A stretch of DNA of 64,000 nt from an uncultured Mycoplasmatota bacterium (GTDB lineage: Bacteria > Bacillota_I > Bacilli_A > RF39 > UBA660): contig CAMYVW010000001.1 in the NCBI GenBank assembly GCA_947302655.1, positions 276,263-340,262 of the forward strand. The letters are read 5' to 3'. A program made the position numbers and the translations under genes. How positions within the stretch are numbered: the stretch's first letter is position 1; the number at the start of each line of letters is the position of its first letter. This document shows, piece by piece, positions 1 through 64,000 of the stretch. A model generated the notes under the pieces. It saw nothing but the letters and a program-made list of their open reading frames with translations. It was not told the DNA's origin and did no database searches.

Positions 1-2
1 CA

Positions 3-422
3 TATGATATAGAGTGTTATAAAGATACATCAATAAAAGAACTTAAACCTGTTAAAGTTAGTGGAAGAATATTTTATAATATTTCTGATGAAATTGAACT
101 TGATCTTGATGTTGAAGGGATAATGATTCTAGAAGATAGTATAACCCTTGAACCCATAGAATATCCATATAGTTTTAATATTAATGAACCCATTACTGAA
201 TCAAACGAAGAAATAAAGGATTATTATCAAAATAGTAAAAATACACTTGATATTATGCCAATTTTATGGCAAAATATTGTATTGGAAGTTCCGATTTCAA
301 TTACGAAAGAAAAAGATGCTCATCTTTCAGGTGAAGGTTGGGAGCTTAATAATGAAGAAGAAAATAATATAGATCCAAGATTAGCTGAACTTAGTAAGCT
401 ACTTGACGAAGGGAAGGAGTGA
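3..422 (+). CDS. YceD/DUF177 family protein, 5' end missing
   Basis: The frame is open from the window edge and shows about 139 residues with no start codon, so this is the C-terminal part of a gene cut by the boundary. The reading [10 protein letters not shown] followed by an acidic ELDLDVEG stretch and TLEPIEYPY is the DUF177 pattern. Members lie immediately upstream of rpmF in most bacteria and are linked to 23S rRNA or L32 assembly; the biochemical role is not settled. The Cys often found in the central motif of the family is absent here. The stop is TGA, rare in this window, and lies 4 bases before rpmF, so the two are co-transcribed. Confidence 0.85.
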
Positions 423-426
423 TACC

Positions 427-615
427 ATGGCAGTACCTTTTAGAAGAACTAGTAAAACTAAAAAGAGAATGCGTCGTACTCATTTAAAGAAAGAAGTAGG
501 TGCTTTAACAACTTGTCCTAAATGTGGAGCTACAGTTAGACCTCATAGAGCTTGTCCTAAATGTGGATACTACAAGAACGTTAAAGTAGTTAAAGTAGAA
601 AAAGAAGAAAAATAA
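427..615 (+). CDS. rpmF: 50S ribosomal protein L32
   Basis: A 62-residue basic protein beginning [19 protein letters not shown], the L32 signature. Two CPKCG knuckles (TTCPKCGA and RACPKCGY) form the zinc-binding C4 ribbon. The frame extends 8 codons upstream, but the ATG at 427 follows a GGAAGGAG ribosome binding site located in the end of the DUF177 gene. It sits in the large ribosomal subunit. The DUF177-rpmF pairing is typical, and a terminator follows directly. Having all four Cys places this copy in the C+ zinc-dependent class. Confidence 0.97.
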
Positions 616-636
616 TTATCAACAATTAATTATTTA

Positions 637-673
637 AGAGACTTTACACAATGTGTAAAGTTTCTTTTTTTTT
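637..673 (+). terminator. Rho-independent terminator after rpmF
   Basis: An inverted repeat (ACTTTACAC, AAT loop, GTGTAAAGT) is followed by a run of T. It separates rpmF from the mraZ operon. Confidence 0.85.
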
Positions 674-696
674 GTAAAGAAATTAACATTTTTGTA

Positions 697-725
697 TAGA
701 CAAGCATCATTAATTTTAGTAATAT
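697..725 (+). promoter_or_regulatory. Sigma-A-type promoter of the mraZ operon
   Basis: TAGACA (697-702) and TAATAT (720-725) are separated by 17 bases. The -10 box abuts the four-repeat MraZ operator, so bound MraZ would cover the transcription start. Confidence 0.65.
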
Positions 726-760
726 AGTGGTAGACAGTGGCACATAGTGGAAGAAAGTGG
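726..760 (+). promoter_or_regulatory. MraZ operator: four AGTGG repeats at 10-base period
   Basis: AGTGG occurs at 726, 736, 746 and 756, exactly one helical turn apart, between the promoter and the mraZ start. MraZ proteins bind tandem GTGG/TGGG-type direct repeats in the promoter of their own operon, so this is very probably the autoregulatory operator. The repeats and spacing are seen directly; the binding is inferred from the family. Confidence 0.8.
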
Positions 761-769
761 GGGATTTCA

Positions 770-1204
770 ATGTTCATGGGTGAGTTTCATCACAATATTG
801 ATGAAAAAGGCAGATTAGTTATACCAAACAAGTTCAGACTTGAACTTGGTGAACGTTTCATTATTACACGTGGTCTTGAGAAGTGTTTATATGCTTATTC
901 AATTACTGAGTGGAATAATATCGTTGATAAACTAAAGAAATTACCATTTACAAAGAAAGATGCTCGTACTTTCATCAGAGCTTTCTTTTCAGGAGCTGCT
1001 GAGTGTGAATTTGATCGACAAGGTCGAATTAATATTACCTCCCCATTGGTTAGTTACGCCGATTTAACGAAGGAATGCGTTGTAATCGGCGCTAACGACC
1101 GTTTAGAGATTTGGGGTAAAGCAAATTGGGATAATTTCTTCACTGAAAATAGTGAGAAGTTGGAAGATATTGCGGAAAACTTATTTAACGAGATGGATAT
1201 CTAA
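770..1204 (+). CDS. mraZ: Transcriptional regulator MraZ
   Basis: A 144-residue protein with two AbrB/SpoVT-type swapped-hairpin domains, each carrying the DxxxR element (DEKGR near residue 12 and DRQGR in the second half). MraZ forms ring oligomers, binds DNA repeats and controls the division/cell-wall cluster. An upstream in-frame start at 737 exists but would lie inside the operator; the ATG at 770, giving [11 protein letters not shown], matches the family. Its stop overlaps the rsmH start by one base (TAATG). The operator just upstream implies autoregulation. Confidence 0.95.
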
Positions 1205-2124
1205 TGCATTATAGTGTTATGTTATCCGAAGCCATTGAAGGCTTAAATATTAAAGATGAAGGAATCTATGTCGATGCAACTTTAGGATATGCTGGACATA
1301 GCTCCGAAATTTTAAAGCGTTTGAAAAGGGGTTTTCTATTCGCCTTTGATCAGGATAAGGAAGCAATTAATTATTCTGAGAAAAAATTAAGTGAAATATC
1401 TTTAAATTTTAAAATTATTCATTCCAATTTCTGTAACTTAAAAGAAAAGTTACGTGAGGAGAAAGTAGACAAGGTAGACGGTATTATCTTCGACCTTGGT
1501 TTGTCGTCGCCTCAAATTGATGATGCATCACGTGGTTTTTCGTTCATGAATGAAGCAAAGCTAGATATGAGAATGAACAAGGAAGCTACAAAAAATGCAT
1601 ATGACATCGTAAATAATTATTCAAAGGATGAACTTTCTAGGATTTTCTACGATTATGGAGAAGAAAAACTAGGAGGGGTAATTGCCCGAAAAATTACTGA
1701 TTATCGTAAAAATAAATCCATTGAAACAACCACTGAATTAGTTGAAGTAATAAAATCAGCAGTTGGAGCAAATTACTTTTTTAAAAATCATCCCGAAAGA
1801 GAAATCTTTCAAGCAATAAGAATTGAAGTAAATGATGAATTAAAAGTTTTAGAAAAAGTTCTTCCTGATGCTATTGAAATGTTAAATAAGGGCGGAAGAA
1901 TATCTGTTATAACCTTCCATTCGCTTGAAGATAGGATTGTTAAAAAAATATTTAAAAAATATAGTGAGGTTGATGAAGTATTTAAAGGAATGCCCGAAGT
2001 TCCACTTGAATACCAACCGAAAATCAAATTAATAAATAAAAAACCACTATTACCAAGTGAAAAGGAGATTAATGAAAACTCACGCAGTAAGAGTGCTAAG
2101 TTAAGAATAATAGAAAGGATCTAG
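1204..2124 (+). CDS. rsmH: 16S rRNA (cytosine-1402-N4)-methyltransferase RsmH
   Basis: A 306-residue SAM-dependent methyltransferase that modifies C1402 in the decoding centre of 16S rRNA. Visible motifs: VDATLGYAGHS (SAM-binding motif I), FDQDKEA, the family motif IIFDLGLSSPQIDDASRGFSF, and the C-terminal RISVITFHSLEDRIVK. Length is normal. Start and stop are coupled to mraZ upstream and ftsL 5 bases downstream, the standard mra cluster order. The gene was formerly called mraW. Confidence 0.96.
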   Translation: MHYSVMLSEAIEGLNIKDEGIYVDATLGYAGHSSEILKRLKRGFLFAFDQDKEAINYSEKKLSEISLNFKIIHSNFCNLKEKLREEKVDKVDGIIFDLGLSSPQIDDASRGFSFMNEAKLDMRMNKEATKNAYDIVNNYSKDELSRIFYDYGEEKLGGVIARKITDYRKNKSIETTTELVEVIKSAVGANYFFKNHPEREIFQAIRIEVNDELKVLEKVLPDAIEMLNKGGRISVITFHSLEDRIVKKIFKKYSEVDEVFKGMPEVPLEYQPKIKLINKKPLLPSEKEINENSRSKSAKLRIIERI

Positions 2125-2129
2125 TACAT

Positions 2130-2426
2130 ATGGCTAAGAAAACTGGAAAAAGAATTAAATTTCTTAAAGGTGAAAAATTAATGTATTTACTACTTTTATT
2201 TATAATTATTGCTATTCCAGTTGGAAAAGTATGTACTCAGGCAATTCTTTCAGAAAGTAATATAAAAGTAGAAAAATTAAGAAAAGATATTAATAAACAA
2301 CAAAAATATAATGAAAGTTTAAATATGAAAATAAGTGAACTTGCTTCACTTGAAAATGTTGAATCTATTGCAAACGAATTAGGATTATCTTATAATAATG
2401 ATAATATTAAGACTGTATCAGAATAA
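2130..2426 (+). CDS. ftsL: Cell division protein FtsL-like
   Basis: A 98-residue bitopic protein: basic cytoplasmic N-terminus, one transmembrane helix at about residues 18-38, then a Leu-rich coiled coil (KVEKLRKDINKQQ...MKISELASLENV) ending in an ELGL element. FtsL joins FtsB/DivIC and the FtsW-FtsI pair at the septum. Sequence similarity in this family is weak, so the call rests mostly on topology and position between rsmH and a division PBP. Confidence 0.82.
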   Translation: MAKKTGKRIKFLKGEKLMYLLLLFIIIAIPVGKVCTQAILSESNIKVEKLRKDINKQQKYNESLNMKISELASLENVESIANELGLSYNNDNIKTVSE

Positions 2427-2437
2427 GGTGAATTACT

Positions 2438-4543
2438 ATGAAACAAAAAAGAATAATGTTAAAAAAATTACCAATAGTTAATGTCATTATTCTTTTTTTA
2501 TTTGCTGCAATAATGCTAAAAGTAATGTATATTTCTTTAAGTAAAAAGGTTGATGGTATAGATATTAAAAAATTTGCTGATAACAGAAATACTCAAGAAG
2601 ATACTTTATTTGCTAAAAGGGGAACTATATATGATAAAAATGGAGAAGTTTTAGCTCAAAGTGTTAATTCATATACCATAATTGCCTATTTATCTGAAAA
2701 AAGAACTGAGAATCCTGATAAACCAAGACATGTAGTAGATAAAGAATATACAGCTGAGCAGCTATCTGAACACTTAGGTATTGAAAAAGAACAAATATTA
2801 AAACAATTAAATAAAGATAAATATCAAGTTGAGTTTGGTACTAAAGGAAGAAATTTATCTGAATTAAAAAAATCTGAAATAGAAGCCCTAGATTTACCAG
2901 GGATAGATTTCATGGTTAGTACTAAAAGATTCTATAAAATGGGTAATTTTGCATCATACATTGTTGGTTATGCCAAAGCAGATGAAAAAGGAAATATCTT
3001 TGGTGAAATGGGTGTAGAAGAATATTTTAATAATAAATTAGAAGGTAAAAATGGTAAAAAAATATACCAAAAAGATTTATATGGATATCAAATTCCAAAT
3101 ACACCATCTATTACTGAAGATCCTATTGATGGAGAAAATATTTATCTAACAATTGATAATAATATTCAAATTATTGTTGAAAAAGCAATTAAAAACTTAT
3201 CTAATGAACATGAACTAGAGTGGATGACATTTTCAGTAATGGATGCTAATACTGGTGCAATTGTTGCTAGCGCATCAATTCCATCTTTTAATCCAAATGA
3301 ATTAAATACAATCGAGTCATACTTAAATCCACTTGTATCATATCAATATGAACCTGGTTCAACTATGAAAACATTTTCCTTTTTAGCAGCTATGGAAAAT
3401 GGGGTTTATCAAGGAGATAAAACATATGATTCAGGTAAAGTTGTTTTGGATGATGAAGTAACTATTCACGACTCTAATAAAGTTGGTTGGGGAACTATAA
3501 CATATGATACAGGTTTTGCTTACTCATCAAATGTTGCTGCAACTAACTTAGGTTTAAAACTTGGTGTTTCTAAATTAAAAACTTTTTATCAAAAAGCTGG
3601 TTTTGGTCAAAAAACAGGTATAGAGCTTCCAGGTGAAATAAATGGAAAAATAAACTTCCAATATAAAAGTGAACTTGCAAATGCAACCTTTGGTCAAGGT
3701 ATAACAACAACACCTATTCAAACCCTTCAAGCATATAGTATCTTTACAAATAATGGAACAATGATTAAACCATATATTGTTGATCATATAACTGATAGTG
3801 AAGGAAAAACTATTTATAAAGGTAAAAGAACTGTTGTAAGAGATGTTGCATCAAGTAAAAATATTAATCACATGAATCAGTTAATGCATAATGTGGTATA
3901 TAATGGTTTAACTAATTACTGGCAACCTAATAATGTAACTATGATAGGAAAAACAGGTACAGCTCAAATAGCAAGTCCAAATGGTGGATATCAACAAGGA
4001 AAATATGATGTTATTAAAAGTATAGCTGCAATATTTCCTGAAGAAAATCCTAAGTATATAATTTATGTTTCAGCTAAGAAATATGTTGGTGGAACAAAAG
4101 AGTTTGCTGGTTGTGTTACTAAAGCAGTGGAAGAAATAGCAAGTTATGCAAATATAAATTATAAAGAAGAAAATACGGTTGTTCCAACAAAAGTAGTTAC
4201 TGTTCCAAATTATATAAATAAAAATGCATCAGAAGTATCTACTAATATAACATCACTTGGTTTAATACCTATTGTTATAGGTGATGGAGATAAAGTTATA
4301 AAGCTTAACTTTGATAAAGGTACTAAAATTTTACAAGGAGAAAAACTAATTGTTTTAACTAATAGTCATAACTATGTAATGCCTGATATTACTGGTTGGT
4401 CAAGAACAGATGTTGTCTCTTTATGTAAACTACTTAATATTAAATACAATATTGAAGGTTATGGAACTGTAACTTCATATAGCATTCCTGCTGGTAGTAG
4501 TATTAATCAAGAAGATATTTTAAGTGTAAATCTTAATGTTTAA
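2438..4543 (+). CDS. Penicillin-binding protein 2B/SpoVD-type D,D-transpeptidase with PASTA domains
   Basis: A 701-residue class B PBP that cross-links septal (or spore cortex) peptidoglycan. There is an N-terminal signal anchor (about residues 9-30), a PBP dimerisation domain beginning near AKRGTIYDKNGE, and a transpeptidase domain with S308-T-M-K311, S363-S-N365 and K505-T-G507. Two PASTA domains follow (about 587-645 and 646-701). PASTA repeats fit the Firmicutes FtsI/SpoVD/Pbp2B lineage. Only one such gene is seen here, so whether it serves vegetative division or sporulation cannot be decided. It ends the mraZ operon in this window. Confidence 0.93.
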   Translation: MKQKRIMLKKLPIVNVIILFLFAAIMLKVMYISLSKKVDGIDIKKFADNRNTQEDTLFAKRGTIYDKNGEVLAQSVNSYTIIAYLSEKRTENPDKPRHVVDKEYTAEQLSEHLGIEKEQILKQLNKDKYQVEFGTKGRNLSELKKSEIEALDLPGIDFMVSTKRFYKMGNFASYIVGYAKADEKGNIFGEMGVEEYFNNKLEGKNGKKIYQKDLYGYQIPNTPSITEDPIDGENIYLTIDNNIQIIVEKAIKNLSNEHELEWMTFSVMDANTGAIVASASIPSFNPNELNTIESYLNPLVSYQYEPGSTMKTFSFLAAMENGVYQGDKTYDSGKVVLDDEVTIHDSNKVGWGTITYDTGFAYSSNVAATNLGLKLGVSKLKTFYQKAGFGQKTGIELPGEINGKINFQYKSELANATFGQGITTTPIQTLQAYSIFTNNGTMIKPYIVDHITDSEGKTIYKGKRTVVRDVASSKNINHMNQLMHNVVYNGLTNYWQPNNVTMIGKTGTAQIASPNGGYQQGKYDVIKSIAAIFPEENPKYIIYVSAKKYVGGTKEFAGCVTKAVEEIASYANINYKEENTVVPTKVVTVPNYINKNASEVSTNITSLGLIPIVIGDGDKVIKLNFDKGTKILQGEKLIVLTNSHNYVMPDITGWSRTDVVSLCKLLNIKYNIEGYGTVTSYSIPAGSSINQEDILSVNLNV

Positions 4544-4605
4544 GATAATTGTTATATATTTTATACTGTGTTAATCTATATATAGATAGTAAAGGGTGAT
4601 AGAGT

Positions 4606-5337
4606 ATGTTTATAGGAGAAAATCCAATTCATATAAAAGTAGAAAATAAAAATGATATAGCTAAATTAGTATTAATGCCTGGAGATCCTCTAAGAGCTAA
4701 ATATATAGCAGAAAATTTTTTAGAAGATGCTAAAGAAGTAACAAGTGTAAGAAATATGCTTGGTTTTACTGGAAAATATAAAGGCGTAGAAGTAACTGTA
4801 ATGGGTTCTGGTATGGGAATGCCTTCAATGGGAATATACTCATTTGAATTATTTCATTTCTTTGATGTTAAAAGAATTATTAGAATAGGTACATGTGGTG
4901 TTGTATCACCTGAAGTAAAAGTACCTGAACTTATTCTTGCAAATAAGATTTTTAGTGAATCAACATATGCTTTTGCATTTAATGGATACACTAAAAATAC
5001 TGTTGACTGTAATGAAAGACTTAATAGTATTATAAAGATGAGTGCTAAAGAACTTGGAATAAAACTTCATGAAGGAGCATTTTTAACAACTGATGTCTTT
5101 GGACCATATGTTGATATAGACGCAATCCTTAATCGCGTTCCTAAAAATATTGATTTATTAGCTGAAGAAATGGAAGGATTTGCATTAATTCATACAGCTA
5201 ATTACTTTTCAAGAGAAGCAGCTGTCATAGCAACTGCTGTTGATTCAAAATTCTCTGAAACAGTTCTTAGTATTGAAGAAAGAGAACAATCACTTAACGA
5301 TATGATTAAATTAGCATTAGAAAGTGTTATAAAATAA
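4606..5337 (+). CDS. deoD: Purine-nucleoside phosphorylase DeoD
   Basis: A 243-residue enzyme of the hexameric low-molecular-mass PNP family, phosphorolysing purine (deoxy)nucleosides to base and (deoxy)ribose-1-phosphate. Seen: VLMPGDPLRAKYIAENFLE near the N-terminus (phosphate site, GDPLRAK), GSGMGMPSMGIYS, RIGTCGV, and EEMEGFALIHTA contacting the ribose. The start at 4606 follows AAAGGGTGATAGAGT. It stands alone with its own terminator; the phosphohexomutase opposite could act on the resulting sugar phosphates, but that link is only inference. Confidence 0.94.
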   Translation: MFIGENPIHIKVENKNDIAKLVLMPGDPLRAKYIAENFLEDAKEVTSVRNMLGFTGKYKGVEVTVMGSGMGMPSMGIYSFELFHFFDVKRIIRIGTCGVVSPEVKVPELILANKIFSESTYAFAFNGYTKNTVDCNERLNSIIKMSAKELGIKLHEGAFLTTDVFGPYVDIDAILNRVPKNIDLLAEEMEGFALIHTANYFSREAAVIATAVDSKFSETVLSIEEREQSLNDMIKLALESVIK

Positions 5338-5343
5338 AAATAA

Positions 5344-5371
5344 ATCGAGGATTTAAATCCTCGATTTTTTT
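5344..5371. terminator. Bidirectional terminator between deoD and the phosphohexomutase
   Basis: The stem ATCGAGGATTT/AAATCCTCGAT is followed by T on the plus strand and has an A run on the other side, so it can serve both convergent genes. Confidence 0.85.
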
Positions 5372-6731
5372 AATTATTTTTATAAAAATTAATCAAATAT
5401 TCTATTTGTTTTTTTAATTTTTCTAAATCTTTAGAGTTTGAAGCTTCACATCTCATTGTAAGGTTAGGACCTGTGTTACTTGCTCTAACTAAAGCCCATC
5501 CATTAGTAAATATTATTTTTACACCATCTATTTCGTTAGTGTAGAAGTTTTGACTGTGGGCGTATTTTTTAATTTTTTCAATAATTTCAAATTTTTTATC
5601 GTCACCAACATTATATTTAATTTCAGGTGTGTTTTCATAGTGATTAATACCTTTTAGTAATTTACTTACAGTTTTAGTTTTATCTCGACTTAATATTTCA
5701 ATTAATCTAAGTGCAGCGTATATACCTGAACCTATGCATGCATCACGATCTCTAAAGAATATGTGACCTGAATACTCACCACCGAAAGCTAAGTTTTCTT
5801 CTTTTGTTTTAGCTTCTGTATAACTTGCTCCAGTTCGATATTCAAGTGGTGTACCGCCTAGTTTAATTATTTCATCGTGAAGTGCTGCAGAACACTTAAC
5901 ATCATATAAGAATGTATTAGAGTATGTTCTATTGATAAGTTCTCTAATAATAATTATCATATATTTTTCAATAGAAACAATTTCACCTTTTTCACTTACA
6001 ATTCCAACTCGATCTCCATCGCCATCAAAACCAAATCCAACATCTGCTTTATATTTTTTAACAGCTTCAATAAGTTGAGTCATATTTTCTGGAACGCTAG
6101 GATCTGGATGATGATTTGGAAATGTTCCATCACTAATTTCATTTATATAAATTGGTTTAATATTTAAAGCATCAAATATTTTTTTAGCAACTACACATGT
6201 AGTTCCATTACCTAAATCTAAAACAATTTTAGGTTTATTGTTAGCTATCTTAGTGTTATCTATCATATATTTAATATATTTATCAAATATACTTTTATGT
6301 AAAAGATGTCCTTGACCAGCCTTAAAATTACCAGCTATAAAATAATTTTTAAAGTCTTCAATCATTTCACCTCTAGCATTAGCTATATGGTCGAGTGAAA
6401 ATTTAAAACCATTTTCATCTTTAGGATTATGACTAGCTGTAATCATAACACCAAATAAATGTTCTATATATCTTGCGTAGTAGTGCATCGGTGTTGTGAT
6501 AAGTCCAAAATCAATAACATCACAACCAGTTGATAGAATACCTTTAATAAGATGTGCATTTAAACTGTCAGATGATAATCTATTATCATGTGATACAACG
6601 CACTGCGTTTCATTACATTTTTCTTGAATATAAGAACCATATGCTTGACCTAATTTAAATGCGACATTTTCATTTATTTCATCAGGATACTTACCACGAA
6701 TATCATAGGCACGAAAAATATTATAATTCAC
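5370..6731 (-). CDS. Phosphomannomutase/phosphoglucomutase (alpha-D-phosphohexomutase)
   Basis: About 453 residues, interconverting hexose 6- and 1-phosphates for envelope polysaccharide precursors. Visible: FRAYDIRGKYPDEI at the N-terminus, the phosphoserine loop ITASHNPKDENGFK, the metal loop GFDGDGDRVG, the sugar loop FGGEYSGH, and a C-terminal phosphate loop with RASNTGP. I prefer the GTG start at 6731 (MNYNIFRAYD) because a clear AGTAAGGG ribosome binding site lies 8-9 bases upstream; a TTG at 6752 would add seven residues. It is convergent with deoD. Substrate (mannose or glucose phosphate) cannot be read from sequence. Confidence 0.92.
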   Translation of the reverse strand: MNYNIFRAYDIRGKYPDEINENVAFKLGQAYGSYIQEKCNETQCVVSHDNRLSSDSLNAHLIKGILSTGCDVIDFGLITTPMHYYARYIEHLFGVMITASHNPKDENGFKFSLDHIANARGEMIEDFKNYFIAGNFKAGQGHLLHKSIFDKYIKYMIDNTKIANNKPKIVLDLGNGTTCVVAKKIFDALNIKPIYINEISDGTFPNHHPDPSVPENMTQLIEAVKKYKADVGFGFDGDGDRVGIVSEKGEIVSIEKYMIIIIRELINRTYSNTFLYDVKCSAALHDEIIKLGGTPLEYRTGASYTEAKTKEENLAFGGEYSGHIFFRDRDACIGSGIYAALRLIEILSRDKTKTVSKLLKGINHYENTPEIKYNVGDDKKFEIIEKIKKYAHSQNFYTNEIDGVKIIFTNGWALVRASNTGPNLTMRCEASNSKDLEKLKKQIEYLINFYKNN

Positions 6732-6859
6732 AACTAGATCCCTTACTTTCAAATATAATATATCATATATATGACTATTTTGTGTAGTATTAAATAAAAA
6801 AATAAAAAAAATTTTTTACATAGAATTGCTAAAGAATATATATTGATTTTTCCCTGGAA

Positions 6860-7126
6860 ATATGGTAATATTCTCTTTAGAAAAAGCGAAGAACAAGAAG
6901 AGTATACTTTAAAAGTATCTTTTAGAGAGTTAAGCATTTTGGTGAAAGTTTAATAAGAAAAATTAAGTAGAAAATCACTTGGGAGCTGGATAGCAGAAAA
7001 TTATTAGTAAGTTATCCCGGATATTTTTTATCAATCAATATTCGTTAGAATGTAATTAAGTATTAATTAAGGATGGTACCGCGTAAACTATGCTCCTTTA
7101 GCATAGATTGCGTGGTTTTTTTAAAG
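6860..7126 (+). promoter_or_regulatory. T-box riboswitch controlling ileS (isoleucine)
   Basis: The 411-base gap before ileS holds a tRNA-sensing leader. The T-box core GGATGGTACCGCG is at 7071-7083. The terminator helix spans about 7079-7126: CCGCG, then ACTATGCT/AGCATAG, then TGCGTGG and T run. Upstream are stem-I-like elements (AAGAAGAGTATAC near 6893 and GGTGAAAG near 6941). The base after TGG is T, which pairs with discriminator A, as expected for tRNA-Ile. Uncharged tRNA-Ile should favour the antiterminator and switch ileS on. The 5' boundary is approximate. Confidence 0.9.
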
Positions 7127-7142
7127 AAAGGATTTGGTTAAC

Positions 7143-10100
7143 ATGTTTAAAGAACTAGATAAAAGAGAGGTACATCTTGTTGAAACTTCTATTTTAGAAG
7201 AGTGGAAAAAACAAGATATTTTAAATAAAACCATTTTAAATAGAACTGGTAAAGATAACTGGGTTTTCTATGATGGACCAGCAACAGCAAATGGTATGCC
7301 AGGCTTGCACCATATGGTAGCAAAATTCTTAAAAGACTCTTTCTGTAAGTATCAAACCATGAAAGGTAAAAGAGTTTTAAGAAAAGTTGGATGGGATACT
7401 CATGGACTTCCTGTTGAAGTAAATGTTGAAAAGAAATTAGGTTTTACAGGAAAAGCTGATATTGAAAAATATGGTATTGAAGCATTCAATAAACTTTGTA
7501 AAGAAACAGTTTGGGAAAATGAAACAGCATTTAGAAAACTAACTGATGAAATGGGTCAATTCATAGATCTAGATAATAGATATATTACTTATGATAATGA
7601 CTACATTGAAACAGAATGGTGGATTTTAAAAAAATTCTTTGATGAAGGATTATTCTATGAAGGCGTAAAAATAATGCCTTGGTGCCCAAGATGTGGTACA
7701 GGCCTTGCATCACATGAAGTTGCTCAAGGATATAAAGAAGTAACTGCTAATACCGTTGTAGTTCCGTTTAAAGCTAAAGATGAAGATGTGTATTTTCTAG
7801 TTTGGACAACAACTCCATGGACTTTAATTTCTAACGTTGCTTTATGCGTTAATCCTGATGAAGAATATGTTAAAGTTGAATCTAAAGGTTATAAATTTAT
7901 TCTAGCTAAAGCATTAGCTACTTCAGTTCTAGGTGAAGAATATGAAGTGTTAGATACTTATAAAGGTAAAGATTTAGAATATAAAGAATATGAACAATTA
8001 ATTCCTAGTTTAGATGTTCAAGGTAAAGCTTTCTTTGTTACATGTGATAGTTATGTAACAATGTCAGATGGAACAGGAATTGTTCATATAGCACCAGCAT
8101 TTGGTGAAGACGATGCTAAAGTAGGTAAAAACTACAAACTTCCATATGTAAATCCAGTAGGAGAAGATGCTGTTTATACTGAAGGTTTATGGAAAGGTAT
8201 GAATATCTTTGAAGCTGATTTAGAGGTTGTTAAATATTTAGCGGAAAATGACAAATTATTTAAAAAACAAAAGATGGTTCACGAATATCCACATTGCTGG
8301 AGATGTGATTCACCACTAGTTTATTATTCAAGACCATCATATTATTTAGAAGTTACTAAACTTCAAGATAAAATCATAGAAGAAAATAAAAAAGTAAATT
8401 GGTATCCATCATTTGTTGGAGAAAAAAGGTTTGGTAACTGGCTTGAAAATATGAATGACTGGGCAATATCAAGAAATAGATATTGGGGAACACCACTTCC
8501 TTTATGGAGATGCTCTTGTGGTCATATGGAAATGATTGGTTCAAGAGAAGAACTTGCTGAAAAAGCAATCGAAAAAGTTGATCCAAAAACTATAGACTTA
8601 CATAGACCATTTGTAGATGATATTCATATTAAATGTCCAGATTGTGGTAAAGAAATGTCTCGTACCCTAGAGGTAATTGACTGTTGGTTTGATTCTGGTG
8701 CTATGCCATTTGCTCAGTATCATTATCCATTTGAAAATAAAGAATTATGGGAATCACAATATCCTGCTGACTTTATAGCGGAAGGAATTGATCAAACACG
8801 TGGTTGGTTCTATTCATTATTAGTACTAGGAGTTTTTGTTACAGGCAAAAGTCCATATAAAAATGTTTTAGTAAATGAATTACTTCTTGATAAAAATGGT
8901 CAAAAGATGCATAAATCAAAAGGTAATGCTGTTGAACCGTTTACCATTATGCATAAATATGGAGCTGATACTGTAAGATGGTATTTACCATATGTATCAC
9001 CAACATGGACTCCAATTAAATTTGATGAAGAAGGTTTAAAAGAAGTACATTCTAAGTTCTTTAACCCTTTAAAAAATACATATTCATTCTTTGAGATGTA
9101 TGCTAATACAGATAACATTAATTTAGATGAGTGTACTGTAGATATAAAGGATAGAGAAGAAATAGATAAATGGTTATTATCAAAATATAATAAATTAGTA
9201 AAAGTTGTAACTGATGCCTTTGATAAGTTTGATTTAAATATTGTAGTTAAAGAAATAACAAACTTTGTTTCTGAAGATTTATCAAATTGGTATATTAGAA
9301 GAAATAGAAATAGATTCTGGTCTTCAGAATTAAATAATTCTAAAAAAAGTGTATATATAACTACATATGAAGTATTAACTGGATTATGTGAATTATGTGC
9401 ACCAGTTATACCATTTACAACAGAAGAAATCTATAAAGATTTAACTGGTGAAGAATCAGTTCATTTAGCTGATTATCCAGTTTGTGATGAATCACTAATA
9501 GATGAAAAACTAGAAGAAAAAATGGATCTAGTTAGAAACTTAATTTCTTTAGGTAGAAATGTGCGTGAAGAAAATAAAGTTAAAGTTCGTCAACCAATTA
9601 GTGAAGTTGTACTTGATGGTAAAAATAAACAAATACTTAATGATTTAGTAGATTTAATTAAAGAAGAATTAAATGTTAAAGAAGTAGTATTTGAAAATGA
9701 TTTATCTAAATACATGAACTACTTTGTTAAACCAAACTTTAAAGAAGTAGGTAAAGTATTTGGAAGTAATATTAAAGAGTTTGCATCTAAACTTGAAGGT
9801 ATTACAACTGATGATATTTTGAAACTGGAAAACGGCGAATCCATAACTATGGATGTTGCCGGAACTTCTTATGATGTTAATAAAGATATGGTTGATATTA
9901 GAATTTCATCAAAAGAAGGCTTTAATGTTGGATCTGAAAATAATAATTTTGTTATTTTAAATACAACATTAACAGAAGAATTAATTTTAGAAGGACTTGC
10001 TAGAGAATGTGTATCTAAGGTACAACAACTTAGAAAAAATAATGATTTTAACATCGTTGATCGCATAAACTTATATTATAGTGGAGATGAAGACTTTAAA

Positions 10101-10235
10101 AAATGTGTTTCAGAATTTGATAGCTATATTAAAGATGAAACTTTATCTTTATTAATTAAAGAAGATGCATCTTTAACTGAATCATTTGATTTAAATGGTC
10201 ATGATGTTAAATTAAAAGTTGAGAAAGTAGGTTAA
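7143..10235 (+). CDS. ileS: Isoleucyl-tRNA synthetase, type 2 (IleS2-like)
   Basis: 1030 residues, charging tRNA-Ile with isoleucine. The class I fold is shown by the HIGH-equivalent segment ATANGMPGLHHM (G54-L55-H56-H57), the GWDTHGLPVE element, a CP1 editing domain with TTTPWTL, KMHKS (588-592), a CxxC zinc motif (CPDCGKE) and an anticodon-binding C-terminal half. The eukaryote-like layout and GxHH signature mark the IleS2 type, which is generally little inhibited by mupirocin. The ATG at 7143 is chosen over an in-frame TTG at 7134 because AAAGGA precedes it properly. The T-box upstream controls it; nfeD starts one base after its stop. Confidence 0.96.
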   Translation: MFKELDKREVHLVETSILEEWKKQDILNKTILNRTGKDNWVFYDGPATANGMPGLHHMVAKFLKDSFCKYQTMKGKRVLRKVGWDTHGLPVEVNVEKKLGFTGKADIEKYGIEAFNKLCKETVWENETAFRKLTDEMGQFIDLDNRYITYDNDYIETEWWILKKFFDEGLFYEGVKIMPWCPRCGTGLASHEVAQGYKEVTANTVVVPFKAKDEDVYFLVWTTTPWTLISNVALCVNPDEEYVKVESKGYKFILAKALATSVLGEEYEVLDTYKGKDLEYKEYEQLIPSLDVQGKAFFVTCDSYVTMSDGTGIVHIAPAFGEDDAKVGKNYKLPYVNPVGEDAVYTEGLWKGMNIFEADLEVVKYLAENDKLFKKQKMVHEYPHCWRCDSPLVYYSRPSYYLEVTKLQDKIIEENKKVNWYPSFVGEKRFGNWLENMNDWAISRNRYWGTPLPLWRCSCGHMEMIGSREELAEKAIEKVDPKTIDLHRPFVDDIHIKCPDCGKEMSRTLEVIDCWFDSGAMPFAQYHYPFENKELWESQYPADFIAEGIDQTRGWFYSLLVLGVFVTGKSPYKNVLVNELLLDKNGQKMHKSKGNAVEPFTIMHKYGADTVRWYLPYVSPTWTPIKFDEEGLKEVHSKFFNPLKNTYSFFEMYANTDNINLDECTVDIKDREEIDKWLLSKYNKLVKVVTDAFDKFDLNIVVKEITNFVSEDLSNWYIRRNRNRFWSSELNNSKKSVYITTYEVLTGLCELCAPVIPFTTEEIYKDLTGEESVHLADYPVCDESLIDEKLEEKMDLVRNLISLGRNVREENKVKVRQPISEVVLDGKNKQILNDLVDLIKEELNVKEVVFENDLSKYMNYFVKPNFKEVGKVFGSNIKEFASKLEGITTDDILKLENGESITMDVAGTSYDVNKDMVDIRISSKEGFNVGSENNNFVILNTTLTEELILEGLARECVSKVQQLRKNNDFNIVDRINLYYSGDEDFKKCVSEFDSYIKDETLSLLIKEDASLTESFDLNGHDVKLKVEKVG

Positions 10236-10236
10236 T

Positions 10237-10659
10237 ATGGAAGCTTGGATTTACTGGCTTATAATAATGCTTATACTTTCATTTGTCGAAATAATTACCA
10301 TAAATTTAGTTACAATATGGTTTGTTGCTAGTGCTGGTATAGCATTACTTGTATCGCTAGTTACAGATAGTTATTATATTCAGTTTTTAGTATTTGGTAT
10401 TTGTGGTTTATTAATAATGGTTTTAACAAGACCACTTCTTAAAAAACTAATAAAAAAAGATAAAACGAAAACAAACTTAGATAGAGTAATTGGTATGACT
10501 GGAATATGTACTGAAGAAATATCAAAAAATAAAGTTGGTGAAGTAAAAGTCGATGGTAAAAGATGGAGTGCTATTTCACCAGTTAAAATTAAAGTTGGTG
10601 ATGAAGTACTTATCACTGACATCGACGGCGTAAAGCTTAAAGTTAAGAAGGGAGAGTAG
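10237..10659 (+). CDS. NfeD-like membrane protein
   Basis: A 140-residue protein with three hydrophobic segments in the first half (about residues 4-25, 29-45 and 48-66) and a soluble C-terminal OB-fold-like domain (GMTGICTEEISKNKVGEVKVDGKRW...VLITDIDGVKLKVKK). This is the short NfeD form, usually encoded next to a stomatin/SPFH gene, as here. The pair is thought to organise membrane microdomains and membrane protein quality control. The gene follows ileS after one base and precedes the SPFH gene by six, so all three are probably one transcript under the ileS T-box. Confidence 0.88.
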   Translation: MEAWIYWLIIMLILSFVEIITINLVTIWFVASAGIALLVSLVTDSYYIQFLVFGICGLLIMVLTRPLLKKLIKKDKTKTNLDRVIGMTGICTEEISKNKVGEVKVDGKRWSAISPVKIKVGDEVLITDIDGVKLKVKKGE

Positions 10660-10665
10660 ATTTTT

Positions 10666-11556
10666 ATGCCAGTAGTAATTACACTTTTAGTTATTGCTTT
10701 AGCATTAATAATTCCTAATATTAAAATCGTTCCTCAGGCTAGAGCATATGTTATTGAAAGACTAGGTTCTTATCATGATACTTGGTCTAATGGACTACAT
10801 ATTAAAATGCCATTTATTGATAGAGTATCAAATAAAGTTACATTAAAAGAAATAGTTAAAGATTTTGCACCACAACCAGTTATCACAAAAGATAATGTTA
10901 CAATGCAAATTGATACAGTTGTTTATTTCCAAATAACTGATCCAAAACTATATACTTATGGAGTTGAATATCCAATTAGTGCAATTGAAAACTTAACAGC
11001 AACTACACTAAGAAATATTATTGGTGATCTAGAACTAGACCAAACACTTACATCAAGAGATACAATTAACACTCAAATGCGTTCTATTTTGGATGAAGCA
11101 ACGGATCCATGGGGAATTAAAGTTAACCGTGTAGAAGTTAAAAATATTATTCCACCAAGAGATATTCAAGAAGCTATGGAAAAACAAATGCGTGCTGAAC
11201 GTGAAAGAAGAGAAAAAATTCTTCAAGCAGAAGGTGAAAAGAAATCATCTATTCTTATTGCTGAAGGTGAAAAAGAATCTGCTATTTTAAGAGCAGAAGC
11301 TCAAAAAGAATCACAAATTAAAATTGCTGAAGGTGAAGCAGAAGCTCTTCTTAAAATTAAAGAAGCAGAAGCTAAGGGTATTAAACTTTTAAAAGATGCT
11401 AAAGCTGATGCTGCTGTTCTTGCTTTAAAAAGTTATGATACTATGAGCAAGATGGCTGATGGACAAGCAACAAAACTTATTATTCCATCAGATTTAAAAG
11501 GCATAGCAACTTTAGGAACAACTCTTGCTGAAGTTTTAGAAAAGAAAGAAAAATAG
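10666..11556 (+). CDS. SPFH/stomatin-like membrane protein
   Basis: 296 residues: an N-terminal membrane helix (about 2-18), then an SPFH/band 7 domain beginning IKIVPQARAYVIERLGSYHDTW and including TATTLRNIIGDLELDQTLTSRD, then a long charged helix of repeated ILQAEGEKKS/ILIAEGEKES/AILRAEAQKES units giving a coiled coil. Stomatin-type proteins form large membrane cages or scaffolds, often with NfeD, whose gene is directly upstream. The short C-terminus fits the QmcA/stomatin branch rather than flotillin. Role here is inferred from the family. Confidence 0.92.
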   Translation: MPVVITLLVIALALIIPNIKIVPQARAYVIERLGSYHDTWSNGLHIKMPFIDRVSNKVTLKEIVKDFAPQPVITKDNVTMQIDTVVYFQITDPKLYTYGVEYPISAIENLTATTLRNIIGDLELDQTLTSRDTINTQMRSILDEATDPWGIKVNRVEVKNIIPPRDIQEAMEKQMRAERERREKILQAEGEKKSSILIAEGEKESAILRAEAQKESQIKIAEGEAEALLKIKEAEAKGIKLLKDAKADAAVLALKSYDTMSKMADGQATKLIIPSDLKGIATLGTTLAEVLEKKEK

Positions 11557-11575
11557 TCGAAAGACTATTTTTTTA
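11552..11575 (+). terminator. Terminator after the SPFH gene
   Basis: AATAGTC-GAA-GACTATT followed by seven T; the 5' arm overlaps the stop codon. Confidence 0.85.
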
Positions 11576-11672
11576 TTTGTCAATACCTCTGAAACATATT
11601 TTATTATTGCTTTACATATAATTTTATGGTAGTATTTTAATAGTTAAAAATAGTAAAAGGTGGTTGATAAAG

Positions 11673-12395
11673 ATGATGGATTTTATTGATAATTTAGCAA
11701 ACAATGATATATTTTTAACTTCATTAATTATTGTATTAGTAATATTAGTTATAACATTCTTTCTTGTTTTATTTTTAGGAGGAAAGAAAAACAAACCTAA
11801 AAATAATATAAAAGAAAATAAAACTGATGATATTTTTCCAACAGTTGAAGGCAATGATGTTGATTTTAATCATGAAGAATATGTTCAAGAAGCAACAAAT
11901 GAATTTGAGCTTACTCCAGTTCAAGATGTTAAAGAAGTTCTATCAGAAGTTCAATTAGATAAAATTGAAGAATCTCCTGCATATCAAGTAGAGAATAATT
12001 CATTTAATGAAGAACCAGAAATGAGGAACTTTAGTTTTGATGAATTATCAAAAATGATATCTGATGAATTAGATAATATCGATAAAAAAGAAGAAGAGAC
12101 TTCTGAAAATAATGAAACAATTAATAATGATGAACAAGATTCATTTATAAATACATTTAAACAAGTTGAAACAGAACCTATTTCTGTTGAAGCAGAACCT
12201 GAACTTAATAGTACTACTTCATTTGATTCACTAATGATTAATAAAGTCGTTGAGCCAGAAAAAAATGAAGATATTGTTCTTCCGAAACTTAAAGATGAAG
12301 AAACTACTTCAAATGAACCTATAATTAAAGATGAAGAAGTTCCTCTTTATGCTAGGTTTAATCACGAATCATTCGATTTAAAAGATAAAGATTAA
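11673..12395 (+). CDS. Membrane-anchored acidic protein of unknown function
   Basis: I do not recognise the family. About 240 residues: a short N-terminus, one strongly hydrophobic helix (about 14-37, TSLIIVLVILVITFFLVLF), a Lys-rich cytoplasmic-side stretch (GGKKNKPKNN) and then some 190 highly acidic, Glu/Asp/Asn-rich residues of disordered character, ending ARFNHESFDLKDKD. The start at 11673 follows AAAAGGTGG with 9-base spacing; a second ATG lies directly after. Topology and low complexity suggest a membrane-tethered scaffold, with no catalytic motif. It precedes parE but is separated from it by a terminator. Confidence 0.7.
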   Translation: MMDFIDNLANNDIFLTSLIIVLVILVITFFLVLFLGGKKNKPKNNIKENKTDDIFPTVEGNDVDFNHEEYVQEATNEFELTPVQDVKEVLSEVQLDKIEESPAYQVENNSFNEEPEMRNFSFDELSKMISDELDNIDKKEEETSENNETINNDEQDSFINTFKQVETEPISVEAEPELNSTTSFDSLMINKVVEPEKNEDIVLPKLKDEETTSNEPIIKDEEVPLYARFNHESFDLKDKD

Positions 12396-12427
12396 TTGTC
12401 AAGTCACCTTGCATTAATCTTTTTTTT
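12387..12427 (+). terminator. Terminator overlapping the stop codon of the acidic membrane protein
   Basis: AAAGATTAAT pairs with ATTAATCTTT across a 16-base loop and is followed by T8; the TAA stop is within the 5' arm. Confidence 0.7.
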
Positions 12428-12456
12428 AATGTTATAATTTATAAAGGTGAATAGTA

Positions 12457-14370
12457 ATGGCAAAAGAAGCTAAATATGATGAGTCATCAATAAAAATTCT
12501 TGAAGGTTTAGAAGCTGTTAGAAAAAGACCTGGTATGTATATTGGGTCTACTGATAAAAGAGGACTTCATCATTTAGTATGGGAAATTGTAGATAATTCT
12601 ATTGATGAAATAATAAATGGATACGGTAATACCGTTAAAATATTAATGAGAAAAGATGGATCTATTACAGTTGCAGATAATGGCCGTGGTGTTCCAACTG
12701 GAAAACATGAATCAGGTAAATCAACTCCTGAAGTAATTTATACAGTACTTCATGCCGGTGGTAAATTTGAGGAAGGAAACTATAAAGTTTCTGGAGGCCT
12801 TCATGGTGTTGGTGGATCTGTTGTTAATGCTTTATCTAAAAAAATGGATGTAACTATTTATCGTGATGGTAAAATAGCTAATATTAGATTTATTGATGGT
12901 GGTAAAGTTGAAAGCCCACTTAAATATATTGGAGAAACAAAAAAAACTGGTACAGTTGTAACATTCTTACCAGATTATGATATCTTTAAAAACTGCGATT
13001 TTTCATTTACAACTATATGTGAAAGAATGCAAGAAAGTGCATTTCTTTTGTCTGGTTTAATTGTAGAAATAGCAGATGAAAAAACAGGTAGAGAAGCTAA
13101 ATTCCATTATGAAAATGGCCTTATTAATTTTGTTGAATACATTAATGAAAATAAAAAAGCCTTACACAAAGTAATTAATTTTAGTGGTCAAAAAGAAGGA
13201 ATCGAAGTAGAAATTGCGATGCAATACTCTGATTCTTACTCAGAAAATATTTTGTCATTTGTTAATAATGTTAAAACAATTGATGGTGGTAGCCATGAAG
13301 TCGGTTTTAAAACTGGTATAACTAAAGCATTTAATGATTATGCAAAAGCTAATAATTTAATTAAAACTAAAGATGGTTCATTTGATGGAGCTGATGTAAG
13401 AGAAGGTTTATCAGCAATTGTAAATTTAAGAATACCTGAAAATTTATTACAATTTGAAGGTCAAACTAAAGGTAAACTTGGTACACCAGAAGCAAGAAGT
13501 ATAACTGAATCAATTACTTATGACAATTTAAAATTCTTCTTAGAGGAAAATAAAGAAATAGCTTTAACAATTATTGAAAAAGCTAGTAAGAGTAAACTTG
13601 CAAGAGAAGCAGCAAGAAAAGCAAGAGAAGCAGCTAGAGCTGGAAAAGGAAAAGATAAAAAAGAAAAGATTTTATCCGGTAAACTTGCTAAAGCTACAGG
13701 CAAAGATAGTAAAATAAATGAACTATTCTTAGTTGAGGGAGATTCAGCAGGTGGTTCTGCTAAAACTGGTAGAAACAGAGAAACTCAAGCAATACTACCA
13801 CTTCGTGGTAAAGTTTTAAACTGTGAAAAAGCATCTTCAAATGATATAAATTCAAATGAAGAATTAAATACACTTACTTATGCAATAGGAGCTGGTATTG
13901 GACCTGATTTTGATCCAAAAGATAGTAATTATGGAAAAGTAATAATCATGACCGATGCCGATGATGATGGAGCTCACATTCAAATATTACTTTTAACATT
14001 CTTCTATAGATTTATGAGACCACTCATTGAAGAAGGCATGCTATATATAGCAAATCCTCCTTTATATGCTCTAGACTTTGGTAAATCTAAAGAATATGTT
14101 GCAACAGATGAAGAACTTGAAGAAAAGAAAAAAACTGTTAAAGGTTCTTATAAAGTTCAAAGATTTAAAGGTCTAGGTGAAATGGATGCTGATGAACTAT
14201 ATGAAACAACTATGAATCCATTAACGAGAAGTTTAATAAAAGTATCTATTACTGATGCAGCCCTTGCAGAAAAAAGAGTATCTGTTTTAATGGGTGATAA
14301 AGTAGAACCTAGAAAAGAATGGATTGAAGAGAATGTTGACTTCTCTTTAGAAGACGATTTTAGGAGGTAA
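12457..14370 (+). CDS. parE: DNA topoisomerase IV subunit B
   Basis: 637 residues, the ATPase subunit that decatenates chromosomes with ParC. N-terminal GHKL domain: GLEAVRKRPGMYIGSTD, EIVDNSIDE, DNGRGVPTG and GGLHGVGGSVVNALS. Then the transducer (QTKGKLGT near residue 340) and the Toprim domain (LVEGDSAGGSA, PLRGKVLN, IIMTDADDDGAH). The STDKRGLHHLVWEIVDNSIDE wording and overall length match ParE rather than GyrB of Bacilli. It is followed six bases later by parC. Confidence 0.94.
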   Translation: MAKEAKYDESSIKILEGLEAVRKRPGMYIGSTDKRGLHHLVWEIVDNSIDEIINGYGNTVKILMRKDGSITVADNGRGVPTGKHESGKSTPEVIYTVLHAGGKFEEGNYKVSGGLHGVGGSVVNALSKKMDVTIYRDGKIANIRFIDGGKVESPLKYIGETKKTGTVVTFLPDYDIFKNCDFSFTTICERMQESAFLLSGLIVEIADEKTGREAKFHYENGLINFVEYINENKKALHKVINFSGQKEGIEVEIAMQYSDSYSENILSFVNNVKTIDGGSHEVGFKTGITKAFNDYAKANNLIKTKDGSFDGADVREGLSAIVNLRIPENLLQFEGQTKGKLGTPEARSITESITYDNLKFFLEENKEIALTIIEKASKSKLAREAARKAREAARAGKGKDKKEKILSGKLAKATGKDSKINELFLVEGDSAGGSAKTGRNRETQAILPLRGKVLNCEKASSNDINSNEELNTLTYAIGAGIGPDFDPKDSNYGKVIIMTDADDDGAHIQILLLTFFYRFMRPLIEEGMLYIANPPLYALDFGKSKEYVATDEELEEKKKTVKGSYKVQRFKGLGEMDADELYETTMNPLTRSLIKVSITDAALAEKRVSVLMGDKVEPRKEWIEENVDFSLEDDFRR

Positions 14371-14376
14371 TTATAT

Positions 14377-16914
14377 ATGGCAAATAAAGTAGAACAAAAT
14401 ATTATTGAAAAAATATATGATTATACTCTTGAAGATATAATGGGTGATAGATTTGGTAGATATTCTAAATCTATCATTCAAGATAGAGCATTACCAGATG
14501 TAAGAGATGGTTTAAAGCCAGTTCAAAGACGTATTTTATATACAATGTGGGAAGATAAAAATACTTTTGATAAGCCATACAGAAAATGTGCAAAAGCAGT
14601 TGGTGATGTTATGGGTAAATATCACCCACATGGTGATTCATCAATATATGGTGCAATGATAAACATGTCTCAAAGATGGAAAATGAGAGAAATGTTTATT
14701 GATATACATGGTAATAATGGATCTATAGATGGTGATGGACCTGCTGCATATCGTTATACTGAAACAAGACTTACAAAACTTGCTGGTGTTATGCTTAAAT
14801 ATATTGAACGTGATTCAGTAGAAATGGCACTTAATTATTCAGATGATTATCTAGAACCTACTGTACTTCCAGCAAACTTTCCAAACCTTTTAGTTAATGG
14901 TTCTCAAGGTATATCTGCAGGCTACGCAACTAATATACCTCCTCATAATATAACTGAAGTAATTGATGCATCAATTCACAGAATTGATAATCCCACTTGT
15001 AGACTTGATACCATACTTAATATAGTTAAAGGGCCGGATTTTCCAACTGGTGGAGTAATTGAAGGAAAAGATGGTTTAAGACAAGCTTATGAAACAGGTA
15101 AAGGTAAAGTAGTTGTTAAAGCTAAAACAGAAATAGTTAAGGATAAAAAAGGTCATAGAATTATTATTCATGAAATACCTTATGATGTTTTAAAAGAACC
15201 TCTAAGAAAGAAAATAGAAGATATTAAAATAGATAAAAAAGTTGAAGGCATAGTTGATGTTAGAGATGAATCTGACAAAGAAAATATGGCTAAACTTGTT
15301 ATTGAACTTAAAAAAGATGCTAATGCAGAACTTATTTTAAATTATCTATTTAAAAATACAGATTTACAAATTAACTATAACTTTAATATGGTTGCTATTT
15401 GTGATAGAAGACCTAAACAATTAGGACTTCTAGAAATACTAGATGCTTTTATAGCTCATCAAAAAGAAGTTATTTTGAGAAGAACTAGATATGATCTTAA
15501 AAAAGCTGAAGAAAGACTACATATAGTTGAAGGTTTCTTAAAAGCTGTAGATATTTTAGATGAAGTAATTAAATTAATTCGTGCATCTAAAAATAGAGCA
15601 GACTGTATTGAAAATTTAGTTAAAGAATTTAAATTTACTGAAGTTCAAGCAACAGCTATTGTTGATATGAGACTTTATAAGTTATCTAATACTGATGTTA
15701 ACTTACTTTTAGAAGAACAAGGAAACCTTCAAAAAATGATAGAGTTCTTAAATAGTATTTTAAATAACGAATCTATTTTAAAAACACAAATGAAAAAAGA
15801 ACTTAATGAAATCAAAAAAGAATATGGTAACGATCGAAGAACAGAAATTAGGGATGAAATATCTGAAATTAAAATAGATATGAAAGATATGATTCCTAAA
15901 GAAAATACTATTGTAGTTGTTACTAAAGAAGGTTACATAAAAAGAGTTTCGCCTAAATCATATACTGATGAAGAAGAAACAGTTATGAAGCCTGGTGACT
16001 ATGTAATAGGTTTATATGATACAACAACGCTTAATAACATAATGGTATTTACTAATTTAGGTAGATATTGCTTTATACCAGTACATTTAATTCCTGAATG
16101 TAAGTGGAAAGAATTAGGTAAACATATTAATAATGTTTGTATGTTATCACCTGATGAAAAAGTTATTTCATCAGTTATATATGATAATGATAACTCTATA
16201 CTTGTTCTTGCAACTAAACAAGGAATGGTTAAAAAAGTACTTTATAAAGACTTTGTTGTATCAAGATATTCTAAACCACTTACTGCAATGAAGTTAAAAG
16301 ATGATAAAGATGAACTTGTATCAGCATTTAAAACAAATAATGATTCAAATGTTATTATGGTATCTAAAAATGGATATTATGTTAAATACAGTTTAGATGA
16401 AGTACCTGTAATAGGTCCTAAAGGATCAGGTGTTAAAGGTATTAATTTAAAAGATGATGAACTGGTATCTTTATCTGTAATTAAAGATAATGATGAATAC
16501 TTAAATATAGCAACTAATAATAAAACAGCTAAAAGAATTAAGTTAAGTGATCTATATATGATGAGCAGAGCTAAAAAAGGTCTTCTATTAATGAAGAAAG
16601 TTAAAACTCAAGATTATCATGTTATAGATGCATTTACATCTGAATCAAGAGATGACATATGCATAAAATCAGATAGTGAAATAAGAATGATTAAAAATAG
16701 TGATATAGCCATAATGGATACCCAGTCAACTGGATCATCTATATCTAAATATATGGTTGATAAAGTATACATTAAAGCTAATATCATAAAGCAAAAAGAT
16801 ATAGTTATTAATGATTCTGAAGAAGATGACGTAATTATTTCTTCTGAACCAGTAATGAAAGAAGAAGTAAAAGAATTTACTTTAGATGATTTTATTGATG
16901 ATTTTAAAATCTAG
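14377..16914 (+). CDS. parC: DNA topoisomerase IV subunit A
   Basis: 845 residues, the DNA-cleaving subunit. Seen: RALPDVRDGLKPVQRRILY, the quinolone-resistance region GKYHPHGDSSIYGAM (residues 80-94), the catalytic tyrosine Y127 in AAYRYTE, GYATNIPPHN, and a C-terminal beta-pinwheel with repeated VVVTKEGYIKRV/LVLATKQGMVKKV/IMVSKNGYYVKY blades. Residue 92, equivalent to the acidic Glu84 of well-studied ParC, is Gly here. The acidic C-terminal tail is usual. It is co-transcribed with parE and ended by a hairpin at 16917. Confidence 0.94.
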   Translation: MANKVEQNIIEKIYDYTLEDIMGDRFGRYSKSIIQDRALPDVRDGLKPVQRRILYTMWEDKNTFDKPYRKCAKAVGDVMGKYHPHGDSSIYGAMINMSQRWKMREMFIDIHGNNGSIDGDGPAAYRYTETRLTKLAGVMLKYIERDSVEMALNYSDDYLEPTVLPANFPNLLVNGSQGISAGYATNIPPHNITEVIDASIHRIDNPTCRLDTILNIVKGPDFPTGGVIEGKDGLRQAYETGKGKVVVKAKTEIVKDKKGHRIIIHEIPYDVLKEPLRKKIEDIKIDKKVEGIVDVRDESDKENMAKLVIELKKDANAELILNYLFKNTDLQINYNFNMVAICDRRPKQLGLLEILDAFIAHQKEVILRRTRYDLKKAEERLHIVEGFLKAVDILDEVIKLIRASKNRADCIENLVKEFKFTEVQATAIVDMRLYKLSNTDVNLLLEEQGNLQKMIEFLNSILNNESILKTQMKKELNEIKKEYGNDRRTEIRDEISEIKIDMKDMIPKENTIVVVTKEGYIKRVSPKSYTDEEETVMKPGDYVIGLYDTTTLNNIMVFTNLGRYCFIPVHLIPECKWKELGKHINNVCMLSPDEKVISSVIYDNDNSILVLATKQGMVKKVLYKDFVVSRYSKPLTAMKLKDDKDELVSAFKTNNDSNVIMVSKNGYYVKYSLDEVPVIGPKGSGVKGINLKDDELVSLSVIKDNDEYLNIATNNKTAKRIKLSDLYMMSRAKKGLLLMKKVKTQDYHVIDAFTSESRDDICIKSDSEIRMIKNSDIAIMDTQSTGSSISKYMVDKVYIKANIIKQKDIVINDSEEDDVIISSEPVMKEEVKEFTLDDFIDDFKI

Positions 16915-16916
16915 TC

Positions 16917-16962
16917 TTAAAAATCACTTTATTAAATAATATTTAATAAGGTGATTTTTTTA
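16917..16962 (+). terminator. Terminator-like hairpin between parC and the ylbD-like gene
   Basis: AAAATCACTTTATTAAAT pairs imperfectly with ATTTAATAAGGTGATTTT and is followed by T. The 3' arm contains AAGGTGA, the ribosome binding site of the next gene, whose ATG starts at the end of the T run. The structure could both terminate parC transcripts and hide the next ribosome binding site in read-through RNA. Confidence 0.75.
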
Positions 16963-17312
16963 TGGATAAAAAAGAAGATTTTAAGAATTTTGTTAAGAGT
17001 AATCCTAAGTTAGTAAGTTATATTAAAAATAATGATAATAGTGTACAAAAGTTATATGAAGTATATGATTTATATGGAGAAGATGACAAGGTATGGGATG
17101 AATACTTAAAAGAAGATAACAGAGGTCTTAATTTGAATAATATTACAGATATTGTTAAAAATATAGATATGAACTCTATTAAAGGTCATATTGATACGGC
17201 TCAAAAAGCTTTAAGTATAGTTCAGGAATTAACTGGCAAAGTAGGTGACGGTGTAAAAGCTATTAAAAAACCATTGGCACCTAAACCAATTGATAAATTC
17301 TTTGAGGATTAA
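16962..17312 (+). CDS. YlbD-like putative spore coat protein
   Basis: 116 residues. The N-terminal part, FKNFVKSNPKLVSYIKNNDNSVQKLYEVYDLYGEDDKVWDEY, follows the YlbD pattern of Bacilli (F..FV..NPKL....K....Q.LYE.W.L.GE.D..W). YlbD is annotated as a putative coat protein; its exact role is unknown. The C-terminal half is helical with no recognised motif. The ribosome binding site lies inside the preceding hairpin. The ylbE-like gene follows five bases later, as in Bacillus, which supports the assignment. Confidence 0.7.
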   Translation: MDKKEDFKNFVKSNPKLVSYIKNNDNSVQKLYEVYDLYGEDDKVWDEYLKEDNRGLNLNNITDIVKNIDMNSIKGHIDTAQKALSIVQELTGKVGDGVKAIKKPLAPKPIDKFFED

Positions 17313-17317
17313 TAATT

Positions 17318-17539
17318 ATGGATGGAGAAATTATAAAACATTTATTTGAAAAGAAAGAATATTATGAATACTTAAAAGAAAATAGTGAATGGATAAAAAT
17401 ATTAAAAAGGAATAAATATCGATATAAAGATTTTCTTAATTTTGTGAAAAAGAAATATAAATTAAGAACACAAGATAAAATAAATAATGCTTTAAATAAA
17501 GCTAGTATGTTAAGCGAAGTGTTAAGTAATATTAAATAA
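17318..17539 (+). CDS. YlbE-like protein
   Basis: A 73-residue helical protein. YEYLKENSEWIKILKRNKYRYKDF and a terminal ASMLSEVL match the short YlbE family (L+..P.WY+.L.RNP....... and a final ASML). Function is unknown; the ylbD-ylbE pair is usual in spore-forming Bacilli. The start at 17318 is five bases after the previous stop. No terminator is evident before the pilin promoter at 17552. Confidence 0.65.
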   Translation: MDGEIIKHLFEKKEYYEYLKENSEWIKILKRNKYRYKDFLNFVKKKYKLRTQDKINNALNKASMLSEVLSNIK

Positions 17540-17551
17540 TAATAAATATGA

Positions 17552-17580
17552 TTGATTTATATTTTTTTCCAAGGTATAAT
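17552..17580 (+). promoter_or_regulatory. Promoter of the small pilin pair
   Basis: TTGATT (17552-17557), 17-base spacer, TATAAT (17575-17580): a near-consensus vegetative promoter upstream of the first pilin-like gene. Confidence 0.75.
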
Positions 17581-17611
17581 GAGGTTATAAAATAGGAAGA
17601 GGGAGAAGAGA

Positions 17612-18070
17612 TTGAAAAATAATAAGAAAGGTTTTACATTAGTAGAACTACTTGCAGTTATCGTAATCTTAGCCGTTGTTATCTTAATCGCTGTTACAGC
17701 AGTTATTCCAAGAATGAGAAATGCTAAAAAGAGTGCATTCAAGGATGAAGCTCTTGCATTCGTAAAAGCTGCTGAAGAAGCTTATGTATCTACTCAAATG
17801 GAAAGTTCAACTGGAACTGGTACTACTTGTTTCACTGTTGCAACGTTAACTGATGCTAATAATGGTTACATCGAACTAAAAGGTGGTAAGTCATACGCTG
17901 GTAAAATAGTTCTTAACTCAACAGGTGTAGTTACTGGAGTTTACCTAGAAGATTCAACAAATAGCTATGTAATAACAAACGCTAGTTATAATTCAAACAA
18001 AACTTTAACTGTACTTGCTAGTGGCGATACTGGATATGTAGCATTAACATCTGCACAAAAAGCTTGCTAG
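17612..18070 (+). CDS. Type IV pilin-like protein (small, first of a pair)
   Basis: 152 residues starting at TTG behind AGGAAGAGGGAGAAG. The N-terminus KNNKKGFTLVELLAVIVIL is a classical prepilin leader: prepilin peptidase would cut after the Gly and methylate Phe, with Glu at +5 and a hydrophobic alpha-1 helix to about residue 30. Conserved PRMRNAKKSAF...AEEAYV follows. The soluble domain (about 95 residues) has two Cys (one in TTCFTV, one near the C-terminus, QKAC) that may form the pilin disulfide loop. Size fits a major pilin or pseudopilin. No assembly ATPase, platform protein or peptidase gene is present in the window. Confidence 0.88.
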   Translation: MKNNKKGFTLVELLAVIVILAVVILIAVTAVIPRMRNAKKSAFKDEALAFVKAAEEAYVSTQMESSTGTGTTCFTVATLTDANNGYIELKGGKSYAGKIVLNSTGVVTGVYLEDSTNSYVITNASYNSNKTLTVLASGDTGYVALTSAQKAC

Positions 18071-18109
18071 TTAATATTAGTTTACAGAAATAAGAAGGAG
18101 AATATTCAA

Positions 18110-18529
18110 ATGAAAAATAATAAAAAAGGTTTTACATTAGTTGAATTACTTGCAGTTATCGTAATCTTAGCTGTTGTAATTTTAATCGCTGTTACTGCTG
18201 TTGTTCCAAGAATGAATAATGCAAAAATGAATGCTTTTGCTGATGAAGCATTAGCTTATATTAAAGCTGCACAAGAATATGCAGTTGCTCAACAAGCAGA
18301 TGGATCTGCTGCACCTACTTGTATTTTAATAAGTAGTTTAAATGGTACTTATATTGACAAAAAAGGTGAAACTTATACAGGTGTTGTAGAAAATGATTCT
18401 GGAACATGGAAAATTTATATTAAAGGTACTAAATACATGATAAATGGTAAATCATCACCATTTACTGTATCTGGAAATAATCCATCAGTTGTTGCTGCTG
18501 GTACTTTAAGTAAAACATCTTGTAGTTAA
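18110..18529 (+). CDS. Type IV pilin-like protein (small, second of a pair)
   Basis: 139 residues with the same prepilin N-terminus (MKNNKKGFTLVELLAVIV) as the preceding gene and the same PRMNNAK...DEAL..IKAAQEY helix. The soluble region is shorter, with Cys in PTCILI and KTSCS at the end. It starts with ATG behind AAGGAGAATATTCAA and lies 39 bases after the first pilin, so both share a promoter. The leader is nearly identical to those of the seven large proteins at 46.8-60 kb, so all may be exported by one machinery. Confidence 0.88.
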   Translation: MKNNKKGFTLVELLAVIVILAVVILIAVTAVVPRMNNAKMNAFADEALAYIKAAQEYAVAQQADGSAAPTCILISSLNGTYIDKKGETYTGVVENDSGTWKIYIKGTKYMINGKSSPFTVSGNNPSVVAAGTLSKTSCS

Positions 18530-18541
18530 TAGATAGTAAAT

Positions 18542-18570
18542 AAAGAATGCACATTGTGCATTCTTTTTTT
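18542..18570 (+). terminator. Terminator after the small pilin pair
   Basis: AAAGAATGCACA/TGTGCATTCTTT stem with T7. Confidence 0.88.
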
Positions 18571-18603
18571 ATTGATATGATATAATGTTTATAGGTGGTA
18601 AAA

Positions 18604-19476
18604 ATGATTATAGGATCTCATGTATCTTTTGGTGAAGAACAACTTTTTGGTTCATTAAAAGAAGCTATTAGTTATAATGCAAATGCTTTAATGTTTTATA
18701 CTGGAGCACCTCAAAATACTATTAGAAAACCAATAAATAAGGATTATTTTGATAAAGCTATTGCTTTAGCTAAATCAAATAATATAGAGTTTAAAAATAT
18801 TGTTTGTCATGCTCCATATATTATTAATTTAGCAAATAGAAAAGAACCTGAAAAATGGGATTTTAGTATTAACTTTTTGATTCAAGAGTTAAATAGATGT
18901 TTAGAACTAGGTGTAGATAAAATAGTAGTTCATCCAGGTTCTAGCGTAGGTATTACTCAAGAAGAAGGTATTAATAATATAATTGATGCCTTAAATATAA
19001 TCTTAAATAAAACCAAAGATGTTAATATTTTAATTGAAACTATGGCTGGAAAAGGAAATGAATGTGGAAGAAACATTGATCAAGTTGCTAATATAGTTAA
19101 TACTATAAATAGTGATAGACTTTGTGTATGTGTTGATACATGCCACATTAATGATGCTGGTTATGATGTAAATAGTTTTGATAAATATTTAGATGAGTTT
19201 GATCAAAAAATAGGAATAGATAAAATAAAATGTATTCATATAAATGATAGTAAGAATGAATTAGGATCTCATAAAGATAGACATGAAAATATAGGTTTTG
19301 GAACAATAGGTTTTGATGCTTTATATAATGTTTTAATAAATAAAAGATTAGAAAATATTCCTAAAATATTAGAAACTCCATATATAGAAATAGATGCAAA
19401 AACAAAAAAACCTCCATATAAGGAGGAAATTGAGATGTTAAAAGAAGGAGTATTTAACCCTAATTTATTTAAATAA
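18604..19476 (+). CDS. nfo: Deoxyribonuclease IV (AP endonuclease, Nfo)
   Basis: 290 residues; a zinc-dependent endonuclease IV that nicks 5' to abasic sites in base excision repair and is a known spore DNA-repair enzyme in Bacillus. Motifs: GSHVSF at the N-terminus, VCHAPYIINLA, VVHPGS, ILIETMAGKGNE, VCVDTCHINDAGYD, CIHINDSKNELGSHKDRHENIGFGTIG, and a final LETPY. These hold the trinuclear zinc ligands. The ATG at 18604 follows GGTGG; an upstream in-frame GTG is the binding site itself. The end overlaps the convergent DUF2624-like gene by eight bases. Confidence 0.95.
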   Translation: MIIGSHVSFGEEQLFGSLKEAISYNANALMFYTGAPQNTIRKPINKDYFDKAIALAKSNNIEFKNIVCHAPYIINLANRKEPEKWDFSINFLIQELNRCLELGVDKIVVHPGSSVGITQEEGINNIIDALNIILNKTKDVNILIETMAGKGNECGRNIDQVANIVNTINSDRLCVCVDTCHINDAGYDVNSFDKYLDEFDQKIGIDKIKCIHINDSKNELGSHKDRHENIGFGTIGFDALYNVLINKRLENIPKILETPYIEIDAKTKKPPYKEEIEMLKEGVFNPNLFK

Positions 19477-19729
19477 ACATACGATACTTTGAATAATACT
19501 CTTTAAATAATTCATTTATTTTAATAAAGTTTTCTTCACTATATTTATCTTTATAACGATTTAAATTTAGTATATTGGGATTAGATAATATCTTATCCCA
19601 ATTTTTTTTAATAAAATCATAAGTAAATGTTAATTCATCTTCACTTAAAGAAATGTTTTTCTTTAAAGCAAATGAATTAACATCTTCTTTAGTTATTTTA
19701 TTCATATATCTTTCTATAAGACTATACAT
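19469..19729 (-). CDS. DUF2624-like small protein (YqfT position)
   Basis: 86 residues, helical and charged: NKITKEDVNSFALKKNISLSEDELTFTYDFIKKNWDKIL. The pattern of a short helix, a K.. I.LSE.E motif, and helices ending KYS...FIKINELFKEYY is like YqfT/DUF2624, which neighbours nfo (yqfS) in Bacillus. The adjacency to nfo supports the call although the gene is on the opposite strand here. Function is unknown. An alternative is an unrelated small protein that happens to lie here. Confidence 0.55.
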   Translation of the reverse strand: MYSLIERYMNKITKEDVNSFALKKNISLSEDELTFTYDFIKKNWDKILSNPNILNLNRYKDKYSEENFIKINELFKEYYSKYRMFI

Positions 19730-19781
19730 ATTTCTTCACCTAATATATAGTATGAATAATTAGATTTTATGAATACTAATA

Positions 19782-21686
19782 ATGGTGATTATTATAAAAA
19801 GAATAATCTTATATTTATTGATAATATTTATAATAATATCTTTTCGTATTATATATATAAATAATAAATCTACTTATAAAATAAAATTAAAGCGATTAGA
19901 TAATAAATATACATATTCTTTATCTGCTCCAAGAGGAAGAATTCTTGATATAAAAGGAAAAGTAATTGTAGATAACATTAAAAAAAGAGTAATTATTTAT
20001 AATAAACTTGATAATCCTAATATAAATAATGAATTAATAATAGCTAAAAAGTTAAGTAAATATTTAACAGATGATTTTAATATAACAAAAAAAGAAATAT
20101 CAAATTATATTTTTGATAAAGAAAACAACTTAAAAAAATATATATCAGAAGATGATTATAAAAAATATAAAAACTCTATTATAAATTACCAAGAAGCAAG
20201 AAATATTGCACTCAATAATATAAAGAATAATTATAATAATAGCTTATCTTTAGAAGAATTAAAAATAGCAAAAATATATAATTTAATGAATAAGGATTAT
20301 TACTATGATAAAAAAATAATATATCAAGACCTAGATGATAAAACATATTTTAAAATTATGGATGAAAATATACCAGGTATATCAGGCGAATATATTTATG
20401 AAAGGTATTATCCTTATGGTGATCTTTTAAAAAGTATCTTAGGTAAAGTAGGTAAGATAGATAGAGAAAATAAAGAAGAATTCTTAAGTAAAGGTTATAT
20501 GCTTTCTGATTTAGTTGGTCTTAGCTATCTTGAAAAAGAATATGAAGATATATTAAAGGGATCTAAAGGAAAATATAAACTTAATAAAGATGGAACATAT
20601 ACTAAAGTATTAGATGAAAAAATAGGTAATGATATTTATCTTAATATTGATATGGATATTGAAGAAAAATTATATGAAATAATGAAAAAACATATTTATG
20701 AAACCAAGGGAAAGTTTAATACAGAGTTTTATAATAAAACTTATGTTTTAGTTGGAACTCCAGATGGAAAAATTAAAGCTGTTTTAGGTCTTAGAATAAA
20801 TAATGATAATTCATTTACTGATATAACTAATGATACTATCACTTCTTCCTTTGTTGTTGGATCAGTTGTTAAAGCAGCATCAAATACTGTTGCGTACCAT
20901 GAAAATGTCATAGTGCCTGGTAAAAAAATAAATGATTCATGTGTTAAATTATATTTAAATACTATCAAATGTTCTTTTTCAAGACTTGGATATATCGATG
21001 ATATATCTGCTCTTGAAAAATCATCTAATTATTATCAGTTTATTAATGCTATTAAAGTTATGGGTTATAACTATAAATATAATATGAAAATAAATGCAAC
21101 TAGTGAAGATTTTGATAAATATAGAAATATATTTAAAGAGTATGGTTTAGGATCTAAAACTAATATTGATTTACCAAATGAAAAGGAAGGTATTAAAGGA
21201 AATATAGTAGCTCCTGATTTACTCTTAAATTTATCAATAGGTCAGTATGATGCATATACTCCAGTTCAACTTTTATCATATGCAAATACTTTAGCAAGTA
21301 ATGGTAAAAGATATAATTTATCATTACTTAGTAATGATAATAATATAATAGATACTGTAGAAATAAGTGATGATAATATGAAGCGTATTCACGAAGGGCT
21401 TCATAAAGTAGTAACAAGTGGAACTGGTAAAGGCTATATATATAATAATGATGGAGCAGGAAAAACAGGAACAAGTGAAACTTTATATGATAAAGATAAT
21501 GATGGAATTTATGAAACAAATTCAACATCTACAGCTTTCATTGGATTTGCTCCATATATAAATCCAAAGTATACATTTGCTATAATTAGTCCCAATATTT
21601 CATCAAATATTAAAAAAGGAATATATAAAGTGCCAATAAACCGTTATATTATGCGTGATTTAACCAATTTTTTATTTGAAAAATAA
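19782..21686 (+). CDS. Penicillin-binding transpeptidase, PBP2-like class B
   Basis: 634 residues: an N-terminal signal anchor (about 5-27), a dimerisation domain with SAPRGRILDIKGKVIVDN, and a transpeptidase domain with S361-V-V-K364, S414-S-N416 and K561-T-G563 (GKTGTSET). There are no PASTA domains, unlike the PBP at 2438. Class B enzymes cross-link peptidoglycan; this may be the elongation or a spore-specific PBP. Asn/Lys/Ile content is extreme, and the transpeptidase motifs are intact. The ATG at 19782 has no good ribosome binding site upstream, so the true start may differ by a few codons. It resembles the nfo-pbpA neighbourhood of Bacillus. Confidence 0.88.
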   Translation: MVIIIKRIILYLLIIFIIISFRIIYINNKSTYKIKLKRLDNKYTYSLSAPRGRILDIKGKVIVDNIKKRVIIYNKLDNPNINNELIIAKKLSKYLTDDFNITKKEISNYIFDKENNLKKYISEDDYKKYKNSIINYQEARNIALNNIKNNYNNSLSLEELKIAKIYNLMNKDYYYDKKIIYQDLDDKTYFKIMDENIPGISGEYIYERYYPYGDLLKSILGKVGKIDRENKEEFLSKGYMLSDLVGLSYLEKEYEDILKGSKGKYKLNKDGTYTKVLDEKIGNDIYLNIDMDIEEKLYEIMKKHIYETKGKFNTEFYNKTYVLVGTPDGKIKAVLGLRINNDNSFTDITNDTITSSFVVGSVVKAASNTVAYHENVIVPGKKINDSCVKLYLNTIKCSFSRLGYIDDISALEKSSNYYQFINAIKVMGYNYKYNMKINATSEDFDKYRNIFKEYGLGSKTNIDLPNEKEGIKGNIVAPDLLLNLSIGQYDAYTPVQLLSYANTLASNGKRYNLSLLSNDNNIIDTVEISDDNMKRIHEGLHKVVTSGTGKGYIYNNDGAGKTGTSETLYDKDNDGIYETNSTSTAFIGFAPYINPKYTFAIISPNISSNIKKGIYKVPINRYIMRDLTNFLFEK

Positions 21687-21703
21687 TATTTCTTTGATAT
21701 AAT
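21676..21703 (+). promoter_or_regulatory. Promoter of rpmG-efp
   Basis: TTGAAA (21676-21681) and TATAAT (21698-21703), 16-base spacer; the -35 lies inside the end of the PBP gene. Confidence 0.7.
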
Positions 21704-21734
21704 ACATGTGGACCTAAAAAAGGAGGTTATTTAC

Positions 21735-21899
21735 ATGGCTAAAAATGAAAATCGTGTTTACGTTACTATGAAATGTACAGAATGCGGAAATCAATTACGT
21801 CCTACAGTTAAAAATAAAAAGAATACTACTGATAGATTAGAAATTAAGAAGTATTGCCCTAAATGTCGTAAGACTGTAACTGTTAAAGAAGCTAAATAA
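21735..21899 (+). CDS. rpmG: 50S ribosomal protein L33
   Basis: 54 residues: NRVYVTMKCTECGNQ, then Lys-rich KNKKNTTDRLEIKKYCPKCRKTVTVKEAK. Both CxxC pairs are intact, so this is the zinc-binding C+ form. The ATG at 21735 is placed by the strong AAAAAAGGAGG upstream; the frame is open nine codons further but without initiation signals. It lies 23 bases before efp and is probably co-transcribed. Confidence 0.95.
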   Translation: MAKNENRVYVTMKCTECGNQLRPTVKNKKNTTDRLEIKKYCPKCRKTVTVKEAK

Positions 21900-21922
21900 T
21901 TTATAGTAAGGAGTTAGTAAAT

Positions 21923-22483
21923 ATGAATATTAATATAAATGATATCAAAAATGGTATGACAATTATCATGGATGGTAACTTATCACAAATTGTTGAGTTC
22001 CAACATGTTAAACCTGGTAAAGGACCTGCTTTTGTTCGTATCAAACTTAAAAATTTAAGAACCGGTGCTATTGTTGAAGATACATATAACACTAACCTTA
22101 AAGTAGAAAAAGCACATATAGATAAAATGCCAATGCAATATTTATACCAAGATGGTAATAAATATGTATTTATGAATTCTCAAACATATGATCAAATTGA
22201 AATACCTGAAGAAAAACTTGAAAACGAAAAGAAATTCTTAAAAGAAGGTATGGAAATTACTATTGATTTTTACGAAGGAGAAATTATTGGTATAACACTT
22301 CCAGAAAAGATTGAATTTGAAGTTGTTGAAACTGAACCTGCAGTTAAAGGTAACACTACAAATAATGCCATGAAAGATGCTACAATTGAAACTGGATTTG
22401 TTGTTAAAGTACCTTTATTTATTAATCAAGGAGAAAAAATTATCATCTCAACTAAAGATGGTAAATACTCATCTAGAGCTTAA
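21923..22483 (+). CDS. efp: Elongation factor P
   Basis: 186 residues. EF-P enters the ribosomal E site and relieves stalling at polyproline. Domain I contains the loop VKPGKGPAFVRIKLKNLRTG with the usually modified position at its tip, PGKGP (Lys), the target of EpmA-type or 5-aminopentanol-type modification in other bacteria. OB domains II and III follow (EKIEFEVVETEPAVKGNT and IETGFVVKVPLFINQGEKI). Length is normal. A hairpin ends the transcript directly after the stop. Confidence 0.97.
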   Translation: MNININDIKNGMTIIMDGNLSQIVEFQHVKPGKGPAFVRIKLKNLRTGAIVEDTYNTNLKVEKAHIDKMPMQYLYQDGNKYVFMNSQTYDQIEIPEEKLENEKKFLKEGMEITIDFYEGEIIGITLPEKIEFEVVETEPAVKGNTTNNAMKDATIETGFVVKVPLFINQGEKIIISTKDGKYSSRA

Positions 22484-22514
22484 AATAATTGATTTTATAA
22501 TCAATTATTTTTTT
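22483..22514 (+). terminator. Terminator after efp
   Basis: AAATAATTGATT/AATCAATTATTT stem followed by T. Confidence 0.85.
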
Positions 22515-22515
22515 A

Positions 22516-22545
22516 TTGAATATATTTAGAATTATTTGATATAAT
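22516..22545 (+). promoter_or_regulatory. Promoter of the putative antitoxin RNA
   Basis: TTGAAT (22516-22521), 18-base spacer, TATAAT (22540-22545). It drives a plus-strand RNA that starts near 22552 and contains no sensible reading frame. Confidence 0.6.
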
Positions 22546-22551
22546 TAATAT

Positions 22552-22625
22552 GTAAGTGTTACCTATATTAGGTGACGCCTACTACTTAAAGAACGCCACA
22601 CTCATATGAGCTGTGGTCTTTTTAT
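22552..22625 (+). ncRNA. Putative antisense RNA of a type I toxin-antitoxin locus
   Basis: A short RNA of about 70 nt is predicted from the promoter at 22516. Its 5' part forms the hairpin ACCTA-TAT-TAGGT (22561-22573). Its 3' part is a terminator stem (22589-22624): AAAGA, GCCACA, TCATATGA, TGTGG, TCTTTTT. It is antisense to the 3' untranslated end of the small minus-strand gene at 22622-22690. The convergent 3'-overlapping layout is that of txpA/RatA and bsrG/SR4 in Bacillus. Presence of the RNA is predicted, not shown. Confidence 0.55.
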
Positions 22626-22785
22626 ATTAATTCTAAAATAACTAGTATCAATAGAATTTCAATGATAAGGGAACTTATATCCTTTCTCATGACTCCATCT
22701 CCTTTCAACCAAAACCCCCTGGTTAATCAGTACTACTGATCTTGTTTAATTAAAAAATGAAGTAGACCCACCAATATAGGTAACA
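22557..22785. repeat. Imperfect inverted repeats bounding the toxin-antitoxin-like element
   Basis: The left arm (22557-22587) and the reverse complement of the right arm (22759-22785) share TGTTACCTATATT exactly, and then GGTG and CTACT with small gaps. Each arm lies at the 5' end of one of the two predicted transcripts. They could pair the two ends of the toxin mRNA or be ends of a 230-base mobile element. Confidence 0.7.
22622..22690 (-). CDS. 22-residue hydrophobic peptide, putative type I toxin
   Basis: The frame starts at ATG 22690 and reads MRKDISSLIIEILLILVILE then LI and a TAA stop. It is too short for gene finders but has an excellent ribosome binding site (GAAAGGAGATGGAG, AAAGGAG nine bases before ATG). 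Its own near-consensus promoter (22793-22820) lies upstream, and a long 5' untranslated region of about 95 bases separates them. After a short charged N-terminus, the chain is a single predicted membrane helix, the form of type I toxins. It does not match the Fst or TxpA consensus that I know. A hairpin at 22589-22620 serves as terminator for both strands. A leader peptide is the alternative. Confidence 0.6.
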   Translation of the reverse strand: MRKDISSLIIEILLILVILELI

Positions 22786-22792
22786 AAAGGTT

Positions 22793-22820
22793 ATTATATA
22801 TATTGATTAATATATTTCAA
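22793..22820 (-). promoter_or_regulatory. Promoter of the putative toxin mRNA
   Basis: On the minus strand TTGAAA (22820-22815), 16-base spacer, TATAAT (22798-22793). A perfect palindrome GACAA-AAC-TTGTC lies just upstream (22828-22840) and may be an operator. Confidence 0.65.
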
Positions 22821-22923
22821 TAACATCGACAAAACTTGTCAAAACTTCTTATTATTAGTCATATTAGACTTTAAATCAGAATAAATTGTGATATAATAAT
22901 ATCTATAGAATGGAAGTGGAAGT

Positions 22924-24315
22924 ATGGCAAAAAAAGCAGAACAAAATGTAGAAGAAGTTGTTTCTGAAGTAAAAGAAGAAAAAGTTGTTTCTGAAACAGC
23001 CAAATCAAAGAAAAATAGTAAAACTGCACTTAAAGTAGTAATTATTACATTAATTGTTGCTCTAGTTGCAGTAGGAGGATTCTTTGCTTATCGTATGTTT
23101 ATGAGTAAAGATCCAGTAAAAGTTACATCTAGTGCTATTAGAGGATTAAAAGATAGTCTTGCTGATGCAAAAGATGATAATAGCGAAATAGCTAAAATAT
23201 TAGAAAGTGATGATGCTTTTGAAATTAAAAGCAAAATCAAATTAGATTTACCAGATAGTATTGGAGATGATTATCTAGTAAATTTCTTAGCACAAGCTGA
23301 TGAAGAAAATGAATCATTCAAGTTTGATATTAAAGCTAAAGAAGGATCAAGTACTATTCTTGATATTAGTGCATTAATAGATGCTGCTAAAGTATATTTT
23401 AAATTTAATGATACAATGGATAACTACTACTATACAAAAGTAGAAGATACTATTGATTCAATTGATATGGATAAACTACCAGTATTACCTGATTATGATT
23501 TTGAAAATATCATTGATTACTTAGCAGATGCAGTTGATGGAACTTTATCTAAAAAAGATTTCGAAAAAGAAAAAGAAGAAATAACAATCAAAGATAAAGA
23601 TTACAAAGTTACTAAATATACTGCAGAAATTGATGAAGTTAAATTAAAAGGAATTGCTGATAAATTCTTAGATAAAGTACTAAAAGATAAAAAATTAATT
23701 AAAGTTATTGCACAGATGACTGATGCTGATGAATCAGACATTAAAGATGCAATTAAAGAAGTTCAAGATGTAGATGCTGATGAACTTGGTGAAATAAGTC
23801 TTGATTACTCTGTATATGTAACATCAAGTGGAAAAGCTATAGGTTATGGCTTTGGTTTCGAAGGTGCAGAAGTAATTATAGCTGATTATAACGATGTTCT
23901 TTCTTTCCAAATCATTGCTCAAGGAATGAGAGCTGCAATCGAAGCAGAAAAGAAAAGTGATGATCACTATGTAATTACTTTAGATGCAATGGGAATGATT
24001 ACTGGAGAACTTGATATTAAAACTGATCTTGAAACTGTAGAGAAAAACGAAGAATATAAATACACTTTAGATGCAAATTTATCACTAAGTGTTTATGGTC
24101 AAAAAGAAACTAAGGGCTCTTTAAAAGCTGAAACAACTATTAAAAAGATTGATAAAGTTGATACAAGTGCAAAACTTGGAGCTAAATCAATTGATAGTTT
24201 AAATGAAGTAGAACAATATGATTTTGCTAGAAAAGTTCAATCTTCTTCATCATATAAATTTATTTATAGTTTTATTGAAGGACTTGAATCTACTACTTCA
24301 GCATTTGATCTATAA
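22924..24315 (+). CDS. Membrane-anchored extracytoplasmic protein of unknown function
   Basis: 463 residues, family not recognised. A charged N-terminal cytoplasmic stretch (1-37) is followed by one transmembrane helix (about 38-60, KVVIITLIVALVAVGGFFAY) and a large exported, Asp/Lys/Glu-rich domain. The exported part has repeated beta-strand-like segments such as YYYTKVEDTIDSIDMDKLP, KDYKVTKYTAEIDEVKLKG and YKYTLDANLSLSVYG. The pattern resembles lipid- or ligand-binding extracytoplasmic proteins, but there is no lipobox Cys and no catalytic motif. It has its own TATAAT promoter region near 22900 and its own terminator. Confidence 0.75.
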   Translation: MAKKAEQNVEEVVSEVKEEKVVSETAKSKKNSKTALKVVIITLIVALVAVGGFFAYRMFMSKDPVKVTSSAIRGLKDSLADAKDDNSEIAKILESDDAFEIKSKIKLDLPDSIGDDYLVNFLAQADEENESFKFDIKAKEGSSTILDISALIDAAKVYFKFNDTMDNYYYTKVEDTIDSIDMDKLPVLPDYDFENIIDYLADAVDGTLSKKDFEKEKEEITIKDKDYKVTKYTAEIDEVKLKGIADKFLDKVLKDKKLIKVIAQMTDADESDIKDAIKEVQDVDADELGEISLDYSVYVTSSGKAIGYGFGFEGAEVIIADYNDVLSFQIIAQGMRAAIEAEKKSDDHYVITLDAMGMITGELDIKTDLETVEKNEEYKYTLDANLSLSVYGQKETKGSLKAETTIKKIDKVDTSAKLGAKSIDSLNEVEQYDFARKVQSSSSYKFIYSFIEGLESTTSAFDL

Positions 24316-24323
24316 TAAAAATT

Positions 24324-24352
24324 AAAAGCTATTTTCAAAATAGCTTTTTTAT
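24324..24352 (+). terminator. Terminator after the anchored protein
   Basis: AAAAGCTATTTT/AAAATAGCTTTT stem with T tail. Confidence 0.85.
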
Positions 24353-24418
24353 TTGACTTTAAATAATATAGATAATATAATATCAAACTATAAATTGATT
24401 TTTTAAAGGAGTTTATAT

Positions 24419-25141
24419 ATGAAGTTAGATGATTTAATCAAGTATAAAGAAGAATTAGAAAATGAAGCAAAATATGTAGGAATTATAGATAATTATACTG
24501 GTCAGGCTTATGAATATGATGAACCTATTTCAAAATTTGATGATTCCGAATACACGGTATCAGAGATAGCAAACAAATGTGAAACAGATAGAGTAATTAA
24601 AGAATGTGAACAGCTATTAAAGACATCAACAGAATTACTAGTAAATTATGGTATTCCTTTTGATAGAATAACGTTATCTACAAATCCAGGATTATTTTGT
24701 AAAAAAGCAGCTTATGAAGATTATGCGAGTGATGAACATACAATATTTAAAAATGGAGTTAAAAAACATTTATATGGAAATATAATAAACAAATATATAC
24801 CAGTTATTTTTCGCTTAGATTTAAACATAGTATTTGTACCTAGCGAATATGTTGGTGGGAAAATCTTAGTATCAATTAATGATTATATTTGTGATCACAA
24901 ATCAGATGAATGTGGCTTATACATTGAAGATTTTCGTAGATCTTGCAATGTTCATGGAATCATTGACATTGATGAGTTTGCTAAAAAATTAACTAAACTT
25001 GGATATGAATTTATTGATGGACTTGAAGCAATAGATGTAAATGCTCAGAATTATTTAACAAACTATTTTGAATCTGTTGATGATGATTGTGATTTCCCAC
25101 TTTGGGTCTCTGCAGATTTTACAAGAAAAAGAACTAAATAA
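24419..25141 (+). CDS. Cytosolic protein of unknown function
   Basis: 240 residues, family not recognised. There is no signal peptide or membrane helix. The protein is acidic, with scattered Cys (NKCETD, NPGLFCKK, YICDHKSDECGLYIEDFRRSCNVHG) and a Trp near the end (FPLWVSADF). The start at 24419 follows AAAGGAG at good spacing, and a strong terminator follows the stop, so this is a real monocistronic gene. The Cys/His-rich segment around residue 165 could bind metal, but the spacing matches no motif that I know. It could be an accessory gene. Confidence 0.7.
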   Translation: MKLDDLIKYKEELENEAKYVGIIDNYTGQAYEYDEPISKFDDSEYTVSEIANKCETDRVIKECEQLLKTSTELLVNYGIPFDRITLSTNPGLFCKKAAYEDYASDEHTIFKNGVKKHLYGNIINKYIPVIFRLDLNIVFVPSEYVGGKILVSINDYICDHKSDECGLYIEDFRRSCNVHGIIDIDEFAKKLTKLGYEFIDGLEAIDVNAQNYLTNYFESVDDDCDFPLWVSADFTRKRTK

Positions 25142-25144
25142 CAA

Positions 25145-25174
25145 AAAAAGAACCTTTTAACTAGGTTCTTTTTT
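25145..25174. terminator. Terminator after the 24419 gene, probably also for tRNA-Arg
   Basis: AAAAAGAACC/GGTTCTTTTTT stem; A and T runs on both sides let it act in both directions between convergent genes. Confidence 0.85.
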
Positions 25175-25188
25175 AGTGCATAAAAAAA

Positions 25189-25265
25189 TGGTGTCCCCGG
25201 AGTGATTCGAACACTCGACCGTACGCTTAGAAGGCGTATGCTCTATCCAGCTGAGCTACGGAGAC
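25189..25265 (-). tRNA. tRNA-Arg (anticodon TCT)
   Basis: A 77-base cloverleaf on the minus strand. The acceptor stem is GTCTCCG/CGGGGAC with one T-G pair. The D arm is GCTCAGCTGGATAGAGC and the anticodon arm TACGC-CTTCTAA-GCGTA, giving TCT at positions 34-36. The T arm is GAGTG-TTCGAAT-CACTC, and discriminator A is followed by an encoded CCA. It reads AGA, the main Arg codon in this AT-rich genome. It has its own promoter at 25280-25308. Confidence 0.97.
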
Positions 25266-25279
25266 ATCAACTACTAATG

Positions 25280-25308
25280 ATTATATAACAAGTATAAGAT
25301 TTTATCAA
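25280..25308 (-). promoter_or_regulatory. Promoter of tRNA-Arg
   Basis: Minus strand TTGATA (25308-25303), 17-base spacer, TATAAT (25285-25280), ending 14 bases before the mature tRNA 5' end. Confidence 0.8.
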
Positions 25309-25321
25309 GATTTTTTGTATC

Positions 25322-25334
25322 GAGCATACGCCTT
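25322..25334 (+). repeat. 13-base inverted copy of the tRNA-Arg anticodon arm
   Basis: GAGCATACGCCTT here is the exact reverse complement of 25231-25243 inside the tRNA gene. It sits upstream of the tRNA promoter and downstream of the preceding gene's terminator. Confidence 0.7.
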
Positions 25335-25336
25335 AA

Positions 25337-25373
25337 AGAAAAAATAATAAAACTAATTAATAGTTTTATTATT
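25337..25373 (-). terminator. Terminator overlapping the stop of the GerM-domain gene
   Basis: On the minus strand AATAATAAAACTA/TAGTTTTATTATT followed by T6; the TAG stop is in the stem. Confidence 0.8.
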
Positions 25374-26264
25374 TATTCTTACTGTGTCAACATTATACGT
25401 ATCTTTAACAGAGTATGTTATTCCATACATAACTTCTTCATCAATTTCATTAAATCCATTAAATATTAAATTATTAAATTCAAGATTAATTTCATTTTCT
25501 AAAATTTCATAATTTTTAAGTTCAGTTCCTGCAATAATATATGTTGATAAATTATCATCAATATAATCTTTACCAGATAGTTCATTAATAATAACTTCTA
25601 TTTTTTCTTTTTCACTATTAACTGTAAAAGTAATAGGAATATAATAATTTGTATCATTATAGCTATTAATAAAGTAAGCTGTAACACTTTTTGTATCTTT
25701 AAAACTATTAATCATAGATTTATGATTAATACCTATATCTCTTGTTAATACTTCAGGTAATACTTTGTTTATATTTGGTATTCTTATTAATGGCTCGCCA
25801 TTAATAAGAATTTTAACTCTATTAATACCATCTATTTCAGTTAAAGTATATACAATAGATTCGATAATTTTTTCTTCATGTCCTTCATTATTTTTAAATA
25901 AATTATCATTAAAATCTATTGTAATAAGATCATTTTCTATTTTTAAGCCATTTAGAGTTGTGCTATTTGATATATAAGATGTAAAACCCAGAGGTAAGTA
26001 TTTGTTCTTATTAGAACCATTAATTAAAGCTTCAATTAATTCTTTAGCAATATTTTCTTTACTTTCTTTATTGATATTAATATATGTTCTTGAAACATAA
26101 TTATTTTTATCAATTAAATATATAGCTGAAGTTTTTGCTTTTTTATATATTGTTTTAGTAGGTACTTTAATTTCATTTTTAGGAAAGATATATATACTTA
26201 CTAAAACAATTATAAGTGCAAAAGATGCCACAATAATTCTTCTAAATGATCCTTTTTTTAACAT
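25353..26264 (-). CDS. GerM-domain sporulation/germination protein
   Basis: 303 residues: an N-terminal membrane helix (about 8-27), then two repeats of the GerMN fold. The first contains YLIDKNNYVSRTYININKES...EALINGSNKNKYLPLGF...LIRIPNINKVLPE; the second contains TAYFINSYNDTNYYIPITFTV...INELSGKDYIDDNLSTY. B. subtilis GerM has the same two-domain plan and is needed for normal sporulation (with SpoIIQ localisation) and germination. It lies next to gerE on the same strand; in Bacillus gerE and gerM are also close. The start ATG at 26264 follows AGGTGAAAAC. It should act in the intermembrane space of the forespore. Confidence 0.82.
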   Translation of the reverse strand: MLKKGSFRRIIVASFALIIVLVSIYIFPKNEIKVPTKTIYKKAKTSAIYLIDKNNYVSRTYININKESKENIAKELIEALINGSNKNKYLPLGFTSYISNSTTLNGLKIENDLITIDFNDNLFKNNEGHEEKIIESIVYTLTEIDGINRVKILINGEPLIRIPNINKVLPEVLTRDIGINHKSMINSFKDTKSVTAYFINSYNDTNYYIPITFTVNSEKEKIEVIINELSGKDYIDDNLSTYIIAGTELKNYEILENEINLEFNNLIFNGFNEIDEEVMYGITYSVKDTYNVDTVRINNKTIN

Positions 26265-26297
26265 GTTTTCACCTATAAAAATAATATGAAATATATA

Positions 26298-26332
26298 AAA
26301 AAATATAACTATTTTATTTATAGTTATATTTT
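26298..26332 (-). terminator. Terminator overlapping the gerE stop
   Basis: On the minus strand AAATATAACTAT/ATAGTTATATTT with T tail, the 5' arm including the stop codon. Confidence 0.75.
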
Positions 26333-26530
26333 TACTTCACCAATTTTAATAAGTTCAACTAAAGCTTGACTTCTTCCTTTAGAACCTAGTTTTTGTATTG
26401 TATTAGAAATATGATTTCTAACAGTTTTTTCACTAATACCTAATTCTTTTGATATTTCTTTAGTGTTTTTATTTTTAACTAAAAGATTAAAGATTTCTTG
26501 TTCTCTTTTAGTTAGTATATGATTTTTCAT
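26324..26530 (-). CDS. gerE: Sporulation transcription factor GerE
   Basis: 68 residues, a lone LuxR-type helix-turn-helix domain: LTKREQEIFNLLVKNKNTKEISKELGISEKTVRNHIS, then KLGSKGRSQALVELIKIGE. It is close to B. subtilis GerE along its whole length, including the KTVRNHIS recognition helix and GRSQA. GerE tunes late mother-cell genes (coat and crust) together with sigma-K. A sigma-K-like promoter lies 38 bases upstream. GerE is typical of Bacilli and largely absent from Clostridia, which supports placing the genome in Bacilli. Confidence 0.93.
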   Translation of the reverse strand: MKNHILTKREQEIFNLLVKNKNTKEISKELGISEKTVRNHISNTIQKLGSKGRSQALVELIKIGEVKI

Positions 26531-26567
26531 ACCTAGTTTCCTTTCATTTTATATATCCACTTACTTT

Positions 26568-26597
26568 TATAATATGAAAGAAAAAAAGGGTTGTGTA
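26568..26597 (-). promoter_or_regulatory. Candidate sigma-K promoter of gerE
   Basis: On the minus strand CATATTATA (26576-26568) fits the sigma-K -10 CATANNNTA. An ACA at 26596-26594 lies 17 bases upstream, near the -35 AC element. In Bacillus gerE is transcribed by sigma-K, whose gene is intact at 41883-42578. Confidence 0.45.
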
Positions 26598-26602
26598 GGT
26601 TA

Positions 26603-27094
26603 CTAACCTTCAAACTTAACTGTAATATATTTATTTTCTTTAAATTTTTCTTGTACACTTTTTATAATTTTATTAGCGATCTCATTATTATGAACATCAC
26701 TTGATATGGTTATACTAATTTGATTATCTCTTATTTTAATAAAACTATCATAATCAAATTCTTTCTTTATTAACCTTGATAATTCTTCTTCTTTCGTTTT
26801 ATAACTTGAAATCACCTCAAGTTCATCATAAGCATTATTCTTTTCTTCTAAAGTTGCCTCATCATCAAGAAGTATATTTTGTAGTTCATCAATTTTTCCC
26901 ATGGTAGATTCATCATCAGCAACTTTTAAAACGCTTATATTATTATCATCTGAAGAACTATTAGCTACATATGAGGAGCTGGATTGATATTTACCCATAG
27001 TTAAACTAGTTTGATCAGTTGAAAAATAGTAGATTCCTAAAACAATAATAAGTGAAAAAAGTGTAATAAACCATAAGCTTTGTTTATTTATCAT
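26603..27094 (-). CDS. spoIIIAH: Stage III sporulation protein AH (SpoIIIAH)
   Basis: 163 residues: MINKQSLWFITLFSLIIVLGIYY (N-terminal membrane helix as in B. subtilis SpoIIIAH), a variable Ser/Asp-rich linker, then the YscJ/FliF-like domain (DDEATLEEKNNAYDELEVIS...ELSRLIKKEFDYDSFIKIRDNQISITI). SpoIIIAH in the mother-cell membrane binds forespore SpoIIQ to form the channel between the two cells. The ATG at 27094 follows AAAGGAGG; an upstream ATG is ignored. The gene is not accompanied here by spoIIIAA-AG, so the operon has been split or the others lie elsewhere. Confidence 0.88.
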   Translation of the reverse strand: MINKQSLWFITLFSLIIVLGIYYFSTDQTSLTMGKYQSSSSYVANSSSDDNNISVLKVADDESTMGKIDELQNILLDDEATLEEKNNAYDELEVISSYKTKEEELSRLIKKEFDYDSFIKIRDNQISITISSDVHNNEIANKIIKSVQEKFKENKYITVKFEG

Positions 27095-27220
27095 ATAATC
27101 CTCCTTTATCATGATAATATATATGATTAATTGCGATAAATATGATTTATTTAAATAGACTTATTGTTTTATTAAGTATATTTTGATATATTTTATATAT
27201 GTATAAGGAAGGCTAAAAAA

Positions 27221-28390
27221 ATGAAAAACAAACTTATTATAACTTTATTTATTGTTATTTTATATTCAGTATTTTTCTTCGTGCCTATAAAAGAATTGTT
27301 AATAAGAAGAGGCACTATAAATTATTATAGATCTGATAACTGGGAACTAGTTAGTAAATCTAACGATAAAATCTATGATAAAATCATGACTTTAGAAGCA
27401 TTTATTAAAAATAGATACAATAATTATTTTCCTTTTTATAATAAAATAAATAATTTATATTATAGCTCTATAATTAATGTAGATAAATTATATTTAAACG
27501 ATATATATCTAAAAGATAATGCAGATAATGAAAGAATTTTTTATAGTGATGAAAATAATTTTTATTATGTTCTAAATAAATACTCTAAAAAAGAATTAGA
27601 GGACAGATTAGATAAAGAAGCATCATTTTATAATGAAATAAATGATAAATATCCAAGTGTTAATTTAGCTTTATATATTCCACTTAGATATGAATCATTT
27701 AAGTTTAATAATATAAATTCGAATTATGATTTAGTTAATGAGTTTATAAAAAAATTAAATTCAAATATTAAATATGACTTCTATAGTGTTAATAATTTAG
27801 AAGAATATAGTAAGTATTACTATAAAACAGATCACCACTATAATTCAAACGGAGCCGAAATAGCATATAAAGATATTTTAAATATGTTTAATATTGATAA
27901 CAAATTAGAAATATCTCATAAAGATGTTTATGAACCATATTATGGTTCTATGGCAAAAAGTACTTTACTTAAAAAAGTAAGTGATAAATTAACAGCTATA
28001 GATATTTCTAATAGTTTAGAAGTTAATATAGATGATGTTAATTTTAAACCACTTGAAAAGAAAGATAGAAAAGATCCTTTTTATGATTATTATGTTGGTT
28101 ATTTTAATGGTATGTATGATGAAATCATTTATAAAAATAATTCATCATTTAATAGAAATCTATTAATTATAGGTGATTCTTATTCATGGCAGGTAGATTA
28201 CTTACTTGCAACAAACTTTGATAAAACTTTTGTTATAAATACTAAATATGGTAAGTGGATAGATAATGATTTAGTATTAAAAGATTATATTAAAGAAAAT
28301 AATATAACTCATATATTATTCTTTAGAGAAGCAAAAAACCTAATATTTGATGCTGATAATTTAAAAGTAGATAAGAAGGTGATTAGGTAA
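27221..28390 (+). CDS. DHHW-family/AlgX-like SGNH hydrolase-fold protein
   Basis: 389 residues: an N-terminal signal anchor (about 5-25), then an exported domain with YKTDHHYNSNGAEIAY (the DHH(W) motif near residue 208) and NLLIIGDSYSWQVDYLL (SGNH block I Ser) near residue 310. These are the AlgJ/AlgX-type features of proteins that pass acyl groups to extracellular polymers together with an MBOAT. The next gene, overlapping by one base, is that MBOAT. The target polymer (peptidoglycan, teichoic acid or polysaccharide) is unknown. No dlt genes are adjacent. Confidence 0.82.
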   Translation: MKNKLIITLFIVILYSVFFFVPIKELLIRRGTINYYRSDNWELVSKSNDKIYDKIMTLEAFIKNRYNNYFPFYNKINNLYYSSIINVDKLYLNDIYLKDNADNERIFYSDENNFYYVLNKYSKKELEDRLDKEASFYNEINDKYPSVNLALYIPLRYESFKFNNINSNYDLVNEFIKKLNSNIKYDFYSVNNLEEYSKYYYKTDHHYNSNGAEIAYKDILNMFNIDNKLEISHKDVYEPYYGSMAKSTLLKKVSDKLTAIDISNSLEVNIDDVNFKPLEKKDRKDPFYDYYVGYFNGMYDEIIYKNNSSFNRNLLIIGDSYSWQVDYLLATNFDKTFVINTKYGKWIDNDLVLKDYIKENNITHILFFREAKNLIFDADNLKVDKKVIR

Positions 28391-29742
28391 TGGTATTCTC
28401 ATCAGTTATATTCTTATTTGCATTTTTACCACTATTCTTATTTTGTTATTTTGTACCTAAAAATATCAAAGTAAAGAATGTAGTACTTTTATTATTTTCT
28501 CTAGCATTTTATGCTTGGGGAGAACCATATTATTTTTTCTTAATGCTTTTTATGATAATTGTTAATTACAAATTAACAATTAAGATGGAAGAAAAGGAAA
28601 GTAAGAAAATATTTATTTTTTTGGTAATATTTAATTTGCTTTCTTTATTTTCATTTAAATATTTAAACTTTTGTATATCTAATTTAAATAATGTATTTAA
28701 TTTAAGTATTAAAAGCTTAAATTTATCTTTACCTATAGGTATTTCATTTTATACATTTCAAGTATTATCATATGTTATTGATGTCTATAATAAAAAGGTA
28801 AAAGCACAAAAAAGTTTTATTAATCTTGCTTGTTATGTAAGTGCTTTTCCTCAGCTTATAGCAGGACCTATAGTAAGATACACTGATATTGAAAAGGAAA
28901 TTACTAATAGAAAAACTACATCAGATGACTTTGCTGACGGAATTAGAAGATTTATTACTGGTTTATCAAAGAAAGTATTAATTGCTAACAATGTATCATA
29001 TGTATGTGATTCTATCTTTGCTCTAGGTGCACCAACTGTTGGTTTTATTGGTATACTAATAGCAATAGTATCATATACAATGCAAATCTATTTTGATTTT
29101 TCAGGATATTCTGATATGGCAATAGGCCTTGGAAGAATGTGTGGTTTCCATTATAATGAAAACTTTAATCATCCATATATTTCTAAATCAGTTACAGAGT
29201 TTTGGAGAAGATGGCACATATCACTATCGTCATTTTTTAAAGACTATGTTTATATTCCCCTTGGAGGAAATAGGAAAGGTACATTTAAACACATTAGAAA
29301 TATTTTAATTGTATGGGCTTTAACTGGACTATGGCATGGTGATTCATGGAACTTTATTTTATGGGGATTATATTATGGAGTTATTTTAATAATAGAGAAG
29401 TATTTATTTAAAAAAAGAAAAATATCATCACATATCTATACAATGGTTATTGTTATGATTGGCTGGCTTATTTTTAGACAAACAAATATGAGTGACTTAA
29501 TTACTTCATTTAAAGGTTTATTTGGCTGTTATGGTTTAGGAAGTATAAGAAGTTTATATTATCTAGGGATATTTTCATCAAGATATATTATTGCTTTTAT
29601 CTTTGCTATTATCTTATCAACAAATTTAATAAAATTTAAAGATAGTATTAGTAAGGATGTACTTTTAATTATATTATTTATAATTTCAATAATATTTGTT
29701 GTTGTAAGTAGTTATAATCCCTTTATTTATTTTAGATTTTAA
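28390..29742 (+). CDS. MBOAT-family membrane O-acyltransferase (AlgI/PatA/DltB-like)
   Basis: 450 residues with about 10-11 membrane helices. Conserved MBOAT features: FPQLIAGPIVRYTDIE, MQIYFDFSGYSDMAIGLGRMCGF, NFNHPYISKSVTEFWRRWHISLS, FKDYVYIPLGGNRKG and ALTGLWHGDSWNFILWG with the invariant His. It transfers acetyl or similar groups across the membrane to the partner encoded upstream. The start overlaps the previous stop (TAATG), showing tight coupling. A terminator follows, separating it from the bacteriocin-like cassette. Length and motifs look intact. Confidence 0.92.
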   Translation: MVFSSVIFLFAFLPLFLFCYFVPKNIKVKNVVLLLFSLAFYAWGEPYYFFLMLFMIIVNYKLTIKMEEKESKKIFIFLVIFNLLSLFSFKYLNFCISNLNNVFNLSIKSLNLSLPIGISFYTFQVLSYVIDVYNKKVKAQKSFINLACYVSAFPQLIAGPIVRYTDIEKEITNRKTTSDDFADGIRRFITGLSKKVLIANNVSYVCDSIFALGAPTVGFIGILIAIVSYTMQIYFDFSGYSDMAIGLGRMCGFHYNENFNHPYISKSVTEFWRRWHISLSSFFKDYVYIPLGGNRKGTFKHIRNILIVWALTGLWHGDSWNFILWGLYYGVILIIEKYLFKKRKISSHIYTMVIVMIGWLIFRQTNMSDLITSFKGLFGCYGLGSIRSLYYLGIFSSRYIIAFIFAIILSTNLIKFKDSISKDVLLIILFIISIIFVVVSSYNPFIYFRF

Positions 29743-29766
29743 AAGGAAGCTTTGCTTCCTTTTTTA
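29741..29766 (+). terminator. Terminator after the MBOAT gene
   Basis: AAAAGGAAGC-TTT-GCTTCCTTTT with T tail. Confidence 0.88.
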
Positions 29767-29844
29767 ATTTTCTAAAAAAATTTGAAAATAAAAAAGGAAA
29801 TGAAGAATTTTTCGGAAAAGTATATTAGTGAAGGGAGAATAATA

Positions 29845-31893
29845 ATGCATAAGAAAGTTTTCGTAGTAAAACAGCATGACATCACTGACTGTGCACCAGC
29901 ATGTTTATTGTCAATTATTAGCTTTTATGGTGGATACGTTCCTATTGAGATTATTAGACTTAAATGTGAAACTAATCATAACGGAACCTCTGCTTACAAT
30001 TTAATTGAAGCCGCAAGAGAACTTAATTTTAAAGCTGAAGCTTTAAGGTGTAAGAGTTATCAGGATTTAATTGAAAAGAATAGTTATCCATGTATAGTTC
30101 ATCTAAAACTAAAAAACAATCTTAATCACTTCGCAGTCTTATACTTTATATGTGATAAATATGCAATTTTAATGGATCCTGCAGTTGGTAAGGTTAAGAT
30201 GAGCATTAATGAGTTTAAAGATATATTTACTAATGTCACTATATTATTACAACCTCAATCAACCTTAATCAAATTTGAAAAACCAAATACAATTAAACAA
30301 GTAATATCCTCATTTTATCTTACCAATAAAAAAATAACTCTAAAATTACTATTATTAAGTTTTTTCTTAGTATTAGTTTCCTTATCAATTAGTTATTTTA
30401 TTAAATGTGGTTCTCTTGCATTATCAGGGGATTATGGTTTGCCTATATTATTCTATATCATGTTTATTTTTTTTATTGCATACATATTAAAAAATGTAAT
30501 CGACTATAAAAAGAATGAATTAATAATATATGCCAATAAAAACATCAGCGCTGATTTATACGAAAAGTTTTCCCATCAATTATTTATTCTTCCTTTAAAT
30601 TTTATTAAATCGAAAACTAGTGGTGAAATAATTAGCCGTTTTAGTGAGCTTTCACAAATAAACAAAATGATTCCTGAAATTATTGTAACTATAAGTTTAG
30701 ATTTAATAATGGCATTATGGGCACTTATATTTTCTTGCTTTATTTCGACATATTTATCATTATTAAGTGTTGTTTTAATGCTTATATATTTTATTATATC
30801 TTTTGCATTTAAAAATCCGACATTGCAAAAAATTAATAAAAATATCACATTATCAAGTGAATTTAATACATGCATTATTGATAATGTAAATTCAATTATT
30901 AGCACTAAATATACTAATAATGAAGAAAATATGGAAAAAAGATTAGAAAGAAGTGGAACCAGTTATCTACTTAATAATATGAACCTTGAGACATTTTTTA
31001 ACAAATTAAATGCTTTAAAAAACGTTTTATATGATCTTGGAAGATGGTTAATATTATCAATTGGTTTATATTTATGTTTTAAAAGAAAATTAAATGTAAT
31101 TGATCTATTTACTTTTGAAATAATTATTAACTATTTCTTTGAATCAATTAAAGATATGGTAGGTATGCTGCCAAGCATCTGCTACTTTAAAACATCGTTA
31201 TTTAAATTAAATGAGTTTTCAATAATAAAAGAGGAGAATAATGAAGCATTTAATTTTAAAAATGGTGATATTAAAGTAGAAAATTTATCATTTTCTTATG
31301 ACAATAATAATTTTATATTAAAAGATATTAATATTTTTATTAAGGAAAATGAAAAGATCTTACTTCAAGGTTGTTCAGGTTCTGGTAAAAGTACTTTCTG
31401 TCAGATTTTAAGTAAACAACTAAACTATAAAGAGGGAAGTGTAACCATAGGAGGCGTAGATATTAATGATATTAAATCTAATGATTTTCGAAAAAATATT
31501 ACCTATATAGGTCAGAAAGATTCATTAATTGTTGATACTATTTTAAAAAATATAATTTATGAAAGGAATATTAATGATAAAAATCTTGAAGATATATGTA
31601 AAATTTGTGAGATTGATAAAATAATAAAAAACAAGATTAATCGTTATAATGAGATTGTTAATGAATCTTCGATAAATATATCAGGTGGTGAAAAACAAAG
31701 AATAATTTTGGCAAGAGGACTTATTAATCCTGGCCAAATCATAATACTTGATGAGGCGTTAAGTGAAGTTAATAAAGATATGGAAGAAAGAATAATAAAT
31801 AAAGTATTTAAATATTTTAAAGATAGAACAATAATCTATGTTTCACACAAAGACTATAAAAATATTTTTAAGAAAAGGATATTAATTAGTTAA
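29845..31893 (+). CDS. Peptidase-containing ABC exporter (C39 protease, bacteriocin type)
   Basis: 682 residues. The N-terminal C39 peptidase domain begins VVKQHDITDCAPACLLSII, with catalytic C16, H95 (NLNHFAV) and D111 (MDPAVGK). Next is a six-helix membrane domain (about 155-430), then an NBD: Walker A GCSGSGKSTF, signature ISGGEKQR, Walker B IIILDEAL, and H-loop VSHK. Such PCAT exporters cut double-glycine leaders and export the peptide. Two genes with double-glycine leaders lie downstream in the same cassette. An in-frame TTG at 29782 exists, but the ATG at 29845 is preceded by GAAGGGAGAA and places the Cys motif correctly. All catalytic residues are intact. Confidence 0.94.
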   Translation: MHKKVFVVKQHDITDCAPACLLSIISFYGGYVPIEIIRLKCETNHNGTSAYNLIEAARELNFKAEALRCKSYQDLIEKNSYPCIVHLKLKNNLNHFAVLYFICDKYAILMDPAVGKVKMSINEFKDIFTNVTILLQPQSTLIKFEKPNTIKQVISSFYLTNKKITLKLLLLSFFLVLVSLSISYFIKCGSLALSGDYGLPILFYIMFIFFIAYILKNVIDYKKNELIIYANKNISADLYEKFSHQLFILPLNFIKSKTSGEIISRFSELSQINKMIPEIIVTISLDLIMALWALIFSCFISTYLSLLSVVLMLIYFIISFAFKNPTLQKINKNITLSSEFNTCIIDNVNSIISTKYTNNEENMEKRLERSGTSYLLNNMNLETFFNKLNALKNVLYDLGRWLILSIGLYLCFKRKLNVIDLFTFEIIINYFFESIKDMVGMLPSICYFKTSLFKLNEFSIIKEENNEAFNFKNGDIKVENLSFSYDNNNFILKDINIFIKENEKILLQGCSGSGKSTFCQILSKQLNYKEGSVTIGGVDINDIKSNDFRKNITYIGQKDSLIVDTILKNIIYERNINDKNLEDICKICEIDKIIKNKINRYNEIVNESSINISGGEKQRIILARGLINPGQIIILDEALSEVNKDMEERIINKVFKYFKDRTIIYVSHKDYKNIFKKRILIS

Positions 31894-31894
31894 A

Positions 31895-32275
31895 GTGATT
31901 GAAAACTATTTTGAATTAAAGTTTTATAAACATAAAAATAATAAATATTTATTTTATATTCTGACTTTATTAATAACTTTCTTAGTTTTTCTATCTCGAA
32001 TAAAAATCAACAAATATGTTAATTTCAAACTACTTAAAATAAATAACATTTACTATATTAAGTGTGAAAATCATTGTAGTACTATCATGAATAGAAATAC
32101 TATACAATTTGATAATCACAATTTAAAATACAAGTTTAAAAGTAAGATGGATAATCTATATGAAATTAATATATTAGATAAAAATGAAATTAATAATAAC
32201 GCTGATATTAAAATCCCATTAAAAAAACAAAGTGTACATAATGCACTATTTAATATTTTTAAGAGAAAGGAGTAA
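31895..32275 (+). CDS. Small one-TM accessory protein of the peptide export cassette
   Basis: 126 residues from GTG, one base after the exporter stop. It has a short cytoplasmic N-terminus, one membrane helix (about 18-36, YLFYILTLLITFLVFLS), then a compact Lys/Asn-rich exported domain with a CENHC motif and ending LFNIFKRKE. Topology resembles the N-terminal end of bacteriocin accessory (HlyD/MesE-type) proteins, but the coiled coil and barrel are missing. It could be a minimal adaptor or the immunity protein. It overlaps the first peptide gene by one base (TAATG). I know no matching family. Confidence 0.7.
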   Translation: MIENYFELKFYKHKNNKYLFYILTLLITFLVFLSRIKINKYVNFKLLKINNIYYIKCENHCSTIMNRNTIQFDNHNLKYKFKSKMDNLYEINILDKNEINNNADIKIPLKKQSVHNALFNIFKRKE

Positions 32276-32427
32276 TGAAATTGGAAATATTAAAACAAGA
32301 AGAATTAAAAAATGTTATGGGAGGAGGTATCACTTTTAAGTTTATTATGGGACTAATAACTGCAGGGACATTCATTGTTGGGTTAGTTGATGGTTTCCTA
32401 AGACCTTTAAAGTGTAGAAACTACTAG
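32275..32427 (+). CDS. Double-glycine-leader peptide 1 (putative bacteriocin)
   Basis: 50 residues, missed by length-limited gene finders. The leader MKLEILKQEELKNVMGG is typical: hydrophobic positions before a GG pair and the ELKNV element. The C39 exporter should cut after residue 17. The 33-residue core is GITFKFIMGLITAGTFIVGL plus VDGFLRPLKCRNY. It is membrane-active in character, with Gly spaced along a helix (including a GLVDG GxxxG motif), and ends in a Cys-containing basic tail. The ribosome binding site AGAAAGGAG is strong, and the start overlaps the accessory gene stop. Two-peptide bacteriocin component is the best reading; a signalling peptide is possible. Confidence 0.85.
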   Translation: MKLEILKQEELKNVMGGGITFKFIMGLITAGTFIVGLVDGFLRPLKCRNY

Positions 32428-32428
32428 T

Positions 32429-32584
32429 ATGAAACAAAATGAATTAAAAAACATCTATGGTGGATCATTTAATTTTACAACAACATTCTTTAATTCAATA
32501 TCAAGATATATAACTACAGTTAAAAGTGTAGCTGAATCTATTGGTAGCTCAATTAGAAGAATATTTAGTAAAAGATATTGCTAG
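32429..32584 (+). CDS. Double-glycine-leader peptide 2 (putative partner peptide)
   Basis: 51 residues, starting two bases after peptide 1. The leader is short, MKQNELKNIYGG, and shares ELKN..GG with peptide 1. The 39-residue core begins SFNFTTTFF and ends SIRRIFSKRYC. It is amphipathic and cationic, with Ser/Thr/Ile on one face and four Arg/Lys in the last ten residues, and has a single Cys as the last residue. The pairing of a hydrophobic Gly-rich peptide and a cationic amphipathic peptide is typical of class IIb bacteriocins. There is no separate ribosome binding site apart from sequence in the end of peptide 1, so translation may be coupled. Confidence 0.82.
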   Translation: MKQNELKNIYGGSFNFTTTFFNSISRYITTVKSVAESIGSSIRRIFSKRYC

Positions 32585-32588
32585 ATAG

Positions 32589-32622
32589 TAAAAGTTGATA
32601 CAAATATGTATCAACTTTTTTA
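32589..32622 (+). terminator. Terminator closing the peptide export cassette
   Basis: AAAGTTGATAC-AAATAT-GTATCAACTTT followed by T. Confidence 0.9.
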
Positions 32623-32781
32623 AGTTAGACAAATATATTTTCGTATATGTATAACTTCATTTTCCGCAACTGCTAATCAGGGAACTCTAAGGCAAAATAG
32701 TTGTTATTAAGTTGGATCTGTTTGTACATGTTCATTTCATATAAGCAACGTAAACTCAACAAATTTTGCTGCATGATCTGA

Positions 32782-32967
32782 AAAACAAACTTTAAAATAA
32801 CTGATCAATATAAACCTGCATATTCAGTATATTTTCCTTATAGTTATGTTGGAAACGGAGTTTCAAATAGCCACTATGAGTACCTTACAATAAATGGTAA
32901 AGTTATACTTCAAAACTCTAACGGTGATATTACAGATATATTAATGAATGTAACGTGGTTCATTTAA
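32782..32967 (+). pseudogene. Degenerate C-terminal fragment of a phage tail/baseplate-type protein
   Basis: In the 489-base gap between the peptide cassette and rpsU, one frame is open from just after a TGA (32779) to TAA at 32965. It reads NFKITDQYKPAYSVYFPYSY, then VGNGVSNSHYEYLTINGKVI, and ends NVTWFI. The YKPAY.VYFP...YEYL.I..G.V.L...G.IT.I.MNVTW pattern is the usual C-terminal domain of siphophage minor tail proteins. It has no start codon or ribosome binding site, and the upstream 180 bases carry stops in all frames. So this is a relic, seen only as its last 61 codons. The rest of the gap shows only the rpsU promoter. Confidence 0.6.
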
Positions 32968-33012
32968 AAATACAGTAGAGTTATTTTTCCCCTTTAATCC
33001 TTTAAAAACTAC

Positions 33013-33041
33013 TTGTATAATCATAACTTATTTGCTATAAT
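33013..33041 (+). promoter_or_regulatory. Promoter of rpsU
   Basis: TTGTAT (33013-33018), 17-base spacer, TATAAT (33036-33041). Confidence 0.75.
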
Positions 33042-33073
33042 AACCAGTAGTTGAAGTCGAAGGGAGGGAAATC

Positions 33074-33268
33074 ATGACTAAGGTCGTTGTTCAAAATGGT
33101 AACATTGATGGAGCTTTAAAGAAATTTAAGGCAAAAGTTGCAAGAAGCGGTGTCCCTTCAGAACTTAAAAAAAGAAAACATTATGAAAAACCAGGGGTTA
33201 AAAGAAGAGAAGCTAAAAAAGAAATGATTAGAAACTCTCGTAAAGCTAGCCGTAATAAAGGATTTTAA
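33074..33268 (+). CDS. rpsU: 30S ribosomal protein S21
   Basis: 64 residues, strongly basic: KVVVQNGNIDGALKKFKAKV...SGVPSELKKRKHYEKPGVKRREAKK, the S21 signature (NE.ID.ALRRFKR, KRK.YEKPS..RK). It binds the 30S platform near the anti-Shine-Dalgarno. It has a good GAAGGGAGGG ribosome binding site. It precedes yqfC/yqfD as in many Bacilli, but yqeY, usually between, is missing. A terminator follows. Confidence 0.96.
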   Translation: MTKVVVQNGNIDGALKKFKAKVARSGVPSELKKRKHYEKPGVKRREAKKEMIRNSRKASRNKGF

Positions 33269-33269
33269 T

Positions 33270-33297
33270 AAACACTTTTAAAAAGTGTTTTTTTATT
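33270..33297 (+). terminator. Terminator after rpsU
   Basis: AAACACTTTT/AAAAGTGTTT stem with T tail. Confidence 0.88.
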
Positions 33298-33336
33298 TTC
33301 TTAAATATTCCTGCATATAATTTATAAGGTGAAATT

Positions 33337-33582
33337 ATGAAAGCAATTGATAGATTAAAATATGGGTTTCGCAGTAAAGAATATTTTATATCTATATATC
33401 CTGATCATATCTATGTAATAAATTATAAAGATATCATTGATTTTACAGCTAATAATATCATACTTGAATTTAATGATTTTAAACTTAAAATTAAGGGATT
33501 AGATTTTAAAATAATTAGAAAAAACAATTGTGAAATTGATATTTTAGGTTTTTTTAATTCAATGGAGATAATTAATGGGTAA
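33337..33582 (+). CDS. yqfC: Sporulation protein YqfC
   Basis: 81 residues of the YabP/YqfC family: YFISIYPDHIYVINYKDIIDFTANNIILEFNDFKLKIKGLDFKI, the G..I.I..Y..I..Y..I...... pattern of short beta strands. It is a sigma-E-dependent mother-cell protein in Bacillus needed for efficient sporulation; mechanism unknown. It overlaps yqfD by eight bases, which confirms the identification. The ribosome binding site AAGGTGAAATT precedes ATG at 33337. Confidence 0.85.
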   Translation: MKAIDRLKYGFRSKEYFISIYPDHIYVINYKDIIDFTANNIILEFNDFKLKIKGLDFKIIRKNNCEIDILGFFNSMEIING

Positions 33583-34690
33583 TATATTAATAAAATGTCA
33601 TAAAAAAAATGAGTCATATATTTTAAAGAAAATTATTAAAAATGATATTAATATTATCAATTCTAAGTATACTAAAGAATATATCTATTATTTGATTTCA
33701 GAAAATGATTATGAAAAATTGCTAAAAATTGATTATAAAAAAATAATTGATATTGAAAAACATATTGGGATTAAAGAAATAAAAAATGCTTTTGTAAGAA
33801 ATATGGAAAAAATACTAATATCGTTAGGGATTGTTATTTTAGTTTTTTTATCTAAACTATATATTTTTAAAGTAAATGTTTACGTTAATGATTTAAATTT
33901 AAAAAAAATCATCACTTACACATTAATGGATGAAGGTATTAAGGATAATTCTTTAGTTAAATCGTTTAATGATATTAATAAAATAAAAAATAGAATTTTA
34001 AAAAAATATAATGATGAAATAGAATGGCTTGAAATATCTAAAAATGGATATGAATATGATGTAAGAATAATAAAAAGAGAGAAAAGCGTAAAGAAAAATG
34101 AAAGTGAAAAATGTAATTATGTAGCTTCAAAATCTGGAACTATTAAAACTATTATGGCAAGAAAAGGAGTTTTGCTTGTTCAGGAGAATAACTTTGTTAA
34201 TAAGGGAGATATTTTAATAAGTGGTGATATTGTTTACAATGAAGAATTGAAAACAACGGTATGTGCACAAGGATTAATAACAGGTGAAGTTTGGTATAAA
34301 GTAAATGTCTCATACCCACTAAAAAAAATTAAATATTATAAAAAAAAGACAAGCTTTTATAACATGAATTTTAATTTTCTAAATAGAAAGTACAAATTAT
34401 TTAAGGATAGGTATGATAATAGTAGAAAAATAATATCAATTGGTAGTAATAATATAGGCTTAGTTATAACTAATTCATTTAAAAAATATAAAAAAGTTAT
34501 TAATTATAGTGAAGAAGAAGCATTAAAAAAATCTATTGATTTAGCTAAGAAGAAAGTATTATTAAAAGCAAATAAAAATTCTCATATTTTAAGTGAAAAT
34601 ATTTTGAAGAAAGATATAAAAAATGGTAAAATAAATGTGGAAGTTCTAATTACAGTAGAAGAAGAACTTGGGGTTGTAGAAAACTACTAG
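33575..34690 (+). CDS. yqfD: Sporulation protein YqfD
   Basis: 371 residues. N-terminal domain of about 85 residues, a single membrane helix (about 86-106, ILISLGIVILVFLSKLYIF), then an exported region with WLEISKNGYEYDVRIIKRE, a barrel-like segment (ASKSGTIKTIMARKGVLLVQENNFVNKGDILISG, similar to the YqfD/SpoIV signature with G.I......G......G..V..G..LI.G), and a C-terminal AKKKVLLKANKN. YqfD is a stage IV sporulation protein of the mother cell. It follows yqfC with an eight-base overlap. In Bacillus phoH and yqfF come next; here a VanZ-like gene does. Confidence 0.88.
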   Translation: MGNILIKCHKKNESYILKKIIKNDINIINSKYTKEYIYYLISENDYEKLLKIDYKKIIDIEKHIGIKEIKNAFVRNMEKILISLGIVILVFLSKLYIFKVNVYVNDLNLKKIITYTLMDEGIKDNSLVKSFNDINKIKNRILKKYNDEIEWLEISKNGYEYDVRIIKREKSVKKNESEKCNYVASKSGTIKTIMARKGVLLVQENNFVNKGDILISGDIVYNEELKTTVCAQGLITGEVWYKVNVSYPLKKIKYYKKKTSFYNMNFNFLNRKYKLFKDRYDNSRKIISIGSNNIGLVITNSFKKYKKVINYSEEEALKKSIDLAKKKVLLKANKNSHILSENILKKDIKNGKINVEVLITVEEELGVVENY

Positions 34691-34705
34691 AAAAAGGTGA
34701 TATGA

Positions 34706-35317
34706 ATGGTTCTAGATTTATTTGCCAAAACACTTAATAGTGTATGGCCAATGATAGCAATTTTCTTATGTGTTTTAATAACAAGCAGAATTGCTTATTT
34801 AATTCTTCATCATAAGAAAGTAACAGTATATAAAGAAATATTTGCACTTATATTTATCATATATATGCTTTTATTATTTGAACTATTAACTGCAACTGAT
34901 ACAAATACTTTTCATGGTATTAACTTAAAACCATTTGCAGAAATATCAAGATATAAATTTGGATCTAGATTATTTAATATTAATGTTTTTGGAAACATAT
35001 TAATATTTATTCCATTCGGAACATTTATTGCATCTTATATTAATTCAAAGAAAGCATTCCCGGTTTTTGCTGTTGCACTTTTAACTAGTACTGTTGTTGA
35101 ACTGGTACAACTTAAAATAGGTAGAAGCTTTGATATTGATGATATTTTATTAAATGTTATTGGTTCCATATTAGGATACTTACTTTATAAATTATTAAAA
35201 TCTATCAAAAGAAGATTACCAAGATTTTTCAGAAGTGATCTTTTCATGAATTTATTTAGTATAATAGCATTTATTATCATCATTTACTGGCTTTCTCTTA
35301 GAATAGGAATAATATAA
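34706..35317 (+). CDS. VanZ-like membrane protein
   Basis: 203 residues with five or six membrane helices. Visible VanZ features: FELLTATDTNTFHGINLKPFAEI, NVFGNILIFIPFGTFIA, TSTVVELVQLKIGRSFDIDDILLNVIGSILGYLLY. VanZ proteins are named for low-level teicoplanin resistance in enterococci, but most chromosomal members have no proven role. The gene is translationally close to yqfD (15 bases) and ybeY (one base), replacing phoH and yqfF of the Bacillus order. The start may be ATG 34706 behind AAAGGTGATATGA. Confidence 0.88.
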   Translation: MVLDLFAKTLNSVWPMIAIFLCVLITSRIAYLILHHKKVTVYKEIFALIFIIYMLLLFELLTATDTNTFHGINLKPFAEISRYKFGSRLFNINVFGNILIFIPFGTFIASYINSKKAFPVFAVALLTSTVVELVQLKIGRSFDIDDILLNVIGSILGYLLYKLLKSIKRRLPRFFRSDLFMNLFSIIAFIIIIYWLSLRIGII

Positions 35318-35318
35318 T

Positions 35319-35759
35319 ATGAATAAAATTACAATTGATAATGAATATGGATATAAAAAATATCGATACTTAAAAAAAGTTTTAAACGCTGCATTAAAAC
35401 ATGAGAAAATTGATAATGCTGTATTTTCCATAATATTTGTTGATAACGAGACTATTAAGGATATAAATAGGGATTATCGAAATATTGATAAAGTCACAGA
35501 TGTTATATCATTTGCGTTTGAAGATAATGGTAAACTGGTGTATAATAATGTTCGATTGCTTGGAGAAATATACATATGTATTCCAAGGATGATAGAACAA
35601 GCAAAAGAATATGGTCATAGTGAAAAAAGAGAATTATCTTTTCTAGCAGTTCATGGACTTTTACATTTGCTAGGTTATGACCATATGAAAAAAGAAGATG
35701 AAAAAGTAATGTTTGCTTTACAGGAGTTGATTTTAGATGACCAAAATATCAAGAGATGA
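35319..35759 (+). CDS. ybeY: Endoribonuclease YbeY
   Basis: 146 residues. The zinc-binding motif HGLLHLLGYDH (H...H.....H) is intact, with TDVISFAFEDNG upstream and LGEIYICIPRM in the middle. YbeY functions in 16S rRNA 3'-end maturation and ribosome quality control. It ends in TGA inside the dgkA start region, a 23-base overlap. Its place before dgkA-era is the common Firmicutes order. Confidence 0.95.
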   Translation: MNKITIDNEYGYKKYRYLKKVLNAALKHEKIDNAVFSIIFVDNETIKDINRDYRNIDKVTDVISFAFEDNGKLVYNNVRLLGEIYICIPRMIEQAKEYGHSEKRELSFLAVHGLLHLLGYDHMKKEDEKVMFALQELILDDQNIKR

Positions 35760-36126
35760 CATTAAAAAGAAAGGTATAAAAAGAACCTTAAGAACTTTTA
35801 AATATTCTGCTCAAGGTCTTGCATACGCATATAAAAATGAACAAAGTATGTGGATTCATGCAATTGCTACAATTGCTACAATTATTTTAGGAATAGTTTG
35901 TAGTTTATCACTTACAGAGTGGGCTATAGTATTTATAGCGCTTGGAGTAATTTTAGCAAGTGAGTTAATTAATACAGCAATCGAAGCAGCAGTTGATTTA
36001 GTTACTTTAGAGATACATCCTTTAGCTAAAATAGCAAAGGACTGTGGATCAGCTGCAACATTTGTATTAACTATTGTGTCTGTAATTATTTGTTTAATGG
36101 TTTTTGTACCTCATTTTGTCGGTTAG
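35737..36126 (+). CDS. dgkA: Diacylglycerol/undecaprenol kinase (DgkA family)
   Basis: 129 residues: amphipathic N-terminus, then three membrane helices. Catalytic features: FKYSAQGLAYAYKNEQSMWIHA and ASELINTAIEAAVDL (the E..NTAIE motif). Gram-positive members mainly phosphorylate undecaprenol to feed peptidoglycan lipid carrier recycling. The ATG at 35737 lies 23 bases inside ybeY, behind GGAG, so the overlap seems genuine. Confidence 0.93.
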   Translation: MTKISRDDIKKKGIKRTLRTFKYSAQGLAYAYKNEQSMWIHAIATIATIILGIVCSLSLTEWAIVFIALGVILASELINTAIEAAVDLVTLEIHPLAKIAKDCGSAATFVLTIVSVIICLMVFVPHFVG

Positions 36127-36144
36127 TAAAGGAAGTGTAGATTT

Positions 36145-37029
36145 ATGCGTAGTGGTTTTGTAAGTATTATCGGTAGACCTAATGTTGGTAAATCCACTCT
36201 TCTTAACGCAATAATTAATACTAAAGTTGCCATTACGTCAAATAAAGCTCAAACAACAAGAAATATTATTCAAGGTATATACAATGAACCTGATACACAA
36301 ATTGTTTTTGTTGATACACCAGGTATTCATAAACCTGTTAATAAACTTGGTAAGTTATTAAATAAACAATCATATTCTTTAACAAAAGATGTTGATGCTA
36401 TTTTATTAGTTGTTGATGCTAAAGAAGGACTTGGAAAAGGCGATAAGTATATTATTAATTCACTTGAAAAAAGTAGCGTACCCGTTATTTTAGTGTTAAA
36501 TAAAATTGATCGATTAACAACTGCAGATTTAATGAAGAGAATTAGTGAATATAAAGATCTTTTTACATTTGCTGACATTGTTCCAGTATCTGCATTAAAA
36601 AAAGATAATATTGAAAGATTAATTAAAGTTGTTAAAGAATATTTAACAGATAATGTTAAATATTTTGATGATGATATATATACAAGTAGTTCAGTTAAGT
36701 TTATGGTATCTGAAATTGTAAGAGAAAAATTACTTGATGCTACAACAGAAGAAATACCACATTCTATTACTTGCTACACAACTAGATTTGAAGATAAAGA
36801 AACTATAATACACATAAATGTAGATATTATTGTTGATCGTGATTCTGTTAAGAAAATAGTTATTGGTAAAAAAGGTGACAGATTAAAAGATATTGGTTCT
36901 AAAGCCAGAATAGAAATTGAACACCTTGTTGGTAAACAAGTTTATCTTGATTTATTTGTTAAAACTGTAAAGAACTGGAAAGACAAAGAAAAATATTTAA
37001 GTGAACTTGGTTTTACAGATTATGAATAA
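36145..37029 (+). CDS. era: GTPase Era
   Basis: 294 residues. G domain: GRPNVGKST (G1), TTRN (G2), DTPG (G3), NKID (G4), SALK (G5). C-terminal KH domain: EIPHSITCYTTRFED and VIGKKGDRLKDIGSKARIEIE. Era binds the 3' end of 16S rRNA and couples ribosome assembly to growth. Normal length. It follows dgkA by 18 bases; cdd, sometimes between, is absent. A hairpin-containing gap leads to yqzL. Confidence 0.97.
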   Translation: MRSGFVSIIGRPNVGKSTLLNAIINTKVAITSNKAQTTRNIIQGIYNEPDTQIVFVDTPGIHKPVNKLGKLLNKQSYSLTKDVDAILLVVDAKEGLGKGDKYIINSLEKSSVPVILVLNKIDRLTTADLMKRISEYKDLFTFADIVPVSALKKDNIERLIKVVKEYLTDNVKYFDDDIYTSSSVKFMVSEIVREKLLDATTEEIPHSITCYTTRFEDKETIIHINVDIIVDRDSVKKIVIGKKGDRLKDIGSKARIEIEHLVGKQVYLDLFVKTVKNWKDKEKYLSELGFTDYE

Positions 37030-37070
37030 AATTAATTTATTATCACCATTATATAATTAGGTGATAATAA

Positions 37071-37166
37071 ATGAAGAAAAAAGAAAAAATTGCTTGGGAA
37101 AAATTTAAGTTCTCAGGAAAAATAGAAGATTATTTATATTATAAAGATATTAAAAAAAGGAAATAA
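37071..37166 (+). CDS. yqzL: YqzL-like small protein
   Basis: 31 residues, too short for automatic ORF lists. It reads MKKKEKIAWEKFKFSGKIED then YLYYKDIKKRK. The W..F..TG....YL.YK pattern and the place between era and recO match Bacillus YqzL, a protein of unknown function. The ribosome binding site AGGTGATAATAA lies in the 3' arm of a hairpin (TTATCACC/GGTGATAA). recO starts two bases after the stop. Confidence 0.8.
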   Translation: MKKKEKIAWEKFKFSGKIEDYLYYKDIKKRK

Positions 37167-37167
37167 A

Positions 37168-37896
37168 ATGGAAGTCGAAGTAGAAGGTATTGTTTTAAAA
37201 GAAACATTATATAGTGAAACATCTAAAATATTACAAGTACTAACTAAAGAGTTTGGACTTATAAGTATTATTGCAAAAGGTGCATCATCATATAAAAATA
37301 GCCTTCGTTCATTAGCGCTTCCTTTTTTATATGCTAAATTTATAATAAATTATAAAAAAGATAAGATTTCTACATTAAAAGGTGGGAAAGTATTTAAACT
37401 ATATGGATCTGGAGCAAAGGATATGGATGTATATGCATATTTGTCTTATTTATGTGAACTTACATATAAAGTACTACAGGAGAATAATAATAAAGAAATA
37501 TTTATTATTCTTAAAAATGCTTTAGATAAAATTGATGATGGGTTTAATAAAACTGTTTTAAAGAATATAGTCGAATTTAAATATCTTGATTATATAGGTA
37601 TTACTCCTGATTTAAACATATGCCATAAATGTATGAATGTTACAGAACCATTTGCAATTGACGGTAAAATTGGAGGTTTTGTTTGTAATAACTGTTATAC
37701 AAACGAAAGAAAAGTCCAAAAGGATTTTAAAAAAATACTAAATCGTTATCAAGATGTTGATATAAGTGAAATAAAAGAAATTAAAATATCAAAAGAAAAT
37801 GAACTAATTGTTAATGAATTTTTGAAGGAGTACTATGTATCATTTTCTGGAATAAAATTAAATAGTGATAAATTAATTGAAATGATAGAAAAATAA
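37168..37896 (+). CDS. recO: DNA repair protein RecO
   Basis: 242 residues. N-terminal OB fold (VEGIVLKETLYSETSKILQVLTKEFG, then IIAKGASSYKNSL), a helical C-terminal part, and a zinc motif CHKCMN...GGFVCNNC with four Cys. RecO anneals SSB-coated single strands and loads RecA with RecR. Start ATG 37168 follows AAAAAGGAAATAAA. The era-yqzL-recO order is as in Bacillus. Confidence 0.94.
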   Translation: MEVEVEGIVLKETLYSETSKILQVLTKEFGLISIIAKGASSYKNSLRSLALPFLYAKFIINYKKDKISTLKGGKVFKLYGSGAKDMDVYAYLSYLCELTYKVLQENNNKEIFIILKNALDKIDDGFNKTVLKNIVEFKYLDYIGITPDLNICHKCMNVTEPFAIDGKIGGFVCNNCYTNERKVQKDFKKILNRYQDVDISEIKEIKISKENELIVNEFLKEYYVSFSGIKLNSDKLIEMIEK

Positions 37897-37901
37897 TTAA
37901 A

Positions 37902-37929
37902 AAATGATTGGTAATAACCAATCTTTTTT
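37902..37929 (+). terminator. Terminator after recO
   Basis: GATTGGT-AATA-ACCAATC followed by T6. Confidence 0.9.
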
Positions 37930-37940
37930 GTTTAATATGT

Positions 37941-37969
37941 TTGACTAACTCGAACGTTTGTGCTATTAT
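37941..37969 (+). promoter_or_regulatory. Promoter of pepC
   Basis: TTGACT (37941-37946), 17-base spacer, TATTAT (37964-37969), 31 bases before the start codon. Confidence 0.7.
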
Positions 37970-37999
37970 ATGAAGCAATTTATTAGGGGGTATTTATTT

Positions 38000-39292
38000 A
38001 TGAAAGATTTAAATAAAGGATTCGATATAGATAAACTAAAAAATGACTACATAAGTGATTCACAAAATAAAGTTATCGAAAAAGTATTATTTAATGCAAA
38101 TATAAATCAGTTAATTGTTGAAAGAGGTATGTCTAATCCTGAAATATTTGATATTGAGGTTAGGACACATGGAGTAACCGACCAAAGAAATACAGGTAGA
38201 TGCTGGATATTTAGTTATTTAAATTATTTAAGAGAAGTAATTATAAATAAACATGATATATGTGAAAACTTTGAATTATCATGTAATTACCTTTCATTTT
38301 ATGATAAACTTGAAAGAATGAATTTTGCTATTAATAGACTTATTCAATATAAAGATGTTAATTCAAGAAAAAATAGTATTATAGGTATTCTTTCAAAAGG
38401 AATAAACGATTTTGGTAATTTCACAACCCTTGCTGATCTAATAAGCAAGTATGGTATTGTTCCAGCTAACATATATGAAGAATCAAATGCATCATCAAAT
38501 ACTGGACAAGTAAATGTTATTTTAAATAGATTGTTACATAAATTTAACAGTGAATTAATGAATATTAAAGACATAAATAAAATCAACAATTTAAAGGAAA
38601 AATACTTAAGTGATGTTTATAAAACTTTATCATTATTCTATGGAATGCCACCTGAAAAATTCTCATATAAATATAGAAAAAGTAATGGTCAAATAGGTGA
38701 AATCAACTCAACACCTTTAGAGTTTTATAAGTCTCTTGGTATAGATGTTAAAAATGATTATATATCTGTTAGTTCTTCTAAATCAAGTGATATTCAATAC
38801 AATAAATTATATACTGATTTATATAGCTCACATATCGAAGGTGGAACTGATACAAAACACTTAAATTTAAAAATGAATAATGTTAAAAAAATTATTATTA
38901 AACAATTAAAGAATAATACACCTGTATGTTTTAGTACAAAAACTCTTTCAGGAAATGTCCTTGGAAAATGGATTGATACATATGAACCGTATTCAGATAT
39001 TTTAGGTATTGATTTAGTTCTTGAAAGAAATGATATAATAAACAATTATGATGAGTGTTCTGGAAATCATAGTATGCTTATAACAGGTGTAAAACTTGAT
39101 AATAACAAACCAGTTGCATGGAAAGTTGAAAATAGTTGGGGAAGTAAAGAAGGCTTTGGTGGTAATTTCACTTTAGATGATGATTTCTTCACTAAATATT
39201 TTAAAAGTGCAATTATTGAAAAAGATTTCCTTTCTAAAAAAGAAATGGAAATTACAAGAACAAAAAGTATTAAAACAAAATATTGGAGATAA
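38000..39292 (+). CDS. pepC: Aminopeptidase C (bleomycin hydrolase family)
   Basis: 430 residues of peptidase family C1B. Catalytic C68 (QRNTGRCWIFS), H357 (GNHSMLITGV) and N378 (KVENSWG) are intact. The enzyme is a cytoplasmic hexamer that trims peptides from the N-terminus. The ATG at 38000 follows TAGGGGG; an in-frame extension to 37958 would run into the promoter. The C-terminus (EMEITRTKSIKTKYWR) lacks the usual PPWDPMG-like tail that gates the active site in typical PepC, so specificity may differ. It is monocistronic. Confidence 0.9.
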   Translation: MKDLNKGFDIDKLKNDYISDSQNKVIEKVLFNANINQLIVERGMSNPEIFDIEVRTHGVTDQRNTGRCWIFSYLNYLREVIINKHDICENFELSCNYLSFYDKLERMNFAINRLIQYKDVNSRKNSIIGILSKGINDFGNFTTLADLISKYGIVPANIYEESNASSNTGQVNVILNRLLHKFNSELMNIKDINKINNLKEKYLSDVYKTLSLFYGMPPEKFSYKYRKSNGQIGEINSTPLEFYKSLGIDVKNDYISVSSSKSSDIQYNKLYTDLYSSHIEGGTDTKHLNLKMNNVKKIIIKQLKNNTPVCFSTKTLSGNVLGKWIDTYEPYSDILGIDLVLERNDIINNYDECSGNHSMLITGVKLDNNKPVAWKVENSWGSKEGFGGNFTLDDDFFTKYFKSAIIEKDFLSKKEMEITRTKSIKTKYWR

Positions 39293-39310
39293 AAATCTCC
39301 AATATTTTAA
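39278..39310 (+). terminator. Terminator overlapping the pepC stop
   Basis: AAATATTGGAGAT-AAAA-ATCTCCAATATTTT; the stop codon is in the loop region. Confidence 0.85.
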
Positions 39311-39316
39311 TGCTTC

Positions 39317-39345
39317 TTGATTTAAATATTAAAGTATGTTAATAT
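39317..39345 (+). promoter_or_regulatory. Promoter of the glyS T-box leader
   Basis: TTGATT (39317-39322), 17-base spacer, TAATAT (39340-39345). It would start transcription near 39352. Confidence 0.55.
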
Positions 39346-39351
39346 TTGTGT

Positions 39352-39478
39352 AGGTAAGTGATGACGAGATTGGCAACCTCCGAGCTATGTAATTTTAAAG
39401 AGATTCTTCCAAGAATAAGTAGGGTGGAACCGCGGAAATATATTTTTCGTCCCTATAAGTTAGTGGAAGTTTTTTTGT
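39352..39478 (+). promoter_or_regulatory. T-box riboswitch controlling glyS (glycine), unusually short
   Basis: The T-box core AGGGTGGAACCGCG is at 39421-39434. The base after TGG is A, matching the U discriminator of tRNA-Gly. A GGC triplet (39372-39374) inside GAG-ATTGGCAAC-CTC is a good candidate Gly specifier. The terminator is a small bulged stem (TCCCTA/TAGTGGA) followed by T7 near 39455-39478. Only about 70 nt lie between the predicted transcription start and the T-box, less than a full stem I would need. Confidence 0.85.
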
Positions 39479-39500
39479 TATATGAAAGGAATTAATAAAT

Positions 39501-40880
39501 ATGAAAAAATTAACAATGGATGAATTAGTAAATTATTGCAAACAATATGGTTTTATATTTCAAGGTAGTGAAATATATGGTGGACTTGCAAACTCTTGGG
39601 ATTTTGGTCCTCTTGGAACACTTCTAAAAGAAAATATAAGAAATGCATGGAAGAAAAAATTTATTCAAGAAAATAAATATAACTACGGATTAGACGCTGC
39701 TATTATAATGAATCCAAAAGTTTGGGTTGCATCTGGACACGTTGCTTCTTTTGCAGATCCATTAATAGATTGTAAAAAATGTAAGTCTAGACATAGAGCT
39801 GATAAATTAATCGAAGATTTTACAAATGGTGATGTAACTGCTGATGGATGGAGTAATGAAGAATTAGAAAAGTATATAGCTGATAATAATATTGTATGTC
39901 CTGTATGTGGAAAGCTAGATTATACTCCAATTAGAAAATTTAACTTATTATTTGAAACTAGTATTGGTGTAACAGATGATACTAAAAACACAGTATATTT
40001 AAGAGGAGAAACTGCTCAAGGTATTTTTACTAATTTTAAAAATGTTGAAAGAAGTATGAGAGCAAAGGTTCCTTTTGGTATTTGCCAAACAGGTAAAGCT
40101 TTTAGAAATGAAATTACACCAGGTAACTTTATTTTTAGAACAAGAGAGTTTGAACAAATGGAACTAGAGTTTTTCTGTAAACCTGGTACTGATTTAGAGT
40201 GGTTTGGTTATTGGAAAAATTATTGTATGGATTTTTTAAGAACTTTAGGTTTAGCATCTACAAACTTAAGAATGAGAGATCACGAAAAAGAAGAACTTGC
40301 TTTTTATAGTAAAGCAACAACTGATATAGAATATTTATTTCCTATGGGATGGGGAGAACTTTGGGGTATAGCTGATAGAACAGATTATGATTTATCTGTT
40401 CATATGGATTCAAGTTCTCAAGATCTAAGATATTTAGATCCTGAAACTAATGAAAAATATTTACCATATGTTATTGAACCATCTGTTGGTCTTGAAAGAT
40501 TACTTCTTGCAATCATATCTGATGCTTATAGAGAAGAAGAAGTTGGAGAAAATGATACAAGAGTTGTATTAAAACTTAATCCAGCTCTTGCACCTATTAA
40601 AGCTACAGTAATTCCATTAATAAAAAAAGTTCATGGAGATAAAGCAACAGAAATATATGCTGATTTATGTAATAAATTTTCTATTAATTATGATGATGCT
40701 GGTTCTATTGGTAAAAGATATAGAAGAGCAGATGCTATTGGTACACCATTTTGTATTACTATAGATGATAATACAATAAATGATGGAACAGTAACAATAA
40801 GACATCGTGATTCAATGGAACAAGAAACTATTAAGGTAAATGAATTATCTGATTATATTTCAAAAAGAATAGATTTATAA
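39501..40880 (+). CDS. glyS: Glycyl-tRNA synthetase, single-chain class II
   Basis: 459 residues, the dimeric alpha2 type found in Bacilli and Mollicutes rather than the alpha2beta2 GlyQS. Motif 1 region GSEIYGGLANSWDFGPLG, motif 2 FRNEITPGNFIFRTREFEQMELEFF, motif 3 EPSVGLERLLLAI, a zinc site (CKKCKSRHRADK and CPVCGK), and a C-terminal anticodon-binding domain ending IRHRDSMEQETIKV. The start follows GAAAGGAATTAATAA. It is regulated by the tRNA-Gly T-box upstream. Confidence 0.97.
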   Translation: MKKLTMDELVNYCKQYGFIFQGSEIYGGLANSWDFGPLGTLLKENIRNAWKKKFIQENKYNYGLDAAIIMNPKVWVASGHVASFADPLIDCKKCKSRHRADKLIEDFTNGDVTADGWSNEELEKYIADNNIVCPVCGKLDYTPIRKFNLLFETSIGVTDDTKNTVYLRGETAQGIFTNFKNVERSMRAKVPFGICQTGKAFRNEITPGNFIFRTREFEQMELEFFCKPGTDLEWFGYWKNYCMDFLRTLGLASTNLRMRDHEKEELAFYSKATTDIEYLFPMGWGELWGIADRTDYDLSVHMDSSSQDLRYLDPETNEKYLPYVIEPSVGLERLLLAIISDAYREEEVGENDTRVVLKLNPALAPIKATVIPLIKKVHGDKATEIYADLCNKFSINYDDAGSIGKRYRRADAIGTPFCITIDDNTINDGTVTIRHRDSMEQETIKVNELSDYISKRIDL

Positions 40881-40894
40881 TTAATTATAGTTAA

Positions 40895-40926
40895 AAATAA
40901 GTGAATGTATAATTCACTTATTTTTT
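40895..40926 (+). terminator. Terminator after glyS
   Basis: AAATAAGTGAAT-GTATA-ATTCACTTATTT with T tail. Confidence 0.88.
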
Positions 40927-41000
40927 ATATTTATTTTATTGAAAATAATATATTTCTTTGATAAAATTACTTATAGAATACTATAGGAGGAATGCATATT

Positions 41001-41417
41001 ATGGCATTAAAGAAGATTAAAAAATTATTTGTTGATGAAGATGAACAAATGAATATAAATGGAGAAGATGATTTTTATTCAGTATCTGCTGACGATGCAG
41101 TAAAAAACGCTGATAAAACTGGAAATAAAATGATATTACTTGAACCAAGAGCATATTCTGAAAGTCAACAAATAGCAGATCATTTAAAAAACAGAAATAG
41201 TGTTGTTGTTAATTTAAAAAGAGTAACTTCTGATCAAGCAAAAAGAATTATAGATTTCTTAAGTGGATGTATCTATGCAATAGGTGGCACAATGCAAAAA
41301 ATTGGTGTAGGTATTTACTTATGTACTCCTAAAAATGTTAATGTTTTAGGTAAGATTTCAGATGATGCTGATAAGTCTAAATCAAAAGATGATGAAGACT
41401 ATGAATGGGAAAATTAA
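41001..41417 (+). CDS. sepF: Cell division protein SepF
   Basis: 138 residues. The N-terminal amphipathic membrane helix is [11 protein letters not shown]; an acidic linker follows, then the SepF core [32 protein letters not shown]...[23 protein letters not shown]. SepF anchors FtsZ to the membrane and makes rings with FtsZ filaments. AGGAGG at 40985-40990 gives proper spacing to ATG 41001 and not to the earlier ATG at 40992. It is followed by divIVA, the common sepF-(ylmG-ylmH)-divIVA order with the two middle genes absent. Confidence 0.93.
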
Positions 41418-41447
41418 TTAATAAGAAATAGAAAGTAAGGAAGCTTG

Positions 41448-41882
41448 GTGATAAGCGTGAAAAAATTTAATAATTCGCTTATGGGATACGATAAAGCTGA
41501 AGTAAATGCATTTGTTAATGAAGTAACCACTGAGTTTGAAAATGTTTTAAATAAGTTAAAACAAAAAGATGCAGATATTTTAGCATTAAAGCAAGAATTA
41601 ACAAAGTATGAAAATTTAGAAAGTACTTTAAATAAAACTATTCTTGCTGCAGAAGAAGTATCAAATAATATGAGGAATGTAGCTAGAAGTGAATCTAAAA
41701 GTATTTTAGATGAAGCTAGAAAAAATGCATCAAGAATATTAAATGATGCATTAATGAAAGCTGAAAAAGCTCAAAGTGATGCTGATATGTTAAAACGTCG
41801 TATAATTAATTTTAAACGTCGTTTCCGCCAAGCCGTTGAAAATGAACTAGACGTTATCGATAGTTTAGATGAACATTATTAA
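41448..41882 (+). CDS. divIVA: DivIVA-family protein
   Basis: About 144 residues. The N-terminal membrane-binding motif KKFNNSLMGYDKAEVNAFVNEV is the DivIVA signature, followed by a coiled coil (FENVLNKLKQKDADILALKQELTKYE) and a second helical region ending RQAVENELDVIDSLDEHY. DivIVA senses negative membrane curvature at poles and septa and in spore formers anchors chromosomes during sporulation. The exact start is uncertain: TTG 41445, GTG 41448 or GTG 41457; AAGGAAG upstream favours 41448. The stop abuts the convergent sigK stop with no base between. Confidence 0.88.
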   Translation: MISVKKFNNSLMGYDKAEVNAFVNEVTTEFENVLNKLKQKDADILALKQELTKYENLESTLNKTILAAEEVSNNMRNVARSESKSILDEARKNASRILNDALMKAEKAQSDADMLKRRIINFKRRFRQAVENELDVIDSLDEHY

Positions 41883-42578
41883 TTAAAGAATAGAATTGTT
41901 TTTCATAAAAGAGCGCAGTATTTTAGTAAGTGCTCTTTTTTCTATGCGTGAAACATAGCTTCTTGATATTCCTAGTTCTTTAGCTATTTTCTTTTGAGTT
42001 TGTTCCCTTTGATTAAATAGACCATATCTTTTTATAATAATTTCTTTTTCTCTAGAATTTAGATCCTTTAAATATAATTTTAAATCATTTATATTATCTT
42101 TATTATGAAGTATATCTATTATTTCGGGAGATTTATCTTGAATTATATCAATAAGATTAATTTCGTTACCATCTTTATCAAAACCAACAGAATCATTTAA
42201 ACTAATAGTGTTATTATTTTTTTTATTTGATCTAAAGTACATAAGTATTTCATTTTCAATACACCTTGCAGCATATGTTGTTATTTTAGTGCTTTTATCT
42301 AAGTTATAACTATCAATTGCTTTTATTAAACCAATAGTTCCTATTGATATAAGATCATCAGCATCTATTAGTTTGCTTTCATATTTTTTTACTATATGTG
42401 CAACTAATCTTAGATTATGCTCAATAAGTATATTTCTAGCATCTTTATCACCATTAAGCATTCTTTTAATGTATAGTTCTTCTTCATCAGTTTTAAGTGG
42501 TTCAGGAAAGACAGTATTAGAGTAACTTCCTGCCATAAAAAAGAAGTCTTTTATTATGTTTATTAACCCTAAAAACAT
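41883..42578 (-). CDS. sigK: Sporulation sigma factor sigma-K, uninterrupted
   Basis: 231 residues. A hydrophobic pro-sequence (MFLGLINIIKDFFFMAGSY) fits pro-sigma-K, which SpoIVFB cleaves. Region 2 reads NILIEHNLRLVAHIVKKYE...DLISIGTIGLIKAIDSYN...TYAARCIENEILMYFR; region 4 ends REIIIKRYGLFNQREQTQKKIAKELGISRSYVSRIEKRAL. It matches B. subtilis SigK nearly end to end. The gene is intact, with no skin-type insertion. The ATG follows AGGAGTGATTAA. A sigma-E-like element (ATA, 18 bases, CATAATTA) lies at 42644-42616 upstream, a weak candidate promoter. Confidence 0.95.
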   Translation of the reverse strand: MFLGLINIIKDFFFMAGSYSNTVFPEPLKTDEEELYIKRMLNGDKDARNILIEHNLRLVAHIVKKYESKLIDADDLISIGTIGLIKAIDSYNLDKSTKITTYAARCIENEILMYFRSNKKNNNTISLNDSVGFDKDGNEINLIDIIQDKSPEIIDILHNKDNINDLKLYLKDLNSREKEIIIKRYGLFNQREQTQKKIAKELGISRSYVSRIEKRALTKILRSFMKNNSIL

Positions 42579-42646
42579 TTAATCACTCCTAATAAAATCT
42601 ATTTTTAAACCCATCTAATTATGCTATAATTAAGAAGGTGATATAA

Positions 42647-43165
42647 ATGGACAAATTTATACCTGATATATATCAGAAGAGTATATATGATATAAATTAT
42701 AAAAAATTAAAAAAGTCTGGAATTAAGTGTATTTTATTTGATTTAGATAATACTTTAGTTCCATACACTACTAAAGAACCGACAAAAAAAATTAAGGATT
42801 TATTTCAAGAACTTGCAAGTGATTTTAAAATTATAATTATGTCAAATAGTGGCAAAAACAGATTAAGACCGTTTAAAGAAAAATTAAATGTTGATGTTGC
42901 TTTTAGTTCTCATAAACCATTTAAGAAAAAATATAAAAAGATTCTTGAAATTTATAATTTTAAACCTGAACAAGTAGCAACAATTGGTGATCAGCTAATG
43001 ACAGATGTCTTTGGTGGTAACAGAATGGGTTTAACAACTATTTTTGTAAATAGAATTGGTCCGGTTGAACCAATAACAACAAGGTTTAATCGTATTTGGG
43101 AAAGAAAACTATTAAAGAAATTTAATAAAAAAGGTGTTTTAATCAAAGGTGAATACTATGATTAA
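42647..43165 (+). CDS. yqeG: YqeG-family HAD phosphatase
   Basis: 172 residues, HAD superfamily IIIA. Motif I LFDLDNTLVPY (D..DT), motif II IMSNSGK, Lys in FSSHKPFKKK, and motif III TIGDQLMTDVFGGNRMG. In Bacilli YqeG lies just before yqeH; reported roles include phosphatidylglycerophosphate phosphatase-like activity in relatives. The ATG follows GAAGGTGATATAA. The final codons overlap yqeH by eight bases. Confidence 0.92.
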   Translation: MDKFIPDIYQKSIYDINYKKLKKSGIKCILFDLDNTLVPYTTKEPTKKIKDLFQELASDFKIIIMSNSGKNRLRPFKEKLNVDVAFSSHKPFKKKYKKILEIYNFKPEQVATIGDQLMTDVFGGNRMGLTTIFVNRIGPVEPITTRFNRIWERKLLKKFNKKGVLIKGEYYD

Positions 43166-44096
43166 AACTTGTCCAGGTTGTGGATCAACTATTCAATATA
43201 AAGATCCTAAAAAAATAGGTTATTCTCCCAAAAAAGATGCTAAACTTTGTGAGAGATGTTTCAAGTTAAAAAACTATAACAAAAGGGAAGTAATTGATTT
43301 AAAATACAATAATGAAGACATTATTGATTTGGTTAGTAATAAAGATGGAGCTATCTTCTTTATTACTGATTTTTTAAATCTTTCCAATAATGTATTAGAA
43401 ACATTTAAAAAAATCAATCATCATAATAAGTATTTAGTAATTAATAAAATAGATTATATTCCTTATAGTATTAGTTTAGATAGTTATAAAGATTATATTA
43501 AGGAAACATATAAAATAAAAAATGATATTATTTTAATTAGTGCTTTTAAAAAAACTAATTTAAATACTTTAATTAATAAAATTAAAGAATATAAAAACAG
43601 TTATATTTGTGGTTATACAAACTCTGGTAAGAGCACTATTATTAATGAAATATGTAAGGCATATGGTAAAAATAGTAATATTTTATCTAGTTTAATGCCA
43701 AATACAACATTAGATATTATAAAAATTAGACTTAATGAAAATATTCATATATTTGATACTCCAGGTTTTATAAATGATTATGAATTTATCGAAGATAATT
43801 TTCCTAAAAAATATATCAAACCTGTAACATTACAAATTAAAGAAAACGATATAATAAAGTTAGGTAATGACATACTTATTCAATGTGATAAAAATATTAA
43901 TAGCTTTACTTTTTATGTTAGTGATTTAGTAAACGTTAAAAAAGTATATAATATTAATTTTAATAAAAATAGTGAAATAGAAGTAGATAGTAATAGTGAC
44001 TTAATTATTTACGGGTATGGTTTTATTAATATTAAAAATAAATGCAAGATATGTTTAAATACAAATAATTATGAAGTAAGAAAATCTTATTTTTAG
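43158..44096 (+). CDS. yqeH: Ribosome biogenesis GTPase YqeH (circularly permuted)
   Basis: 312 residues. An N-terminal zinc finger (CPGCGSTIQ...KLCERCFKL) precedes a permuted GTPase with G4 first (VINKIDY), then SAFK, G1 (GYTNSGKSTIIN), G2 (MPNTTLD) and G3 (DTPGF). YqeH assists 30S assembly. The ATG at 43158 has AAAGGTGA upstream; an in-frame GTG at 43149 is less likely. Its C-terminal domain is shorter than in Bacillus, ending with a second Cys pair (CKICLN). Confidence 0.93.
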   Translation: MIKTCPGCGSTIQYKDPKKIGYSPKKDAKLCERCFKLKNYNKREVIDLKYNNEDIIDLVSNKDGAIFFITDFLNLSNNVLETFKKINHHNKYLVINKIDYIPYSISLDSYKDYIKETYKIKNDIILISAFKKTNLNTLINKIKEYKNSYICGYTNSGKSTIINEICKAYGKNSNILSSLMPNTTLDIIKIRLNENIHIFDTPGFINDYEFIEDNFPKKYIKPVTLQIKENDIIKLGNDILIQCDKNINSFTFYVSDLVNVKKVYNINFNKNSEIEVDSNSDLIIYGYGFINIKNKCKICLNTNNYEVRKSYF

Positions 44097-44113
44097 ACAG
44101 AAGGTGAAGTAGC

Positions 44114-45877
44114 ATGGGAAACATTAAAGTAATGAATGAAAACTTAGCAAATAAAATAGCTGCTGGTGAAGTTATTGAAAAATGTGCATCTATTGTTAAA
44201 GAGCTAGTTGAAAACTCTATTGATGCAGGATCAACAAAGATTACTGTTAGTTTAAATAGTGGTGGTTTAAAAGGAATTAAAGTATCTGACAATGGTAAAG
44301 GTATGGATAAAGAAGACGCCATTTTAGCTTTTCAAAGACATGCTACAAGTAAACTTTATCGCGATGATGATTTATTTTTTATAAATACCCTAGGTTTTAG
44401 AGGTGAGGCGCTTCCATCGATTGCAAGCGTATCTGAAGTTACGTTAAAAACAACTCAAAATGACGAAGGTTTTTTAGTTCATATAAAAGGTGGTAAGATT
44501 TTAGAAAAAGAAACATGTGAGGCAACACCTGGAACTACTATTAATGTAGAGAATATTTTTTATAATACTCCTGCAAGATTAAAGTATTTAAAAAGTGAAT
44601 CAACAGAACTACAAAATTGTACAAATTATATTGAAAAACTAGCTTTATCAATGCCAAAGATAGCATTTGAACTATATAATAATGATAGAAATATTATAAG
44701 AACAAGTGGTAGTGGAAATTTAGCTAAAGTAATTCATGAACTTTATGGTTCAACGATATCAACAAGATTAATAAAATTTAATGTTTCATCTGATGACTTT
44801 GATATAGATGGTTTCATTTGTAAACCTGACATTTTAAAAGCATCCAGGTCTCATATAATTACTTTTGTTAATAACAGAGTTGTAAAAAATATAGATATTA
44901 ATAGAGCTATTAATGATGGATATTTTTTACATAAACCTGATAATAAGTATCCTGTAGTTTTTCTAAATATTTATACAGACCCAACTTTAGTTGATGTTAA
45001 TATCCATCCAACTAAACAAGATATAAAGATAAGTAAATTAAATGAATTATGTGAACTTCTTACATCTAACATAAAAATATTTTTAGAAAAAGCCTTACTT
45101 GTTCCAGAAATTAATTTAGAAACTAAAGAAGAAAATAATGAAGTTGTTGTAAATAGTGATTTTATAAACACAAGAAATACTTTTGAACTTGTTGATAATA
45201 ATATTGATGAAACAAATTCTAATGAACAAGTTACATTTGATTTTGCAGTTGAAGAAGTAAATTTAGAAAAAGAAAAAAATGAAGATTTAAAAAAATTATA
45301 TTTAGAACCAATTGGTTCTATTCATGGAACTTTTATAGTTGCTCAAAATGATGAAGGAATGTATTTAATTGATCAACATGCTGCTCATGAAAGAATCAAT
45401 TATGAAAAAGTGTTAAAAGCTTTAGAAGAAAAAGATATTCACACTATGGCTATGCTTTTTCCAATATCTATTGAGCTTTCACCAAGTGAATACTTAACGC
45501 TAAAAGATAATATTGAAATAATTACAAATCTAGGATTTGTAGTTGAAGATTTTGGTATTAATACGATAATATTTAAAGAAACACCAACATGGCTTGGTGA
45601 AGGACATGAAGAGGAAGTAATTAGAAAAATTGTTGATTTAATTGTAGGAGAAAAGAAAATAATTGATCGTGTTAAATTTAATGAAAATTTAGTTAGAACT
45701 ATTGCTTGTAAGATGAGTATTAAAGGTAACACTCCAATGACACTAGAAGAAATGAATTCATTATTAGAACAATTATTTGAAACTAATAATCCATATAACT
45801 GTGCTCATGGAAGACCTACAATAGTTAAATTTTCTAGTTATGATTTAGATAAAATGTTTAAAAGAGCAATGACATAA
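44114..45877 (+). CDS. mutL: DNA mismatch repair protein MutL
   Basis: 587 residues. N-terminal GHKL ATPase: MNENLANKIAAGEVIEKCASIVKELVENSIDAG, VSDNGKGM, TLGFRGEALPSIASVS. The C-terminal endonuclease domain has DQHAAHERINYEK (metal motif), ACKMSIKGN and NCAHGRPTIV. Endonuclease motifs indicate a nicking MutL of the MutH-less type. mutS is not seen in this window. The 5' neighbour is yqeH and miaA follows, the usual mutL-miaA order. Confidence 0.95.
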   Translation: MGNIKVMNENLANKIAAGEVIEKCASIVKELVENSIDAGSTKITVSLNSGGLKGIKVSDNGKGMDKEDAILAFQRHATSKLYRDDDLFFINTLGFRGEALPSIASVSEVTLKTTQNDEGFLVHIKGGKILEKETCEATPGTTINVENIFYNTPARLKYLKSESTELQNCTNYIEKLALSMPKIAFELYNNDRNIIRTSGSGNLAKVIHELYGSTISTRLIKFNVSSDDFDIDGFICKPDILKASRSHIITFVNNRVVKNIDINRAINDGYFLHKPDNKYPVVFLNIYTDPTLVDVNIHPTKQDIKISKLNELCELLTSNIKIFLEKALLVPEINLETKEENNEVVVNSDFINTRNTFELVDNNIDETNSNEQVTFDFAVEEVNLEKEKNEDLKKLYLEPIGSIHGTFIVAQNDEGMYLIDQHAAHERINYEKVLKALEEKDIHTMAMLFPISIELSPSEYLTLKDNIEIITNLGFVVEDFGINTIIFKETPTWLGEGHEEEVIRKIVDLIVGEKKIIDRVKFNENLVRTIACKMSIKGNTPMTLEEMNSLLEQLFETNNPYNCAHGRPTIVKFSSYDLDKMFKRAMT

Positions 45878-45897
45878 TATTAAAGGAAGTGATTCTT

Positions 45898-46764
45898 ATG
45901 ATAATTGCTGTTTGTGGACCAACTGGTGTTGGTAAAACAAAATTAAGTGTAGAACTTGCAAAAAAATATAATGGCATCATTATTAATAGTGATGCAATGC
46001 AAGTATATAAAGAAATGAATATTGCAACTGCTAAAATAAAAGAAGAAGAAAAAGAGGGTATCAAGCATTATTTATTTGATATTTGTGATTTAAAAGATGT
46101 CTACACAATTTATAATTATCAAAAAGATGCCAGAAAAATAATAGATGAAAATAAAGATAAAACTATTATTATGGTAGGTGGCTCTGGTTTATATCAAAAA
46201 GCTGCGCTTTTTGATTATAAACTTGATGAAGAAGAAACAAGTAATAATAATTATGATGATTTATCAAATGAAGAACTATATGACTTAGTTCTTGAAAAAG
46301 ATCCAAATACTAAAGTTCATGTTAATAATAGAAAAAGGTTAATTAGACTTTTAAATAAAAAGAATATTGATCATAGTGAATCTAAACTTTTATATGATAA
46401 TGTAATATTTATAGGACTTACTACATCAAGAGATAATTTATATAATATTATTAATAAAAGAGTAGATAAAATGGTTGAAGAAGGCTTAATTGAAGAAGCT
46501 AAATACTTTTATGATAAAAAAGTTAAATGTAAAGCTTTAGATACAGTTATTGGTTATAAAGAATTATTTAAATATTTTAATAATGAAATAACAAAAGAAG
46601 AAGCATTAGATTTAATAAAGAAAAATTCAAGACATTATGCTAAAAGACAGTATACTTGGTATAATCATCAACTACCAACTATTTGGGTAGAAACAAATTA
46701 TACTGATTTTAGTAAAACTGTAGATGAAGTAATAAAAATTATTAATGAAAAAAAACTTAAATAG
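45898..46764 (+). CDS. miaA: tRNA dimethylallyltransferase MiaA
   Basis: 288 residues. P-loop GPTGVGKTKLS, substrate region IINSDAMQVYKEMNIATAK, HYLFDI, MVGGSGLY, then the C-terminal RQYTWYNHQLPTIWVE. MiaA adds dimethylallyl to A37 of tRNAs reading U-starting codons. The ATG at 45898 fits AAAGGAAG; an upstream GTG at 45889 is too close to it. A terminator follows, ahead of the pilin array. Confidence 0.94.
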   Translation: MIIAVCGPTGVGKTKLSVELAKKYNGIIINSDAMQVYKEMNIATAKIKEEEKEGIKHYLFDICDLKDVYTIYNYQKDARKIIDENKDKTIIMVGGSGLYQKAALFDYKLDEEETSNNNYDDLSNEELYDLVLEKDPNTKVHVNNRKRLIRLLNKKNIDHSESKLLYDNVIFIGLTTSRDNLYNIINKRVDKMVEEGLIEEAKYFYDKKVKCKALDTVIGYKELFKYFNNEITKEEALDLIKKNSRHYAKRQYTWYNHQLPTIWVETNYTDFSKTVDEVIKIINEKKLK

Positions 46765-46787
46765 TAAAATCTATTTAAGTTTTTTTA
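46753..46787 (+). terminator. Terminator after miaA
   Basis: AAACTTAAATAG-TAAAAT-CTATTTAAGTTT with T tail, overlapping the stop codon. Confidence 0.9.
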
Positions 46788-46792
46788 TTACA

Positions 46793-46822
46793 TTGACAAT
46801 GTTTAATTAAAAAAGGTATAAT
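46793..46822 (+). promoter_or_regulatory. Promoter of the large pilin-like gene array
   Basis: TTGACA (46793-46798), 18-base spacer, TATAAT (46817-46822): consensus boxes, the strongest promoter seen in the window. Confidence 0.8.
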
Positions 46823-46861
46823 TTGTATAGTAGATAGTAGGGTAAAAGGAACTGATATTTT

Positions 46862-48901
46862 ATGAATAAAAAGAATAATAAAGGATTTACTTTAGTTGAA
46901 CTTTTAGCAGTTATTGTAATACTTAGTGTATTAATATCATTTGCTTTTTTGGCAGTTAAACCAAGAACAAGAAATGCTAAAAAAAGTTTATTAGTTGCTG
47001 ATGCTAAATCATATATGAAAGCTGCAAAAGAAGCTTATACTCTTGAAGAAGTTGAAGGAGAAATAGTGTGTCATGACTTATCAGATCTAAGCTCTTATAT
47101 AAAAAAAGATGATAATGATTATACAGGTACTATAGTTTCTGAGTTTACTGATGGATTATCTAGACAAACTATAAGTATAACTAATGGAAAGTATTATATA
47201 TTTGCAACTGATAATGTATCTAAAAAAGATTTATCAAGTGAAATGCCATTAGGTTTTATGTCTTCATGTAGTGAGTATTCATATGATATAGTTCAGGATT
47301 TAGATTCATCAACTCTTGAATACAAATTATTAATGAATCAAGGAGGAAACTCTTTAGTTGATAATTTATCATTAATTGATCAGAGAACCTCAACTGTTAA
47401 TTTTAATAATTTTGAAAATGATCCTGCAAAAGCTGGTATGTATAAAGCAATTGATGATTTAGGAATTACTTATTATTATAGAGGACCAGTAAATAATAAC
47501 TGGGTTTCATTTGGTGGTTTTTACTGGAGAATCGTAAGAATTAACGGTGACGGTTCAATTAGATTAATATACTCTGGACTAGCTAGTTCAACACACACTG
47601 GTGCTGATGCAACAATTAAAAATAGAAATAATGGATCAACATCAAGATTTAGTCAGTATCAGACATATGCAAGAAATATACCTGATGTATCTGGTTTAAC
47701 AAATACAACTGTTAATGCAAGTTATAGTAATGGTAGATTTGGTTTGACATATGTAGGTTATATGTATAATCCTGCTAAAGTATTAGGAACATATCATAGT
47801 ACGCTTCCGGATAATAGTAAAAGAGTTAATCAATATTCTACATATACAGGTATCACAGATGTAAAAAATAATGCTCCAGTTGAATACTATTTCTTTAAAA
47901 ACTTTAATTTAAATGATGATTGTTTTACAGGCAATGATACAGATGATTCAGGTACATGTACTTTAGTATGTCGTGAATTAGGTGTTGACTGTATTTTAAG
48001 TAATTGGAATACTCTTGCAACTACAGAAGGTAACTATTCAACTACTGCAGCTGGTATATATCCTGCAACTAACCCTACGAATTATATATATACAAGTCCT
48101 TATAAATATACTTGCTGGGCAAATGGTACTGCAGTAACTAAAGCAAATAGTGATGGAACAACTAGTGTTTATGTATCATGCCCAATAGTATCTGAAATTG
48201 TAGGTACAATTTTAAATCAAAAAACTCAAGCAAAAACAAGACTTCACGGTTTATTTGCACCAAGTTACGATGTAGCTACACAAAATACATATGAAAGTAA
48301 TATAAAGGTAGACCTTGATTATTGGTATGAACATAACATTGTAGGTAAAACAGATTCTAATGGAAATAATCTAGAAGCATATGTTGCTGATGGAATATTC
48401 TGTAACGATAGAACAACAACTTATACTTATCCAATACATACAAATGGCACAAACCAATATATGAACTCTTATTTTAGAAATGCAACAGGTAATGCTAGAG
48501 CACCTATATATACATGCCCTAATATGGGTAGGGATGCCTTTACACTAAAAACTACAGATAAAGTTAGTGGTGTTGAACCACTTAATATAGGTAATAAATT
48601 ACTTAAATATCCAATTGGTTTAATTACAATGGATGATGCAATATTTGCTGGTGGAAAATATAATACTGCAAATACGGATTACTATTTAAGAATAGGTGTA
48701 AACACTTGGACCTTAACACCATATGCATTCTTTATTTCAAACTTCAATGCTAATTTATGGTTTTTGAAAGATACAGGAGCTTTAAATGGAGGTGCGCCTT
48801 CAGCTGGATATTATGTTAGACCTGTTATTAATTTAAAATCTGATGTTGTTTATGTATCAGGTTCTGGAACAGAAACTGATCCATATATAATCACGCTATA
48901 A
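46862..48901 (+). CDS. Large prepilin-like surface protein 1 (WRI/RPVINL-type)
   Basis: 679 residues. A prepilin leader (NNKGFTLVELLAVIVIL, cut after Gly) and helix (to about 35) join a pilin-like segment of about 120 residues and a C-terminal region of more than 500 residues. The latter has FGGFYWRIVRINGDGSIRLIYSG, YVGYMYNP, several Cys (LVCRELGVDC, YKYTCWANG, YVSCPIVSEIVG, IFCNDR), PIGLITMDDAIFAGG and a final YYVRPVINLKSDVVYVSGSGTETDPY. The end resembles C-type-lectin or formylglycine-enzyme-like folds, but this is inference. It should be displayed on a pilus or at the cell surface. Related to 52088, 54225 and 56308. Confidence 0.82.
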   Translation: MNKKNNKGFTLVELLAVIVILSVLISFAFLAVKPRTRNAKKSLLVADAKSYMKAAKEAYTLEEVEGEIVCHDLSDLSSYIKKDDNDYTGTIVSEFTDGLSRQTISITNGKYYIFATDNVSKKDLSSEMPLGFMSSCSEYSYDIVQDLDSSTLEYKLLMNQGGNSLVDNLSLIDQRTSTVNFNNFENDPAKAGMYKAIDDLGITYYYRGPVNNNWVSFGGFYWRIVRINGDGSIRLIYSGLASSTHTGADATIKNRNNGSTSRFSQYQTYARNIPDVSGLTNTTVNASYSNGRFGLTYVGYMYNPAKVLGTYHSTLPDNSKRVNQYSTYTGITDVKNNAPVEYYFFKNFNLNDDCFTGNDTDDSGTCTLVCRELGVDCILSNWNTLATTEGNYSTTAAGIYPATNPTNYIYTSPYKYTCWANGTAVTKANSDGTTSVYVSCPIVSEIVGTILNQKTQAKTRLHGLFAPSYDVATQNTYESNIKVDLDYWYEHNIVGKTDSNGNNLEAYVADGIFCNDRTTTYTYPIHTNGTNQYMNSYFRNATGNARAPIYTCPNMGRDAFTLKTTDKVSGVEPLNIGNKLLKYPIGLITMDDAIFAGGKYNTANTDYYLRIGVNTWTLTPYAFFISNFNANLWFLKDTGALNGGAPSAGYYVRPVINLKSDVVYVSGSGTETDPYIITL

Positions 48902-48920
48902 TGAAAGGAGTTTAATAAAT

Positions 48921-50795
48921 ATGTTTAAAAATAAAAAAGGTTTTACTTTAATTGAACTTCTTGCTGTTATAGCTCTTCTTGCAGTTATTACTATAATAGC
49001 AGTAACTGCAATAATACCAAGAGGAGAAAATGCTAAAAAAAGAGCATTTTTAGATGAAGTTAAAGTATATTATAAGGCATCTGATGAAATAGATTTATAT
49101 GATGATACATCAATAAAATGTTTAAACATATCAGAACTTAATGATAATTACGTTAAAAAAGATAATGGTAACTATTCAGGATGTATGTATGTATATCCTG
49201 ATGGATCTACAAGGCTAAATATAACTAATGGAAAATATTATGCTATTACTACTGGTGATGTTACCATAAATGATATTGTTGATACAAAACCTGCTGATTT
49301 TATATCATCTTGTACTGATAACTCTAAATCATATACAATTACATATGATTTAGATGGAGGTACTCTAACAACGGCAAATCCTACATCATATAAATTTAAT
49401 ACTGAAACAATTACTTTAAATAATCCAACAAAATCTGGTTACAGATTTGTTGGATGGAGTAGCAAAAATTTATTTGATAAAACAAAATATGATCAACTAA
49501 GTGAGTTTCCTGGTAGTGGTAGTTATAAATATGCAGGAATTTTACTTAAACCAAACACAACCTATAAAATAAGTGTTAAAAGATATCATGGCTTTGATGG
49601 TAAAGGAAATGGTTATTTACTAATAAGCCCTTATAAAGAAATAAATAATACTTGGAGTGCTATAGCTCATAATAAACATGATATCTATTCTATATCTAAT
49701 TATCTATATACAACTAACGGTACAGGATTATTATACATAGGCTATAATGGAATGTCGCAAAGTAATCTTGATACTGTGTGGTCTGGTACTGATGTTCAGC
49801 TTGAAGAAGGAGATGCTGCAACTGATTATCAGGACTATATGGCTCCAACAAAGTCTGCAAAGATATATAGAGGGTCAATAGGAAATAAAAAATTTATTGC
49901 TAATTGGGAAGAAGCAAGTGGTAATTATACTATTACGTATAATCTTGATGGTGGTACTGTATCTAGTGAAAATCCAACTTCATACAATATTAATACCCCT
50001 ACGTTTACTTTAAATAATCCGACTCAAGATGGTAAAATATTTCTTGGATGGTCAGAAGGAGATAGTACAACTATTCTTCAAACTGTTACTATCCCACAAG
50101 GAACAGTTGGTAATAAAACATATATAGCTCATTTTGTTAATGATAAATATAAGGTTACATATAACTATAATATTACATCAGCTCAAACTGTTAATAATGC
50201 AAATTACATTGATACAGGATTTATTCCTGATACTAATTATGACTTTAGTATTGCTGCAAAAATGAAGATTAGTACAGCAGCAAAAAGATATTTATTATTT
50301 GGTAATTATCCTGCAGCATCACATATTAATCTTGAAATTAACGCAGCAAACAAATCTAGAATATATATAACTAAAAGTAGTAATATTGATAAAGTCAGTA
50401 CAGTTGCAGTTCCATCAGGACAAGAATTTGATCTTAAGCTTGATTATACAGCATTAACATATTCATACTTCTTTAGATTATCAAATAGCAACTTTACTGC
50501 TGATATATCTGGTGAAGCAGATAACATTATGAATACCGTAATGCCAAAATCTTTACTTGTTGGAAACGATTATCGTGGCGGATCTAATCCATTTGGTAAT
50601 ACACTTACAGTTAAAGATATGATTATTAGTAGATATTATCCATATGATAATACATTATCGGATTTACCAGTGGTTGTAAGACCTGGTTATGTATTTGATG
50701 GATGGTATACAGCAGCAAGTGGTGGATCTAAAGTTACAACATCAACTAAGGTAAAAAGAGATGTTACATATTATGCTCACTATACTGCTAGTTAA
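48921..50795 (+). CDS. Large prepilin-like surface protein 2 with InlB-type repeats and a phage-tail module
   Basis: 624 residues. The prepilin leader is FKNKKGFTLIELLAVIALL. After a 110-residue pilin region come three Listeria-Bacteroides (InlB B/Flg_new) repeats, for example ITYDLDGGTLTTANPTSYKF...GYRFVGWS, ITYNLDGGTVSSENPTSY..., and a final GYVFDGWYTAASGGSKVT. Between the first and second sits SSKNLFDKTKYDQ...LLKPNTTYKISVKRY...VQLEEGDAATDYQDY, the carbohydrate-binding-like module common in phage tail proteins. A LamG-like beta segment follows (about 410-590). Probably an adhesin. It follows protein 1 by 19 bases without a terminator. Confidence 0.8.
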   Translation: MFKNKKGFTLIELLAVIALLAVITIIAVTAIIPRGENAKKRAFLDEVKVYYKASDEIDLYDDTSIKCLNISELNDNYVKKDNGNYSGCMYVYPDGSTRLNITNGKYYAITTGDVTINDIVDTKPADFISSCTDNSKSYTITYDLDGGTLTTANPTSYKFNTETITLNNPTKSGYRFVGWSSKNLFDKTKYDQLSEFPGSGSYKYAGILLKPNTTYKISVKRYHGFDGKGNGYLLISPYKEINNTWSAIAHNKHDIYSISNYLYTTNGTGLLYIGYNGMSQSNLDTVWSGTDVQLEEGDAATDYQDYMAPTKSAKIYRGSIGNKKFIANWEEASGNYTITYNLDGGTVSSENPTSYNINTPTFTLNNPTQDGKIFLGWSEGDSTTILQTVTIPQGTVGNKTYIAHFVNDKYKVTYNYNITSAQTVNNANYIDTGFIPDTNYDFSIAAKMKISTAAKRYLLFGNYPAASHINLEINAANKSRIYITKSSNIDKVSTVAVPSGQEFDLKLDYTALTYSYFFRLSNSNFTADISGEADNIMNTVMPKSLLVGNDYRGGSNPFGNTLTVKDMIISRYYPYDNTLSDLPVVVRPGYVFDGWYTAASGGSKVTTSTKVKRDVTYYAHYTAS

Positions 50796-50800
50796 TAAAC

Positions 50801-50834
50801 AAAGATGATAATTTATAGAATTATCATTTTTTTT
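50801..50834 (+). terminator. Terminator after surface protein 2
   Basis: AAAGATGATAATT-TATAG-AATTATCATTTT with T8. Confidence 0.85.
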
Positions 50835-50884
50835 ATGCTAAAATAATCATAGTAGGTAGATATATATTAAAGGAGCATAGGGTT

Positions 50885-52006
50885 ATGTTTAAAAGTAGGA
50901 AAGGTTTTACTTTAGTTGAGCTTTTGGCAGTTATCGTAATTTTAGCAGTTGTTATTTTAATTGCAGTAACTGCGGTAATACCAAGAATGAATAATGCTAA
51001 GAAAAAAGCTTTTTTTGATGAAGCTTTATTGTATTTAAAAGCTAGTAAAACTGCCTATGTTACTGATGAAAATACTAGTTGCTATAATATTAATGATTTT
51101 AGTAGATACATTAAAAATGATAAAGCTGGATACTCTGGTACAATATTTTTGTTTTCTGATGGAAGTGCAGTTTTAAATTTAACTGATGGAAAATATTATA
51201 TTATTGCATCAGATGAATCATCTACAGATGATATATCTGAATCTAAGCCAGACGGATTTATTGAATCATGTAATCCATCAACTCCAACATATTATATTTT
51301 ATATAACTCTAATGGTGGTTTGGGAGATAGAGTTGTTCAATCAGCTGCAAGTGGAAATAGTGTTGTTATAAATAATAACACCTATACAAAATCTAATAGG
51401 TTATTTGCAAAATGGAATACTATGCCTGATGGAAGTGGAGAAGATTATTATCAAGGACAAACTGCTAGTAGTTTAGCTTCATCTGGAATTGTAAATTTAT
51501 ATGCTCAGTGGGCAATAGAAAAATATGAATATCTTCCAGAATATGAATTTACTGGATCTAATAATATAAATACAAATATTAATTTATTTTCATCAGAAAA
51601 TAATAATAGAAATTTTGAAGTCTCTTTTGAAATAGTAGATCCATCTACATATACTGATAATGACTCGTATATGAGCTGTATGGATGAATCAGGATCTCCA
51701 TATCCAGGAATGGTATATAGAAGATTGAATGCAACACAAGATAGCTTGGTTATTAATATGAATAGTACAATCAGTCACAAAAGAAATTTTAGCTCGGATA
51801 GTGTAAGTAAAGTTAAAATTATAAGAAAAAATAATGTAATATACTATTCAATTAATGATGTAATCTCAACTACAACTCTTGATGTAACAAAATTAAATAA
51901 TACATTTAGTGTACCAGTCACGTTTGGTTCAAGTTATAAAAACAATGCTCCATTTAGATATATAGTTGGTACACTTAAAAATATGAGAGTATATTTGATG
52001 GAATAA
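50885..52006 (+). CDS. Prepilin-like surface protein 3 with one InlB-type repeat
   Basis: 373 residues. The leader FKSRKGFTLVELLAVIVILAV is cut after Gly, and the PRMNNAKKKAFFDEALLYLKASKTAY helix matches the other members. A single InlB/Flg_new repeat follows (YYILYNSNGGLGDRVVQ...LFAKWNTMPDGSGEDYYQGQ), then a LamG/concanavalin-like region (EFTGSNNINTNINLFSSENN...VTFGSSYKN...LKNMRVYLME). It is the shortest of the seven. Start behind AAAGGAGCATAGGGTT. No terminator is visible before the next gene. Confidence 0.8.
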   Translation: MFKSRKGFTLVELLAVIVILAVVILIAVTAVIPRMNNAKKKAFFDEALLYLKASKTAYVTDENTSCYNINDFSRYIKNDKAGYSGTIFLFSDGSAVLNLTDGKYYIIASDESSTDDISESKPDGFIESCNPSTPTYYILYNSNGGLGDRVVQSAASGNSVVINNNTYTKSNRLFAKWNTMPDGSGEDYYQGQTASSLASSGIVNLYAQWAIEKYEYLPEYEFTGSNNINTNINLFSSENNNRNFEVSFEIVDPSTYTDNDSYMSCMDESGSPYPGMVYRRLNATQDSLVINMNSTISHKRNFSSDSVSKVKIIRKNNVIYYSINDVISTTTLDVTKLNNTFSVPVTFGSSYKNNAPFRYIVGTLKNMRVYLME

Positions 52007-52087
52007 ATATTTAATAAAGGCGCGAAAATTAATGTTTAATTGTCAATTACATTTTATTTATAAAACTAATCATAAAGGAGAATGCAC

Positions 52088-54133
52088 ATGATTAATTTTG
52101 AAAAATCAAATAAGGGATTTACATTAGTAGAACTTCTTGCAGTAATAGTAATCTTAGCTGTAGTAATTTTAATAGCAGTAACTGCCGTAATTCCAAGAAT
52201 GAATAATGCTAAGAAAAAAGCTTTAGTAGATGAAGCTTTAATATATTTAAATGCTGCTAAGGAAGCATATACATTTGATCCTGAATTAGTTAATGCATCA
52301 TCATGCACTAATATAACAGATTTAAATGGTAAGTATGTAAAAAAAGATAGTGATAAGTATAAAGGTGCTGTTAAAACAACTATTAATGATGGTGTAGTAT
52401 CACAAACTATTTATTTAACTGATGGAAAGTATTATGTATCAGGAACTGACAATATAATATCAAGTAATGTTGTTGATTCCATGTCTGATGATTTTTTATA
52501 CTCATGTGGTGACTATAGTCCTTTACTTAGCTCTGACGTAGATACCAACTTATTAGCATATAAATTAATAATGAACCAAGGCGGTTCTTCATTTAGTGAA
52601 AACATTGATATAATTGATCAAAGATCACCACTTGTAGATTTTCAAACAGTTGAATCTGATGAATCAAATTCAGGTTTATATAAAGCTGAAGACGATGATG
52701 GAGCATCCTTTTATTACAGAGGTGTTGTAAATAATAACTGGATTGATTTTGGAGGGTTCTATTGGAGAATAGTTAGAATAAATGGTAATGGTTCAATTAG
52801 AATGATATATAGTGGACTATCAAGCTCAACTCATACAGGAAATGATGCATTAATAAAAAATACCACAGGAATACCATATACCTATTCTACAACAGTAAAT
52901 AGTATAACTACTTCAGATATTTCTGGACTTACAAATAACCAAATTACAACTAATTATGTTTCTTCAGGGTATGGGCATACATATGTAGGATATATGTATA
53001 ATCCCATCAAAACGACTTATACATTTCCTGATTTTGACCCAGATGAAAATAATAACTTAGATAGATTTATTCAATTAATCAATGTTGATGATAGTAAAAA
53101 TGACTATTATTTATTTAAAAATTTTGATATAAATACTGATTGTATTTCTGATAATTCTGATAATGATACGTCCGTTTGTACCTTAAAATGTAGAGAACTT
53201 GGTGTTGATTGTATATCGACAAATTGGTATACGCATGCAACTTCTGAAGGAAATTATTCAACTACAGCTGAAGGTGTTAGTGCAGAATCTAACCCTATTA
53301 AATATATCTATACAAGTGATTATAAATACACTTGCTGGGAACACAGCAATCCAACAGTTGTTACAAATAGTGATAATACAAAAAGTATATATATATCATG
53401 CCCTTTAGTATCTGAAATAGTTGGTACTGTTAAGGATGAACCTACAAATGCAGTGGTAAAACAACACGGGTTTATGTCTTTATCTGAAAATGATGCCAAT
53501 ACTAATAGAGTAGATAGCAATATCAAAAGAGAAATTGATTTATGGTATAAAAATAATATATATAATATTAAAGATTCCAAAAATATATATTTAGAGGATT
53601 ACATTTCCGACGAGATTTTCTGCAATGATAGGGAAGCAGATACTTTTTTTCCATTTCCAGATATGTTAGAGTCAAGTATATATTGGTATAGATCCTATAC
53701 CAGATGGTCTAATTTTATTCCAACTCTTAAATGTGGTAATAGATCTAGAGATGGGTTTACATTAGATTTATCATCTGGAAGCAGAGTTTCTGCGAATAAA
53801 AGTGGAAATAATATGTTAAAATATCCTGTTGCTACAATAACATCTGACGAAATATTATATGCCGGCACAAGAAGAAATCTGAATAATAATTCTATGTATT
53901 TAAATATTGGAAAATCAATATATTCTATGACACCAGCTTATGTTTATTCAAAATATGGCCAAGTAACAGGAGTTTTAGGTCTTAATGGCTCCGGAAGATC
54001 TTTAATATGGCTTATTTGGAAAAATGCTACCAATGGTATTAGACCTGTAATAAATTTAAAAGCAAATGTTTTATATGATTCAGGTTCTGGAACAGAAGCT
54101 GATCCATATAAAGTAAAACTTCCTACAACATAA
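52088..54133 (+). CDS. Large prepilin-like surface protein 4 (WRI/RPVINL-type)
   Basis: 681 residues, built as protein 1. The leader SNKGFTLVELLAVIVILAV is followed by a 110-residue pilin region (ELVNASSCTNITDLNGKYVKK, IYLTDGKYYVSGTDN) nearly identical to that of proteins 5 and 6. The C-terminal region has FGGFYWRIVRINGNGSIRMIYSG, LKCRELGVDC, YKYTCWEH, YISCPLVSEIVG, EIFCNDR, LKCGNRSRDGFTL and GIRPVINLKANVLYDSGSGTEADPY. The start at 52088 is preferred over ATG 52082 because GGAG is only two bases before the latter. Its last 65 bases start the repeat that also ends protein 5. Confidence 0.82.
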   Translation: MINFEKSNKGFTLVELLAVIVILAVVILIAVTAVIPRMNNAKKKALVDEALIYLNAAKEAYTFDPELVNASSCTNITDLNGKYVKKDSDKYKGAVKTTINDGVVSQTIYLTDGKYYVSGTDNIISSNVVDSMSDDFLYSCGDYSPLLSSDVDTNLLAYKLIMNQGGSSFSENIDIIDQRSPLVDFQTVESDESNSGLYKAEDDDGASFYYRGVVNNNWIDFGGFYWRIVRINGNGSIRMIYSGLSSSTHTGNDALIKNTTGIPYTYSTTVNSITTSDISGLTNNQITTNYVSSGYGHTYVGYMYNPIKTTYTFPDFDPDENNNLDRFIQLINVDDSKNDYYLFKNFDINTDCISDNSDNDTSVCTLKCRELGVDCISTNWYTHATSEGNYSTTAEGVSAESNPIKYIYTSDYKYTCWEHSNPTVVTNSDNTKSIYISCPLVSEIVGTVKDEPTNAVVKQHGFMSLSENDANTNRVDSNIKREIDLWYKNNIYNIKDSKNIYLEDYISDEIFCNDREADTFFPFPDMLESSIYWYRSYTRWSNFIPTLKCGNRSRDGFTLDLSSGSRVSANKSGNNMLKYPVATITSDEILYAGTRRNLNNNSMYLNIGKSIYSMTPAYVYSKYGQVTGVLGLNGSGRSLIWLIWKNATNGIRPVINLKANVLYDSGSGTEADPYKVKLPTT

Positions 54134-54621
54134 TTAAAACATGATACTATCAAGTATCATGTTTTTAATTGATTGATATTAATTTAAATGATATACTTTA
54201 AATATAATAAAAGGGTGCATAAATATGATAAAGAAAGAAAGTAAAAAAGGTTTTACTTTAGTAGAACTTTTAGCTGTTATAGTAATACTATCTGTAGTTA
54301 TTTTAATAGCAGTAACTGCCGTAATACCAAGAATGAATAATGCCAAGAAAAAAGCTTTAGTAGATGAAGCTTTAATATATTTAAATGCTGCTAAGGAAGC
54401 ATATTCATTTGATCCTGAATTAGTTAATGCATCATCATGCACTAACATAACAGATTTAAATGGTAAATATGTAAAAAAAGATAGTGATCAGTATAAAGGT
54501 GCAGTTAAAACAACTATTAATGATGGTGTAGTATCACAAACCATTTATTTAACTGATGGAAAGTATTATGTATCAGGAACTGATAATGTTTCACCAAGTA
54601 ATGTTGTTGATGAAAAACCAT
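54069..54621 (+). repeat. Tandem repeat copy A1 (gene end, terminator, promoter, pilin 5' end)
   Basis: 553 bases almost identical to 56152-56704, offset by exactly 2083 bases. It contains the last 65 bases of one gene, the terminator, the promoter region, and the first 397 bases of the next. I count only a handful of substitutions, all in the coding part. Confidence 0.92.
54137..54167 (+). terminator. Terminator copy 1 in the pilin array
   Basis: AAAACATGATACT-ATCA-AGTATCATGTTTT; identical copies follow at 56220-56250 and about 58399-58429. Confidence 0.88.
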
Positions 54622-56216
54622 TAGACTTTCTAAACTCATGTGGCGATTATAATCCAATACTTGCTGACAACGCAAATACCAATACGCTTTCATATAAATT
54701 AATTATGAATGAAGGTGGAACAACATTTAATGATAACCTTTCTATAATTGAAGAAAAAACTGCAAACGTTGTATACAATACCAGCTCATATACTTCATCA
54801 AATTCAGGGTTACATAAAGCTGCTGATGATTACGGAGGATCATTTTATTATCGTGGTGATATAAATAATAATTGGTTAGAGTTTGCTGGCTTTTACTGGA
54901 GAATTTTAAGAATTAATGGAGATGGAACAATTAGGATAATGTATTCAGGCTTAAAAAACTCAACACATACAGGAAATGATGCACTAATAGTTAATAGTTT
55001 AAATGAAATTACATCTAAATATTCTACTGATGTAATTGCAAATAAACTTGTTGATGATGTTTCTGGTTTATCTCAGCAAAAAATATCTACTCAATTTGCA
55101 CCATTTTCATATGTAGGTTATATGTATGATACGAGTCGAACTGTGCAATTGGCTGATGTTAGTAATGATACGTTATCAAGCTTATGGGGGACTACACAAC
55201 TAAGTTCAACTAGCAATATGTACTTATTTAAAAACTTTAATAATCAAACAGATTGTAATACAAGTGGTGATAGTATTGCTTGTACATTAACTTGCAGGAA
55301 TCTTGGTGATGACTGTATTAATGTTAATTGGAACAACATAATTCAATCAAGCGAATATATTTCAGAAGATGCTGAATATGAAGGTTCTGAATGGAAGCCA
55401 GCATATATAAGTCCTTATAAGTATACCTGCAATACTAATAGTTATCCAGTTTTAAGAAATAATAGTGATGGAACAACGAGTGTGTATATATCATGTACAA
55501 GCGTAATTAAAATTTTAGGTATTGATCCTTATTCAAGCAATTCAGCGTATTTAATATCCTATAATTATTTGGTGCATCCATCAATGGATAATGTTAATAA
55601 TGTTAAAGAAAGTAATTTAAAAAAAGAAATTGATTTATGGTACACTGCTAATATTTTTAATAGAAAAGATGATACAAATCATAATTACTTGGAAGATTAT
55701 TTAGCTGATGAAGTTTTTTGTAATGATAGGAGTATTTATGAAAAATATAATGGCCAGTATTTTGATATATACTATAGATTAAATGTACAAAGTGGCAGTC
55801 CAATGAATCCAAGTTTTAAATGTAAAAATATAAAAAACGATGGTTTTACACTAGAAAGTACAACACAAAGCTTGGTGGAACAAAGCAATATAGGAAATAA
55901 CAAGTTAAAATTTCCAGTAGGAACAGTTACAGGAGATGAACTTGAATATGCTTGTTTACGGCAGTCATATAAAACAACTAATTGTTATTTAAATAATGAA
56001 TCATCTTTCTGGACAATGAGTCCTTCAACTCTGTCAGCAAGTGGGGGATATATCGTTACATTAGATAAGACTTCTTCAAAAACTGTTGTAAAGAATGGCA
56101 AAGTAGATAGTTTAAATGGAATTAAACCTGTAATAAATTTAAGAGCGGATATTTTATATGATTCAGGTTCTGGAACAGAAGCTGATCCATATAAAGTAAA
56201 ACTTCCTACAACATAA
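54225..56216 (+). CDS. Large prepilin-like surface protein 5 (WRI/RPVINL-type)
   Basis: 663 residues. The leader KKGFTLVELLAVIVILSVVI is shared with proteins 6 and 7. The first 140 residues are nearly identical to those of proteins 4 and 6, and from about residue 133 the sequence diverges. The C-terminal region keeps FAGFYWRILRINGDGTIRIMYSG, LTCRNLGDDC, YKYTCNTN, YISCTSVIKILG, EVFCNDR, FKCKNIKNDGFTL, WTMSPSTLSASGGY and GIKPVINLRADILYDSGSGTEADPY. The distal part differs from its paralogues, as expected if it forms the exposed binding surface. Confidence 0.82.
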   Translation: MIKKESKKGFTLVELLAVIVILSVVILIAVTAVIPRMNNAKKKALVDEALIYLNAAKEAYSFDPELVNASSCTNITDLNGKYVKKDSDQYKGAVKTTINDGVVSQTIYLTDGKYYVSGTDNVSPSNVVDEKPLDFLNSCGDYNPILADNANTNTLSYKLIMNEGGTTFNDNLSIIEEKTANVVYNTSSYTSSNSGLHKAADDYGGSFYYRGDINNNWLEFAGFYWRILRINGDGTIRIMYSGLKNSTHTGNDALIVNSLNEITSKYSTDVIANKLVDDVSGLSQQKISTQFAPFSYVGYMYDTSRTVQLADVSNDTLSSLWGTTQLSSTSNMYLFKNFNNQTDCNTSGDSIACTLTCRNLGDDCINVNWNNIIQSSEYISEDAEYEGSEWKPAYISPYKYTCNTNSYPVLRNNSDGTTSVYISCTSVIKILGIDPYSSNSAYLISYNYLVHPSMDNVNNVKESNLKKEIDLWYTANIFNRKDDTNHNYLEDYLADEVFCNDRSIYEKYNGQYFDIYYRLNVQSGSPMNPSFKCKNIKNDGFTLESTTQSLVEQSNIGNNKLKFPVGTVTGDELEYACLRQSYKTTNCYLNNESSFWTMSPSTLSASGGYIVTLDKTSSKTVVKNGKVDSLNGIKPVINLRADILYDSGSGTEADPYKVKLPTT

Positions 56217-56704
56217 TTAAAACATGATACTATCAAGTATCATGTTTTTAATTGATTGATATTAATTTAAATGATATACTTTAAATATAATAAAAGGGTG
56301 CATAAATATGATAAAGAAAGAAAGTAAAAAAGGTTTTACTTTAGTAGAACTTTTAGCTGTTATAGTAATACTATCTGTAGTTATTTTAATAGCAGTAACT
56401 GCCGTAATACCAAGAATGAATAATGCCAAGAAAAAAGCTTTAGTAGATGAAGCTTTAATATATTTAAATGCTGCCAAAGAAGCATATTCATTTGATCCTG
56501 AATTAGTTAATGCATCATCATGCACTAACATTACAGATTTAAATGGTAAGTATGTAAAAAAAGATAGTGATAAGTATAAAGGTGCAGTTAAAACAACTAT
56601 TAATGATGGTGTAGTATCACAAACTATTTATTTAACTGATGGAAAGTATTATGTATCAGGAACTGATAATGTTTCACCAAGTAATGTTGTTGATGAAAAA
56701 CCAT
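56152..56704 (+). repeat. Tandem repeat copy A2
   Basis: Near-identical to 54069-54621. Divergence is abrupt after 56704, within the codons that follow DEKP in proteins 5 and 6. Confidence 0.92.
56220..56250 (+). terminator. Terminator copy 2 in the pilin array
   Basis: Same hairpin as at 54137-54167. Confidence 0.88.
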
Positions 56705-58395
56705 CTATATTCTTTGAATCTTGTGGAGATTATAATCCAATTTTAGATGAAAATGCAGATACAAATACACTTGCATACTCAATTATTGATAAATCTTTAA
56801 CACATGGTGGTTTCCAATATAATTTGGACAGAATAAATAGCGGTCAAGCGAATTATATTGGTCGAGCAGAGGATGATTTAGGAACATCGTTTTACTTTAT
56901 TGGAAATCCGGAAAAAAATATTGTATTATTTGGAGGAATGTGCTGGAGTATTGTTAGAATAAATGGCGATGGTTCTGTACGCTTAATGTATGAATCAGAA
57001 GGTTTAGGTGGAGGTGCGTGCTCATCTTGGCATAATGGAGCAGAACCAATAAACAGTAATCCAGTAAAATATATAGAACCTAAAACATATAATATTGAAA
57101 CAGAAGATGTAAGTGGATTATCAAGTAGTAAAATATCTTTATCTTTTACACAATATGCCGATGGGCCACAATATAGTGGATATATGTATGATCCTACAGA
57201 TACTTATATGATTTATCCTCAAAACTTATCAGATTTTACTATTAATAATTTTTTCGGATACATTAACATAAATAGTAGTTCTTTCTTTGATATCTACGAT
57301 TCAACATATTTTTTTAGAAGTAATAGTATTCAAGATGATTGTAGTAATACAACGAGTGATGGAAATGGTTACTGTATTTTGAGTTGTAGTAATAATCAGC
57401 AGGATTGCAAGTTTTCTACACTAGATGAAGTTATAAAAGATAATTTAAACTATACTTCGGATAGTGTAAATTCATGGTTTTACAAGTTTACATCTCCATT
57501 AAAATATTTTTGTTTAGACGGTTCTAATTCTAATCCTCCAACAACGATAGTTAATTCTAACAATACAACCAGTGTATATAAACCGTGTAGATATGTTGGG
57601 GAATTGCTAGGAAGTGTCGGAAGTATAGGCTTTGATATATATATACGTATACATTATTTTACTCCTGAAACTAAAGAATTAATAAGTTCAAATAAAGTAG
57701 ATAGTAATGCTAAAAAACTTGTGGATATCTGGTATGAGAATAATATTTATAACAAGAAAGATGAAAGCAATGAAAACTATTTAGAAGACTATATAGATGA
57801 TGGTATCTTTTGTAGTGATAGGTCTTCAACTACAACCTATCCATACTCGTCTTCATGGAGTGGATGGACATATCAGTTTAAAAGCGTTTCAAGAAATTCT
57901 TCTGGGAACGTGACATTTAAATGCAGTAATATTGGCGAAGATGGATTTACACTAGGAGATTATGGAGTAAGTAGAGCAAACCCAAAAATGATTGGTAACA
58001 TGAAACTTAAATATCCTGTAGGACTGATTACCATGGATGAAGCAAGGTATGCAGGGGTTCAAAAATCCCAACCAAGTTCAACATATTATAATTATTTAAC
58101 AATGTCAATGAATGATAAGAGTATTTTTACAATGACTCCGTCAGAATATAGATATATTACTCATGATGGGTATTTAAGTAATGTTTGGACATTTGGAAAT
58201 AAGTATGATTCAAATCATATTTTATATTGGTCGCCATATGTTAAAAATATCCAAATGTCAGGTTCTGATTCTGTTTCAACAAATATTAATTCGGCATATT
58301 TAAGACCTGTAATTAACATAAAATATAATGTTAATGTTAAATCAGGATATGGGACATTTGATCACCCATATACATTAACTCTGCCTACAACATAA
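56308..58395 (+). CDS. Large prepilin-like surface protein 6 (WSI/RPVINI-type)
   Basis: 695 residues, with N-terminal 138 residues nearly identical to protein 5. The distal part is much diverged: FGGMCWSIVRINGDGSVRLMYESEG, GGACSSW, DCSNTTSDGNGYCILSC, KYFCLDGS, YKPCRYVGELLGS, GIFCSDRSS, FKCSNIGEDGFTLG, YPVGLITMDEARYAG, FTMTPSEYRYI and a final YLRPVINIKYNVNVKSGYGTFDHPY. The scaffold positions (W.IVRINGDGS, IFC.DR, GLIT.DE, RPVIN) are kept while loops change. Likely an exported adhesin or pilus-tip protein. Confidence 0.82.
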   Translation: MIKKESKKGFTLVELLAVIVILSVVILIAVTAVIPRMNNAKKKALVDEALIYLNAAKEAYSFDPELVNASSCTNITDLNGKYVKKDSDKYKGAVKTTINDGVVSQTIYLTDGKYYVSGTDNVSPSNVVDEKPSIFFESCGDYNPILDENADTNTLAYSIIDKSLTHGGFQYNLDRINSGQANYIGRAEDDLGTSFYFIGNPEKNIVLFGGMCWSIVRINGDGSVRLMYESEGLGGGACSSWHNGAEPINSNPVKYIEPKTYNIETEDVSGLSSSKISLSFTQYADGPQYSGYMYDPTDTYMIYPQNLSDFTINNFFGYININSSSFFDIYDSTYFFRSNSIQDDCSNTTSDGNGYCILSCSNNQQDCKFSTLDEVIKDNLNYTSDSVNSWFYKFTSPLKYFCLDGSNSNPPTTIVNSNNTTSVYKPCRYVGELLGSVGSIGFDIYIRIHYFTPETKELISSNKVDSNAKKLVDIWYENNIYNKKDESNENYLEDYIDDGIFCSDRSSTTTYPYSSSWSGWTYQFKSVSRNSSGNVTFKCSNIGEDGFTLGDYGVSRANPKMIGNMKLKYPVGLITMDEARYAGVQKSQPSSTYYNYLTMSMNDKSIFTMTPSEYRYITHDGYLSNVWTFGNKYDSNHILYWSPYVKNIQMSGSDSVSTNINSAYLRPVINIKYNVNVKSGYGTFDHPYTLTLPTT

Positions 58396-58605
58396 TTAAA
58401 ACATGATACTATCAAGTATCATGTTTTTAATTGATTGATATTAATTTAAATGATATACTTTAAATATAATAAAAGGGTGCATAAATATGATAAAGAAAGA
58501 AAGTAAAAAAGGTTTTACTTTAGTAGAACTTTTAGCTGTTATAGTAATACTATCTGTAGTTATTTTAATAGCAGTAACTGCCGTAATACCTAGAATGAAT
58601 AATGC
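58384..58605 (+). repeat. Tandem repeat copy A3 (partial)
   Basis: About 222 bases shared with A1 and A2: gene end, terminator, intergenic region and the pilin leader codons. Identity decays after the PRMNNAKK codons. Confidence 0.85.
58399..58429 (+). terminator. Terminator copy 3 in the pilin array
   Basis: Same hairpin as at 54137-54167. Confidence 0.85.
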
Positions 58606-59953
58606 TAAGAAAAGTGCCTTAGTAGATGAAGCTTTAATGTATTTAAACGCAGCCAAAGAATCATACGTATTTAACGGTGAAACAAGTAATGTTTCTTTAT
58701 GCACTAATATAACTGATCTAAATGAAAAATATATAAAAAAAGATAATAACTCTTATAGTGGAGTAGTAATAACTGATTTTAATAATGGAACTTTTACACA
58801 AACAATTAATTTAACTGATGGTAAATACTATATTGTAGGGGGTAGTGTAGTTACTAAAAGTGATGTTTCAGATAATGAACCAAATGGTTTTTCAACAAGT
58901 TGTAGTGGTGTTCCATCAGTTGATGCAATAGGCACTAATATAAATATTGTTGGATCTAATACTAATTCTTTTAAAAATATTGAACTTGGTGGTAATAGTC
59001 TTCAAAATGGTATACCATCTGTTTCAAATCCAGTTGATATTGAAGTAGTAAGTGGAGATAAAGTAGTTACGATAACTGGTAAAAATCTATTTTCAACTTT
59101 AAAAAACCAGAGCTTAGTAAGATATAAAGTGTTTAATATTCCACTTCTTGCTGGAACATATACAATTTCTTTTGATTTTATAAGTACAACATCAGAAGAC
59201 ATACCAAGCTTTATGCAAATTAGTTATTATTTATCTGATGGTAAAACTGTATATAATCCAGTAACCATTAGCAACGGCAGAGGTGAAAGGACTTTTACAT
59301 TAGCTAAAGATGCAGTAAGTTTCATAATATATTCAAACACTAATTATCAAACATCGGGAGGAATAACTACAGTAATAGATAATATTCAAATAGAAAAAGG
59401 ATCAAATGCTACATCTTTTGAACCATATCAGTCTCAAACTTATCCAGTATCACTTGGAAATATTGTATTAAGAAAAGTAGATAATCATAGTGATAGAATA
59501 TATTTTAGTAATGGTAAATGGTATTTAGATCAAAATATAAGGCATTTAGAATTAAACATATCTGATATGAATAATAGTGATTCATATCCTGGATGGTTTA
59601 ATTCATCAATTGATCAAATCAAAGCAGATTTTCCAACCATGAATGCTGGTTTAGAAACAGTATCAAGCTATATAAATAATATGGGTGTAACAACAAGAGT
59701 AAATACTAATGGTAATAATAAAATACTATGGCTTGGTAATACAGGACTTACGCAAACACAGTGGAAAGCACAGTATTCTAATTTAGTATATAAATTAGAT
59801 TATTCTGCACCAGAAACTACAACTATCGAAATTACTGATCAAACTTTAATAAGTCAACTTAATGATTTAAAAAATGCCAGATGTTACTCTGACCAAACAA
59901 ACATAACAAGTGATAACTTACCATTTGTTATAAATGCATCTTGTTATAAATAA
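58487..59953 (+). CDS. Prepilin-like surface protein 7 fused to phage-tail-type domains
   Basis: 488 residues. The shared leader (KKGFTLVELLAVIVILSVVI) and a pilin region (to about 140) are followed by a region unlike proteins 4-6. It reads NIVGSNTNSFKNIELGGNSL, then ITGKNLFSTLKNQ, a jelly-roll with LAGTYTISFDFISTTSED, VIDNIQIEKGSNATSFEPYQ, and SLGNIVLRKVDNHSDRIYFSNGKWYLDQNI. The KNLF...IQ.EKGS.AT.YEPY...LG...L..V.N..D.IY...GKWYL pattern is that of siphophage minor tail/receptor-binding proteins. So a phage carbohydrate-binding module seems joined to a pilin export signal. Terminator follows. Confidence 0.8.
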   Translation: MIKKESKKGFTLVELLAVIVILSVVILIAVTAVIPRMNNAKKSALVDEALMYLNAAKESYVFNGETSNVSLCTNITDLNEKYIKKDNNSYSGVVITDFNNGTFTQTINLTDGKYYIVGGSVVTKSDVSDNEPNGFSTSCSGVPSVDAIGTNINIVGSNTNSFKNIELGGNSLQNGIPSVSNPVDIEVVSGDKVVTITGKNLFSTLKNQSLVRYKVFNIPLLAGTYTISFDFISTTSEDIPSFMQISYYLSDGKTVYNPVTISNGRGERTFTLAKDAVSFIIYSNTNYQTSGGITTVIDNIQIEKGSNATSFEPYQSQTYPVSLGNIVLRKVDNHSDRIYFSNGKWYLDQNIRHLELNISDMNNSDSYPGWFNSSIDQIKADFPTMNAGLETVSSYINNMGVTTRVNTNGNNKILWLGNTGLTQTQWKAQYSNLVYKLDYSAPETTTIEITDQTLISQLNDLKNARCYSDQTNITSDNLPFVINASCYK

Positions 59954-59986
59954 AAAATCACGATACTCTTAAGTATCGTGTTTTTT
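59952..59986. terminator. Terminator after surface protein 7, shared with the convergent gene
   Basis: CACGATACT-CTT-AAGTATCGTG stem with A and T runs on either side. Confidence 0.88.
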
Positions 59987-59987
59987 A

Positions 59988-60923
59988 TTAATTAAATTCT
60001 TGATAAACCAATTTATCAAAATCATGTTCTACAACTTGAACATTACCTGTATCGGCTTCCTTCATTTCTTCAGTATTAACTAAAAAATATTTATGATATA
60101 AATAATCTCTACCATCACCAACAGGATCATCCCATGTTAAATCTATATGTTTCCATTCTCCATCAATATAAAGAGCATTCCATACATGTCCTTCTTCTTT
60201 TGAAGTATCAATAGGGTTATAAGCTATTTTATAGTTGTTAATATTAAGTTTACTTAATATTATAGCCATTAAATCGCTATAACCATTACATGTAGCTAGG
60301 TGTTCTTTTAAAACACCATATGCATTAAATGTTTGTAAGTCTTTATTTTCTTTATAATTTATATCATACTTTGTATTATTTATAATGTAATCATGAATAT
60401 TTTTTAAATTATCATATAGTGGTAATTCATTATTATAGTTCTCACTAATTATGCGATCTACCTCACTATTAATATAACTAATTTGTTCTTTAGTATATAA
60501 ATAAGATACTTTTATAGTTATTTCACCATTAGTATCAATGGTTGATTTAATATGAGTAAAACTATTATATGGATGAACAAAATTATTTATATTAGATAAA
60601 GTAATAGATGTTTTACTAAGTTTAGTAGCATCATCTAAACATGATTCATATTCAGAAGGACAGTAGAACGTAAATGAATCCCAGTGATTATTTATAATGC
60701 TATAATATATATTAATTAAATCCTGATAACCTAGAGGTACAAAATCATTACTTTTTTGAACATATAAATAATCTGTATTTTTTGTATATTCATTACCAAT
60801 AGGTATATTAAGTTTTTCTTTATTAGCAAAAAAATCAGTTGTAAATGTTACAATTTTTTCATGGTAAATAGCTGTTAAAATAATTGCAAGTAAACAACAA
60901 AAAGGGACAATAAATTTTTTCAT
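59988..60923 (-). CDS. Exported transglutaminase-like protein
   Basis: About 311 residues. An N-terminal membrane helix (MKKFIVPFCCLLAIILTAIY) is followed by a domain with LYDNLKNIHDYIINNTKYD, the catalytic Cys in EHLATCNGYSDLMAI, His in EGHVWNALYIDGEWKHIDLTWDDPVGD and the following Asp. That is the Cys-His-Asp triad of the transglutaminase-like/cysteine protease superfamily. The substrate is unknown; related proteins act on cell-surface polymers. The ATG at 60923 is preferred over GTG 60935 because AGGGTG lies before it. It is convergent with the pilin array. Confidence 0.85.
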   Translation of the reverse strand: MKKFIVPFCCLLAIILTAIYHEKIVTFTTDFFANKEKLNIPIGNEYTKNTDYLYVQKSNDFVPLGYQDLINIYYSIINNHWDSFTFYCPSEYESCLDDATKLSKTSITLSNINNFVHPYNSFTHIKSTIDTNGEITIKVSYLYTKEQISYINSEVDRIISENYNNELPLYDNLKNIHDYIINNTKYDINYKENKDLQTFNAYGVLKEHLATCNGYSDLMAIILSKLNINNYKIAYNPIDTSKEEGHVWNALYIDGEWKHIDLTWDDPVGDGRDYLYHKYFLVNTEEMKEADTGNVQVVEHDFDKLVYQEFN

Positions 60924-60961
60924 AACGTTAATCACACCCTACATGAAAATATTTTAACATT

Positions 60962-60995
60962 AAAAAATGAAGTAAACAATTGTTTACTTCATATT
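60962..60995 (-). terminator. Terminator after rpsT
   Basis: TGAAGTAAACAATTGTTTACTTCA palindrome split as GAAGTAAAC/GTTTACTTC, with T run on the minus strand; overlaps the rpsT stop region. Confidence 0.85.
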
Positions 60996-61247
60996 TTTAA
61001 CTTTATTTGATAATCTAGATTTTTGACGATCAGCAGTATTAGGTTTAATTAAACCTTTACTTACAGCTTTATCAATATTCTTTTGAGCTTCATTTAATTT
61101 TGCTAAAGCTAATTCTTTATCACCAGATGCGATAGCTTTATCACAATTTTTAATACAATTTTTTACTGTAGCTTTAAGTTCATGATTATTATCAGTTCTT
61201 TTAGCTATAGTCTTTATAGCTTTTTTTGAGCTCTTAATATTTGCCAT
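60984..61247 (-). CDS. rpsT: 30S ribosomal protein S20
   Basis: 87 residues: MANIKSSKKAIKTIAKRTDNNHELKATVKNCIKNCDKAI, ending PNTADRQKSRLSNKVKN. The ANIKSAKKR.. start and the helical bundle are typical of S20. The ATG at 61247 follows AAGGAGTTTCAATTT; the frame extends upstream without initiation signals. It is divergent from spoIIP, like rpsT and gpr-spoIIP-lepA in Bacillus; gpr is not present here. Confidence 0.96.
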   Translation of the reverse strand: MANIKSSKKAIKTIAKRTDNNHELKATVKNCIKNCDKAIASGDKELALAKLNEAQKNIDKAVSKGLIKPNTADRQKSRLSNKVKNMK

Positions 61248-61279
61248 AAATTGAAACTCCTTCCTGTAATTCAGTAATA

Positions 61280-61308
61280 ATTCTATCAAATTTGTTTATT
61301 ATTTGCAA
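61280..61308 (-). promoter_or_regulatory. Promoter of rpsT
   Basis: On the minus strand TTGCAA (61308-61303), 17-base spacer, TAGAAT (61285-61280). Confidence 0.7.
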
Positions 61309-61387
61309 GAAAATTAAGTATTATTAATTAATTCGACATTTTTTTATTATAAAGCATTTTATATTTAATCGTAAGAGGAGATTAAAT

Positions 61388-62302
61388 ATGAAAATGCATC
61401 ACCACAAAAAATATATATTAAAAAAGCCATATAAAAATACATTAAAACTAGTTTTAATATCCATATTATTAATTTATATGCTCATAAATAATCCTTTAAA
61501 ACCATTATTTAATTATTGTAAAAATAAATATTTGAAAAATATTTATTTCATAGATAATAATAATTTAAAAAACAAAATAGCTAGAAGTGTATTTAATGAT
61601 ATTGATATTATTTATAAAGCTAAAGAGAAAGATATTAAGTTATATGATGATATGTTTTTTGTTAAAGAAATAAAAGAAAGTGAACCAATAATATATTTAT
61701 ATAATACACATCAAACAGAAAAGTATCAAAGAAAAGATGGTGAAAATTTTATACCATCTATTATGACAGCAACAAGTTATTTAAATGAAAAATTAAATGA
61801 TAAAAATTTACCAACTATGATGGAGCAAAGAAGTGTAAGTAAAGTATTATCAGATAATAATTGGAAGTATGGTTATTCCTATAAAGTATCCAGAACTTTT
61901 ATAGAAGATTCAACAAGTAAGAATCCAAGTATTAAATATTTATTTGATATTCATAGAGATTCTGGTTCTCATGATTCAACTACATTATGCGTAAATAATA
62001 AGTGTTATGCCAGAATATTATTTATTGTAGGTTTAGAAAACTCTAATTATTATGAAAATCAAAAGTATGCTGAAAAACTAAACGAAATGATAAATAGTAA
62101 AGTAGATAAATTATCAAGAGGAATTTTGCAAAAACAAGGTAAAGGAGTTAATGGTGTATATAATCAAGATTTTTCTAGTAGAACTATATTAATTGAAGTA
62201 GGAGGAGAAAGTAATTATATCGAAGAAGTTTATAATTCATTAGATGTTTTAACTGAGGTTATTTATGAATACATTATAAAGGAGAATAATTATGGAAACT
62301 GA
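61388..62302 (+). CDS. spoIIP: Stage II sporulation protein P (SpoIIP), cell-wall amidase/endopeptidase
   Basis: 304 residues. A basic N-terminus and membrane helix (about 20-38) are followed by the SpoIIP amidase domain: IIYLYNTHQTEKY (H108), SYKVSRTFIEDSTSKNPSIKYLFDIHRDSGSHD (second His), RILFIVGLENSNY, and ILIEVGGESNYIEEV (catalytic Glu). In Bacillus SpoIIP works with SpoIID and SpoIIM to remodel septal peptidoglycan in engulfment. It ends in TGA, overlapping the next gene by 11 bases. The spoIIP-(yqxA)-lepA order is as in Bacillus. Confidence 0.93.
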   Translation: MKMHHHKKYILKKPYKNTLKLVLISILLIYMLINNPLKPLFNYCKNKYLKNIYFIDNNNLKNKIARSVFNDIDIIYKAKEKDIKLYDDMFFVKEIKESEPIIYLYNTHQTEKYQRKDGENFIPSIMTATSYLNEKLNDKNLPTMMEQRSVSKVLSDNNWKYGYSYKVSRTFIEDSTSKNPSIKYLFDIHRDSGSHDSTTLCVNNKCYARILFIVGLENSNYYENQKYAEKLNEMINSKVDKLSRGILQKQGKGVNGVYNQDFSSRTILIEVGGESNYIEEVYNSLDVLTEVIYEYIIKENNYGN

Positions 62303-62621
62303 AAAAGAAAAAATGAATCCTTTTTTTAAAATATTAATAGTATTATTTATTATTTTTATTGCTTTTTACATTGCTCTTGAAAGTGGTTATTATCCATCTA
62401 GAATTGAAAAGAAAACAATTCTAACAAGTAAAAATATTGAAAGTTTTGAAAACAATATAAAAAGAGGAAATGAAATAAACCCAGAGGGCTATATAAAAAA
62501 AGAAGAAAACTATTCTAACTTTGTTACTAAGGCTGGAACTTCACTAACATATTTATTTGGAAAAATAATTGATGAAGGAAGTAAAGGAGTAACTAAAACA
62601 ATAAAGATGTTATTTTGGTAA
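62292..62621 (+). CDS. Small membrane protein in the yqxA position
   Basis: 109 residues: one membrane helix (about 12-30, ILIVLFIIFIAFYIALESGYY) and an exported helical region ending TSLTYLFGKIIDEGSKGVTKTIKMLFW. Position between spoIIP and lepA, length and topology resemble B. subtilis YqxA (DUF3679), but sequence similarity is weak. AAAGGAG precedes ATG 62292 at good spacing. Function unknown; it may work with SpoIIP in the mother-cell membrane. Confidence 0.7.
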   Translation: METEKEKMNPFFKILIVLFIIFIAFYIALESGYYPSRIEKKTILTSKNIESFENNIKRGNEINPEGYIKKEENYSNFVTKAGTSLTYLFGKIIDEGSKGVTKTIKMLFW

Positions 62622-62626
62622 TATCT

Positions 62627-62654
62627 TTCAAAATTAGTTATTTTAAGTTATAAT
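62627..62654 (+). promoter_or_regulatory. Candidate promoter of lepA
   Basis: TTCAAA (62627-62632), 16-base spacer, TATAAT (62649-62654). Confidence 0.5.
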
Positions 62655-62670
62655 TAATTTGGTGTTAAAT

Positions 62671-64000
62671 ATGAAAAAAGATTTAATCAGAAATTTTTCT
62701 ATCATTGCTCATATAGATCATGGTAAATCTACTTTAGCAGATAGAATATTAGAAATTACTAATGCTGTTTCTAAGCATGATATGAAAGATCAATTATTAG
62801 ATAATATGGATCTAGAAAGAGAAAGAGGAATAACTATTAAGCTTAATGCTGTTTCTCTTAATTATAAATATAATAATGAAACATATTTACTAAACTTAAT
62901 TGATACTCCAGGTCATGTAGATTTTTCTTATGAAGTATCAAGATCTCTTGCTGCTTGTGAAGGAGCTATATTAGTTGTTGATGCTGCCCAAGGAATAGAA
63001 GCACAAACACTTGCTAATTTATATTTGGCTTTAAATAATGATTTAACTATTATTCCTGTTATTAATAAAATTGATTTACCTAATGCTAACGTGCCTAAAG
63101 TTAAAGAAGAATTAAAAAGAGTTCTTGGTTTTAAGGATGAAGAAATTCTTCTTGCAAGTGGTAAAACAGGTGAGGGAGTTAAGGAATTATTAGATGCTGT
63201 AGTTGAAAGAATAAATCCACCAATTGCTGATGATAATAAAAAAACTAGAGCATTAGTTTTTGATAGTTATTTTGATCCATATAGAGGAGTTATTTTACTT
63301 GTTAAAGTTGTTGATGGATGTTTAAAAGTAAAAGACCACATAACAATGATGGCAAGTAAAAGTGATTTTGAAATAATAGAACTTGGTGTAAGAACACCAA
63401 ATGAAGTTAAGAAAGAAGAACTACGTTCAGGAGAAGTTGGTTGGATTTGTGCAAGTATTAAAGATATATCAAAAGTTGCTGTTGGTGATACTATAACACT
63501 TTCTGATAATCAAGCAGAAACTCCACTTGATGGTTATAAACCTATGAAACCAATGGTATATTCAGGTATCTTTCCTATAGAACCAAATTTATTTGAAGAT
63601 TTAAAAGAAGCTTTAAACAAACTAAAACTTAATGATGCAGCTTTAACATTTGAACCTGAAACATCTGATGCTTTAGGTTTTGGTTTTAGAACTGGTTTTT
63701 TAGGTCTACTTCATATGGAAATTATAATGAGTAGAATCGAAAGAGAATTTGGTATAGGTATTATTGCAACTAGTCCATCAGTTATTTATAAAGTTACTTT
63801 AACAGATGGAACTAAAGAAGATATAGATTCTCCAAATAAAATGCCTGATAGAACCTATATATCTAAAATAGAAGAACCTTATATATATACAAATATAATA
63901 GTTCCATCTGAATATATAGGTCCTATTATGGAGCTTTGTCAAAATAAAAGAGGTATATATAAATCTCTTGAATATATTGATGAAGAAAGAGTAAATATTC
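62671..64000 (+). CDS. lepA: Elongation factor 4 (LepA), 3' end beyond the window
   Basis: About 443 residues are visible, without a stop. G domain: [21 protein letters not shown] (G1), RERGITIK (G2), IDTPGHVDF (G3), NKIDLP (G4). Then EF-G-like domains with [21 protein letters not shown] and the LepA-specific [16 protein letters not shown]. LepA acts on ribosomes in initiation or biogenesis. ATG 62671 follows TTGGTG. It comes after spoIIP and the yqxA-position gene, the conserved order. Confidence 0.97.

Follow-up and report, generated by a model that had tools for sequence, protein, structure and literature searches.

The four-gene cassette in the window (the whole stretch of DNA analysed, 64,000 nucleotides from a genome of 1.04 Mb) is best read as encoding a class IIb-like two-peptide bacteriocin, which would be secreted by the exporter of the cassette, is likely switched on by SigH together with DNA uptake, and would be akin to CibAB. 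The probability of this reading is put at roughly 0.53. Since the cassette promoter is common with that of a DNA-uptake gene in several species, the system likely kills neighbours and imports DNA. It is also far larger than one cassette.

Organization of the cassette

The four genes are packed with gaps or overlaps of one base, in agreement with the coordinates of an earlier note made from the sequence (Table 1). The open frame of the exporter extends back to a TTG at 29782, upstream of its ATG. The single terminator mentioned in that note is seen as a 13-pair hairpin with a T-tract, the probable transcript end, though it is absent from the results of a consensus terminator scan. An Rfam scan of 29000-34000 gave no match at the gathering score. 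Genes for SpoIIIAH, Germane, a GerE-type HTH, and YqfD adjoin the cassette on both sides, which fits the spore former assumed earlier. Downstream of the cassette, rpsU or yqeY is present in 51 of 100 loci.

Table 1. Features of the cassette and their positions in the window
Feature	Position	Strand	Remarks
Promoter element AGGAAAT-N8-TTTCGGAAAAGTATATTA plus GTGAAGGGAG	29795..29837	+	SigH-like -35
C39 peptidase / ABC exporter, 682 aa	29845..31893	+	ATG start; C39 domain ~29863-30261
Accessory membrane protein, 126 aa	31895..32275	+	GTG start; one TM helix
pep1 precursor, 50 aa	32275..32427	+	GG at 16-17; leader 17 aa; core 33 aa
pep2 precursor, 51 aa	32429..32584	+	GG at 11-12; leader 12 aa; core 39 aa
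AT-rich hairpin (13 pairs) + T-tract	32590..32619	+	MFE -13.8 kcal/mol

Exporter: The C39, ABC-membrane, and ABC-ATPase domains (PF03412, PF00664, and PF00005) all score above the Pfam cut-offs, and together with the catalytic residues they place the protein among the C39 peptidase-containing ABC exporters. The Cys-His-Asp triad and NBD motifs described earlier are present, also across the family: Cys, Gln, His, Asp, Walker A/B, signature, and H-loop are kept in every family exporter with a letter at the position (columns filled in 143 to 152 of 152 exporters). The protein scores 331.1 bits against TIGR01193 and 277.2 bits against NF045998 (Mbov_0121), below the respective cut-offs of 523.85 and 500.

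Accessory protein: No Pfam or NCBIfam match above cut-off was found for this protein, and its score against NF045999 (MAG1140) is 13.1 bits with a cut-off of 35. The structural model of a relative (P0054, not the window protein) resembles membrane-fusion-protein beta-barrels, and on this modelling the accessory protein would consist of one TM helix and a beta-barrel of that kind. A full-length membrane fusion protein has hairpin and lipoyl parts, for which 126 aa are too short. The protein seems dispensable, because in 46 of 147 loci, two genus-mates included, the exporter is followed by the peptides without an intervening frame of at least 70 aa. The small accessory protein and the order of exporter first and peptides last had been called unusual; both prove normal for the family. 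Alignment A5 covers 14 of 101 accessory proteins.

The two peptides

The lengths of both precursors and the positions of their double glycines are as described before. Two adjacent double-glycine precursor genes, pep1 followed by pep2 and with joint export predicted, correspond to the class IIb arrangement. According to an excerpt of PMC8538875, each peptide of this class further has a GxxxG motif or a similar one. Both window peptides carry one, GLVDG in the pep1 core and AESIG in the pep2 core, the latter being an AxxxG form where most relatives carry GxxxG. The strict motif occurs in 136 of 139 pep1 cores and 135 of 139 pep2 cores (shuffle means 63 and 35). Most cores are 30-32 aa (pep1) and 37-41 aa (pep2) long, with mean charges of +1.2 and +3.1.

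Each window core has a Cys near its C-terminus, which in pep1 is the only one there (LKCRNY), and 135 of 139 pairs have a Cys within the last 16 residues of both peptides. Neither peptide of L048 has a Cys near the C-terminus. L045 and the second L030 pair have no Cys at the conserved position in either peptide, and their pep1 retains a displaced one, through which the automated pairing scored these two as pep1 with Cys. The first of two pep2 frames in L138 is degenerate and lacks the Cys that the one after it has. Natural pep1-pep2 fusions are found in G004 (90 aa) and P0077 (101 aa); the G004 fusion, outside the 139 pairs, has lost the Cys-bearing end of pep1 and kept the Cys of pep2. Its lost pep1 Cys and the displaced pep1 Cys of L045 and the second L030 pair speak against a disulfide between the two peptides. 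MAFFT placed pep1 onto the pep2 half of a fusion, and that alignment and A8 were not used. Alignments A3 and A4 consist of 30 of 40 sampled sequences (135 and 130 eligible).

Bacteriocins are generally regarded as fast-diverging. The cores of this family have diverged about as much as the exporter family-wide (mean identities 0.44 for pep1, 0.40 for pep2, and 0.39 for the exporter) and less than the exporter within the genus. Conservation at the level of the exporter is unusual for bacteriocins and speaks against that reading.

A check of the core peptides against profiles had been proposed, and pep1 matched the class IIb model TIGR03949 in 22 of 30 family members (E<=0.01, best 4.6e-10). The window pep1 scores 20.0 bits, below the cut-off of 21.5; as other family pep1 peptides match better, this score bars only the window peptide. 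For pep2, matches were obtained in only 5 of 30 members. A PDB sequence search found no bacteriocin; its matches, one to pep1 and five to pep2, were at chance level (E 0.13 at best).

Distribution in the family and class

At a threshold of 1e-60 the exporter is present in 164 of 193 sampled family genomes, and relatives occur in four of five genus genomes, its own included. The 152 loci examined are 150 of the 164 positives plus those of G002 and G004. One or both double-glycine peptides lie downstream of the exporter in 147 loci, and four of the five loci without peptides reach the contig end within 2 nt of the exporter end. Wherever both were found, in 139 loci, pep1 comes first (138 paired, and L070, which stands outside the 139 pairs with 710 nt between its peptides). 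Eight loci lack pep1 (L011, where it is fused, L057, L066, L068, L077, L085, L150, and L161) and ten lack pep2 (L057, L061, L064, L066, L085, L098, L128, L150, L161, and L166), mostly at contig ends. For the peptide profiles, sequences with GG and E<0.001 were added in successive rounds, taken from the same loci that the profiles later scored.

The earlier note had made its reading depend on conservation of the peptide frames in relatives that carry the exporter, and both recur family-wide. Relative to the nearest relative, pN/pS is 0.13 for pep1 and 0.30 for pep2, with silent sites near saturation. Because of these ratios and the family-wide recurrence downstream of the exporter, the frames are more than chance. 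The distances of comEA and exporter correlate (Mantel r 0.39, 0/5000, n=27).

Of 54 family genomes, 51 have pep2; three genomes of the family, G070, G084, and G103, have neither pep2 nor the exporter at 1e-60. Six pep2 loci come from genomes with no listed exporter match (five under the 1e-60 threshold, and G456, outside the exporter sample), and in all six an exporter relative adjoins the peptide pair. Elsewhere in the class (341 genomes), pep2 gave no more than partial matches, in 20 genomes and over at most 41 profile positions; 19 of them fall in the N-terminal part of the profile, and that of G278 spans positions 14-45. These weak matches, a possible link to mycoplasma, were treated as unrelated GG peptides because no exporter relative (phmmer E<1e-10) was present at the 11 loci inspected out of the 20 (L219-L229, 7.7-18 kb each). 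Plasmid-borne relatives were also considered, and the 20 matches listed, from a search of up to 5000 records, are all below 30% identity.

Promoter and the probable link to DNA uptake

The 28 nt at 29810-29837 are identical in the genus-mates G001 and G002, and no sigma-70-like sites are listed between 29743 and 29845. The own genome holds three perfect sites of the promoter pattern, at the cassette, comEA, and a RhuM/Fic gene, and none of the reversed control pattern; a SpoIVB-like frame, recognised by eye, comes shortly after the RhuM/Fic gene. G139 has eight sites (control 0), those of cassette and comEA among them. Over 27 genomes, drawn from 30 comEA loci of 177, the upstream regions of exporter and comEA match better within a genome than between genomes (mean 19.6 vs 11.1; 0/20,000 permutations). 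The own comEA ranks first or second in 13 of these genomes and is not among the two best in 14.

The SigH consensus is matched at 12 or more of 13 positions in 34 of 151 exporter upstream regions (shuffle mean 5.7); the window site matches at 11 of 13, a level often reached by shuffles. A sigma-like gene lies between rlmB and secE-nusG, the position expected of sigH. This candidate scores 93 bits against TIGR02859 (cut-off 295), and its Pfam regions are below cut-off (20.7 vs 24 and 19.4 vs 25.7). The sigma factor of the promoter may be SigH and may govern competence. The uptake genes are widespread, with comEA in 177 of 193 family genomes and a ComEC domain in 86 of 98. Of the 16 genomes without a comEA match, 11 still carry the exporter, compared with 153 of the 177 that have one (Fisher p 0.07), so the cassette is not strictly bound to the uptake genes.

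A membrane-anchored look-alike of pep2

A third gene after the pair, encoding a membrane-anchored pep2 look-alike, is found in 61 of 136 loci; in the window and its genus neither this nor another immunity gene was recognised. The pep2 profile at first included three third-gene sequences (L078, L091, and L111), whose own scores were inflated as a result, and the scoring was repeated without them. The cleaned profile gives at least 5 bits for 53 of 61 third genes, a level reached by 0.35 of 61 in shuffles and, among 86 other small hydrophobic frames, by 5. GxxxG occurs in all 61 (shuffle mean 6.9), a result partly built in because these genes were gathered by profile. The presence of the third gene and that of the accessory protein do not co-track on the exporter tree (23 and 15 changes, respectively; independent-pairs test, median p 0.45). 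A dedicated immunity protein associated with the membrane is a further mark of class IIb clusters. Here the third gene might protect the producer, its pep2-like helix capturing pep1. To our knowledge, a subunit-capturing membrane mimic has not been described as immunity for two-peptide bacteriocins. The look-alike in relatives, the promoter in common with comEA, the family-wide conservation, and the paired cysteines all go beyond the earlier note.

Proposed function and alternatives

In the proposed mechanism, a SigH-type sigma factor would turn the cassette on together with DNA uptake, and the exporter would trim pep1 and pep2 after GG and secrete both as one bacteriocin. Class IIb bacteriocins kill by permeabilising membranes when their two peptides act in combination. 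Here the GxxxG faces would bring the mature helices together, and the pair would enter the membranes of nearby unprotected cells, releasing DNA. The co-expressed ComEA/ComEC machinery would import this DNA, a competence-linked predation as in pneumococcal CibAB. More tentatively, a disulfide between the C-terminal cysteines could link the two peptides, and a membrane-anchored pep2-like helix, where the third gene exists, could shield the producer by capturing pep1. A wider version, in which an ancestral, vertically inherited programme of killing and import runs under SigH throughout the family, with a disulfide heterodimer toxin and subunit-mimic immunity in many members, appears rather doubtful.

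The earlier note had left the choice between an antimicrobial and a kin signal. Its C39 exporter and double-glycine peptides are confirmed, and the antimicrobial is favoured because of the family-wide GxxxG, the class IIb profile match of pep1, and the lack of any histidine kinase recognised by eye in the 25 largest conserved neighbour groups. As pheromones, the mature peptide or peptides would tell kin to enter a competent or SigH state, with exporter and accessory protein acting like ComAB. A C39 exporter, a small accessory protein, and a double-glycine peptide are also the layout of ComAB/ComC, and the comEA promoter and the conservation of the cores within the genus suit a signal as well. 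The gene of a ComC-type pheromone would have a sensor kinase and response regulator next to it, and reading the 25 largest neighbour groups by eye revealed none. But the core lengths and charges, the motif in both peptides, and the natural fusions indicate a helix pair, and core motifs kept family-wide would be odd for a signal of specificity, so that pheromones are unlikely.

A cannibalism toxin linked to sporulation, turned on by SigH at stationary phase or sporulation entry so that lysed siblings feed the producer and uptake is incidental, would account for the SigH-type promoter, the sporulation genes on both sides of the cassette, the third promoter site next to the SpoIVB-like frame, and the retention of the cassette in 11 of the 16 genomes lacking comEA. 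It has to be set against the site that cassette and comEA have in common in the two genomes examined genome-wide, and against SpoIIIAH-like and GerE-like neighbours grouped in 33 and 31 loci only; this reading is distinctly unlikely. Least probable is a secreted structural or host-directed peptide pair with a core function for the family. Widespread and apparently vertical inheritance, seen in the Mantel correlation and the rpsU/yqeY neighbours, agrees with such a pair, but the class IIb profile match and the GxxxG motifs do not, and three family genomes do without exporter (1e-60) and pep2.

Bacteriocins are usually patchy, strain-level weapons. Here one two-peptide type is spread through a family of uncultured Bacilli with small genomes. 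Because the family-wide pair has the promoter of the DNA-uptake gene in several genomes, it suggests that predation may still serve genome-reduced bacteria as an active means of acquiring genes. The system bears on the possible action of two-peptide toxins as covalent heterodimers, on a possible immunity by mimicry of a toxin subunit, and on SigH as a candidate competence sigma factor of the lineage.

Comparison with known systems

In the titles and abstract starts of open-licence literature, no description of the present system was found. The mycoplasma proteins Mbov_0121 and MAG1140 are similar in that exporter and accessory protein weakly match their two consecutively numbered NCBIfam models; compared by profile score alone, both are far below the cut-offs. 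The C39 bacteriocin exporters of TIGR01193 have the same domain order and catalytic and ATPase residues, and the modelled relative of the accessory protein resembles the beta-barrel of their membrane-fusion accessory proteins. In contrast, the exporter falls well under the cut-off of that model (331 bits vs 523.85) and the accessory protein has only 126 aa. Lactobin A and cerein 7B (TIGR03949) are similar through the matches of pep1 in 22 of 30 family members, whereas the sub-cut-off window pep1, the matches of pep2 in 5 of 30 only, and the paired C-terminal cysteines set the present peptides apart.

CabAB of Streptococcus mitis is described in an excerpt of PMC13059744 as a competence-associated bacteriocin pair that lyses neighbours and raises gene transfer, with diverse variants each below 10% frequency. 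Neighbour lysis with gene transfer, as far as that excerpt goes, is the function proposed for the present pair, which unlike CabAB is one conserved type across many genera. For CibAB of Streptococcus pneumoniae, an excerpt of PMC5295010 describes a two-peptide bacteriocin that the competence sigma factor switches on along with the late competence genes, with CibC as the immunity protein. The present system differs from CibABC in having the exporter in the same cassette, a conserved Cys near both core ends, a family-wide pair, and no immunity gene seen in the window. A two-peptide bacteriocin, as predicted here, is common to both, and 61 of 136 relatives have a small membrane gene after the pair.

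Layout of the cassette

The earlier note described an uncharacterised two-peptide export cassette at 29845..32622, with an antimicrobial or kin-signal role, and its layout is borne out. The reading frames in the window agree with the positions of all four genes, with the double-glycine (GG) sites and core lengths of the two precursor peptides (pep1 and pep2), and with the 1-base gaps or overlaps between consecutive genes, and the Pfam domains make the exporter a C39 ABC type. No domain model matched pep1, pep2, or the small one-transmembrane (TM) accessory protein over cut-off. Membership in TIGR03949 or TIGR01193 was rejected, as the window's proteins score under both cut-offs. The source genome (1.04 Mb, 9 contigs, 94% complete) has a single C39 match, and its lineage, GTDB UBA660 of order RF39, consists of uncultured, genome-reduced gut Bacilli (PMC13155120).

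Features of the cassette in the window
Feature	Position	Strand	Description
Exporter	start ATG 29845	+	C39, ABC-membrane and ABC-ATPase domains (Pfam)
Accessory	start GTG 31895	+	adjoins exporter
pep1	start 32275	+	GG at residues 16-17, core of 33 residues
pep2	start 32429	+	GG at residues 11-12, core of 39 residues
Hairpin with T-tract	32590-32619	+	3' of pep2

Sporulation-type genes (Germane, GerE-type HTH, SpoIIIAH, and YqfD) flank the cassette at 25353-27112 (-) and 33575-34690 (+). The stretch from the SpoIIIAH-like gene to the cassette is taken up by two genes (27221-29742) that resemble an alginate O-acetylation pair. This pair looks inserted or lost, because the SpoIIIAH-like gene is directly upstream of the exporter in the relatives G001 and G004. 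The ~450 nt from the hairpin to rpsU (32620-33070) have no clear gene and may contain gene remnants.

Peptide pair and third gene

One hallmark of class IIb bacteriocins is the presence of GxxxG-type motifs in each peptide (PMC8538875). Strict GxxxG occurs in 136 of 139 pep1 cores (shuffle mean 63) and 135 of 139 pep2 cores (shuffle mean 35), and in the window the pep2 motif is of the AxxxG form. TIGR03949, a class IIb model, matches pep1 in 22/30 members (best E 4.6e-10) and pep2 in 5/30. The family consensus of pep1 ends in FxxGxIDGYxRPxKCN, and that of pep2 is ISGTxxNAIxRxIxxIxDLGRSxGSAIRRIxxGxxC. Natural pep1-pep2 fusions, found in G004 (90 aa) and in P0077 (101 aa), keep both GG sites.

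Exactly one cysteine is present in 130/146 pep1 and 129/144 pep2 cores, and both precursors have a cysteine within their last 16 residues in 135 of 139 pairs. This cysteine is missing from both partners at locus L048, and neither partner keeps the conserved position in L045 or in the second pair of L030, both from one genus, with the pep1 cysteine displaced. The simplest reading of these paired cysteines is a pep1-pep2 heterodisulfide, with few lineages behind it; the fused G004 precursor counts against it, because the pep1 cysteine is gone and the pep2 cysteine is retained. L030 has two tandem pairs, one with the conserved cysteines and one without, and L022 has an extra peptide 5' of its pair.

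A third gene, a 42-70 aa frame without a leader, directly follows pep2 in 61 of the 136 loci where 220 nt or more lie beyond pep2, and was not found in the window or its genus. Counted from its first start codon, it shares 7, 13, or 16 nt with the end of pep2 in 51/61. In its product, a pep2-like GRxxGTxxR motif comes after a hydrophobic segment, and a cysteine is present in the last 8 residues in 35/61. A pep2 profile built free of third-gene sequences scored at least 5 bits on 53/61 and at least 10 bits on 28/61, against 0.35/61 and 0/61 for shuffles; among 86 other small hydrophobic frames, 5 and 4 reached these scores. The third gene may confer immunity; CbnZ, a 42-residue one-TM protein, is the immunity protein of another two-peptide bacteriocin (PMC8538875).

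Conservation

The exporter is present in 4/5 genus genomes (own included) and 164/193 family genomes, one each, covering 129/148 genera. The earlier note's reading depended on the peptide frames being kept in exporter-bearing relatives, and at least one peptide is present in 147 of the 152 loci examined (the 150 of the 164 exporter-positive family genomes with a listed position, plus G002 and G004), with pep1 in 144 and pep2 in 142. Four of the five peptide-less loci are at a contig end, at most 2 nt past the exporter; the fifth, L085, has 481 nt. The order is pep1 then pep2 in all 139 loci having both. G008, G009, G040, G042, and G154 of the 193-genome sample, and G456 outside it, have pep2 without a listed exporter match, yet a more distant exporter adjoins the pair; in G070, G084, and G103, the exporter and pep2 searches found neither.

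The class-wide pep2 profile search matched 51/54 family genomes, and in 341 genomes beyond the family it gave 20 partial matches only, none over 41/55 positions. Database searches give 842 relatives of pep2 at E<=0.001. Other GG-leader genes occur in the class: small, mycoplasma-like (by size) genomes of another family (L219-L223) encode 110-130-aa GG-leader proteins, with no exporter relative found within the stretches examined around them, and L224-L226, from other families, have a conserved ~60-aa GG peptide with the hydrophobic core AVICYRLFMSS.

Among genus members, conservation of the cores exceeds that of the exporter: identities of pep1 core, pep2 core, and exporter to the window are 0.88, 0.82, and 0.68 at L009, and 0.55, 0.72, and 0.51 at L010. 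Across the family they are similar (0.44, 0.40, and 0.39). Peptide pN/pS is 0.13-0.38, with silent sites close to saturation. The cassette looks ancestral and largely vertically inherited, because its place beside rpsU and/or yqeY (both named by eye; downstream in 51/100 loci having 2.3 kb there) is often constant and exporter and comEA distances are correlated (Mantel r 0.39, 0/5000, n=27).

Promoter and regulation

A 28-nt element 5' of the exporter (29810-29837) is identical in the genus-mates G001 and G002, where exporter identities are 50 and 67%. Together with upstream AGGAAAT, it has exactly three copies in the source genome (none in the reversed control), preceding the cassette, the DNA-uptake gene comEA (with an adjoining ComEC-domain gene), and a RhuM/Fic gene. 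The last is at L218:1859-2803 (G000:C1, ~394.9 kb), with a SpoIVB-like frame (by eye) after it. In G139, of another genus, the local version has eight copies (L268-L273), against none for the control. One lies 5' of the cassette and one 5' of comEA, after which comes a ComEC-like frame (by eye); three precede nucleases of the PD-(D/E)XK transposase type (one scanned), one a surface protein with a thioester domain, and one an orphan GG peptide of 36 aa with two core cysteines. The eighth is at a contig end.

In the 27 genomes with an exporter upstream among the 30 comEA loci listed of 177, the exporter upstream scored a mean of 19.6 against its own comEA upstream and 11.1 against those of other genomes (0/20,000 permutations). 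The own comEA upstream was the best match in 9/27 and first or second in 13/27, with little signal in the other 14. The SigH consensus has a spacing of 11-12. Its Bacillus elements are given as RNAGGAWWW and RNNGAAT (PMC8510167). Of 151 exporter upstreams, 7 match it at 13/13 positions (shuffle mean 0.35) and 34 at 12 or more (shuffle mean 5.7); the window's site has 11/13, a level where 89 were observed and 46 in shuffles. A candidate sigma gene occupies the interval from rlmB to secE-nusG (neighbours named by eye), the usual place of sigH; its sigma matches are weak and miss the cut-offs of Pfam and TIGR02859. Two exporter upstreams contain TACGAATA, the streptococcal SigX box (PMC6328492).

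comEA is present in 177/193 family genomes and a ComEC domain in 86/98. The exporter is kept in 153/177 genomes with comEA and 11/16 without a match (Fisher p 0.07), and these 11 oppose a strict coupling of cassette and uptake.

Proposed function and known systems

The best account is that the cassette encodes a two-peptide, class IIb-like bacteriocin belonging to a SigH/competence regulon, whose killing action and expression are predicted. That the peptides are pheromones is less likely, and that the cassette is a cannibalism toxin slightly less likely still. The bacteriocin pair would work like pneumococcal CibAB (PMC5295010), or like CabAB of S. mitis, which is described as lysing neighbours and raising gene transfer (PMC13059744).
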